Assembly (NCBI GenBank): GCA_905478335.1
Contig: CAJQIC010000003.1
Span: 1-36,784 of the forward strand
Direction of reading: 5' to 3'
Length of the DNA stretch: 36,784 nucleotides
Source: an uncultured Bacteroidia bacterium
Lineage (GTDB): Bacteria; Bacteroidota; Bacteroidia; NS11-12g; UBA9320
The position numbers were made by a program, and so were the translations under genes. The notes under the pieces were generated by a model, which was not told the DNA's origin, ran no database searches, and saw nothing but the letters and a program-made list of their open reading frames with translations. Within the stretch, counting starts at the first letter, position 1. Every line of letters starts with the position of its first letter. Of this stretch, positions 1 through 36,784 are shown piece after piece.

Positions 1-1322
1 GGTCATTCGAAGTGTTTATCGCAGCTGTCGTAATCGCTGGTGTTATACAGGTAGTTTTGGGCTATATAGGCGCAGGTAAAGTGGCATTCTATTTCCCCTC
101 TTCGGTAATTAAAGGCATGCTTGCCGCCATAGGTATAAGCATTTTCCTTAAGCAAATACCACATGCCATTGGGGTCGATAAGGATCCAAACGGTGACTTT
201 AAGTTCTTCCAGTCTGATGGAGAAACAACCTTCAGCGAGTTACTCAACTTTGAAAACTATGTCCCCGGTGCCTTAATTATTGGAGTCATATGTTTAGCGA
301 TTCTCATTTTTTGGGAGAGTAAATGGATTAAAGGCAATAAAGTGTTGAGTATGGTGCCAGGTCCGTTGTTGGCTGTGTTTGCCGGAATTGGATTAAACCA
401 GTGGTATCCAGATACCCTTCACATCACTAAGGAACACTTGGTTCAAATACCTGAGATAGGTTCGTTAAGTGGTTTGTCAGAATACCTCATTCATCCAAAA
501 TTGGCCTCTTTCGCTAAGTTTAAGGTAATTAAAGTTGGTGTCGTCATTGCCATCATTGCAAGTTTAGAAACACTGCTTTGTGTGGAAGCTACAGACCGAT
601 TAGATCCAAGAAAAAACATCACTCCTACGAATAGAGAGTTAAAGGCCCAAGGCTTCGGTAACATCATATCTGGTTTGGTTGGTGGAATACCTGTAACTCA
701 AGTAATCGTGAGAAGTTCGGCTAATATACAAGCTGGAGGTAGGACCAAACTTGCAGCTATTCTGCATGGTGTTTTCTTGTTCGGAACGGTAATGCTTATA
801 CCAAACTTGCTTAACATGATACCGCTGTCAGCGCTTGCTGCCATTTTATTGGTTATTGGATTTAAATTGGCAAAACCGTCTATGTTTAAACGCTTATACA
901 GCGAAGGACAAGATCAGTTTATTCCATTTATCACCACTATCGTAGCCGTATTATTTACTGATTTACTCATTGGTATTTTAATTGGTCTATTGGTGGGAAT
1001 CGGATATGTTCTGTTTACAAACTTTAGATCAGCCATTGTGTTAGAGCAAAAGGGTCGCCACATGATTATTCATTTTAAGAAGGACATTTTCTTTTACAAT
1101 AGAGCGGAGCTAATGAAGTTATTCAGCAAGTTAGAGGAAGGCGACGAACTGACCTTAGACGGCACCAAAGTTGATTTTATTGACCACGACATATTCTTAG
1201 CCATACAAGATTTCGTGAATTTATCAGATGAGAAAAAGATTAAAGTGACCGTGATTGATATTACAAGAAAGAAAATCACGTTTAGGCGAAATCAACAAGA
1301 ATCGCATACCCTAAAAAATTAA
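1..1322 (+). CDS. SulP-family anion transporter, 5'-truncated
   Basis: The reading frame is open from the first bases (SFEVFIAAVV...), so the N-terminus lies outside the window; the GTG at position 12 is not a convincing start. What remains is about 440 residues: several hydrophobic transmembrane segments of a SulP (SLC26-like) permease, then a C-terminal STAS domain over roughly the last 100 residues (ending FRRNQQESHTLKN). SulP proteins move sulfate, bicarbonate or other anions across the inner membrane, often as symport or exchange. The substrate cannot be read from the sequence. The polar insert after the first visible helices (DKDPNGDFKFFQSDGE) resembles Bacteroidota SulP proteins as I remember them. 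It converges on a second, divergent SulP gene 52 nt away. I see no clear terminator between the two. Confidence 0.88.
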   Translation, partial: SFEVFIAAVVIAGVIQVVLGYIGAGKVAFYFPSSVIKGMLAAIGISIFLKQIPHAIGVDKDPNGDFKFFQSDGETTFSELLNFENYVPGALIIGVICLAILIFWESKWIKGNKVLSMVPGPLLAVFAGIGLNQWYPDTLHITKEHLVQIPEIGSLSGLSEYLIHPKLASFAKFKVIKVGVVIAIIASLETLLCVEATDRLDPRKNITPTNRELKAQGFGNIISGLVGGIPVTQVIVRSSANIQAGGRTKLAAILHGVFLFGTVMLIPNLLNMIPLSALAAILLVIGFKLAKPSMFKRLYSEGQDQFIPFITTIVAVLFTDLLIGILIGLLVGIGYVLFTNFRSAIVLEQKGRHMIIHFKKDIFFYNRAELMKLFSKLEEGDELTLDGTKVDFIDHDIFLAIQDFVNLSDEKKIKVTVIDITRKKITFRRNQQESHTLKN

Positions 1323-1374
1323 ATTGATGATTATGATTCGATCGGCTGGATTGATTCCAAGGTCGGATCATCTT

Positions 1375-2988
1375 TTATACTTCCGCATCCATTAAGTCAG
1401 TTACAACGTGGTAACGCGGGTCATCGATTGATTTTTCAATCACTCCATGAAAGTCTGGATTGGCTTTGAGTAATACTGTTTGACATTCAGGACTCAAATG
1501 AGTGAGTTTTATATTTTTGCCAGCCTTATTGTATTTCTCGGTCAAATTAAAAAGTGCTTCGATACCAGAGTGGTCAGTAACCTTTGACTCTAAAAAGTCA
1601 ATTTCAACACGCTCTGGATCTCCCTTTACATCAAACTTGCGGTTAAACGTTTGTGTAGACCCAAAAAACAACGGCCCCCAGATTTCGTAAACTTTCGTTC
1701 CGTCTGGCTTGATGCGTTTACGCGCCCGAATCATCGTAGCACTTTGCCAAGCAAACACCAAAGCAGACATAATAACACCTGCAATCACCGCTGTAGCCAA
1801 ATCATGCCAAACGGTAATACCCGAAACAGCAATGAGCACAATAGCATCAGCTAAAGGTATTTTGCGAAGTATTCTAAAACTACTCCAGGCAAATGTGCCA
1901 ATAACAACCATGAACATAACCCCAACCAATGCGGCAATTGGGATTTGCTCAATTAAAGGAGCGCCAAACAAAACAAAACACAATAAAGCTATAGAAGCCG
2001 TAACGCCAGACAGACGTCCACGACCACCAGAGTTCACATTGATAATGGATTGACCAATCATCGCGCAGCCACCCATTCCGCCAAAAAGTCCGTTTAAAAT
2101 ATTGGCACCACCTTGAGCAACACACTCACGATTTCCACTCCCTCTAGTTTCTGTTAAATCATCAACCAAATTTAGGGTCATCAGCGATTCGATAAGCCCA
2201 ACGGCCGCAAGTAATCCAGCGGTTGAGAGTATAAGTGACCAATGCCCAGCCAACGTACTGGTCAGACCAAAAATGCCACCTTGAAAAGAAGGTAAACTGC
2301 CTTTCAACCCAGTTCCTCCTCCATCTCTAATGAAGCTTCCCACTGTGCTAACGTCTATTTTACCTACGATGGTAATGGCCGCAACAACAATAATCGCAAC
2401 TAATGCTGCTGGAACCTTCTTTGTCAATTTGGGCAAGAAGTACATAATAAGCATCGTTAGCAAAACGAAACCAAGCAAAATGTATAGTTGACTGCCCACC
2501 AACCAAGAAGTTTCTCCAGCACTGGTCACTTTGAACATTTCCAATTGTGAAATGAAAATAACGATGGCTAACCCATTAACAAAACCCATCATTACGGGGT
2601 GCGGAATCAAACGAACAAACTTTCCTAGCTTTAAGAATCCGGCCAATATCTGAATTAAACCAACAAACAGAAGTGTTATAAAAAGCCACTGTAGGCCTAA
2701 ATTCGTTATTGGTTCAGCCAAAGCATCTCCTACCTCGTTTCCCTTCTGAATCAAATGGATCATCACAACGGCCATTGCACCTGTAGCACCCGATATCATT
2801 CCAGGACGACCGCCAAAAAGGGATGTTATTAATCCCATCATAAACGCCCCGTACAAACCCACCAAAGGATCTATACCTGCAACAAAGGCAAATGCTACGG
2901 CTTCTGGGACCAATGCCAGCGCAACTGTTAAACCAGATAACAGGTCATTCTTAGGATTAGATGTAAAGTTGTGAAATAGTCTCCTCAT
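1375..2988 (-). CDS. SulP-family anion permease with STAS domain
   Basis: A complete 537-residue SulP permease. A short cytoplasmic N-terminus (FTSNPKNDLLSGLTVALALVPEAVAFA) leads into the typical SulP opening with Pro and Glu in the first helix. The transmembrane core follows to about residue 410, with a GGMGGCAMIGQS segment near 290-305 matching the conserved central region. A STAS domain occupies about 430-537. Predicted role: inner-membrane uptake or exchange of sulfate, bicarbonate or a carboxylate. It is only distantly like the SulP protein on the other strand, so this does not look like a recent duplication. The ATG is supported by a -7-like element about 20 nt upstream and by the expected N-terminus. 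It may form a unit with the DUF2892 gene upstream, although about 100 nt separate them. Confidence 0.9.
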   Translation of the reverse strand: MRRLFHNFTSNPKNDLLSGLTVALALVPEAVAFAFVAGIDPLVGLYGAFMMGLITSLFGGRPGMISGATGAMAVVMIHLIQKGNEVGDALAEPITNLGLQWLFITLLFVGLIQILAGFLKLGKFVRLIPHPVMMGFVNGLAIVIFISQLEMFKVTSAGETSWLVGSQLYILLGFVLLTMLIMYFLPKLTKKVPAALVAIIVVAAITIVGKIDVSTVGSFIRDGGGTGLKGSLPSFQGGIFGLTSTLAGHWSLILSTAGLLAAVGLIESLMTLNLVDDLTETRGSGNRECVAQGGANILNGLFGGMGGCAMIGQSIINVNSGGRGRLSGVTASIALLCFVLFGAPLIEQIPIAALVGVMFMVVIGTFAWSSFRILRKIPLADAIVLIAVSGITVWHDLATAVIAGVIMSALVFAWQSATMIRARKRIKPDGTKVYEIWGPLFFGSTQTFNRKFDVKGDPERVEIDFLESKVTDHSGIEALFNLTEKYNKAGKNIKLTHLSPECQTVLLKANPDFHGVIEKSIDDPRYHVVTDLMDAEV

Positions 2989-3008
2989 TACGGCATTTTC
3001 AAAGGCCG

Positions 3009-3016
3009 CGAAGGTA
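3009..3016 (-). promoter_or_regulatory. -7-like element upstream of SulP gene
   Basis: On the minus strand the bases TACCTTCG match 7 of 8 positions of the Bacteroidota -7 consensus TAnnTTTG, 20 nt upstream of the SulP ATG. A TTTC lies about 16 nt further upstream where a TTTG would be expected. Weak by itself. Confidence 0.35.
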
Positions 3017-3091
3017 CAGTATTATCTTGTCTGAAATAAGGCTTTATTATCCCGTTTATAGGTCAAGTAAACCAAATGTGACAGTGACGAA

Positions 3092-3301
3092 TTAACTCTC
3101 AGACTTACCCCTCGTTGAAATGCCAAACGGCCAATACAGCGGGCAAAAGGTAATAGAGCTTGTGACAACAAAAATACCTGCCACGATTAAGGCTATTATT
3201 CCTAATGTTCCTGAAACAACGTCTGTAAAATAGAGTAGAAGTAAAACAACTGCCGAAATTAATCGGACTATTCGATCCGTTTTTCCCATGTTCTTAATCA
3301 T
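3092..3301 (-). CDS. DUF2892 (YgaP-like) small membrane protein
   Basis: A 69-residue protein with the DUF2892 pattern: an N-terminal GKTDRIVRLISAV segment, two hydrophobic helices (about residues 12-27 and 33-50) and a C-terminal SSITFCPLYWPFGIST containing a single Cys before a Pro. This domain is the membrane part of the YgaP rhodanese and often occurs alone in Bacteroidota. Its function is not well defined; sulfur-related membrane roles have been suggested from YgaP. The start may be Met1 or Met5 (MGKTDRIVR), the latter agreeing better with relatives. It lies just upstream of the SulP gene on the same strand. Confidence 0.8.
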   Translation of the reverse strand: MIKNMGKTDRIVRLISAVVLLLLYFTDVVSGTLGIIALIVAGIFVVTSSITFCPLYWPFGISTRGKSES

Positions 3302-3320
3302 AATTCTGAATTTTGAAACT

Positions 3321-3328
3321 CAAAACTA
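3321..3328 (-). promoter_or_regulatory. -7 element upstream of DUF2892 gene
   Basis: Minus-strand TAGTTTTG is an exact match to TAnnTTTG, about 19 nt upstream of the ATG. No clear -33 TTG is seen at the usual spacing. Confidence 0.4.
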
Positions 3329-3379
3329 AATGAAGAAGTATCGACCGGTACTGAAATTAGTCAGTTAAGAATATGACAA

Positions 3380-3838
3380 TTATGCCTCTTTCTTTGCTTT
3401 TTCTGCCTTGAAGTATTGAAACGGAACCAACAACATACCGAAGCATTCACCATGCTCTTTACCTAAGTGCTTATGGTGTCTTTTATGTGCTCTTCTTATT
3501 GCTCTGAAGTAAATGTTATCACTATTTCTTAACCATTTGAAGCGCTGGTGAATAAACACATCGTGGACTAAAAAGTAACAAAAACCGTAGGCCATGATAC
3601 CAAAACCAATGGCCATCATTAAAGGAGAACTATTACTCGATCCCAACAAGAGTAATAACATGCTGGGTATGGCAAAAATTAAAAAGAATGCATCGTTTTT
3701 TTCGAAAAATGTTTTGTTGGTATGTGTGTGATGGTCCTCATGTAAGTTCCACAATAAACCATGCATCACAAATTTGTGTGTAAACCACGCAACAAACTCC
3801 ATAAAGAAAAATGTTCCGAAAAATGCAAGTACCATCAT
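3380..3838 (-). CDS. crtZ: Beta-carotene hydroxylase (CrtZ-type)
   Basis: A 152-residue membrane protein of the fatty acid hydroxylase/carotenoid hydroxylase superfamily. It has the expected histidine clusters for a di-iron site: HKFVMH (H21, H26), HEDHH (H33, H36, H37), HDVFIH (H92, H97) and HKRHHKH (H118, H121, H122). Hydrophobic helices separate them. CrtZ adds 3-hydroxyl groups to the beta-ionone rings of beta-carotene, giving zeaxanthin. It is the last gene of the crt operon; its ATG overlaps the stop codon of the preceding gene by one base (TAATG), so translation is probably coupled. A second ATG follows immediately. Length and motifs agree with bacterial CrtZ. Substrate specificity within the superfamily is inferred from the operon. 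Confidence 0.92.
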   Translation of the reverse strand: MMVLAFFGTFFFMEFVAWFTHKFVMHGLLWNLHEDHHTHTNKTFFEKNDAFFLIFAIPSMLLLLLGSSNSSPLMMAIGFGIMAYGFCYFLVHDVFIHQRFKWLRNSDNIYFRAIRRAHKRHHKHLGKEHGECFGMLLVPFQYFKAEKAKKEA

Positions 3839-4353
3839 TATTTTATGTTCGTTTGAACTGTTGTTAATTGTTCAATTTGTTTGGTGCTAATACCGTCGGA
3901 TGTTTTGAGGTTTTTGATAAATGACCTTTTCCAGTCTGCATCTATCACGTAGTCACCAATATTCTCTACAAATATCTTTAAATCTTGATCAATTTCACTA
4001 CTGTACCCAACCATTACAGGCGCATTGAGTTGCACCATTAGGCGTATGTAACGAATTTCAGGATTTAATGGAGCCGCCGTTATGGCTTCCTCAATCAACG
4101 CTTTACCATCGGTAAAATATTTCCATTTGGTGGTAGGCCAAGTAGCAAATTCTGCTGAGGTACAGGTTGCCAGTCCTTTATATGCCTTAGTGACTTGGTT
4201 TGTTGGATAAGTTTTAGACACGATTATTGCCTGCAACTTACATTCCGACTTCACGGCATCATGAAAGTCATCTCGTATGTGATTTAAGTTAACAGTAAAC
4301 GACAAAAGTGTCAGACCAATGGAAACGATAAGTGGAATTGCGCGCCTTTTCAT
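3838..4353 (-). CDS. Unknown exported protein within the crt operon
   Basis: A 171-residue protein lying between crtB and crtZ and joined to both by one-base TAATG overlaps. It begins MKRRAIPLIVSIGLTLLSFTV, a signal peptide or single membrane anchor; the rest is soluble and would face the periplasm. Two Cys residues occur in the mature part (SECKLQ, ATCTS). A central stretch, NPEIRYIRLMVQLNAPVMVGYSSEID near residue 100, looks like a conserved core, and I recall similar proteins near carotenoid genes of other Flavobacteria. It has no carotenoid-cyclase, desaturase or oxygenase motif. No function can be assigned; the tight coupling suggests a role in pigment formation or in placing pigment in the membrane. 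Confidence 0.8.
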   Translation of the reverse strand: MKRRAIPLIVSIGLTLLSFTVNLNHIRDDFHDAVKSECKLQAIIVSKTYPTNQVTKAYKGLATCTSAEFATWPTTKWKYFTDGKALIEEAITAAPLNPEIRYIRLMVQLNAPVMVGYSSEIDQDLKIFVENIGDYVIDADWKRSFIKNLKTSDGISTKQIEQLTTVQTNIK

Positions 4354-5201
4354 TATAACATGTTTAACCGTACGTTCATGTATGACTTGACCATCAAAGC
4401 AAGTTTCACATGGTCTTTCACTCTAATTCTTGTATCAAGTATTCGACTTGACGGTGTTCGTTTTAGCTTTTTGAGCAGTTGTTTGTAGTATTTGTACGCC
4501 GTATAAACGCCAAAACGCGCTGTTTGGGGTAGCTGGACAATGCCTACATAAGCCTCCTCAAAATCTTTTTCAATATCTGCAATGATCGCCGCTTTGTTAT
4601 CAGCACTTAGGTTATTAAAATCTACGTTGGGAAAATAACTTCGGTTTAACACCTCAGAATCTGCTTTAATGTCGCGCAGGAAATTCACTTTTTGAAAAGC
4701 CGACCCAAGCTTCATTGCGGATGGTTTTAAGTGACTGTAAAGCGCTTCATCTCCATTAACAAATATTTTCAAACACATTAAACCAACAACATCTGCCGAT
4801 CCATAGATGTATTTCTCGTATTCTTCCACAGATAGATAATCCAACTTGGTCAAATCCATTCGCATGCTAGACATAAATGATTTTACCAACTGTATGTCTA
4901 TGTTATACTGGTGTAGGGTGTCTTGAAAGGCATGTAAAACCGGATTCAAGCTAATTTTGTGAATAATCGCGTCATATAGGTCAGATTCAAACTTGTCAAA
5001 TAATGCTTCCTGATCATAGTCTAAAAACGAATCTACAATTTCATCTGCCAAGCGTACAAAGCCATAAATGTTGTGAATGTGAGATTGAATGCTTGGATCC
5101 AACATAGACACAGAGGAATAAAATGAAGTACTATACGCCTGCGTGACAGCCTGACTCGAAGTCTTGGCTAAGTCACTATATGTTTGCATGTTTGAGTTCA
5201 T
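4353..5201 (-). CDS. crtB: Phytoene synthase
   Basis: A 282-residue squalene/phytoene synthase family enzyme. The first Asp-rich motif is DEIVD (53-57), followed by the YIYGSADVVGLM helix (131-142) and the second Asp-rich motif NFLRDIKAD (173-181). These bind the diphosphates through magnesium. The enzyme joins two geranylgeranyl diphosphates into phytoene, the first committed step of carotenoid synthesis. The start overlaps the 3' end of crtI by 26 nt; Met1 or Met5 (MQTYSDLAKT) could be used, and both keep the overlap. The downstream gene starts inside the stop codon, so the three genes behave as one operon. Confidence 0.95.
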   Translation of the reverse strand: MNSNMQTYSDLAKTSSQAVTQAYSTSFYSSVSMLDPSIQSHIHNIYGFVRLADEIVDSFLDYDQEALFDKFESDLYDAIIHKISLNPVLHAFQDTLHQYNIDIQLVKSFMSSMRMDLTKLDYLSVEEYEKYIYGSADVVGLMCLKIFVNGDEALYSHLKPSAMKLGSAFQKVNFLRDIKADSEVLNRSYFPNVDFNNLSADNKAAIIADIEKDFEEAYVGIVQLPQTARFGVYTAYKYYKQLLKKLKRTPSSRILDTRIRVKDHVKLALMVKSYMNVRLNML

Positions 5202-6660
5202 GTTTAACGTTTTTTAATATTTGATTAGCGGATATTTTACCTGAAATAAGTGCTGGTGGTACACCTGGTCCAGGAACGGTCAACTGGCCTGTAAAAAACA
5301 GGTGGTCGACTTTTTTACTTTTTATTTTCGGTCGCAAGAACGCCGTTTGTTTTAGCGTATTTGCCATTCCATAGGCATTACCCTTGTAAGAATTGTATTG
5401 ACTTTTAAAATCATCTACACAAAACGATTTGTTGTAGATCACGTGTTCTTTTAATGATTGGTTGGTTAAAGTCTCCAAACGACTCATCACTAAGTCGAAG
5501 TAGTGTTGGCGACGCTCTTCTGAATCTTCTATTCCAGGTGCCAAAGGAATTAAGAAAAATGCATTTTCTTTTCCTTCTGGTGCAACAGATGGATCAGTAA
5601 TACTTGGGAAACACGTATAAAACAAAGGATCATCTGGCCAACTTGGTGTATCGTAAATCTGCACTGCATGTTGATCAAAGTCTTCATCGAAAAACAAGTT
5701 GTGATGACGTACGTTGTAAAGTTTCTTATCAAACCCAACATAAAATATTAGCGCAGAAGGCGCAAACGTTCTTGAAGCCCAATAATCCTCGGTGTACATT
5801 CTACTATCAGGATTAAGCAATTGCTCTGTGTGGTGATAGTCCGCACCGCTGAGAACGATATCACTGTACTCTACCAAGCCATTAATTCTTAATCCGACTG
5901 CTGTGTTGTCAGACGTAATGATTTCTTCTATTTGGGCATTTGTGTGGTAATTTACACCTAACTCCTTGCCCAGTTCTATCATACCTTCTACAATTTTATA
6001 CATCCCTCCCATCGGGTACCAAGTACCGAGAACGAGGTCGGCATAGTTCATAAAATTATAAAAAGCTGGCGTGTTCTCAGGTTTTGCTCCGAGAAATAGC
6101 ACAGGAAATTCTAATATTTTAATGAGTTTAGGATTGGTAAAATCCCTTCGAATGGCTGACCGAACAGTAGAAAAAAATTGGTTTACACGTGTTACGGTTT
6201 GAGGGGTAACTAATTCTAAAATAGAGTTTCCTGGTCTGTACACCAGCTCGTCCATTGAAGCCTTGTAATTAAAAGCCGCGCTGTTTATAAACTTTTCAAG
6301 ATTGGAAGCGGATCCAGGTTCGATAGAATCAAACAAGGTATATATGTCCTCAATAGATCCAGGTATCTCTACCGTTTCGTTGTCTTCAAAAAACACCTTG
6401 TATGCCGGGTTCAACCGAACCAATTCGTAATAATCTGAAGTCTTCTTTCCAAAATCGTGGAAAAAACGCTCAAATATATCTGGCATCCAATACCAGCTTG
6501 GTCCCATATCAAAAGTGAATCCGTCTTGCTGGAAAGCACGTGCTCTACCGCCTAACGAATCATTCTTTTCGTATACATCAACTGAATATCCCGCTTTTGC
6601 TAAGTAGCAAGCTGCAGACAAAGAAGAAAACCCAGAACCGATTATTTGTACGTTTTTCAT
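5176..6660 (-). CDS. crtI: Phytoene desaturase
   Basis: A CrtI-type FAD amine-oxidase-fold desaturase of 494 residues. The N-terminal dinucleotide-binding signature is IIGSGFSSLSAACYLAKAGY, with the acidic YEKN after the second strand and SLGGRA next. The C-terminal signature FFTGQLTVPGPGVPPALISG is typical of carotenoid desaturases. I place the start at the ATG at 6660 (MKNVQIIGSG) rather than a further Met six codons upstream, because the extra MICLNK is not expected before the Rossmann strand. It converts phytoene stepwise to neurosporene or lycopene; the number of steps cannot be read from the sequence. It is preceded by 48 nt containing paired TTGTTTAA/TTAAACAA sites next to the CarH-like regulator gene. 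Confidence 0.95.
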   Translation of the reverse strand: MKNVQIIGSGFSSLSAACYLAKAGYSVDVYEKNDSLGGRARAFQQDGFTFDMGPSWYWMPDIFERFFHDFGKKTSDYYELVRLNPAYKVFFEDNETVEIPGSIEDIYTLFDSIEPGSASNLEKFINSAAFNYKASMDELVYRPGNSILELVTPQTVTRVNQFFSTVRSAIRRDFTNPKLIKILEFPVLFLGAKPENTPAFYNFMNYADLVLGTWYPMGGMYKIVEGMIELGKELGVNYHTNAQIEEIITSDNTAVGLRINGLVEYSDIVLSGADYHHTEQLLNPDSRMYTEDYWASRTFAPSALIFYVGFDKKLYNVRHHNLFFDEDFDQHAVQIYDTPSWPDDPLFYTCFPSITDPSVAPEGKENAFFLIPLAPGIEDSEERRQHYFDLVMSRLETLTNQSLKEHVIYNKSFCVDDFKSQYNSYKGNAYGMANTLKQTAFLRPKIKSKKVDHLFFTGQLTVPGPGVPPALISGKISANQILKNVKHELKHANI

Positions 6661-6661
6661 T

Positions 6662-6693
6662 TTGTTTAAGCAAATCAACTAATTGTTAAACAA
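6662..6693. promoter_or_regulatory. Inverted TTGTTTAA / TTAAACAA pair before crtI
   Basis: In the 48-nt gap between carH and crtI, TTGTTTAA (6662-6669) and its exact reverse complement TTAAACAA (6686-6693) flank a minus-strand TTGATTTG (6671-6678), which matches 7 of 8 bases of the -7 consensus. The second arm is part of the 11-bp palindrome TTGTTAAACAA (6683-6693). The same pair of words occurs upstream of the regulator gene. I infer an operator for the CarH-like protein over a crtI promoter; no footprint data are implied. Confidence 0.45.
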
Positions 6694-6708
6694 AAAAACA
6701 AGAAGAAC

Positions 6709-7602
6709 TTACATTTTGTTTATCATTTCGTCTAAATCGTTAAACAATTCAACGTTTTTGATATCAAAGCTTCTGTCCCTAACGTTTCTACCTGTTACCC
6801 AAAAGGCATCATCACGACCTTGTAGCAAGGTACGATAAAAATAGGTAAGGTAGCGTTCGACCTCTTCAGATACAGGCCTAACAGTGAAGTAACTAACAAA
6901 AGTAATTTTCTTACACACCAGCTGAATCGCCTTAAGATTGTCTAACGGTACACTTTGACCAAGATAGATTACATGGCCACCACGTAACAACAATTCATAA
7001 TGCATGTAGAGCAGCCCCAATTCATGAATTTCATTGTCTGGGAGAAACAATACGTACACAGCGTCATCGGTTTTAGGCACCGTTTGCTGTACACGTTCAA
7101 TACTGATTTGAAGCTTCTGCTTGATTAAATTCGATATGAAGTGTTCATGAGCCGGTGTAATGCTGTCACTCTGCCAATGGATTCCAATTTGATGCAAAAG
7201 TGGAACAAACACTTCTAAAAATACATGACGGAAAGAGAACTCAGCAATGAGCCTATTAAACGTTTGTTCAAAGTGATTCTGATCAAAATTTAACATGGAC
7301 AACACCAAGGCATCCATGTACCCCGAGTGGTCTCCCCCTTTAGAAATTTGATCCATTACTGCCTGACCGAGATCGCCATCATCAAGCTGCGCAATCTTAG
7401 AAATCTTATAACCATTTTTGTATAGTAAGGTTACGTTTAAAAGCTTTTTTAAACTATCGGCATTGTACAGCCTAATGTTTGAATCCGTTCTGTTTGGATT
7501 TAACACACTGTATCGCTTTTCCCACATCCGAATCGTGTGGGCTTTAATTCCTGAAAGATTTTCTAGATCTTTTATCGTAAAGCTTGATGCTATATTGTTC
7601 AA
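6709..7602 (-). CDS. carH: MerR-family B12-binding regulator, CarH/LitR-like photoreceptor
   Basis: A 297-residue protein with three parts. Residues 8-75 form a MerR winged helix (TIKDLENLSGIKAHTIRMWEKRY). About 95-170 is the four-helix cap carrying the CarH motif W-x9-E-H (W143, E153, H154). About 180-290 is a cobalamin-binding Rossmann domain with E-x-H-x-x-G (E191, H193, G196). In known CarH proteins adenosylcobalamin bound this way makes a tetramer that represses carotenoid genes in the dark; light breaks the Co-C bond and releases DNA. The residue after W143 is Gln; in Thermus CarH I recall a His there that ligates cobalt after photolysis, while here a His precedes the Trp (H142). The only plausible start is TTG at 7602, since the next Met (26) would delete half the HTH. 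Its position directly before crtI supports the role. Confidence 0.85.
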   Translation of the reverse strand: MNNIASSFTIKDLENLSGIKAHTIRMWEKRYSVLNPNRTDSNIRLYNADSLKKLLNVTLLYKNGYKISKIAQLDDGDLGQAVMDQISKGGDHSGYMDALVLSMLNFDQNHFEQTFNRLIAEFSFRHVFLEVFVPLLHQIGIHWQSDSITPAHEHFISNLIKQKLQISIERVQQTVPKTDDAVYVLFLPDNEIHELGLLYMHYELLLRGGHVIYLGQSVPLDNLKAIQLVCKKITFVSYFTVRPVSEEVERYLTYFYRTLLQGRDDAFWVTGRNVRDRSFDIKNVELFNDLDEMINKM

Positions 7603-7619
7603 CTTTAATACACCTTTAG

Positions 7620-7660
7620 TTAAACAAATCTAACACTTTAAATCTAAAAAGGTTGTTTAA
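7620..7660. promoter_or_regulatory. TTAAACAA / TTGTTTAA pair before carH
   Basis: TTAAACAA (7620-7627) and TTGTTTAA (7653-7660) lie upstream of the carH-like gene. The first overlaps the minus-strand -7 element TAGATTTG (7625-7632), an exact TAnnTTTG match; the second lies in the 3' end of the upstream membrane-protein gene. The same words flank the -7-like box of crtI, so this is a candidate autoregulatory operator. Confidence 0.42.
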
Positions 7661-8171
7661 GATTTTGAGATAAGCGTTTTATCGCTACAATGTGACCAAA
7701 AATAACAACAGGTACGATGATGCCTGGAAGCCAAACAAATGGAAAGTGGAGGATACCAGTATTGGGCATATCAAAGGCCAATTGCTGGAAAGGACTCGGT
7801 GCAGAAAATATGCCTGTAATTACCACCTGGCTGACCATTAATAGGCAAACCCAGTTCCAAATGAGTAGCCAACGCTTGCTTATTTTTCCCTTATTCCAGC
7901 CAAAGTATGCAATGAACGGAGCAGTCAAACCTGCAAGTATATCGAAGTTACGACCGCTAAAAGTCATTGACTCTGGCACCAAATGGTATACAAATAAATA
8001 ATACAGAACAATTTCGACACCAATACGCACAGAATGTAGGTAGGTGTAGGTCTCTAAATTAAAATTGGCAATCAGTCTTTTGCCAGACTTAGTGAGAAAA
8101 GCAATTAAAATGCACACCACACTAGGAAGCAGTATGAACATAATTCTTGGAGGAAATGCGTCGGTATCCAA
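7644..8171 (-). pseudogene. Multi-TM membrane protein, C-terminal part after a frameshift
   Basis: This frame encodes about 175 residues with several hydrophobic helices and the segments FPPRIMFILLPS, LHSVRIGVEIVLYYLF, MTFSGRNFDILAGLTAPF and FQQLAFDMPNTGILHFPFVWLPGI. I recognise these as belonging to a conserved Bacteroidota membrane protein family of unknown function. The only possible start is an unlikely TTG. The missing N-terminal helices are encoded in another frame just upstream (8105-8329). Adding one T to the run at 8170-8173 on the coding strand would join them as ...GFFLDTDAFPPR..., which fits the family as I remember it. It is either a broken gene or a sequencing error. It sits between the reductase-like gene and carH in the same direction. 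Confidence 0.6.
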
Positions 8172-8329
8172 AAGAATCCTTTTTGGCTCAGAACGGCCTG
8201 TAACAGCGCCAAAACCAGAACAATCAGAATTACCCCTTTATTTTTATTTGAGGCCCTGTAAAACATGCCAATGGTAAACAGCGTAAGTCCTATAAACCCA
8301 AGACTGATATAAAAAGGTACCAATTCCAT
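8105..8329 (-). pseudogene. Same membrane protein, N-terminal part before the frameshift
   Basis: The ATG at 8329 opens MELVPFYISLGFIGLTLFTIGMFYRASN, a first membrane helix, followed by a second helix (GVILIVLVLALLQAVLS) and then KGFFW. After about residue 52 the frame (IPTHFLQELCSYC...) no longer looks like the family, and the coding signal moves to the frame of 7644-8171. The full product would be about 228 residues. Only 10 nt separate this start from the stop of the upstream flavoprotein gene, so the two are probably co-transcribed. Confidence 0.6.
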
Positions 8330-8339
8330 AATCTATATA

Positions 8340-9578
8340 TCAACGATTAAACAAAAGTCTGAAGTAGAATCTAGGATCTCTAAATTTCTTCCGCAGATCT
8401 ACATTTTCAAACATCGAAGTTAAAAGTATTTTGAATTCTTTACTTTTTGCGCCCTTGTTTGCTACAAAATTGAACAACCATGGATACTTAACCATTTTCT
8501 GAAGTTTATGGCTCATGTTCAGCTCGGGCCATAGGTGATGGTATACCCTGTCTGTATAGGCATTCAACCTTGAGCGTGAAAAGTCGTTTCGGGCAACTGC
8601 CTCCACAATAACATCACTGGCATACTTGGCGCTAATCATGGCATTACCTATACCCTCTCCTGTAAACGGGTCAATGATTGAAGCAGCGTCGCCGCAAAAC
8701 AGTAGTCTATCAAAATGTAACTGTCGTTTTTTGGAACCTAAGGGTAAACCCCACCCTTTAACAGATTCTACAGGCTTTGCATTTTTAAACCGCTTGCTAA
8801 TTACAGGATGCTCCTCAATAATTTTGTTCATCAGCTCCTTCAAGTTGACCTTATCCTTTGATACACTTGCACTTAGCATGCCTATTCCCACATTCACACG
8901 ACCATTCGTCATGGGGAAAATCCAAAAATAACCTGGTAGCACATCGTTGATGAAATGTAATTCGATATACCCTTCATCACTCAAACCCTCAACGCCTTCA
9001 TAATACCTCCGCAAACCGGCACAGTAATGATTTAGTTCCATTTCTATGCCGTTGTCTTTGGCTAGATCAGAACGAACACCAGAGCAGTCCACTACAATGT
9101 CTGCAGTAAAAGAATGGATCTCGTCAATTTCTATAAAGACTCTGTTTGGGGTTATTTGGGTGGATTTAACCTCAGAACCAAACATCGCTGTGCAATAAGG
9201 GCTGATCGTATTCTCAACCAACAAATTATCAAAGTCGCTACGTGTTGCGATAAACCCAGGCGCTTGTTTTTGATTCGTTTTATCGGTTGTAAACGGGATG
9301 TCTAATTGCTTGCCATTGGGGGCAACGAAGGTGATTCCCCAACTTGGTAAATAGTCTTGTTCCTTTGCTACTATTTGGTCTACCACATCAGGTTTGACAC
9401 GATTTAGCGCGTAAACGACCTTTCCGCTGAGCGCATCTCCACAAATCTTGTCGCGTGGAAATGTCGCTTTATCAATCAATACATGTTCGATTTTGTTTTT
9501 AGTTAAGCCCATGGAAAGCGCTGAGCCAGCTGGGCCCGCTCCTATGATGGCAACTTTTACATGTTTTGATTTCGGCAA
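8340..9578 (-). CDS. Geranylgeranyl-reductase-family FAD oxidoreductase
   Basis: A 412-residue flavoprotein of the geranylgeranyl reductase/p-hydroxybenzoate hydroxylase fold. It shows the N-terminal FAD motif GAGPAG (13-18), then DKATFPRDKICGDALSG with the conserved R-x-K-x-CGD, the PGYFWIFP motif near residue 240 and the second FAD motif CGDAASIIDPFTGEGI near 295-309. Family members reduce double bonds of isoprenoid chains, or halogenate or hydroxylate other substrates. Its place upstream of the crt genes suggests an isoprenoid substrate, but this is inference. The start is TTG at 9578: a TAA stop lies two codons upstream, and the FAD motif begins only 13 residues in, so a later start would destroy it. 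A CAACTTTG (7 of 8 to the -7 consensus) lies about 20 nt upstream. Confidence 0.82.
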   Translation of the reverse strand: MPKSKHVKVAIIGAGPAGSALSMGLTKNKIEHVLIDKATFPRDKICGDALSGKVVYALNRVKPDVVDQIVAKEQDYLPSWGITFVAPNGKQLDIPFTTDKTNQKQAPGFIATRSDFDNLLVENTISPYCTAMFGSEVKSTQITPNRVFIEIDEIHSFTADIVVDCSGVRSDLAKDNGIEMELNHYCAGLRRYYEGVEGLSDEGYIELHFINDVLPGYFWIFPMTNGRVNVGIGMLSASVSKDKVNLKELMNKIIEEHPVISKRFKNAKPVESVKGWGLPLGSKKRQLHFDRLLFCGDAASIIDPFTGEGIGNAMISAKYASDVIVEAVARNDFSRSRLNAYTDRVYHHLWPELNMSHKLQKMVKYPWLFNFVANKGAKSKEFKILLTSMFENVDLRKKFRDPRFYFRLLFNR

Positions 9579-9628
9579 CCCTTATGATTTTCACGCAAAG
9601 TTGTCAAAAAAACATAGATAAGGAAGTA

Positions 9629-11932
9629 CTAATTCAATTTAATCAACTTCCCTACACTGCTTTGTTTATCGGTATAGAGTTGAACGATATAGATACCCTC
9701 GGTTAGCATTGACAAATCAACCTTATTCTGTGGATTAATGCGTTGATTAAACACCTCCTGACCATGCACGTTAATCAATGTTAAGGTAGCAGACTGTTCC
9801 TGTATTCCGTTGAAGGCTACCATTCCTGTGGTTGGGTTTGGGTATACCTGTAAAGGCTTAGCACGTTGGATACTTGATAGGCCAACATTACAACCTCCCG
9901 CCCCCATGGCGATATGAAAACCTCCACGTTCTGTACCGACTACCATGTCGATTTTGCCGTCGTTGTTTAAATCCCCAAAAGTAGGTTTAACAAAAGCACC
10001 AAAGTTGTAATCATAGCAAGTGTTTGCTCCAGAAAGATAAAACGGATCTTCTTCAACAATTTTGAAATTCTTGAGGTTGGTTCTTCTAATGTCTCGGTAA
10101 ATTGTGACCTTACCTCGTTCATCTCCCAACACAAATTCAGGGTCTCCATTTCCGTCAAGGTCGATAATAACCGGTGTTGCATAATTGATATTTTTGAATA
10201 CCGTGGTATCATAAAACACATCTCGATCTGGATCATACCGCGTTTCTAGGCGCCAAAAACCAGGAAGAATTCCGCCCATCGTATCTTGTTGTTTCACAAA
10301 GTCTGGCACATCAGAAGTCGATGTGTTTTTATAGTATGTCGTACTGCCTGCATACGAACCAACGGCTAAGTCGATATAATCGTCTCCGTCGATGTCTGTT
10401 AAGTAGGGTGTCGATGCGTTGTCAAGCTGAATGCCGTAGGTATTGTCTGACAACTTGGTTGCCGTTGCGGTACTTCCTGATCCCGAAATATTATATAAGC
10501 TCAGGCTGCCGTTAAGCCTGCCAACCAACAATTCCGGGTTTCCATCTCTGTTCAAGTCACCCAAACATGGAGAGAGTCTTCTTATTGAGTCTTTTTTTAA
10601 TCCCAGATAATCTTCATTCTTCAATTGAAAAACAGCTTTGTCTTTGTCCCCAATATTCTCGTAATACACCAAGTAGTCTGTCAACTCTTCCGTAATGCCA
10701 TAGTCGCCATTGGTAGCCAGTATCAGGTCCAAATCGCCGTCTTTGTCCATATCGTATAACAATGGTGACGTATGTCCACCATGGTCGACCATCTCGCGGT
10801 CTAAGAACATGGAATCCTGGAAGTCAAATACGGGCTGATCATTTTTACCTTTGTTTTCGTAGTACAAAATTCGATTTGCTTCACGAAAAGTATAACTCGC
10901 TTTAGAGAACGCATTGACCGCAACAATTAAATCCTTGATCCCGTCTCCGCTTACGTCTTGAAAATATCCCGCTGGGAATACATCCGTTTCCGCCCTTACG
11001 GAGTTACTTGGAAACAACGAATCGTTTGAAACCATCGAGTCGATTTTTAGACTATAGTCTACTTTACCATTGATAATTAAGTTTAGGCCATTTAGGCCCG
11101 CATTACCCATTACAAGATCCATGTCAGAATCTCCATCATTATCTAAGAGTAACAAAGACGACCCTCCGGCATGTTTTTTCTTATGTCGGTATATCTTTTG
11201 GAAACAAAACGGGTCTCTTTCAAACAAGATTTCATAAGATCCATCAAACTCCTGGAAATCACCCCAACACTGATCTGCTATTTCAAAATCAATGGAGTCA
11301 AGAGACTTACCAGACTCAACAGAGTTATTTAAAAATAAGGTAATCCCGTAGCCCAATGTTTGCAACGTCATAAAGTCAATATCCCCATCTCCGTCTATGT
11401 CTTCAATCGCTGGGATGTTTGTACGGTCACAGTACAGGTCGTTTGTATCTAAAGGCGCTTCGCCAAAATTATAGGCTCGTAAATCTGCATCGCGTACTTC
11501 GAACATGGCATGAGGATCACCGCTTTTGGTAATATTCTTATACAACGAAATTGCATCCGAGTCTTCATCAAAAAACCACAAATCCGGCTTATCATCGGCG
11601 TTATAATCTTTAAACACCACCCAAGTAGTAAACCGCCTTGGGTAAATCTGATCAAATTTGGGTTCATAGGTAAAGTTCCCATTTCCATCGTTGATCAAAG
11701 ACAGTACTTTGCCCCCGTTTCGGTCAAAAACGAACAAGTCCAAGACTTCATCGTTGTCGATGTCAAGATTATAAAACTGAGGTTGATTCAATCCGCCCAA
11801 ATTCCCAAGATCTAACGTAACACCATTCTTATCCTTTACCTCGATGTTGTTGACAACCTCAAATGAAATGGATTGACCATAGGCCAAACAAGAGGTTATA
11901 AGGAGAGAAAGTATGGCTGAGATAGTACGCAT
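9629..11932 (-). CDS. Secreted VCBS/FG-GAP repeat protein with T9SS sorting domain
   Basis: A 767-residue protein with a signal peptide (MRTISAILSLLITSCLAYGQ). It carries about ten Asp-rich calcium-binding-like repeats of the FG-GAP/VCBS type, for example DIDGDGDIDFMT, DMDKDGDLDLILATNGDYG, DLNRDGNPELLVG, DIDGDDYIDLAVGSYAG and DLNNDGKIDMVVGTERGG. These repeats usually fold as beta-propeller blades. The last 75 residues form a T9SS type A sorting domain (VYPNPTTGMVAFNG ... GIYIVQLYTDKQSSVGKLIKLN), so the product should be exported and attached to the cell surface or released. No catalytic site is visible; adhesion or binding is the usual guess for this architecture. It is transcribed divergently from murF. 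Confidence 0.9.
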   Translation of the reverse strand: MRTISAILSLLITSCLAYGQSISFEVVNNIEVKDKNGVTLDLGNLGGLNQPQFYNLDIDNDEVLDLFVFDRNGGKVLSLINDGNGNFTYEPKFDQIYPRRFTTWVVFKDYNADDKPDLWFFDEDSDAISLYKNITKSGDPHAMFEVRDADLRAYNFGEAPLDTNDLYCDRTNIPAIEDIDGDGDIDFMTLQTLGYGITLFLNNSVESGKSLDSIDFEIADQCWGDFQEFDGSYEILFERDPFCFQKIYRHKKKHAGGSSLLLLDNDGDSDMDLVMGNAGLNGLNLIINGKVDYSLKIDSMVSNDSLFPSNSVRAETDVFPAGYFQDVSGDGIKDLIVAVNAFSKASYTFREANRILYYENKGKNDQPVFDFQDSMFLDREMVDHGGHTSPLLYDMDKDGDLDLILATNGDYGITEELTDYLVYYENIGDKDKAVFQLKNEDYLGLKKDSIRRLSPCLGDLNRDGNPELLVGRLNGSLSLYNISGSGSTATATKLSDNTYGIQLDNASTPYLTDIDGDDYIDLAVGSYAGSTTYYKNTSTSDVPDFVKQQDTMGGILPGFWRLETRYDPDRDVFYDTTVFKNINYATPVIIDLDGNGDPEFVLGDERGKVTIYRDIRRTNLKNFKIVEEDPFYLSGANTCYDYNFGAFVKPTFGDLNNDGKIDMVVGTERGGFHIAMGAGGCNVGLSSIQRAKPLQVYPNPTTGMVAFNGIQEQSATLTLINVHGQEVFNQRINPQNKVDLSMLTEGIYIVQLYTDKQSSVGKLIKLN

Positions 11933-12024
11933 AAAAATGGGTTTATGAATAGATACTTAGTGGTTCAATTTAGCTGCACAATATACGGTAGATTTAAAAT
12001 TTGAATGTCGTAAGGATATCAAAT

Positions 12025-12053
12025 GTTATTAAAATTACTTCTTTTGTAATAAC
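12025..12053. repeat. 7-bp inverted repeat in the murF leader region
   Basis: GTTATTA (12025-12031) and TAATAAC (12047-12053) form a perfect 7-bp dyad with a 15-nt spacer containing TTCTTTTG, 7 of 8 to the -7 consensus. It ends 9 nt before the murF ATG and could be an operator or a leader hairpin. The region is AT-rich, so chance is possible. Confidence 0.3.
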
Positions 12054-12062
12054 AATAACAGA

Positions 12063-13352
12063 ATGACTGTTCAAGAGTTTTATCCTATTTTTCTGGAAGC
12101 CAACCAACGCTTTAGCACTGATACAAGAGGAATTAAGGAAGGAGATATCTTTTTTGCGTTGAAAGGAGATAATTTTAATGGCAACACCTATGCCGGTCAG
12201 GCTTTGGAAGAAGGCGCTGCACATGCGGTAGTGGATGAAGATATTAAGCCTAAAAAACCAAACGTAATTCGTGTAGACAACGTATTAGCGTTTATGCAGG
12301 ATTTGGCTCAACATCACCGTCGTCAATTTGACATTCCCATCATGGCAATTGCAGGGAGTAATGGTAAAACGACCACCAAAGAGCTACTCATTGGTGTGTT
12401 GTCTCAGAAGTATAAGGTTCATGCCACTTCAGGTAACTTCAACAACCATATCGGGGTACCAATAACGTTATTATCAATGCCGTTAGATACAGAAATCGGT
12501 TTGATTGAAATTGGAACAAACAGCTTTGGCGAAATAGCTTTCTTATCGAATTTATTAGAGCCCAATTATGGTTTAATTACCAATATTGGTAAAGAACACC
12601 TCGAAGGCTTTGGTGACCTAGAAGGTGTAGCCAGAGAAGAAAGTGAATTGTACAATTACTTGGTGAAGCATGACGGGTTTGCTTTCGTTAATGCAGACGA
12701 CGTATACTTAAATCGTATGTCGCACCGCATAAAAAGAAAGCGATCTTATTCTTTGGAAGATGAGCAGGCCAAGTGTTATGTCGAAATTGTAGACGTAGCT
12801 CCAGAAATTGAACTGTTATACAAAGGCTCGTGTATTCACGCTCATTTAAGCGGTAAACACAATGCACAAAATATCGCTGCGACCATAGCTGTAGCTAGTT
12901 ATTTCAGAATACGAGGCAAAAAACTGCAAGATGGCATATTGGCATTCCGCTCGACCAATAATCGATCTGAATTAAGAGAGATTGGAACGAATAATTTTAT
13001 GTTGGATGCCTACAACGCAAACCCAAGCAGCATGTTGGCGGCAATAGAAACTTTCAAAACGCTAAAAGCAGATAACAAAGTTATTTTGCTTGGAGATATG
13101 TTTGAAATAGGCGCTAATGCCGATCAAGAGCATCAAGAAGTTTTGAATGCTGCGCTAGACATTAAGTGCACGGTGATTGTAGCAGGAAAGCAATTTTACA
13201 AGGTGGCAAAAGGCACTGATGCCGTGTCGTTTAAAACAACCGAAGAATTGGTTCAGCACCTTGAAAAAGAACGCCTCACCAAAACTTGGTTCTTAATCAA
13301 AGGCTCACGTGGCATGCAAATGGAACGCGTGATGGAGGCTTTTGTATCGTAA
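12063..13352 (+). CDS. murF: UDP-N-acetylmuramoyl-tripeptide--D-Ala-D-Ala ligase
   Basis: A 429-residue Mur ligase. The short N-terminal domain (TDTRGIKEGDIFFALKGDNFNG, residues 19-40) recognises the UDP-MurNAc substrate. The ATP-binding P-loop is AGSNGKTTTKE (97-107), with the double Thr-Lys typical of MurF. It is followed by NFNNHIGVP, IEIGTNSFGEI and TNIGKEHLEGFG in the central domain, and the C-terminal domain contains MLDAYNANPSSM and LLGDMFEIG. It adds D-Ala-D-Ala to UDP-MurNAc-tripeptide in the cytoplasm, the last soluble step of peptidoglycan precursor synthesis. The gene stands alone here, between divergent and convergent neighbours, rather than in a dcw cluster. No Shine-Dalgarno sequence is visible, as is common in Bacteroidota. 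Confidence 0.96.
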   Translation: MTVQEFYPIFLEANQRFSTDTRGIKEGDIFFALKGDNFNGNTYAGQALEEGAAHAVVDEDIKPKKPNVIRVDNVLAFMQDLAQHHRRQFDIPIMAIAGSNGKTTTKELLIGVLSQKYKVHATSGNFNNHIGVPITLLSMPLDTEIGLIEIGTNSFGEIAFLSNLLEPNYGLITNIGKEHLEGFGDLEGVAREESELYNYLVKHDGFAFVNADDVYLNRMSHRIKRKRSYSLEDEQAKCYVEIVDVAPEIELLYKGSCIHAHLSGKHNAQNIAATIAVASYFRIRGKKLQDGILAFRSTNNRSELREIGTNNFMLDAYNANPSSMLAAIETFKTLKADNKVILLGDMFEIGANADQEHQEVLNAALDIKCTVIVAGKQFYKVAKGTDAVSFKTTEELVQHLEKERLTKTWFLIKGSRGMQMERVMEAFVS

Positions 13353-13372
13353 AAGATAACCTCACCAATTAG

Positions 13373-15439
13373 CTATAAAGTACGTCGATAGTTTCTTATC
13401 AAAATGGCACCAAGATTTTTGTGTGGCGGTAAATAGTCTTGGAATCTTTCTTTGGCTTGGGCGTTCTGACCTATTTTGCGTTCTACTGTCGGCCACAGCA
13501 ATTCCCAGTTCAAGTCCTGTCCTTGGCGTATCGTTTCGCAGATTGTAAAGATCAATTCATTATTGACATACAAAGTCCCGACTTGTTTACTGCTGATAAT
13601 CTGAGCATTAGGCGCATAATCAAGTACCTTACTAATATTGTTATAACCGCCGCAAGAACCCAAGATAACCAGGTCAGAATTCGGTGTTATTGTTTCAATG
13701 GTGATGTTAGCATAATAACTATGTCCACGATGCACGACTACGTCAGGGAAGCGTTTGGTCTTTTTAAATAGTGCCTGCAATTCTTCTTGACCATCGTATT
13801 CGTCTCTCGCCTTGTTGGCATAAAGTTTAACTTTTTTGCCAGCCGTTGACTCTATAACCACATAATGCCCCAAATCGTTAATTTTCCATCCAGGACGTCG
13901 GAATCGAGCAATAAATGTCGCATAACTTGCCCAGCCGTCTTCATCGTCAAAGAAAAAGTGCTGTTGTATGTGTGAACCGTCCTTTAACGTTGCTGCATTT
14001 TTAACCGTTGATAATCCACTCACGTCATCAGCCACAGACTCAGAACCTTCGTTGATCTGAAGCAGCGACAAAAGCAAACCATAGAGTTTTTTAGCTGCGG
14101 CATTTGTCCATTTTACCTGCTGGTATTCTTTGGTTAAAGCGTTTTCAAATAAGCTTTTTGTTTCATCATCCGATATGCTACCATAGGTGTCGGCAACCGC
14201 AACGGCTTGTTCTAACGGATTCAATTCGCTTTCTAAACCTCCGATGAAGGCATTAAACAACGAGCGCTTTTCCCACAAGCTCATTTTATTAAGAAATGTC
14301 GGAAGCTCATTATAGGCCGCGCACATTTTTATAAATGTCCGATACTGATTGCGCCCTAGATTATGTAAGAATTCATACGACGACTCTTCGGTCATTCGCT
14401 CCATTAACCGTTTAAATAGGCCTAAGAACGAAGATGTATACACTTCGTCTTCGCCATACACCATCAAGGTATACAGCTCTTGCGCAGTCATATTACTTGT
14501 ATCGCATAGTTTGAAGCGGACAACGTCAGACGCTTCATGCAACTCATTTAACACCCGTACCTTTTTGGTTGCTAGATACGTAAGCTCATCATCAACCGAG
14601 TATGCACCTAAAATATCTGGCTTTGTGCGAAGCTTTAATAAATGATTGAAAGTTGCTTCTTTGTTTTTGCCAAGCGTGTGCGCCTCTTTTGTTGTAAGTC
14701 TAAAATTCTTGATGTCATCCAAAAAAATAAATGCCTTTGAATTACTACCCACTTTACGGAAAATCTCCATCATTAAGTCGATGGTTGGCTTGCCTTGCAC
14801 CTGACTCATATCAATAAACACAGGGTTTGACGTACCCATATAAAAGCTGACGTGCGCTGGTGCGGTCAAACACAGCTCTTCTAAGACAGACGAGCCATAA
14901 GATTGAAATGCAAAATCTCCATAGTGTTTTAAAACGGCACTAGGGTATTGACGCGCACCTAGTTTTAAAATGTCTTCCGCATAGCTTTTGTCGTCAAAGA
15001 ATGGGATGACATTTAAGGTCGTTTTGAGGTCGCTTTTTAAGATTGTTTTGATTCTGTTTGTTTCAACAATTTCTTGTATCCGAACAATCAGGTTAAAATA
15101 AGATTGGTATGTGGTATATAAGTGATAATTCGATTTATCCACTTTCTCTAAAATGTGAACCAGATCGTTTAATCTTCTTTTTTTATCTAACTCACTGTAA
15201 TTGATGTTGTTATTAATATTCTTCTGAATATCGTCTACCCTTTTTATATACAGCTTTGTAGCGTCAAAAGTCTGTAGCGGAGACAACAATTTAACCGTAT
15301 CATTCTCTAACCCATCATACCTATCGATTCGGTGTTGATTTCCGTCAACCGCCTTGTTGGCTATTGAAACGATATCAATTTGTCCGTAAGAAACCAAAGA
15401 CACTAAACATAAAGACAATATGATGATTACTCTACCCAT
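13373..15439 (-). CDS. Secreted protein with possible clan CD-like cysteine peptidase C-terminus
   Basis: The likely start is the ATG at 15439, giving 688 residues that open MGRVIIILSLCLVSLVSYGQ, a signal peptide. The frame is open 14 codons further upstream, but that extension lies inside the preceding gene. Most of the protein is helical and without recognised motifs. Near the C-terminus VVVHRGHSYYANI is followed by DLVILGSCGGYNN, a hydrophobic strand ending in His and another ending in Cys (H573 and C596 in this numbering). This is the arrangement of the dyad in caspase-fold (clan CD) peptidases. I recall the same C-terminal block in other Bacteroidota hypotheticals. It overlaps the methyltransferase gene by 8 nt and is probably translated after it. 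No T9SS domain or lipobox is present. Confidence 0.75.
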   Translation of the reverse strand: MGRVIIILSLCLVSLVSYGQIDIVSIANKAVDGNQHRIDRYDGLENDTVKLLSPLQTFDATKLYIKRVDDIQKNINNNINYSELDKKRRLNDLVHILEKVDKSNYHLYTTYQSYFNLIVRIQEIVETNRIKTILKSDLKTTLNVIPFFDDKSYAEDILKLGARQYPSAVLKHYGDFAFQSYGSSVLEELCLTAPAHVSFYMGTSNPVFIDMSQVQGKPTIDLMMEIFRKVGSNSKAFIFLDDIKNFRLTTKEAHTLGKNKEATFNHLLKLRTKPDILGAYSVDDELTYLATKKVRVLNELHEASDVVRFKLCDTSNMTAQELYTLMVYGEDEVYTSSFLGLFKRLMERMTEESSYEFLHNLGRNQYRTFIKMCAAYNELPTFLNKMSLWEKRSLFNAFIGGLESELNPLEQAVAVADTYGSISDDETKSLFENALTKEYQQVKWTNAAAKKLYGLLLSLLQINEGSESVADDVSGLSTVKNAATLKDGSHIQQHFFFDDEDGWASYATFIARFRRPGWKINDLGHYVVIESTAGKKVKLYANKARDEYDGQEELQALFKKTKRFPDVVVHRGHSYYANITIETITPNSDLVILGSCGGYNNISKVLDYAPNAQIISSKQVGTLYVNNELIFTICETIRQGQDLNWELLWPTVERKIGQNAQAKERFQDYLPPHKNLGAILIRNYRRTL

Positions 15440-15968
15440 GTAAATTTGGTTTAGCGGCTTCCCACAATATAACTCCAGCACACACAGAAATGTTTAATGA
15501 GTGTTTTGTTCCGAGCTGTGGGATTTCAATAATGTTGTCTGACATATCGATTGCTTCTTGTGATACACCATCAACTTCGTTGCCAAGTATTATGGCATAC
15601 TTTGTTGACGGCATAAAATCGAAAGCATCTAAAGGGATTGAATTCTCTGTTTGCTCAACAGATAAAATTACATAACCTTTTGACTTCAAGTAATTTACCA
15701 CCGTTACCGTGTCCGAATGATGGGTCCAATCCACCGACTGTTCAGCCCCTATAGCAGATTTTGTTATATCCCGATGCGGTGGTTTAGCGGTTATACCACA
15801 CAGGTACAAATGCTCTAATCTAAAGGCATCTGATGTCCTAAAAACAGAACCAATATTCAACATACTGCGGACATTATCCAACACAACACAAACCGGAAGT
15901 TTTTGTGCAATTTTAAATTCATCCACAGTCAGCCTATTAAGCTCTATATTTTTTAATTTGCGGTGCAT
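15432..15968 (-). CDS. TrmH/SpoU-family RNA 2'-O-methyltransferase
   Basis: A 178-residue SPOUT-fold enzyme with all three SpoU motifs: NVRSMLNIGSVFRTSDAF (32-49), LGNEVDGVS (128-136) and IPQLGTKHSLNISVCAGV (149-166). The third forms the trefoil knot that binds S-adenosylmethionine. Arg44 and Asn159 fit the usual catalytic positions. It methylates the ribose 2'-O of a tRNA or rRNA; the target cannot be assigned. It has no extra N-terminal RNA-binding domain. Its start is only 17 nt from the divergent mutS start, so its promoter should lie within the mutS coding region, where an exact -7 motif is found. Confidence 0.9.
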   Translation of the reverse strand: MHRKLKNIELNRLTVDEFKIAQKLPVCVVLDNVRSMLNIGSVFRTSDAFRLEHLYLCGITAKPPHRDITKSAIGAEQSVDWTHHSDTVTVVNYLKSKGYVILSVEQTENSIPLDAFDFMPSTKYAIILGNEVDGVSQEAIDMSDNIIEIPQLGTKHSLNISVCAGVILWEAAKPNLHG

Positions 15969-15985
15969 TTAATTTCTAAGTTCAG

Positions 15986-18592
15986 GTGGCAAAAGTAAAA
16001 CAGGATAGCGAAACTCCGTTAATGCGTCAATACGGACAAATTAAGGTGAAATACCCAGGAGCTATGGTGCTATTTAGGGTAGGCGACTTTTATGAAACAT
16101 TTAATGAAGACGCCGTAAAAGCCTCTGAGATATTGGACATCGTGCTTACCAAGCGAGCCAATGGAAAAGTAAGTCATGTACAACTGGCTGGTTTTCCACA
16201 CCATGCCTTAGACACTTATCTTCCAAAATTGGTTAGGGCTGGTCAGCGAGTTGCGATTTGTGACCAACTTGAGGAACCGCAAAAAGGGAAAAAATTAGTG
16301 AAGCGTGGCGTGACCGAATTGGTTACACCTGGAGTGACGTATAACGACAAAGTTCTTGAGGCCAGACAAAGTAACTATTTGGCAGCAGTGACTTTTGATA
16401 AAAATGTGTTGGGTGCCGCATTTTTGGATATCTCGACAGGAGAATTCATGGTTGCTGAAGGTAGCACGGATTTTATAGAGAAGTTGCTTCAAAATCTTAA
16501 CCCTCCAGAAATACTCTATGCCAAACCACAACGCAAAAAGTTTGAAGCTTTGGTTGGCAAAGACCGCCATGTATATAGTTTAGACGACTGGATCTTTACC
16601 TATGATTTTGGACACGATAGGCTTGTACAGCACTTCCAAACGACAAATTTGAAAGGGTTTGGGATCGAAAATCAACTGTTATCGATAGCGGCTGCAGGAG
16701 CCTGTTTACACTATTTGGAGCAAACGCATCATACGTTTGTAGACCACATTACGTCTATTAGTCGGCTTGAGGAAGACACCTATGTGTGGATGGATAATTT
16801 TACCGTTAGAAATCTTGAAATCATTTACCCAAACCATGCCAACGGCAAAAGCCTGCTGCAGATTCTAGATCAAACCAGCACCCCTATGGGCGGCCGATTA
16901 ATCAAGAAGTGGTTGGTTCTACCCTTAAAATCGTTGGAGCAAATTGAGTTGAGACATCGAGTTGTTGGTTTTTTTGTCAATAACAATGCATTGGCTCAAA
17001 CCTTTACGTCACAGCTAAAGCAAATAGGAGATCTTGAACGTCTCATATCAAAAGTAGCCGTACAGCGCGTAAACCCTAGAGAGTTGGTTCAATTAAAAAG
17101 ATCCTTAACGGCTGTTTCTAGTTTACGCGAAGAAGGAAAACAGACAGGTCATGATGATTTGATTCAACTTATGAATCAAATTGTTCCATGCACAGAATTG
17201 GTTGACCGCATTGAAAACGAAATTGCTGAAAATCCGCCAATGCTTGTAAACAAAGGTGGCGTATTTGCAGATGGCGTGAATGAAGACCTGGACGAATTAA
17301 GGAAGCTTGCTTTTTCTGGTAAAGATTACTTAGTGCAGCTTCAGCAGAGGGAGATTGAAAAAACTGGTATTACCTCACTTAAAATCGCATTCAATAACGT
17401 ATTTGGATACTACATTGAGGTCAAAAACACACATAAAGACAAGGTTCCTGAAGAGTGGATACGCAAGCAAACTTTGGTTAATGCCGAGCGATACATCACC
17501 CAAGAACTAAAGGAATATGAGCAAAAGATTCTGACGGCAGAAGAAAAGATTCTTGTGATAGAAACCGAGATGTACAAAGATTTTGTCGACTCGATACAAC
17601 AATATGTTGGTCATATCCAATTGAATGCACGTGTTATTGCCCAAGTAGACTGTTTGGTTTCCTTTGGACTTATTTCATTTGCAAACGACTACTGTAAACC
17701 TTTGGTCGACGACACCAAAACCTTAGCCCTCGTTGGTTGCCGACATCCTGTTATTGAGCATCAACTGCCGCATGGAGAATCGTACATACCAAACGACCTG
17801 ATGCTAAATGCGGAAACACAGCAACTCATTATACTTACAGGGCCAAATATGTCTGGTAAGAGTGCTTTGCTTCGACAAACGGCGCTGGCAGTTGTATTGG
17901 CACAAATTGGCTGTTTTGTTCCGGCAAAACATGCACAGATTGGTTTGGTAGACAAAATATATACACGTGTTGGAGCTTCTGACAACATCAGCCAAGGTGA
18001 AAGTACGTTTATGGTTGAAATGACTGAAACGGCTAGCATACTGAATAACATTTCGGAAAGAAGCTTGATACTTCTAGATGAGATTGGACGAGGCACGAGC
18101 ACCTACGATGGGGTTTCTTTGGCATGGGCCATTGCCGAGTTTATTGCCAATCATCCGTCCAAGCCAAAAACATTGTTCGCAACACATTATCATGAATTAA
18201 ACGAGCTAGAAGTTAAGAACGAATCGGTAGTCAATTACCACGTTACCACTAAAGAAGTAGGCAAAAAAGTACTGTTCTTAAGAAAAATAGAAAAAGGCGG
18301 AAGTGAGCACAGTTTTGGTATTCACGTTGCCCGAATGGCCGGTGTGCCTAAGCCCGTGTTAAAACGAGCCGATCAGATATTGGCACAATTGGAGAAAGAA
18401 AGGACACATTTGAGCGGCCGAGACCGTATGAAACAATTGTCGCCAAACGATTATCAATTGAATTTGTTCTCTATAGACGACCCAAAACTTAAAGCACTTA
18501 GTGAGGAGCTTAGCCAGCTTGACACCAATACCCTTACTCCTATTGAAGCGTTATTGAAATTGAATGAAATTAAGAAGATTCTGGAAGAATAA
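15986..18592 (+). CDS. mutS: DNA mismatch repair protein MutS
   Basis: An 868-residue MutS. The mismatch-recognition Phe-X-Glu is present in RVGDFYETF (F35, E37). Connector, lever and clamp domains follow. The ABC-type ATPase has Walker A TGPNMSGKSALL (about 618-629), Walker B LILLDEIGRGTSTYDG (about 694-709) and the conserved FATHYHELNELE. It detects base mismatches and short loops and recruits MutL using ATP. The start codon is GTG; the next Met is at residue 13, within a conserved N-terminal stretch (ETPLMRQYGQIK), so GTG is preferred. Length and domain order are normal. The subtilisin gene downstream starts inside its last codons. Confidence 0.97.
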   Translation: MAKVKQDSETPLMRQYGQIKVKYPGAMVLFRVGDFYETFNEDAVKASEILDIVLTKRANGKVSHVQLAGFPHHALDTYLPKLVRAGQRVAICDQLEEPQKGKKLVKRGVTELVTPGVTYNDKVLEARQSNYLAAVTFDKNVLGAAFLDISTGEFMVAEGSTDFIEKLLQNLNPPEILYAKPQRKKFEALVGKDRHVYSLDDWIFTYDFGHDRLVQHFQTTNLKGFGIENQLLSIAAAGACLHYLEQTHHTFVDHITSISRLEEDTYVWMDNFTVRNLEIIYPNHANGKSLLQILDQTSTPMGGRLIKKWLVLPLKSLEQIELRHRVVGFFVNNNALAQTFTSQLKQIGDLERLISKVAVQRVNPRELVQLKRSLTAVSSLREEGKQTGHDDLIQLMNQIVPCTELVDRIENEIAENPPMLVNKGGVFADGVNEDLDELRKLAFSGKDYLVQLQQREIEKTGITSLKIAFNNVFGYYIEVKNTHKDKVPEEWIRKQTLVNAERYITQELKEYEQKILTAEEKILVIETEMYKDFVDSIQQYVGHIQLNARVIAQVDCLVSFGLISFANDYCKPLVDDTKTLALVGCRHPVIEHQLPHGESYIPNDLMLNAETQQLIILTGPNMSGKSALLRQTALAVVLAQIGCFVPAKHAQIGLVDKIYTRVGASDNISQGESTFMVEMTETASILNNISERSLILLDEIGRGTSTYDGVSLAWAIAEFIANHPSKPKTLFATHYHELNELEVKNESVVNYHVTTKEVGKKVLFLRKIEKGGSEHSFGIHVARMAGVPKPVLKRADQILAQLEKERTHLSGRDRMKQLSPNDYQLNLFSIDDPKLKALSEELSQLDTNTLTPIEALLKLNEIKKILEE
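15990..15997 (-). promoter_or_regulatory. -7 element for the TrmH-family gene, inside mutS
   Basis: Minus-strand TACTTTTG matches TAnnTTTG exactly, 21 nt upstream of the methyltransferase ATG and inside the first codons of mutS. It implies overlapping divergent transcription units. No clear -33 TTG is seen. Confidence 0.4.
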
Positions 18593-20084
18593 GGTAGCCA
18601 TACTAACCGTTGTTTTAACCACAACGCAGGTATACGGTCAAAACAGTTGGGTGTATTTCTCAGACAAATGCGCTGCATTTTCAACTTTGGACGATGAAGT
18701 ATGCGAAACGTATGTGGAATCCATCGAAGCCCTCGGTGTAAATGTTGTCGGCACATCTAAATGGTTTAATGCGGCTTGTGTAAAGGGCCACCCAACGATG
18801 TTGCGGGCTTTAAATTTTGTAGACAGCATTGTACCGTTAAAGACCTACAAAACCACAAATTATTCAATTCAACAAAGTCAAGAAACGTTTAATTACGGCA
18901 ATAGCGATTGGCAGCTTGAAATGGTAGGACTCGACACTTTTCATAAGTTGGGATACACAGGAAAAAATGTGACCATTGGTTTGTTTGATGGCGGGTTTTA
19001 CAAGGCCGATACGGTGCACGCTTTTGATTCTTTATGGCAACAAGGACGTATCAAAGGGTATTGGGATTTTATCACTGAAGACACAAGTATTTTTTGGGAA
19101 TACGACGGTCATGGCAAATATGTTTTGTCTATTGTTGGAGCCAACTGGCCAGACTCGATGATGGGCGCAGCACCAGATGCGAACTTCTTATTGGCCCGTA
19201 CCGAAGACGTAAGCTCAGAAAAAAGGCTTGAAGAATACGCCTGGGTTAAGGCCATGGAATGGGCGGCAGACCTTAACGTTGACATCATTCATTCATCATT
19301 AGGTTATTCCGTTTTCGACACCTTGCAAGGTGACTACACCTATGCAGATATGGACGGAGAATCAACCATAATTACAAGGGCTACAGATATTGCGTTCTCT
19401 AAAGGCATATTCGTGACCAACAGCGCAGGCAATGAGGGTGAAGACGAATGGCATTACATCACTGCACCTTGTGATGGCAAACATGTATTGTGTGTGGGTT
19501 CGGTAGACTCTAATCAACAACACTCTCCCTTTTCTTCTTATGGTCCTTCCGCCGACGGACGTGTTAAACCAGATGTTGTGGCTATGGGACAAGGCGTTAC
19601 GTATATCAATAATCAAGCGAATCTGCGCACTGGAAGCGGGACGTCGTTTTCTGGACCGATCATAGCCGGCTTTGTAGCGTGTTTAAAACAAGCTTGGCCA
19701 TCACTAACCAATCAACAGATTTATGAAGCCGTAATTCAAAGCGCTGACCGTTATTCAAATCCTGACACAGCGTATGGTTATGGTCTTCCTAACATACTTG
19801 TTGCAGACTCCTTGTTGTCGGTGTTTTCGTCTATAAAAACGTTAGAAAATGAAATAGTGGCGGTCTATCCAAACCCTGCGTCAAAAAAAGTAACCATTCG
19901 TGGATCTCGAAACATCTTACATGTCGAAATTATCGATTACCTAGGTCAAACAGTTAAGCGTATTGCCGTTAATCCGATTGCGGAGTTGGAAGTTGATTGC
20001 AGCAACTCAACAGCCGGCATGTATGTGCTGAGAGTTCGTTTCCAAAACGGAAATGTTTCTAGCCAAAAAATTCTTATTGAATAG
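18564..20084 (+). CDS. Secreted subtilisin-like (S8) protease with T9SS domain
   Basis: A 506-residue protein. A basic signal peptide (MKLRRFWKNKVAILTVVLTTTQVYGQ) is followed by a propeptide-like region to about residue 110. The S8 catalytic domain has Asp142 (GLFDGGF), His183 (DGHGKYV), the oxyanion Asn290 (NSAGNEG) and Ser361 (GTSFSGP), so the triad is complete. From about 430 there is a T9SS type A sorting domain (VYPNPASKKVTIRG ... GMYVLRVRFQNGNVSSQKILIE). It is a surface or extracellular peptidase, most likely for protein scavenging or maturation. The ATG lies 29 nt inside the end of mutS. This start is supported by the complete signal peptide, and the overlap suggests read-through transcription from mutS. 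Confidence 0.93.
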   Translation: MKLRRFWKNKVAILTVVLTTTQVYGQNSWVYFSDKCAAFSTLDDEVCETYVESIEALGVNVVGTSKWFNAACVKGHPTMLRALNFVDSIVPLKTYKTTNYSIQQSQETFNYGNSDWQLEMVGLDTFHKLGYTGKNVTIGLFDGGFYKADTVHAFDSLWQQGRIKGYWDFITEDTSIFWEYDGHGKYVLSIVGANWPDSMMGAAPDANFLLARTEDVSSEKRLEEYAWVKAMEWAADLNVDIIHSSLGYSVFDTLQGDYTYADMDGESTIITRATDIAFSKGIFVTNSAGNEGEDEWHYITAPCDGKHVLCVGSVDSNQQHSPFSSYGPSADGRVKPDVVAMGQGVTYINNQANLRTGSGTSFSGPIIAGFVACLKQAWPSLTNQQIYEAVIQSADRYSNPDTAYGYGLPNILVADSLLSVFSSIKTLENEIVAVYPNPASKKVTIRGSRNILHVEIIDYLGQTVKRIAVNPIAELEVDCSNSTAGMYVLRVRFQNGNVSSQKILIE

Positions 20085-20085
20085 T

Positions 20086-20823
20086 CTACAATTCTGTCGG
20101 ATTAACTCCGAAGAATGTTTTGAAACATTTGGAAAAGTAACTCAGGCTGGTGAAACCGGCTTTAGCGGATATTTCAGAAAGATTTCCATAACCCAAGTCA
20201 ATCAAATCTCGGCTTCTTTTGAGTCGATATTCTCTGATAAACTGGCTAACTGACTTATTGCATATTCTTTTTAATTTCTTTTGCAATGCCGACGTACTAA
20301 TCGACAAACCCGAAGCCAGGTCGACCATACCAAAATTGGGGTTACTAATTTCTCCTTCAATGATTAATTTCACACTTTTGATAAAGCGATCATCTTGCGA
20401 TTCTACAGTAATTTTAGCCGGTTCATTTTGAATGGTTTGAATCAGCTTTCTTCTTGTCTCAATGGTGTTTCTAATTTTTATGACTAACTCTTCCATCCGA
20501 AACGGCTTAGTTAAGTAATCGTCTGCACCAAACTCAAGTCCTTCTAACCGCGCTTCAAACCCAGCCTTCGCTGTTAAGAATATAACGGGAACCAGTTGCG
20601 TCAATTCGTTAGATTTTAATTCTTTAAGCATTTCAAATCCATCTTTGATGGGCATCATGACGTCTGATATGACGATATCTGGAATAGACTTCATAATTAA
20701 CTCGAAACCTGCTTGGCCATCGTTGGCCGTTTCCACGGTATACCCCTTTACGCTTAAAAGATCCGACAGTGTTTGCCGCAGATTCGCCTCATCCTCTACA
20801 ATTATTACTTTGGTCTTTGTCAT
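20086..20823 (-). CDS. Response regulator with AraC-type output domain
   Basis: A 245-residue two-component regulator. The receiver domain (about 1-125) has the acidic pair EDE (10-12), the phospho-acceptor Asp54 (VISDVMMP), Thr in IFLTAK and Lys in LTKPF. The C-terminal about 100 residues are an AraC/XylS double HTH (MVDLASGLSISTSALQKKLKRI ... LSEISAKAGFTSLSYFSKCFKTFFGVNP). It should act as a DNA-binding regulator controlled by one of the neighbouring kinases. It ends 2 nt after the convergent protease gene. The receiver closely resembles that of the divergent stand-alone receiver. Confidence 0.94.
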   Translation of the reverse strand: MTKTKVIIVEDEANLRQTLSDLLSVKGYTVETANDGQAGFELIMKSIPDIVISDVMMPIKDGFEMLKELKSNELTQLVPVIFLTAKAGFEARLEGLEFGADDYLTKPFRMEELVIKIRNTIETRRKLIQTIQNEPAKITVESQDDRFIKSVKLIIEGEISNPNFGMVDLASGLSISTSALQKKLKRICNKSVSQFIREYRLKRSRDLIDLGYGNLSEISAKAGFTSLSYFSKCFKTFFGVNPTEL

Positions 20824-20855
20824 TATTGCATTTATGGTTTTCGAAGGTTAGTACT

Positions 20856-20863
20856 CAAAGTTA
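20856..20863 (-). promoter_or_regulatory. -7 element upstream of the AraC-type regulator
   Basis: Minus-strand TAACTTTG is an exact TAnnTTTG match, 32 nt upstream of the ATG. No obvious -33 TTG is seen 19-21 nt further upstream. Confidence 0.45.
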
Positions 20864-20933
20864 CAATTTTCGTTGTGTCAGATATGTTGTATGTGAAGAA
20901 TAAAATGTTAATTCGAAAGTAATAGGTCATTTT

Positions 20934-21296
20934 ATGAAGTCGTCTAATACCGTTTTAGTCATTGAAGATGAAAAACAGGTTCGTGAAAGCATTGTGGATA
21001 TACTAACACTCAAAGGTTATCAAACCATTGAAGCAGCAGATGGATCAACTGGGTTTGAACTCGCCAAAAAGCATATTCCTGATGTGGTTTTGTGTGATAT
21101 CAAGATGCCGTTTATGAATGGCTTCGAAACCATCTCTAAGTTTAAAGGAAACAGCTTAACCAAATACATCAAGTTTATTTTTTTAACGGCTAAGATCGAG
21201 GAAGAGAATAGACAGCTAGGTCTAAAATTAGGTGCAACAGCCTATATCACCAAACCATTTACGGTTGAAGAATTGCTATCAGCCATTGAGTCGTAG
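20934..21296 (+). CDS. Stand-alone receiver domain (CheY-like)
   Basis: A 120-residue single-domain response regulator with EDE (11-13), the phospho-acceptor Asp55 (VLCDIKMP), Thr in IFLTAK and Lys in ITKPF. There is no output domain, so it must act by protein contact or as a phosphate shuttle or sink. It resembles the receiver of the AraC-type regulator transcribed away from it over much of its length (both have KGY, GFEL, K-x-IPD, GFE, LT, IFLTAK, TKPF-x-x-EEL), which points to duplication. It converges on the hybrid kinase gene with a 2-nt gap. Confidence 0.93.
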   Translation: MKSSNTVLVIEDEKQVRESIVDILTLKGYQTIEAADGSTGFELAKKHIPDVVLCDIKMPFMNGFETISKFKGNSLTKYIKFIFLTAKIEEENRQLGLKLGATAYITKPFTVEELLSAIES

Positions 21297-21298
21297 AC

Positions 21299-21760
21299 TT
21301 AGACATTTAGATTATAGGCTAACGTCACGATAAAAGTCGTTTTTTCACCCAACGAACTTTCGACAGACACTTTCCCTCCATTAAGTTCTATGTAATCTTT
21401 CACAATGACCAACCCAAGCCCTGTGCCTGAAATATCGCCTACATTGGAGCAACGGTAAAAAGTTTGAAACAAATCGTTTAGTTCGTCTTTGGGAATACCA
21501 ATTCCAAAATCAATGACTTCAACCTCACAAAACTTCTCTTTGAAATGAATGTTAACCGCTGGATTAACAGCTCTCGAATATTTGAACGCATTGGCAAGTA
21601 GGTTTTCGAAAGCATGATTTACGGTACGTTTGTCAAATTCAAATAACCTAGGAGATCCATGCACATGAAACTCAACAAACCTTCCGTCTGTTTGAATGTC
21701 TTCACAAGATTGAACAGCTTGTTTCAAACAGGTTACAATATCGTTTTCTTGAAAGTCGAC
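21299..21760 (-). pseudogene. ATPase domain of a frameshifted histidine kinase
   Basis: This frame encodes the HATPase_c domain that the upstream kinase fragment lacks: N box FENLLANAFKYS, G1 box VIDFGIGIP, F region FQTFYRC, G2 box GTGLGLVIVKDYIEL, ending TFIVTLAYNLNV. Reading back past the only possible start (TTG at 21727) the frame continues VDFQENDIVTCLKQAVQSC, which is normal linker sequence between HisKA and HATPase. The intact gene would therefore be 21299-23256 with a change of one base near 21750-21775. As given, this part has no good start codon and would not be attached to a phospho-accepting His. Confidence 0.75.
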
Positions 21761-23256
21761 TGATACTGATTGGACGAAAACTCCCCTAAAATTAACACAT
21801 CATCCATCAAGTCAGTCATGCGTTTGACTTCATTCTCTATCCGTTTTTCAGCTTTATTAAAGAGATCCTCGTCCATTGATGTGTCTGATTCATGTAACAT
21901 CGAAATGAGTTCTACATTGCTCTGAATAACCGATAGCGGAGTCCTAAATTGATGTGAAGCCGTTGCCACAAACCTTGGCTTTAACTCGCTTAATTCTTTT
22001 TCTGTCTGTAAGGCAATTTCTAAATCGTCTTTGGTCTGTTGCAACTCCAAGGTTCTAGTCTTTACTTCAGCTTCCAATGTTTTTGTAAAGCTATCCCTCA
22101 ATTTATCCGCTTCAACTCGTGCAGTCACATCCCTTATCATTCCAAACATTCTTGCAACACGACCGTCTTTTAACTGAAACTGAGCAATGGTCTGAATATA
22201 TTTTTTTGTACCTGAAGGTAAAACCATATCAAAAAGTAATTCCATCTCGGTTTTACCTTTAATCGCTGTATCTAGATTTTTTAATGTTTCTTCCTTTGTC
22301 TCTGGGTTTAAAGATTCAACGAAGACTTCAGCGAAATTTATTTGTTCGCCATATTTGCGTTCATATATGTCATAAATCGTTTCATCACAAACGATTTTAC
22401 CTGTCCCTAAATTCCAATCAAAAATTCCGATGTTTCCAGCCCTTACAGCCATATCCAAGCGTTCTTGACTGCGCCTTAATAATTCGCTTCTATTGTAATC
22501 CTTGGTTATGTCTTGAACCGTGCCCATAGACCTGTAACACCTGCCTTTCGAATCAAACACAGATTCCATGGCCACTCGAACATATTTCAACCCACCATCG
22601 GCCATTAAGATTCTATGATCCAAAAAGAATGGTTTTTGGCTTTGTAAATGTTTAACTACATTCTGTTTGACAATCTCTAAGTCGTTTGTGTGAACAGAAC
22701 CCCAATAATGCTTAGCTGTCAGACAGGTATCTTCTGGGAATCCAAATATGTGAATCAACTCTTTTGAACAATAGTATTGATCAGAAGCATAGTCATATTC
22801 AAACCGGCCAAGCTTAGCTATTTTTTGCGCTTGTTCCAGTTGTTCTTGTTTGACCAAAACCTCTTTCATAATGTTGTGTCGTTCGATGGCATAGGTAAAG
22901 GTCTTATACAAAACATGCTCATTATAATCGCCTTTCATTAGATAATCTTGAGCACCTAATTTGATCGCGTTCAGAGCAATGCTTTTATCCATATACCCGG
23001 TTAATGCAACAATCGGAACGTCACTATTGAGCTCAACGATCTTCTCTATAGATCGTAAACCTCGTGAATCAGGTAAACTTAGATCTACGAGTATTAAATC
23101 GTAACCACTGTTGGACTCGATTGCGCTAAGCCCTTCTTTAAGGGTAGGTTTGATATCGATGTGAATTTGCTTTGGAATGTGTCTGACAAATTCTTGAAAA
23201 ATATAGGCATCGTCAGCATTATCTTCAATATACAAGATGGTTAAGCTATCGTTCAT
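21733..23256 (-). pseudogene. Receiver-PAS-PAS-HisKA histidine kinase, cut by a frameshift
   Basis: 507 residues hold a receiver domain (1-125; EDN 11-13, Asp58 in ILVDLSLPD, but MKGDY in place of the usual TKP), a first PAS with PAC (about 137-252), a second PAS with PAC (about 258-382), a short coiled coil (ETRT-like EVKTRTLELQQTKDDLE), and the HisKA dimerisation domain with His435 in ATASHQFRTPLS. The frame then ends in STFKKTIL a few residues after LMDDVLILGEFSSNQYQ, before any ATPase domain. That domain lies directly downstream in the -1 frame. Without it the protein could receive or pass phosphate but not autophosphorylate. It overlaps the upstream receiver gene by 4 nt (ATGA). Confidence 0.8.
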
Positions 23257-23687
23257 TTTTTACTTGGCAATTGGGCTATGTTTAACCAAAACTTTTTAAC
23301 CGACATCATGGTATCGTATAAAGAAGTCACATCTACAGGCTTAGTAATAAAGCAGTTAACATGAGCATTATAACTATCAAAAATATCTAGAGGCGAACTT
23401 GAAGTAGATAAAATGATAATTGGTAAGTGGCTATAGTCCTCATGCCCACGCACCTCTTTAAGCACTTCTAAACCATTCTTTTTGGGTAGATTAAAATCGA
23501 GCAAAACTATGTCGGGTGTTTGAACGCTGGCAAATTGTTCCCTTTTGAAAATATAGTCAACGGCTTGCTCACCATCCCTTACAGCAGATAAATCATCAAA
23601 CATCTGATACTTTTTCAAAACGTATTTCATAATAACTATGTCGTCATAGCTATCCTCAACCAACAATACATTTGGATGCTTAGTCAA
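23253..23687 (-). CDS. Rcp1-like single-domain response regulator
   Basis: A 144-residue receiver with EDSYDD (11-16), the phospho-acceptor Asp64 (VLLDFNLPKKNG), STSSSP and ITKPVD. The EDxxDD opening, the DFNLPKKNG phosphorylation loop and the C-terminal extension KKFWLNIAQLP are typical of the Rcp1 group that partners phytochrome-like and PAS kinases. It overlaps the kinase gene upstream by 8 nt and the hybrid kinase downstream by 4 nt, so the three are one operon. Phosphate probably passes from the three-PAS kinase to this protein. Confidence 0.93.
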   Translation of the reverse strand: MTKHPNVLLVEDSYDDIVIMKYVLKKYQMFDDLSAVRDGEQAVDYIFKREQFASVQTPDIVLLDFNLPKKNGLEVLKEVRGHEDYSHLPIIILSTSSSPLDIFDSYNAHVNCFITKPVDVTSLYDTMMSVKKFWLNIAQLPSKK

Positions 23688-25647
23688 ACGCTGGATTTTT
23701 AGGTAGGGTTATAATAAACGTGGTGCCTTGATTCAGTTCTGATACAAATCGAATGCTTCCTCCATGCATGTTTATTACTTTTTTTACAATAGATAAGCCT
23801 ATTCCAGTACCTGAATACTCATCCCTAGTATGCAATCGTTGAAAAATATCAAAAATTCTATCATGGTATTTTTCATCAATACCAATTCCATTGTCGGAAA
23901 TGGAAATTTCATGGCCCGATTTACTTTCGGTATGAGAGACCGTAATAATAGGCTTATTATCAGCACTTTGAAATTTCATTGCATTACTCAAGATGTTTAG
24001 AAAAACACTTTGCAACTGTCCAGCATCAGCTTGTATTATTGGGAGTTCTTCGGTGATGTGCAACTCCGCTTTCGTTTGTTGTATGACAATACTTAAGTCC
24101 TCAACTACAGACGATAAAAGCTGATTTAAATCTACATTAGATAATACAAGTCCTTTGTCGTCTACTCGACTAAATGAAAGTAAATCCACGATAAGAGAAC
24201 GCATTCGGGTTGACGCTTCCTGAGCCCTAGTAATATACTCGTTAGACTGATCGTCTAAGGCGTCTTTAGAATTCATCATTAAGAGTTGCAAATAACTCGT
24301 AATTACTCTTAACGGTTCTTGCAAATCATGAGACGCAACATAAGCAAACCTTTTTAGCTCATCGTTGGTTTGGGTGAGCTGTTCGAGAGACCGACTTAAC
24401 TTTTTATTGGTATTGTCAATTTCTGTAAGGTCCAAAACAGTTGACCAGATATTATCCTCTCCGTCTAACGATTGAATAATTTGTCCATGGAGTAAGACTG
24501 GATACCGATGGCCACTTTTATGTATGTACTCTTTCTTATAGGGCCCATATTTACCTGTTTTGTCTAGAGATTGGAGTTGAATAGTCTCTTGCTCTTCATA
24601 TTCAATTGGTGTCAGGTCCCAATACGAAAGCTCGTTTAGCTCATCAGTGGTATACCCTGTAAACCGCTCAAATTCGGAATTAGTGTCAATGAATTTTCCA
24701 TCCATATGGTTACGCGCCAGACCTATAGGTGCCAAGTCAAAAAATGCTTCTAACTGCCTTTCGCTATATAGTAGCCGACTATACGCCACTTTCTCTTTCG
24801 TTATATCATGATTTACCCCAACCATCCTCGAGGTTTTACTTGCTTTATCAATCACAACATTAGCTCTTGCATGAATGTGCTTCACATTTCCACTTCCAGT
24901 AATTATTCGGAATTCATGATTAAATGCCGGCCCACCGTCTAAAGCTGTTTGAACCGCCGCTTCAGCGGCCTCTTTATCATCAGGGTGGATGGTAACAGTC
25001 CATGCGTCGAAAGCTTGACTAAATTTTGCCTTATCAATGCCATACAAATCGTACATGGAATCATCCCAAAGCAACACATTGTTTGTGACGTCCCAGTCCC
25101 AAACACCGATATTTCCCAAACTCAATGAAAGATCAAGACGTTCAATAGTTTGTCGCAGTGATTTTTCAATTTCTATGCGGTTGGATATATTTAGTACCGT
25201 AACGACGATATCGTAGTCTGTCTTAGTACTAATAAATGTTAGACCTGCTTCAATAGGTAAATGTACATTGTCAATTGTTCGTGCTGTTAAACCAGTGTGT
25301 TTATGAAACTTAACGCTATCTGATTCTTGACCCAGACCTTTTGGTCGTTGGTAAGATAAATTTGGGATAAATAAATCAATTGGCTTTCCTATTATTTGAT
25401 TGATTGATCCTATTAGGCTTTGAAATCGTTTGTTTGCCTGCAATATTTCACCCGTTACGCTTATAACCGCTCTGGGATAAAAAGCGTACTCTATTTGGTA
25501 GGATTTTTGAGCTGTTATCGGTCCTTCTTTTGTTGAAGACCGCTTAGATTCATATTCATTGAGCTTTGTTTCTAAGTCGGCAATGCGTGCTTGGTAATGC
25601 GCCACAGTGCGCTCCAATTGCCGTACGTTTTGCTCTTCTGCTCGCAT
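23680..25647 (-). CDS. Three-PAS sensor histidine kinase
   Basis: 655 residues without membrane segments. An N-terminal coiled coil (about 1-35; NVRQLERTVAHYQARIADLE) leads to PAS1 (about 50-155), PAS2 of the PAS_3 type (about 168-290; IGVWDWDVTNN, HPDDKEAA) and PAS3 (about 293-412; DLAPIGLARNHMDGKFIDTN). The HisKA domain has His440 in YVASHDLQEPLRVITSYLQLL, the form common in Bacteroidota and phytochrome-type kinases. HATPase_c contains LNILSNAMKFQ, ISDNGIGID and GTGIGLSIVKKVINMHGG. It is a cytoplasmic kinase, signal unknown; no flavin-binding NCRFLQ motif or bilin-binding domain is present. It heads the operon with the Rcp1-like receiver and the broken hybrid kinase. Confidence 0.94.
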   Translation of the reverse strand: MRAEEQNVRQLERTVAHYQARIADLETKLNEYESKRSSTKEGPITAQKSYQIEYAFYPRAVISVTGEILQANKRFQSLIGSINQIIGKPIDLFIPNLSYQRPKGLGQESDSVKFHKHTGLTARTIDNVHLPIEAGLTFISTKTDYDIVVTVLNISNRIEIEKSLRQTIERLDLSLSLGNIGVWDWDVTNNVLLWDDSMYDLYGIDKAKFSQAFDAWTVTIHPDDKEAAEAAVQTALDGGPAFNHEFRIITGSGNVKHIHARANVVIDKASKTSRMVGVNHDITKEKVAYSRLLYSERQLEAFFDLAPIGLARNHMDGKFIDTNSEFERFTGYTTDELNELSYWDLTPIEYEEQETIQLQSLDKTGKYGPYKKEYIHKSGHRYPVLLHGQIIQSLDGEDNIWSTVLDLTEIDNTNKKLSRSLEQLTQTNDELKRFAYVASHDLQEPLRVITSYLQLLMMNSKDALDDQSNEYITRAQEASTRMRSLIVDLLSFSRVDDKGLVLSNVDLNQLLSSVVEDLSIVIQQTKAELHITEELPIIQADAGQLQSVFLNILSNAMKFQSADNKPIITVSHTESKSGHEISISDNGIGIDEKYHDRIFDIFQRLHTRDEYSGTGIGLSIVKKVINMHGGSIRFVSELNQGTTFIITLPKNPAFD

Positions 25648-26017
25648 GTAGTTAATTACCTATTACTATCAAAAACATTGATAGCTGTTTACTTCATTTG
25701 GACTTAAAAATAACCCTTTTACTACCGGTAGATTTTACACTTTAGTCAAATATTATTTAATAAAATGACTTAAAACAGGGTGTTTTGTCGACAACTGTGG
25801 ATTAAAATACGCTAAATGAAGATTTTTTAATTTATTCAATTTCCGTGAAGCCAAAATTGAATTTTGTACAGATGCGATTTTGCAACCTATCCTGACACTT
25901 CATTCCAAATATAGGACAAACGTGACAATATCGAACCGTGAATTTTACTTATTTGGAGCGCTATATTTTTAGTTAAAAAATTCACAAAAAACATTGTTTC
26001 ATACTTCCAAGAATTTA
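25648..26017. other. Non-coding region between kinase operon and tRNA-Gly
   Basis: This region of about 370 nt is AT-rich and shows no convincing gene. It holds three dyads. CTATCAA-N5-TTGATAG (25666-25684) lies 18 nt before the kinase ATG and is a possible operator or leader hairpin for that operon. The second is the 10-bp palindrome CTACCGGTAG (25722-25731). The third is the 15-bp palindrome CAAAATTGAATTTTG (25852-25866). A single DnaA-box-like TGTGGATTA (25796-25804) is not enough to suggest an origin. Confidence 0.5.
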
Positions 26018-26025
26018 TATCTTTG
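25994..26025 (+). promoter_or_regulatory. Promoter of tRNA-Gly
   Basis: A TTG (25994-25996) and an exact -7 element TATCTTTG (26018-26025) are separated by 21 nt, close to the Bacteroidota consensus TTG...TAnnTTTG. The tRNA starts 37 nt after the -7 element. The leader between them can fold into a small hairpin (AACCTC ... GAGGTT). This is the best promoter in the window. Confidence 0.6.
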
Positions 26026-26062
26026 CGAACCTCAAAAAAACGAGGTTGTTCTTTAAACATAT

Positions 26063-26135
26063 GCGAAAGTAGCTCAGCTGGTAGAGCATCACCTTGCCAA
26101 GGTGGGGGTCGCGAGTTCGAATCTCGTCTTTCGCT
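26063..26135 (+). tRNA. tRNA-Gly(GCC)
   Basis: 73 nt with a complete cloverleaf. The acceptor stem GCGAAAG pairs with CTTTCGC. The D-arm is GCTCAGCTGGTAGAGC. The anticodon stem closes on the loop TTGCCAA with anticodon GCC, and the T-arm has GTTCGAATC. The discriminator base is T and CCA is not encoded. An intrinsic terminator follows at once. Confidence 0.97.
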
Positions 26136-26138
26136 CAA

Positions 26139-26163
26139 AAAAAGGGGACTTTGTCCCTTTTTT
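26139..26163 (+). terminator. Intrinsic terminator after tRNA-Gly
   Basis: GGGAC (26145-26149) and GTCCC (26153-26157) form a hairpin with a TTT loop, extended by an A-run pairing with the following T-run, giving stem plus poly-T. It lies between the two tRNA genes and would limit read-through into tRNA-Leu. Confidence 0.8.
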
Positions 26164-26223
26164 CTTGTAACAAAAGCGGTTAATTACTTAACAGCTTCCT
26201 CCTTAAGAGGACAGTGTTGCCAA

Positions 26224-26308
26224 GCCCGGGTGGTGGAATTGGTAGACACGCAGGACTTAAAATCCTGTGATCATTGCGATCGTGCCGGTTCGACCCCGGC
26301 TCCGGGTA
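26224..26308 (+). tRNA. tRNA-Leu(UAA)
   Basis: An 85-nt class II tRNA. The acceptor stem GCCCGGG pairs with TCCGGGT (with terminal G-U pairs). The D-arm is TGGTGGAATTGGTAGACA. The anticodon loop CTTAAAA holds TAA, flanked by CAGGA/TCCTG. The long variable arm is built on GATC...GATC, and the T-arm has GGTTCGACCC. CCA is not encoded. No exact -7 motif is seen between the preceding terminator and this gene, so its promoter is unclear. Confidence 0.96.
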
Positions 26309-26358
26309 CATTAAACAGAGTGAGTTTGAGTGTGGGTGTGAGTACATAGTTACTCCTT

Positions 26359-26383
26359 CTCACTCTCAAACTGAAACTCAAAC
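26359..26383 (+). repeat. 25-bp direct repeat, copy 1
   Basis: The segment starting CTCACTCTCAAACTGAAA is identical over 25 bp to 26511-26535. Its complement partly resembles the GAGTGAGTTTGAGTG stretch at about 26318-26340, so this part could form an imperfect hairpin. Confidence 0.8.
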
Positions 26384-26510
26384 CCATTTCAACTTCACAT
26401 TTCATTCTTCTGTTTTATTTTTTGACTCACGAACCTTGACGTGTTGACAGACTCTATATGAAGTTAAAACAGTATTCTTGTGTTTGTGTGCAGGTTTGTA
26501 ATTCCTCTTA

Positions 26511-26535
26511 CTCACTCTCAAACTGAAACTCAAAC
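26511..26535 (+). repeat. 25-bp direct repeat, copy 2
   Basis: Exact copy of 26359-26383, 152 bp downstream. The bases after both copies (CCCATTTCAACTTCACA and TTCACACCAACTTCTCA) are related but diverged, suggesting an older and longer duplication. Confidence 0.8.
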
Positions 26536-26597
26536 TTCACACCAACTTCTCATCAGCAATTCCTCATTTGCTTCTATTATGCTACTTCTTTGTACTC

Positions 26598-26629
26598 TTC
26601 AATCCTTCAATCCATCAACCCTTCAATCC
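26598..26629 (+). repeat. 8-bp tandem repeat (TTCAATCC)x4
   Basis: Four adjacent 8-bp units: TTCAATCC, TTCAATCC, ATCAACCC (degenerate) and TTCAATCC. It is a short simple-sequence array in non-coding DNA upstream of the sensory module. Confidence 0.75.
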
Positions 26630-26639
26630 TGCAGCACCT

Positions 26640-26657
26640 TGTATCAAAATAGATATT
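26640..26657. promoter_or_regulatory. 18-bp dyad TGTATC-N5-AGATATT, site 1
   Basis: TGTATC AAAAT AGATATT. It shares both outer halves with the sites at 26692 and 29147 and differs only in the 5-nt spacer. The inner halves TATC/GATA are inverted. It lies 86 bp before the ATG of the 103-aa gene. Probable binding site of a dimeric regulator; the LuxR-type protein of the same operon is the first candidate. Confidence 0.5.
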
Positions 26658-26691
26658 TAACTCCAATCATCGGTTATAATATACTCTTATC

Positions 26692-26709
26692 TGTATCTTT
26701 TTAGATATT
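26692..26709. promoter_or_regulatory. 18-bp dyad TGTATC-N5-AGATATT, site 2
   Basis: TGTATC TTTTT AGATATT, identical over 18 bp to the site at 29147. It starts 52 bp after site 1, about five helical turns, so both would face the same side of the DNA. It contains TATCTTTT, 7 of 8 to the -7 consensus, and could overlap the operon's promoter. It ends 33 bp before the 103-aa gene. Confidence 0.5.
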
Positions 26710-26742
26710 TTACTTATGGAATCTTATTGCGAATTTTGAGCT

Positions 26743-27054
26743 ATGAGTTTTAACCCAAATCAAAATCATTCCATTTCTTTAGCTGCAGCAGCTGCAATGA
26801 CTAAAGACTACAGAGACAACAACCCCGGTGCTTTGGTCGGTGGCTTTTTCGGCAAGGATGCCTTACAAGCCATTTTAGATCAGCCAGAATGCGTTGGTAT
26901 TAGATATTATTATGCGCTGGATAGTAATGATGATCCAACCTTAGTTCTTGTAGGCGCAAAAGCCAACGAAGACGATATAGTAAACGGCGAATTGGCTGAT
27001 GCAGCTTTACCAGATCCGCCAAATAGCTCGTCTCCAAACGCCTTAAATTCATAA
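26743..27054 (+). CDS. Conserved small protein of unknown function
   Basis: A 103-residue protein without signal peptide or membrane segment, so probably cytoplasmic. Its core is HSISLAAAAAMTKDYRDNN, then FFGKDALQAILDQPECVGIRYYYALD and PTLVLVGAKANEDDIV. I recall a Bacteroidota family with the same order of words (a short ISL...MT..YR helix, F.KDA...IL.QPGC.GIR.YY, LVLVG.......D), found singly or near two-component genes, with no known function. The tail is Pro/Ser/Asn-rich. It is the first gene of a same-strand group with a 7-TM protein 8 nt downstream, a kinase and a LuxR-type regulator, behind two copies of the 18-bp dyad. It may be a signal-related or effector protein of that module, but this rests on position alone. 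Confidence 0.75.
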   Translation: MSFNPNQNHSISLAAAAAMTKDYRDNNPGALVGGFFGKDALQAILDQPECVGIRYYYALDSNDDPTLVLVGAKANEDDIVNGELADAALPDPPNSSSPNALNS

Positions 27055-27062
27055 GTCTAACT

Positions 27063-27746
27063 ATGGTAGAAATCATGCGAAACACAGGTTTTAGGATGTT
27101 ATTTATCTTGATTCCTACCATATTTTTCTTTTTTAAAAAACAAAAGATAAGATTAGACTGGTACATTATTGGATACCTCTATTTAACCTTAGTTTCTGAG
27201 ATATTTACTTTTTATCATACCGGTTATAACTTAATTCACTACAGCATATTTGTACTAGTCAATTTAATATTTATCAGTGTTTTTATATACCAAGAAACAA
27301 ACAAGCGTATTGTCCTTTTTATCAGCACGATTCTGCCAATTACAAGTTTGATTTTTTTTCTTACTACAGATCATTCGTCCTTAGACATTGTAGACATCGT
27401 TAATGTTTTTCCTGTTAGATCACCTTTAGACACACAACAGTATTTCGATTTCAATGGTTTAATAAACTTGTGCTTTGTTTTGGTGACTTTTATTTGGTTG
27501 TACGACGTAGTTTCCCAAACTCAAAAACTAGAAGGTGGTTTAACCAAACGATTCATCTACATATTTGGTTTCTTGGGCTATTTCGCCGGAAGCTTCTTTA
27601 CGATAGCCTTTGGCCGATATATCATCGGAGACATTGCACAGTGGTTTGAGTATTGGAACAAAATTTATCTACCACTTTACCTTTTATTCATCTTAACCCT
27701 AAACATCGGACTATTATGGACTCCAACACCATCATCATCATCTTAG
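27063..27746 (+). CDS. Seven-TM membrane protein, probable sensor partner of the kinase
   Basis: 227 residues with about seven hydrophobic helices (near 9-24, 33-51, 55-76, 83-100, 131-150, 164-184 and 203-220), joined by short loops. One longer loop (about 100-130, DHSSLDIVDIVNVFPVRS) lies between helices 4 and 5. There is no transporter or enzyme motif. The start may be Met1 or Met5 (MRNTGFRML). Its last 31 nt overlap the kinase gene, so the two are translationally linked; the kinase has only one membrane helix and no sensory domain, and this protein is the natural candidate for the sensing part. The arrangement recalls split 7TM receptor plus HisKA_3 kinase systems of Bacteroidota. Confidence 0.75.
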   Translation: MVEIMRNTGFRMLFILIPTIFFFFKKQKIRLDWYIIGYLYLTLVSEIFTFYHTGYNLIHYSIFVLVNLIFISVFIYQETNKRIVLFISTILPITSLIFFLTTDHSSLDIVDIVNVFPVRSPLDTQQYFDFNGLINLCFVLVTFIWLYDVVSQTQKLEGGLTKRFIYIFGFLGYFAGSFFTIAFGRYIIGDIAQWFEYWNKIYLPLYLLFILTLNIGLLWTPTPSSSS

Positions 27747-28492
27747 GAACAGCATTTACCTTACTTATTCTGGCACTAACGATGATTATTGTGGTTACAG
27801 GCCAGAAGAAAAAGTCGCATTTGGAGCTACAAATGCAACGCATGGAGGTTAATCGACAAAAGGAAATTGCAGAAAACACCTTAATCTCTCAAGAAAAAGA
27901 AAGACAACGCGTTGGTTTGGAGTTGCATGACGAATTGGGACCAACCTTTGCCGCCATACGATTGAATGTAGACCGTATGCAACAAAAGGTCAAAAAAGAT
28001 AAGGTAGCAGAAATTCCAGAATTGGCTAAACAGACATCTGAATCATTAGAAGTTGCCATCAGTCAGTTTTCGGATATATCCAAACTTCTTTATCCCGTTA
28101 TTCTTAACCGTCATGGTCTTAAACACGTCTTACATGATTTGGTAGACAAAGCAAATTTCGAAAAGCACACGTCTTTTTCGATAGAAATGAATTTTGATGC
28201 ATCACCTAAGGAAATCACAAACCTTGCGGTATATAGAGTCTGTCAAGAATTAATAACGAATGCCAGAAAACATGCCAATGCGACCATCGTTCATATCGAC
28301 ATTGACAAAACCGACAACCGCATTCATTTGGTCTATTCCGATAACGGCGTAGGTTTCGATAACACATTAGACTATTCAGGCCTAGGCCTCAACAGTATCA
28401 AAGGCCGCGTTGAAGCTATTGGAGGACAAATACAAACAGAATCCGCTATTAATAAAGGTGTTACCTATATAATAAATATGCCCTATGATTAA
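27716..28492 (+). CDS. HisKA_3 (NarX/DegS-type) sensor histidine kinase
   Basis: 258 residues from the ATG at 27716 (MDSNTIIIIL); an ATG 21 codons upstream is possible but would add a polar stretch before the membrane helix. Residues 4-28 are one transmembrane helix, followed by a charged coiled coil. The HisKA_3 box ERQRVGLELHDELGPTFAAI contains the phospho-acceptor His71. HATPase_c has VCQELITNARKHANA, SDNGVGFD and GLGLNSIKGRVEAIGG. It lacks an extracellular or PAS sensor domain, so sensing should come from the overlapping 7-TM protein. Its stop overlaps the start of the LuxR-type regulator by 8 nt, the normal partner for this kinase class. Confidence 0.93.
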   Translation: MDSNTIIIILGTAFTLLILALTMIIVVTGQKKKSHLELQMQRMEVNRQKEIAENTLISQEKERQRVGLELHDELGPTFAAIRLNVDRMQQKVKKDKVAEIPELAKQTSESLEVAISQFSDISKLLYPVILNRHGLKHVLHDLVDKANFEKHTSFSIEMNFDASPKEITNLAVYRVCQELITNARKHANATIVHIDIDKTDNRIHLVYSDNGVGFDNTLDYSGLGLNSIKGRVEAIGGQIQTESAINKGVTYIINMPYD

Positions 28493-29123
28493 ACTTGGAA
28501 TTGTAGAAGACCACAGAATTTTACGCACGGCAATGGTCAATTTGCTTAATGATCACGACGACTTTGAAATAATTATTGAAGCGGCGAATGGCCAAGTCTT
28601 GTTAGATTTACTCGACCGATCGAACCTCCCTGATGTCATACTTGTGGATGTTGAGATGCCCGTGATGGACGGCCCAACAACGGTTAAAAAATACCGCTCG
28701 ACGTATGGCAATGAAGTTAAACTCCTTGGTTTATCCGTGCATAAAGAGCCACGATTGGTTAACGAAATGATACAACATGGAGCCAACGGTTTTGTGACCA
28801 AAGCAGCCAGTTCTCTGGAATTATTCCAAGCCATTAAAACGGTATACAACTCTGGCTTCTATGTAAGTCGTGATATTGCAAGCTATCTGAAATCAACAGA
28901 CCTTCCACGTTTAAGCGATCAAAAGCTCAACCCAAAAGAAGAAAAGATTCTCAAACTTATTTGCGAACAAAAAACAAACGAACAAATAGCAGTGCAACTA
29001 AAGTTATCTAGAAATACGGTGAATACGTACCGCACACGAATGATTGAAAAACTCCAAGTTAAAAACACCGTTGGCTTGGTTCTTTATGCCATAAAAAGTG
29101 GCTTATACTGGGTCGAGACCTAA
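28485..29123 (+). CDS. NarL/LuxR-type response regulator
   Basis: 212 residues. The receiver has EDH (8-10), the phospho-acceptor Asp55 (VILVDVEMPVMDG), Ser in LGLSVHKE and Lys in FVTKAAS. The C-terminal LuxR HTH (about 147-206) is LNPKEEKILKLICEQKTNEQIAVQLKLSRNTVNTYRTRMIEKL. It acts as a DNA-binding dimer on short inverted sites once phosphorylated by the cognate kinase. The three TGTATC-N5-AGATATT dyads flanking this operon are of the right size and placement to be its targets, which would mean autoregulation and control of the next gene. This is inferred, not shown. Confidence 0.94.
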   Translation: MIKLGIVEDHRILRTAMVNLLNDHDDFEIIIEAANGQVLLDLLDRSNLPDVILVDVEMPVMDGPTTVKKYRSTYGNEVKLLGLSVHKEPRLVNEMIQHGANGFVTKAASSLELFQAIKTVYNSGFYVSRDIASYLKSTDLPRLSDQKLNPKEEKILKLICEQKTNEQIAVQLKLSRNTVNTYRTRMIEKLQVKNTVGLVLYAIKSGLYWVET

Positions 29124-29146
29124 AACCTGACCAAAATCATTGGATG

Positions 29147-29164
29147 TGTATCTTTTTAGATATT
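29147..29164. promoter_or_regulatory. 18-bp dyad TGTATC-N5-AGATATT, site 3
   Basis: TGTATC TTTTT AGATATT, identical to site 2. It lies 24 bp after the LuxR-type gene's stop and 150 bp before the 227-aa unknown gene, so it would drive or control transcription into the leader that ends in the terminator at 29280-29310. Confidence 0.5.
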
Positions 29165-29279
29165 GTATAACCAACGAGTTATTCTTTGTTTTGACACTGA
29201 AGTAAGGAACCAACCTTCAAGAAATATTGAATTGCACAATGGCGATTCAGTTAGGGCATTAAATTTTAAACTAACTACA

Positions 29280-29310
29280 GAGAGAGCGGTGAACGCCCTC
29301 TCTTTTTTTT
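29280..29310 (+). terminator. Intrinsic terminator ending 3 nt before an ATG
   Basis: GAGAG-a-GCG (29280-29288) pairs with CGC-c-CTCTC (29294-29302): eight pairs with one A/C mismatch and a GTGAA loop, followed by eight T (29303-29310). It is a strong intrinsic terminator. It probably ends the module's transcript or a short RNA started near site 3. The next gene's ATG is at 29314, so that gene needs read-through, antitermination or a promoter I cannot see. Confidence 0.85.
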
Positions 29311-29313
29311 ACA

Positions 29314-29997
29314 ATGAAATTAACAGCAGAAATGAATGAATCTCAAAAGACCATTTTCGACTTTGTTCTTTCCTCTAATAATCTTGAACAATTTCAGAAA
29401 AGAATTGATTCTGATGACCAACTTAAGCGATATTTAGGCGAAGAAATCGCAAATCAGATTTTAGTCTCTACGACATACACAGCGGTTATTAATGACATAC
29501 TCACGGCACTGATTGCATCAAAAAAACAACAAACGGCATTCGAAACATATAAGGTCTGTACAATATTAAGACAGTTGACTGTAAACAATTCGCAGTTCAT
29601 ACCAGCATTGTATACGTCGTATGAACTATACGCAGAGGGATATTTCTTTATGGAGACAATAGGTGTCCAATACGGTCTTTCTTTCACCAATACGTATTTT
29701 GATTTCTTCGAATGGGAGAAACTTGCTGAATCAGACAAACAAAAATCCATCCAAAATGTATTTCCCAGCGTTCAAAAGGAAGCAACCAAAATTATGCATT
29801 GGTTGACCAATAAAAAGATAAAAATAACCGGACGGAAAGGGAAAGATGGCCTGTACGCGTATATTGATCTGCGCACTGATTACGAGCGTTTAACCTCTTA
29901 TGATAATCAAAAAATAAAGTCAAAGCGGAAAGAATGGTTAACACTCGTAAAAATGGCTAAACGCAAATTGATTATGCCTCACGTTGGAAAAAAATAA
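29314..29997 (+). CDS. Unknown cytoplasmic protein downstream of the sensory module
   Basis: 227 residues, charged and largely helical by eye, with no signal peptide, membrane helix or motif I recognise. The middle (ICASKK-like ALIASKKQQTAFETYKVCTILRQL, then FIPALYTSYELYAEGYFFMETIG) is the most hydrophobic part; the C-terminus is very basic (KSKRKEWLTLVKMAKRKLIMPHVGKK), which could bind nucleic acid. Codon use looks like that of its neighbours, so I take it as real. The start could be Met1 or Met7 (ATG at 29332); in both cases a terminator lies immediately upstream. It follows one copy of the dyad found before the 7TM-kinase-LuxR operon, so it may be a target of that regulator. Confidence 0.65.
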   Translation: MKLTAEMNESQKTIFDFVLSSNNLEQFQKRIDSDDQLKRYLGEEIANQILVSTTYTAVINDILTALIASKKQQTAFETYKVCTILRQLTVNNSQFIPALYTSYELYAEGYFFMETIGVQYGLSFTNTYFDFFEWEKLAESDKQKSIQNVFPSVQKEATKIMHWLTNKKIKITGRKGKDGLYAYIDLRTDYERLTSYDNQKIKSKRKEWLTLVKMAKRKLIMPHVGKK

Positions 29998-30023
29998 AGG
30001 CCCTAATACGTATCAGGGCCTTT
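29996..30023. terminator. Bidirectional terminator between convergent genes
   Basis: AAAGGCCCT (29996-30004) and AGGGCCTTT (30015-30023) form a perfect 9-bp stem with a 10-nt loop. On the minus strand it is followed by an ATTTTTTT run, so it is a good terminator for the 30088-30663 gene. On the plus strand no T-run follows, but it overlaps the stop codon of the 227-aa gene and may serve it too. Confidence 0.8.
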
Positions 30024-30087
30024 GCTTACTATAAATTATGATTGATGACGTTGTTAATCTTACTACCTATAACAACGCTTCTTTGTC

Positions 30088-30663
30088 TTAGTCTGTTATC
30101 GTGTAACAGACTGTTATGGTTGCGTTTGGTGTCGCATTAATAAATTGGTATTGATTAATCGAAACGAGCTCATAGGCTAACTGACGGCCTTTATTGGTGC
30201 CTTCACCCGTAAAACATGTCGTAATTCCTTTCACTAAAGCTTGGTTAACCGTAGACAAGGTAATTGGACCTTCTGATTTTCCAAGATTACCGTCACCGAC
30301 GTTGTCTGAGGTTGATGCATTAACGGTTAAACCGATCCCATCGGGCAAATCACCGTCGGCAATAGATACATAGATGTTTTTACCTTCTTGAGAAACCGCA
30401 GAGTAATTTAACCACAAACTATTGTTAACTGAGGCCTCAAAATCTAACGGTTTACCGGCATCATCAGGAAGTTGTGGTGCAAGTACAATTGACGCACTGT
30501 TGTCGCCAGCCACTTGAATAGTAGATGATTTTGGTACAATTATTTTAATGTCATGGTTGTCAGAATTGGACTGTGTGTAAGCTCTAAAACAAATACCAAA
30601 CACGAATAGCATTAGGGTAAAAAGTTTTGTTACGTCTCGATTTAATAGTTGCGAAATCATCAT
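30088..30663 (-). CDS. Secreted protein of unknown function (beta-rich)
   Basis: 191 residues. A signal peptide (about MISQLLNRDVTKLFTLMLFVFGICFRAYTQ) is followed by a beta-strand-rich domain: HDIKIIVPKSSTIQVAG, SASIVLAPQLP, SLWLNYSAVS, and a C-terminal part with two Cys (ITTCFTGEGTNKG ... TITVCYTITD). I recall similar Bacteroidota proteins built as single Ig-like or pilin-like domains (related to DUF4402 types), but I cannot assign a family firmly. There is no T9SS domain. A strong terminator lies after the gene. It is probably periplasmic or on the cell surface. Confidence 0.72.
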   Translation of the reverse strand: MMISQLLNRDVTKLFTLMLFVFGICFRAYTQSNSDNHDIKIIVPKSSTIQVAGDNSASIVLAPQLPDDAGKPLDFEASVNNSLWLNYSAVSQEGKNIYVSIADGDLPDGIGLTVNASTSDNVGDGNLGKSEGPITLSTVNQALVKGITTCFTGEGTNKGRQLAYELVSINQYQFINATPNATITVCYTITD

Positions 30664-30880
30664 GTTAAGAAGTTAGTAGCAGTAGTGCAAGTCGATAGGA
30701 AGCCCTACAAACTCAAACACAATATCAACCTACAACATTGAATATCAACCATCTATACGCCTAATTGTAATTGATAGACGCATTATTTCAAAACATTTGT
30801 GTATATCACAGCTGCTCTGTGGAAAGCCTCTATCCTATCCACAATGACATCCATTCATGAAGTAGACCATCTATGCCCTT

Positions 30881-30888
30881 TATATTTG
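30881..30888 (+). promoter_or_regulatory. -7-like element close to the SRAP start
   Basis: TATATTTG matches TAnnTTTG exactly but ends only 4 nt before the ATG. If used, the mRNA would be leaderless or nearly so. The region is AT-rich, so chance is a real alternative. Confidence 0.3.
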
Positions 30889-30892
30889 TTTT

Positions 30893-31558
30893 ATGTGTTA
30901 TCATATAAAACAGACCACTGCACTTGATATTTTGGCTGAGAAAATGGGTCTTAATGAACCAAAAGGGAATTACCAGGACTTGTTTGAGCCACAATCCCAC
31001 ATAAATGGGTATGCCTTCAGTTGGGTGCCAATTGTAACCAATGAGAATCCCAATCAAATGAAACTAGGAAAATGGTGGTTAATGCCTTCCTGGGAGAAAG
31101 AATGGTCTGCTAAACTGCGGAATACACTCAACACACAAGTTGAAAAAATTGAAGAGCACCGATCCATTTGTTACAAGTACCAAGAAAATCATGCAACGTT
31201 ATTAGTAGACGGGTTTTATGAATGGCAGCATGTGGCTTCGGTAAACAAAAAAGGTAAAAAGGAAATTACCAAAAAAAGGCATCTCATCATAATGCCTAAA
31301 GGTGACCCATTTCATCTGGCTTGCCTCTATGCCGATTGGTTTTTCCCTGAAATTGAAGCTACTATAAAAACCGTTTCTGTGCTAACTAGACCTGCCAATA
31401 CACTTATGACGCACATACACAACTCAAAAAAACGGATGCCAGTCGTTTTAGATAATGACAATGCAAATAATTGGTTATCAGGTCATTTGGAGATTAATGA
31501 TTTTATAGAAATGGATGATTATTTTGAATCCCTTCCTTTGGATGCGTTAAAAAGATAA
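30893..31558 (+). CDS. SRAP-domain protein (YedK/HMCES family)
   Basis: 221 residues with the SOS-response-associated peptidase fold. Cys2 follows the initiator Met (MCYHIK) and becomes the catalytic N-terminal Cys. Other conserved positions are Asn80 (RNTLNTQVEKIEE, a variant of the usual NARxE), Glu110 (DGFYEWQ) and His176 in MTHIHNSKKRMPVVL. Such proteins form a thiazolidine DNA-protein crosslink with abasic sites in single-stranded DNA and protect them during replication. The variant NTQVEK motif is slightly off the family norm, but the key residues remain. It stands alone between two unrelated genes. A -7-like element lies unusually close to the ATG. Confidence 0.92.
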   Translation: MCYHIKQTTALDILAEKMGLNEPKGNYQDLFEPQSHINGYAFSWVPIVTNENPNQMKLGKWWLMPSWEKEWSAKLRNTLNTQVEKIEEHRSICYKYQENHATLLVDGFYEWQHVASVNKKGKKEITKKRHLIIMPKGDPFHLACLYADWFFPEIEATIKTVSVLTRPANTLMTHIHNSKKRMPVVLDNDNANNWLSGHLEINDFIEMDDYFESLPLDALKR

Positions 31559-31678
31559 AAATCACTACCTTTCGCCATGTAAATTGTCATATTTACTTAG
31601 AAATTTGTACGCATGTTAAACGACTTAATTACGCATTTGTCTGAGGCTCAAAAAGAGCACAAGGATACCAAAAGACGT

Positions 31679-31807
31679 TTAATCTTCAGGTTCGCAGATC
31701 GCCAAGGCCCAATCTAAAATGGTCTCTAAATTCAAGTTTACAACCCCACTATCTTGAACAAATTGCACCTCAGACTGAAAAGGATTTAACCGTAATTTAG
31801 ACTGCAT
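31679..31807 (-). CDS. Possible 42-aa small protein
   Basis: The ATG at 31807 opens a frame of 42 codons (MQSKLRLNPFQSEVQFVQDS, then a helix-like NLETILDWALAI, ending CEPED). The composition looks like a folded protein rather than random AT-rich translation: amphipathic, with Trp and an acidic tail. There is no signal peptide, and no family is recognised. The upstream bases are A-rich, as is usual before Bacteroidota starts. The evidence is a single short frame without context, so it may be chance. Confidence 0.35.
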   Translation of the reverse strand: MQSKLRLNPFQSEVQFVQDSGVVNLNLETILDWALAICEPED

Positions 31808-31858
31808 TTATATCACTATTATTTGAAAGTCACACAGTGCTTCTTTGTTCTAGAAATG

Positions 31859-31866
31859 TACTTTTG
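31859..31866 (+). promoter_or_regulatory. -7 element before the DUF4920 lipoprotein gene
   Basis: TACTTTTG is an exact TAnnTTTG match, 9 nt before the ATG at 31876. It implies a very short leader of about 5 nt if used. No TTG is seen at the expected -33 spacing. Confidence 0.35.
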
Positions 31867-31875
31867 CATCACATT

Positions 31876-32376
31876 ATGAAAACAACACTTCAATCCACGA
31901 TTTGGGTATTACTCGCTACTATTGCTTTAGTCGCTTGCCAAAATACACATCAAGACAACACCAATGAAGAAACCTCAGAACAATCTATTGCTGGCCGTTA
32001 TGGTGACACGATCTGGAATGTCACTGATGCATATGATCCTGCTTCGTTTAACTTTCTTCTTGGAGAACGAGATTCTTTAGATGCAATCTTAGATGGTGAG
32101 ATCACCTCTGTATGTCAAGCCAAAGGATGTTGGATGAAAATGGACGTAGAAGGCATGGATATGCTTGTTCGATTCCGCGACTATGGTTACTTCGCCCCTA
32201 TGAATAGCGCCGGACATAAGGCTACCGTCAAAGGCACCTTTTATGTCGATTCTGTATCGGTGAACCAATTGAAAGAATATGCGCGTGACGCAGAAAAAAC
32301 GGAGGAAGAGATTGATGCGATCACGGAACACGAAATGCGTTATTCATTTATGGCTGATGGTATTGTAATCGAATAA
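31876..32376 (+). CDS. DUF4920-type lipoprotein
   Basis: 166 residues from the ATG at 31876; a longer frame begins 13 codons earlier, but only this start gives a proper signal (MKTTLQSTIWVLLATIALVAC) with the lipobox LVAC, so Cys21 would be lipidated. The mature part has ITSVCQAKGCWMKM, with a CxxxxC pair, then LVRFRDYGYFAPMNSAGHKATVKGTFY, and ends VNQLKEYARDAEKTEEEIDAITE ... ADGIVIE. This matches my memory of DUF4920, a Bacteroidota domain with an OB-like fold whose two Cys could bind a metal. Function unknown. A c-type-heme-like lipoprotein gene starts 1 nt after its stop, so both are probably one operon. Confidence 0.82.
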   Translation: MKTTLQSTIWVLLATIALVACQNTHQDNTNEETSEQSIAGRYGDTIWNVTDAYDPASFNFLLGERDSLDAILDGEITSVCQAKGCWMKMDVEGMDMLVRFRDYGYFAPMNSAGHKATVKGTFYVDSVSVNQLKEYARDAEKTEEEIDAITEHEMRYSFMADGIVIE

Positions 32377-32377
32377 T

Positions 32378-32785
32378 ATGCGTCTGAACATCATTATACT
32401 GCTAGTTAGTCTTTCTTTTACAGCGTGCAAGAACAGTCCTGAGCAAAAAACGAACTCTGCCGAGATGTATGAGGCTTCTGAGCTATCGGAAACCATGCGT
32501 ACGATGGTTGATTTCTCAAAACAAGCGAAAACAAGTCTGGCCGAAGGCAAACACATTGACTCTATACCTGCAGAAATCTGGGAGATGGCAAAAGCTACAG
32601 GAACACGAGATGAACATTTGGAATCTGATTTTCAGACACTTGCCGGTCCATACTTTGAAGCACTTCGAGGTATTGAAAGAGGTGATTCCCAATCTTACTA
32701 TTATAGAAAGTCAATTGACGCGTGTAAAGCTTGTCATAGCAGATATTGTGGTGGTCCAATGTCCATCATTAATAAACTGGATTAA
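32378..32785 (+). CDS. Lipoprotein with CxxCH heme-binding motif
   Basis: 135 residues. The signal peptide MRLNIIILLVSLSFTAC ends in the lipobox FTAC with Cys17 as the lipidation site. The mature part is helical, and near the C-terminus it has CKACHSRYCGGP (Cys116, Cys119, His120, with a further Cys124). CxxCH is the attachment site for c-type heme, and a motif at the end of a four-helix protein is the layout of class II cytochromes c. A covalent heme on a periplasmic lipoprotein is therefore likely, with electron transfer or redox sensing as possible roles. A zinc-binding use of the Cys residues cannot be excluded. It is coupled to the DUF4920 gene (1-nt gap). Confidence 0.78.
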   Translation: MRLNIIILLVSLSFTACKNSPEQKTNSAEMYEASELSETMRTMVDFSKQAKTSLAEGKHIDSIPAEIWEMAKATGTRDEHLESDFQTLAGPYFEALRGIERGDSQSYYYRKSIDACKACHSRYCGGPMSIINKLD

Positions 32786-32824
32786 ACCCAAAAGCGAAAC
32801 AACCGTATTTCGTTTACTACAGCA

Positions 32825-35725
32825 TTACTTCAACACCACCTTTTTTCGTAAGGTTGATTTACCGTCGTGTGTTATAATTTCGGCAGTATAGATACCTCTG
32901 GACAAATGCGCTATGTCAAATGCAGTCTGAATCTTAGCACCATGTGTAAGTTCTCTTTCTAGCACTATTTTCCCTTGAATATCAATCAATTTAAATGACG
33001 TCGTATTGGTCTGAAGGTTCTGCATGCTCAATTGAATGAACTTTGTTGCTGGATTTGGGAACAGACGTAAATCGTATCGTGCTAGTAGTACATTATTAAT
33101 CCCAGAATTGTTCTCAATTTCGAGTGTATCGTCTGCGTTGCCATCCCCTGTTGTGTCAACCAAGATTCTAACCTCACGATCTTCATCTTCAGGTTTTAGC
33201 AACACAGTATGTGTTTGATCTTTGCCTATTTTGACGTCAGTCGTTTTCCAATTAACGGTTTCATTTGGTGATATATATCGGACTTTTAATGTGTAATCAC
33301 TATTATCTCCGTCGTTATTATCAATTTTGACATGATAAATGTCGTTGGCATCTACCGTCAATTCTTTACCACTAGCCAAGTCAAAGTTTTCAATAGTTAC
33401 TACAGCTTCTTCATCTTCTTTTTCGGTAACACTCGTAACAGTTATCGTCCCTTCCACGCCATTTTGATTGACAATGCGCATCGTTTTACCTTTGTTGTAA
33501 ATGACGTCTTCTTCTGCCGGCTTAACTCCATTGCGCGCATAAATCAAATCACCATCTGGATGCATATAATGCCAGAAATGCAAAGATGAGCAACCCGTAA
33601 TGGTACTTTTTATGTTTAACGGTTTGCTTGACGATAATACATCTGGTAAGTCATCACTATTCATGATATACTCGGCTGTTACATCAGCAAACGATTTCGT
33701 AAACTTCCCACCTGTAAGCTCTATTTTTTCTGAAGCCTTGTCGACGTTTTCAATTAAGTAATCACATATCCCAAATGTATTGATGCTGGCCTCTTCTAAA
33801 CTTGATTTCATGTGTTTGTCGGGAACGACATCACTGCGTTTTGGTCTTAATCGAGCACGCGAAGAAATGTTTATTTCAGCAAGACTACCTCCTGGACCTG
33901 CGGTCCAAACGAAATAAATAAATCTGCCCGAAGAGTCATATGCTCGACCTCTATTAATCTTATAATTAAAAACAAGTCTTACCGGCATTTGTGGAAAATT
34001 AGGATCCATAACAAACACAGTATCTATTGGCGTTTCTACGTTCAACCTCCTATTAATTTTATACGGAAATACCGCATGCCCTCCCGGGTTGTTTCCAGAG
34101 AACTGTAACCATTCAAACAACACATTTAGTGAGTCAACGGCAGACGTATCATAGAAATCAGTCGCCATATCTGAAAGCATTGTTTTTACGTTACCCATAT
34201 GCTCATCGTCCCTATTGTCATAAAACAAGTCTATTTGACGTTCCCACTTTTTAAATACCGGTTTAAAATGTTTTGACATTTGATAAAATTGCAAAGCACC
34301 AAGACTTTCTCTAAATCGGAGATCAAACTTTCGGTTTGGTAGGTTGTAATCAGACAACGTATTGCCGCTTGGAATAAGTGGAAAGCGTTTGTAAACACTC
34401 TGTGTATCTGCAAAATACTGCCCAGTCATTCCGCTAATGCCATTGCAAAATCCTTGAAATGAATCGCTCGAAATAGACAACCATTTTATCGCTTCAATAA
34501 CACGCATTTGACCACCGATATAACATTTATCAGCGCCTTTTGCCAATACGTATGAAACCCATGAAGGGGAGCGTCTTGAATCCCGTAATGATTTCTCCTT
34601 AAACGAATCCAGCGGAATGTGATTCGTTACTGTCTTGTAAAAAGGTTGCATCGTATCTCTGAAGTATGGATCTTGTCGTATGTAATCGTAATTAAACGTG
34701 TCATACTTAAAGAATGGGGCAGAGTTTGCATGCGGTATTGCATTTGTATTTATATCAAACCCTGGAATTTCCATGCTCGATTTCGTGGCAAAAAATGCAC
34801 GTGTGATTCCTGAAGCAGTCGTGTAATACCCGACAATATCACCATTATTATTAATTCCTTTGATATAAGTCTGTTGGTATTCATTTAACGGGAATGTGTC
34901 ATAATAATCCACCGTTTGTGTTGCGGGGTCATATTGCCCTACAGTGCTATGCATAAATCCTGTTGAATCTCGATACTCAACTACTATTTGATGCGAATTG
35001 TTAATGTCATTAAAAAGTGTTCTTCTGCCATTTGGGTAAACATGATCTAAGGTATATATTTTGTTGTCAGCGGTGCTGTAAACAAATGGAAATCGCTCAC
35101 TTCCATCGATGTAATAGCCAACCAAATCAAGGTTTTCGTTTAACCCATTACCATATGTATTTACCCAACTCGAGCCAACTCTATGCCTTGTTGTTTTGTT
35201 AGAGGCTGTGGATGAGCCAAATACCTTTTGATAGTGAGCCCATCTCGTGGTTCCCGTCTCCATGCTCCCAGAAGCCAAACCATCATCATTTATTTTTTGT
35301 GGCCATTTATTACGTGCACCAGAACTATGCCAATCAAATACCGATGAATTGACAATCTTTCTATCCACGATTTCAGCTTTAAATGCTACTGCCGTTGAAG
35401 GAGAATTATATGCTCGCCCAACTATTTGATGTTTACTATTAATGCCCGTAATCTCGGTATGCGTGTATCCATCAACTGCAAACGTATCCGTATCTCCATT
35501 TTTGTATCGAACAAGACCAACATTACCCGTGTTATAGTGCGAAAAATAACCGACAATAACTCCATTATCGCTTATATCCGAAAAGTATGTTGGACCATTT
35601 AAATCGGACTCTTTAGAGTGATAGTATGAATCAAAATATAAGTAGTCTTCCCAACTTTGGGCTGTACTAGATGTGAATGTGATACTCAGAATTAGGCAAA
35701 TTAGCGGTAAGCGTAGACCAATCAT
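32825..35725 (-). CDS. Secreted T9SS protein with HAF-like repeats and a probable papain-like site
   Basis: 966 residues with a signal peptide (MIGLRLPLICLILSITFTSSTAQ). Residues 45-310 contain repeated HAF-like units (FSDISDNGVIVGYF, ITGINSKHQIVGRA, FNDINNSHQIVVEY, IKGINNNGDIVGYY), which tend to form beta-propellers. The middle has GFCNGISGM (Cys427), then GGHAVFPYKI (His550) and FVMDPNFP (Asp574): the Cys, His and Asp order and local words of papain-fold cysteine peptidases as found in several bacterial secreted proteins. A calcium-like DTTGDGNADDTLEI segment precedes the T9SS type A domain (LFPNPATKFIQLS ... GIYTAEIITHDGKSTLRKKVVLK). Likely a surface or released peptidase; catalysis is inferred from motifs only. 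Confidence 0.82.
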   Translation of the reverse strand: MIGLRLPLICLILSITFTSSTAQSWEDYLYFDSYYHSKESDLNGPTYFSDISDNGVIVGYFSHYNTGNVGLVRYKNGDTDTFAVDGYTHTEITGINSKHQIVGRAYNSPSTAVAFKAEIVDRKIVNSSVFDWHSSGARNKWPQKINDDGLASGSMETGTTRWAHYQKVFGSSTASNKTTRHRVGSSWVNTYGNGLNENLDLVGYYIDGSERFPFVYSTADNKIYTLDHVYPNGRRTLFNDINNSHQIVVEYRDSTGFMHSTVGQYDPATQTVDYYDTFPLNEYQQTYIKGINNNGDIVGYYTTASGITRAFFATKSSMEIPGFDINTNAIPHANSAPFFKYDTFNYDYIRQDPYFRDTMQPFYKTVTNHIPLDSFKEKSLRDSRRSPSWVSYVLAKGADKCYIGGQMRVIEAIKWLSISSDSFQGFCNGISGMTGQYFADTQSVYKRFPLIPSGNTLSDYNLPNRKFDLRFRESLGALQFYQMSKHFKPVFKKWERQIDLFYDNRDDEHMGNVKTMLSDMATDFYDTSAVDSLNVLFEWLQFSGNNPGGHAVFPYKINRRLNVETPIDTVFVMDPNFPQMPVRLVFNYKINRGRAYDSSGRFIYFVWTAGPGGSLAEINISSRARLRPKRSDVVPDKHMKSSLEEASINTFGICDYLIENVDKASEKIELTGGKFTKSFADVTAEYIMNSDDLPDVLSSSKPLNIKSTITGCSSLHFWHYMHPDGDLIYARNGVKPAEEDVIYNKGKTMRIVNQNGVEGTITVTSVTEKEDEEAVVTIENFDLASGKELTVDANDIYHVKIDNNDGDNSDYTLKVRYISPNETVNWKTTDVKIGKDQTHTVLLKPEDEDREVRILVDTTGDGNADDTLEIENNSGINNVLLARYDLRLFPNPATKFIQLSMQNLQTNTTSFKLIDIQGKIVLERELTHGAKIQTAFDIAHLSRGIYTAEIITHDGKSTLRKKVVLK

Positions 35726-35729
35726 GCGT

Positions 35730-35748
35730 TTTGGGTTTTGTACCCAAA
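35730..35748. promoter_or_regulatory. 7-bp inverted repeat at the start of the HAF/peptidase gene
   Basis: TTTGGGT and ACCCAAA form a perfect 7-bp dyad with a 5-nt spacer. It lies between the ATG at 35725 and an exact minus-strand -7 element TAAGTTTG (35745-35752), overlapping the latter. It could be an operator or a hairpin at the very 5' end of the mRNA. Confidence 0.4.
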
Positions 35749-35770
35749 CTTAAAGAAAATTTATAAAACC

Positions 35771-36631
35771 TTATGGCATGGAAGCTGCTACCATTCTGGG
35801 TTTGCCTTGCATGTCCGCATGGCTAACGATTGAGTTGAACCCATTTTCTGCTAAATGACTTTTTACTTGATCCGCATACGATTCATGCACTTCGAAATAT
35901 AATCTGCCACCTTTTTTCAAATTTCTTTTGGCATAATCCGTAATCGAAGCATAAAACAAAAGTGGGTCGTTGTCTGGTACAAACAACGCCAAATGCGGCT
36001 CAAAATCTAAAACCTGGTCTTTCATCTCTTGCTTGTCTGAATCCAGCACATATGGCGGGTTGCTTACGATTGCATCGAGACTTTGGGCATACTGTGTTTT
36101 AGGGGAAAGGATGTCTTCTTTGTAAAAAGCGACGCTAGAGTGCTTTAAAATATCATTTGCGTTTCTTCTTGCTACAACTAGTGCTTCATTGGATATGTCA
36201 CATGCGCGAACTACCCAATTGGGTCGATTTTTAGACAAACAAATGGGTATTACACCACTGCCAGTACCAATATCTAGCACTTGCATTTCAGCTTCACTGT
36301 TTTCATCTAATAGTAACTTAACCAACTCTTCTGTTTCAGGTCTTGGTATTAGAACAGAATCATCAACATAAAATGTATCATCCATGAAAAATGCGGTATT
36401 GTCGATATACTGAACAGGTGTGCCTGCTTTTAATTTGTCTAGTGCCGTTTGCATTACCTCCTGCTTTTCTGTCGGAATTTCATTCCTTAAAGAAAGAATC
36501 GCATCTGTTTTTGAAATACCTAAACATGTTGACAATAAACGGTAAAACAATTGTTCTGTTTCACGTGGTGAATACCGATGAGATAGTTCCGTTTTAAAAT
36601 GCTGCCGAATGCCGTTTAAACTTGAATACAT
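35771..36631 (-). CDS. prmC: Peptide chain release factor N5-glutamine methyltransferase
   Basis: 286 residues in the HemK/PrmC form. The N-terminal helical domain (about 1-85) is followed by LIPRPETEELV (94-104), the SAM-binding VLDIGTGSGVIPI (118-130) and the catalytic VSNPPYV (189-195) that positions the glutamine amide. It methylates the GGQ glutamine of release factors RF1 and RF2, increasing termination efficiency. The length is normal for the family. The start is directly adjacent to a possible divergent reading frame, so its promoter must lie within that frame. Confidence 0.95.
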   Translation of the reverse strand: MYSSLNGIRQHFKTELSHRYSPRETEQLFYRLLSTCLGISKTDAILSLRNEIPTEKQEVMQTALDKLKAGTPVQYIDNTAFFMDDTFYVDDSVLIPRPETEELVKLLLDENSEAEMQVLDIGTGSGVIPICLSKNRPNWVVRACDISNEALVVARRNANDILKHSSVAFYKEDILSPKTQYAQSLDAIVSNPPYVLDSDKQEMKDQVLDFEPHLALFVPDNDPLLFYASITDYAKRNLKKGGRLYFEVHESYADQVKSHLAENGFNSIVSHADMQGKPRMVAASMP

Positions 36632-36784
36632 TTGTGGTCGAAATTACAATCCATTGTCGGAAGTGGAGAGTATGGGGCTTTATTTGAAAAGATAAAAGCA
36701 GGTACTGCAACTATAAAAGAGCAAGAATTTGCACAGAAAAAACTTCAGCTTACAATACAAAAAAGACAAGCAAATATTCAAAAA
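36632..36784 (+). CDS. Possible start of a gene cut by the window end
   Basis: From a TTG at 36632 the frame stays open to the window end (51 codons), reading WSKLQSIVGSGEYGALFEKI and then a Lys/Gln-rich helical stretch (EFAQKKLQLTIQKRQANIQK). A TGA lies three codons upstream of the TTG, and no ATG occurs in the visible part. The composition is coding-like and suggests a coiled coil, but the start touches the prmC start and leaves no space for a promoter, so the true start is unclear. No family recognised. Confidence 0.35.
   Translation, partial: MWSKLQSIVGSGEYGALFEKIKAGTATIKEQEFAQKKLQLTIQKRQANIQK

Follow-up and report, generated by a model that had tools for sequence, protein, structure and literature searches.

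The window analysed here, a stretch of 36,784 nucleotides from an uncultured Bacteroidia bacterium, carries beside a carotenoid (crt) cluster a gene for a MerR-type protein that resembles the B12 photoreceptor CarH of Thermus thermophilus (TtCarH) and has a glutamine in place of its His132. This raises the question of whether such a protein could act as a light switch, and over which genes. Taking together the sequence motifs, the predicted fold, the putative operator described below, the statistical association of this site with CarH and its position before opsin genes, we estimate at about three in four the probability that the protein is a CarH-type, AdoCbl-dependent MerR repressor that would be released by light and would couple carotenoid, retinal and opsin synthesis.

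The carH-like gene and its neighbourhood

The features of the locus are as follows.

3380..3838, minus strand: crtZ-like hydroxylase (PF04116)
3838..4353, minus strand: 171-aa protein without Pfam match, in the crtB-crtZ interval
4353..5201, minus strand: crtB-like phytoene synthase (PF00494)
5176..6678, minus strand: crtI-like phytoene desaturase (Pfam), likely ATG at 6660
6662..6693: putative operator O2 between carH and crtI, exact TTGTTTAA-N16-TTAAACAA
6709..7602, minus strand: carH-like gene, 297 aa, TTG start, Q144 at the TtCarH His132 position
6716..6747: possible second operator over the carH 3' end, one mismatch, a single site and weaker evidence
7595..7627: putative operator O1 of the carH promoter, TTGTTTAA-N17-TTGAACAA on the minus strand, its right half overlapping the TTG start codon
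7625..7632, minus strand: TAGATTTG, matching the -7 box of Bacteroidota (TAnnTTTG) and joined directly to the left half of O1

A crtI homologue is present in 78/80 related carH loci and homologues of the 171-aa protein in 9/80; in Chryseobacterium lacus, whose crt cluster is induced by light, a hypothetical protein occupies the same crtB-crtZ slot (PMC7064467, accessible text). Upstream of carH and in the same direction, the window encodes a 175-aa membrane protein (7644-8171) and a geranylgeranyl-reductase-like FAD enzyme (8340-9578), each with homologues in 3/80 related loci.

Domains and cobalamin motifs

The protein consists of a MerR DNA-binding domain followed by a four-helix/Rossmann B12-binding domain. 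Pfam returned MerR_1 (PF13411, 8.7e-13) and B12-binding_2 (PF02607, 1e-9), with no match to the PF02310 profile, and the top phmmer matches among solved structures are TtCarH. The AlphaFold model, built from 44 aligned sequences with a mean pLDDT of 87.6, has full-length TtCarH (5c8d/5c8e) as its best Foldseek match in the PDB (E about 1e-14), so that PF02607 and the model both indicate the four-helix and Rossmann cobalamin-binding domain. The RxWE(R/K)RY recognition helix of MerR winged-helix proteins reads IRMWEKRY, and its residues R25, W27, E28 and R30 are invariant in the homologue comparison.

Two sets of homologues were compared, the first comprising 80 relatives kept of 395 together with the window protein (81 sequences), and the second 89 class-sample CarH loci of 206 matches (29 best-scoring and 60 picked for family spread). 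The preliminary description of this locus had reported both cobalamin motifs as intact, and we find the adenosyl-binding motif Wx9EH as W143-x9-E153-H154 and the lower-ligand motif (D/E)xHx2G as E191-I-H193-E-L-G196. W143, E153 and E191/H193/G196 are each present in 81/81 sequences of the first set, and among the Bacteroidia homologues the Trp, E153 and the lower His are each kept in 168/169. The conservation within the first set, with Q144 in 80/81 sequences and a crtI neighbour at 78/80 loci, goes beyond chance. For the rest of the B12 motif (SxT/V, GG), S237, T240 and G271 are present and the second Gly is Arg272, at a position that varies across the group. The strict GxxH signature of SignatureFinder (PMC11796333) reads N-E-I-H (N190), and a strict search would likely miss this protein; we did not count this against B12 binding because the contacts at that position are described, in the accessible text of the same source, as main-chain. 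By its sequence the product is a CarH-like MerR/B12-binding protein, for which AdoCbl binding is predicted.

Residue 154, the second member of the E-H pair, is Gln rather than His in seven of the collected loci (L058, L069, L071, L074, L077, L080 and L222), mostly from Psychroflexus/Mesohalobacter, with W, E and the lower His retained. A homologue on a Persicobacter plasmid (L383:3001-3870) keeps W-H and has lost both E-H and the lower-ligand His, as if it were B12-independent.

Residue 144 and the light state

The glutamine that had been read after the Trp, where Thermus CarH has His, is aligned to TtCarH His132 by both phmmer and MAFFT. Position 144 is Gln in 80/81 sequences of the first set and Met in 1/81, and in the 89 class-sample loci it is Gln in 52, Leu in 14, Ser in 5, Met in 4, Gly in 4, Arg in 3, Ile in 3, Val in 2, His in 1 and Thr in 1. 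The alignment of Bacteroidota homologues around the motif, proposed earlier as a check, thus shows a residue other than His in 168/169 and His in 1/169, and from the counts in both sets the lack of the bis-His residue is, at the level of sequence, the rule in Bacteroidia.

Gln144 is a known kind of variation, already in print. The residue at the 132 position is Arg in CtMerR, Gln in SasPcob and Tyr in AbDPcob according to the accessible text of PMC11796333, and His is found in many, not all, myxobacterial CarH proteins (PMC9304148, available portion), so that the trait is not strictly defining. The photocobilin SasPcob forms an aquo/hydroxo light state and no bis-His state (PMC10979010). For TtCarH itself, the available part of PMC10442372 reports that the H132A variant was mostly still tetrameric, contradicting an earlier study, and that its light-state spectrum was of the aquo/hydroxo type (at 352 nm instead of 359 nm). 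Given the Gln that replaces His132, the window protein would most likely have as its light state aquo/hydroxo-Co(III) with His193 retained below, as in SasPcob, and not bis-His. The B12 domains of SasPcob and CtMerR resemble that of the window protein in their non-His residue, and the light cleavage of AdoCbl that they undergo is proposed here too; they differ in that SasPcob has a bilin domain and CtMerR has Arg.

Both the CarH type and the carotenoid control put forward in the preliminary description are supported, but its suggestion that H142 might stand in for the missing ligand is not: the residue is there as described, yet the position is His in just 3/81 sequences and Leu in 74/81, and we rejected it as a replacement. 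If there is a compensating His at all, H152, in the A-H-E-H stretch beside E153-H154, may be the better candidate for a ligand. A B12 photoreceptor in which H152 replaces His132, and which reaches a bis-His state after all, would fit the retention of this His in 95/97 close homologues. Only 20/72 distant homologues have it, however, and 49/72 have Gln there while keeping Wx9EH, mostly without His144; as the Gln-bearing SasPcob also manages without a bis-His state (PMC10979010), we find this unlikely.

A second alternative is that the protein works like CarA or class II LitR, on the same operator but independently of B12, with a partner protein sensing the light and a vestigial B12 pocket. Regulators of these types do work so (PMC9304148, PMC9758184, accessible portions), and the degenerate 'GG' and the silent PF02310 profile point the same way. 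Wx9EH and ExH are nevertheless nearly invariant (W, E153 and the lower His in 168/169 each); in CarA, by contrast, the Trp and neighbouring residues are gone, and neither of the traits of that group, loss of the Wx9EH Trp or absence of a Rossmann domain, was found in this protein, where a Rossmann domain is predicted. We regard this alternative as decidedly improbable, and favour a light-released repressor that uses AdoCbl. Bacteroidia CarH would then provide a large natural family whose B12 light switch operates, or does not, in the absence of a bis-His ligand, and it bears on the published dispute as to whether the tetramer can dissociate without His132 (PMC10442372, available part).

A putative inverted operator at carH promoters

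When the upstream regions (150 bp) of 81 carH genes were read by eye, a recurrent TTTGTTTAA ... TTRAACAA was noticed. It corresponds to the palindrome TTGTTTAA-N16-TTAAACAA, in which each half includes TnnACA, the CarH core. Among convergent half-site pairs within 40 bp in all carH loci, the spacing is N16 in 63/76, N17 in 7/76 and another in 6/76. A site matching at least 14/16 positions lies upstream of carH in 64/80 relatives against 0.33 expected, and in 29/89 class-sample loci against 0.2 expected (single-base shuffles, as for the opsins below); controls with wrong spacing gave 1-7 sites. The pattern was derived from the carH upstream regions before the class-sample search, with a few species possibly in both sets. 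At positions that the search pattern left unfixed, 153 distinct N16 sites have T in 73-75% at the two bases outside each half, and C or T in 81% at the first inner base. The -7 box TAnnTTTG is fused to a half-site at 50/64 of the relatives' carH sites and 13/29 of the class-sample sites.

Published designs are 11-bp direct repeats for CarH, with repeat core TnnACA (PMC9304148, accessible text), and TGTACA-N12-TGTACA for class II LitR of Pseudomonas (PMC9758184, accessible text); the inverted N16 operator is therefore, judged by sequence, a variant of these CarH/LitR designs. Tandem direct repeats of the form nnnnTnnACAn, a trait reported as plastic and not strictly defining, are not the design seen here, and TtCarH-type 11-bp direct repeats were rejected, direct repeats of the half-site being almost absent from the carH loci. 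The window protein is like TtCarH in domain order, Wx9EH, ExHxxG, predicted fold and crt neighbourhood. It differs from TtCarH in sequence (23% identity), in Gln for His132, in an inverted N16 operator instead of three 11-bp direct repeats, and in predicted targets that include opsin. MliR of Bizionia was set aside as a comparison, being a MerR-like iron regulator with cobalamin unmentioned in the accessible text of PMC9478572.

Association with CarH across the class

The class sample comprised 296 Bacteroidia genomes, 198 CarH-positive and 98 CarH-negative, with eight weak matches (E > 1e-20) counted as negative. The exact N16 site occurs in 116/198 CarH-positive versus 2/98 CarH-negative genomes (Fisher 5.8e-25), an association partly due to sites adjoining carH itself, and is absent from 82/198 CarH-positive genomes. 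There are 182 such sites in CarH-positive genomes and 2 in CarH-negative ones; the reversed control gave a total of five. In the 20 families that contain both kinds of genome, 55/100 CarH-positive and 2/43 CarH-negative genomes have the site (permutation p 1e-5).

Sites before opsin genes

Light-stimulated growth is known from proteorhodopsin-bearing flavobacteria. In the open literature searched we found no named regulator of the opsin gene in these bacteria, and no paper tying CarH/LitR or MerR to proteorhodopsin. CarH and proteorhodopsin are both mentioned, unconnected, in the accessible text of PMC9614035 and PMC12627116, and that of PMC3587595 deals with matches to promoters of sigma factors and with no regulator of the CarH type. 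Genome announcements of opsin-bearing flavobacteria describe a MerR gene by crtI (PMC5887021, PMC4732338), in the same position as here and very likely of the same family; their available text neither assigns it a B12, light or operator role nor connects it with the opsin promoter.

A search of the window's own genome for TTGTTYAA-N14..20-TTRAACAA gave three sites, with spacers of 15-17, and none in the reversed control. Two are the carH (7595-7627) and crtI (6662-6693) promoters, and the third, on another contig outside the window (C17:82060-82090), lies 52 bp before a gene for a 247-aa opsin (PF01036). This opsin keeps what we take to be the proteorhodopsin D-T-E residues, with Met at the presumed spectral position. 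It is followed by the gene of a 310-aa Blh-like protein, a family assigned by reading; a protein at a different palindrome site matched PF15461 (Blh). N16 sites with one mismatch occur at four further places; a fasciclin-like gene starts 43 bp from one of them and an SDR-like gene adjoins another (names by reading). A strict N16 search of this genome with up to three mismatches gave no excess (88 versus 100 in the reversed control), and we therefore kept to sites with no more than one mismatch.

Opsin homologues are present in 67/296 genomes of the class sample, all CarH-positive (Fisher 3.4e-14, not corrected for kinship). A site of at least 14/16 with spacing 15-17 lies upstream of 38/65 opsins versus 0.19 expected from shuffles; wrong-spacing controls gave 2-5 and the scores are bimodal. 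In these counts L115 was left out, having been found through the motif, and L319 was kept as a miss, although it has a partial opsin match only and its 'upstream' is no true promoter; 27/65 opsin upstream regions are without a site. In L115, Psychroflexus salarius, the opsin and blh-like genes are divergently oriented, with one site between them. A CarH-type operator before opsin and blh makes opsin regulation directly testable.

It could be that the opsin sites are bound while CarH is an activator or a minor player in opsin expression, since the operator is placed differently relative to the -7 box, which is fused to a half-site in just 1/37 opsin promoters in contrast to carH. Against this, the CarH/LitR homologues in the papers cited repress, and many of the sites before opsins are no more than about 100 bp from the start. 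We therefore consider it improbable and retain repression as the preferred mode of action.

Proposed mechanism and B12 supply

By analogy with CarH relatives, we infer AdoCbl binding, DNA binding, repression and light release, as well as the ligand state given above. In the dark, an AdoCbl-bound oligomer would sit on the palindrome and keep the promoters closed; green or blue light would cleave the Co-C bond and the oligomer would be lost, and in the light the carotenoid, retinal and opsin genes and carH would open together. Counted against this repressor reading are the Arg for the second Gly of 'GG', the silent PF02310, the inverted operator, the opsins and CarH-positive genomes without a site, the unfused opsin -7 box and the lack of excess at up to three mismatches. 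Extended to the class, it appears on balance probable that retinal phototrophy in Bacteroidia is switched on, at the level of transcription, by a B12 photoreceptor that lacks the bis-His switch, and that a single operator, TTTTGTTTAAY-N14-RTTAAACAAAA, makes the synthesis of carotenoids, retinal (blh) and proteorhodopsin depend on light and, through it, on the supply of B12. If true, this would tie phototrophy to vitamin B12, which many proteorhodopsin flavobacteria probably must import.

The window's own genome has a PduO-type adenosyltransferase, MetH and two further B12-binding enzymes, read as mutases, with no match to the BtuR family. Adenosyltransferase is present in 197/198 CarH-positive and 90/98 CarH-negative genomes, a distribution compatible with an AdoCbl-dependent CarH and, being near-universal, not discriminating. 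Colonies of a Bacteroidota strain, Chryseobacterium lacus, are white in the dark and yellow in the light, with light-induced crt genes and an unknown regulator according to the accessible text of PMC7064467, which is in line with the CarH idea and no test of it.

Other genes beside the sites

Beside 165 distinct sites we collected 207 genes, one representative of each group being Pfam-scanned; the carH and opsin counts among them are inflated, some loci having been fetched for those genes. The groups include crtI (23), fasciclin (17), DUF2911, PTPS and TonB-plug (6 each), TetR_C_23 (5), FolE and flavin reductase (4 each), and photolyase and Blh (3 each). A further group of 12 without Pfam match is presumably SRPBCC-like. 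The photolyase, FolE, PTPS, flavin reductase and Blh neighbours count in favour of the CarH reading, and the targets of Pseudomonas LitR include PhrB, CryB and FolE. The Pseudomonas class II LitR proteins PplR/PmlR2 are MerR light repressors, as is proposed here, with photolyase and FolE targets and paired TnnACA-type half-sites; they differ in having no Rossmann B12 domain, in using a LOV protein and in their N12 spacing.

That the palindrome belongs to another regulator co-occurring with CarH, such as the TetR_C_23 protein at five of the 207 genes or a second MerR protein, would suit a design so unlike the classic CarH direct repeats, but it is very improbable, as the palindrome lies at the carH promoter itself, contains TnnACA and tracks CarH presence within families.

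The commonest neighbour of the palindrome in the class is an ECF sigma factor gene (29/207; L107, L141, L203, L298-L300 and others), which suggests that in many relatives CarH stands above a sigma cascade. No such gene was present at the sites looked at in the window's own genome. In the betaproteobacterium Eleftheria terrae (L382:2421-3897), the gene of a CarH homologue and one with a fasciclin domain are divergently oriented, an association as at the Bacteroidota sites.
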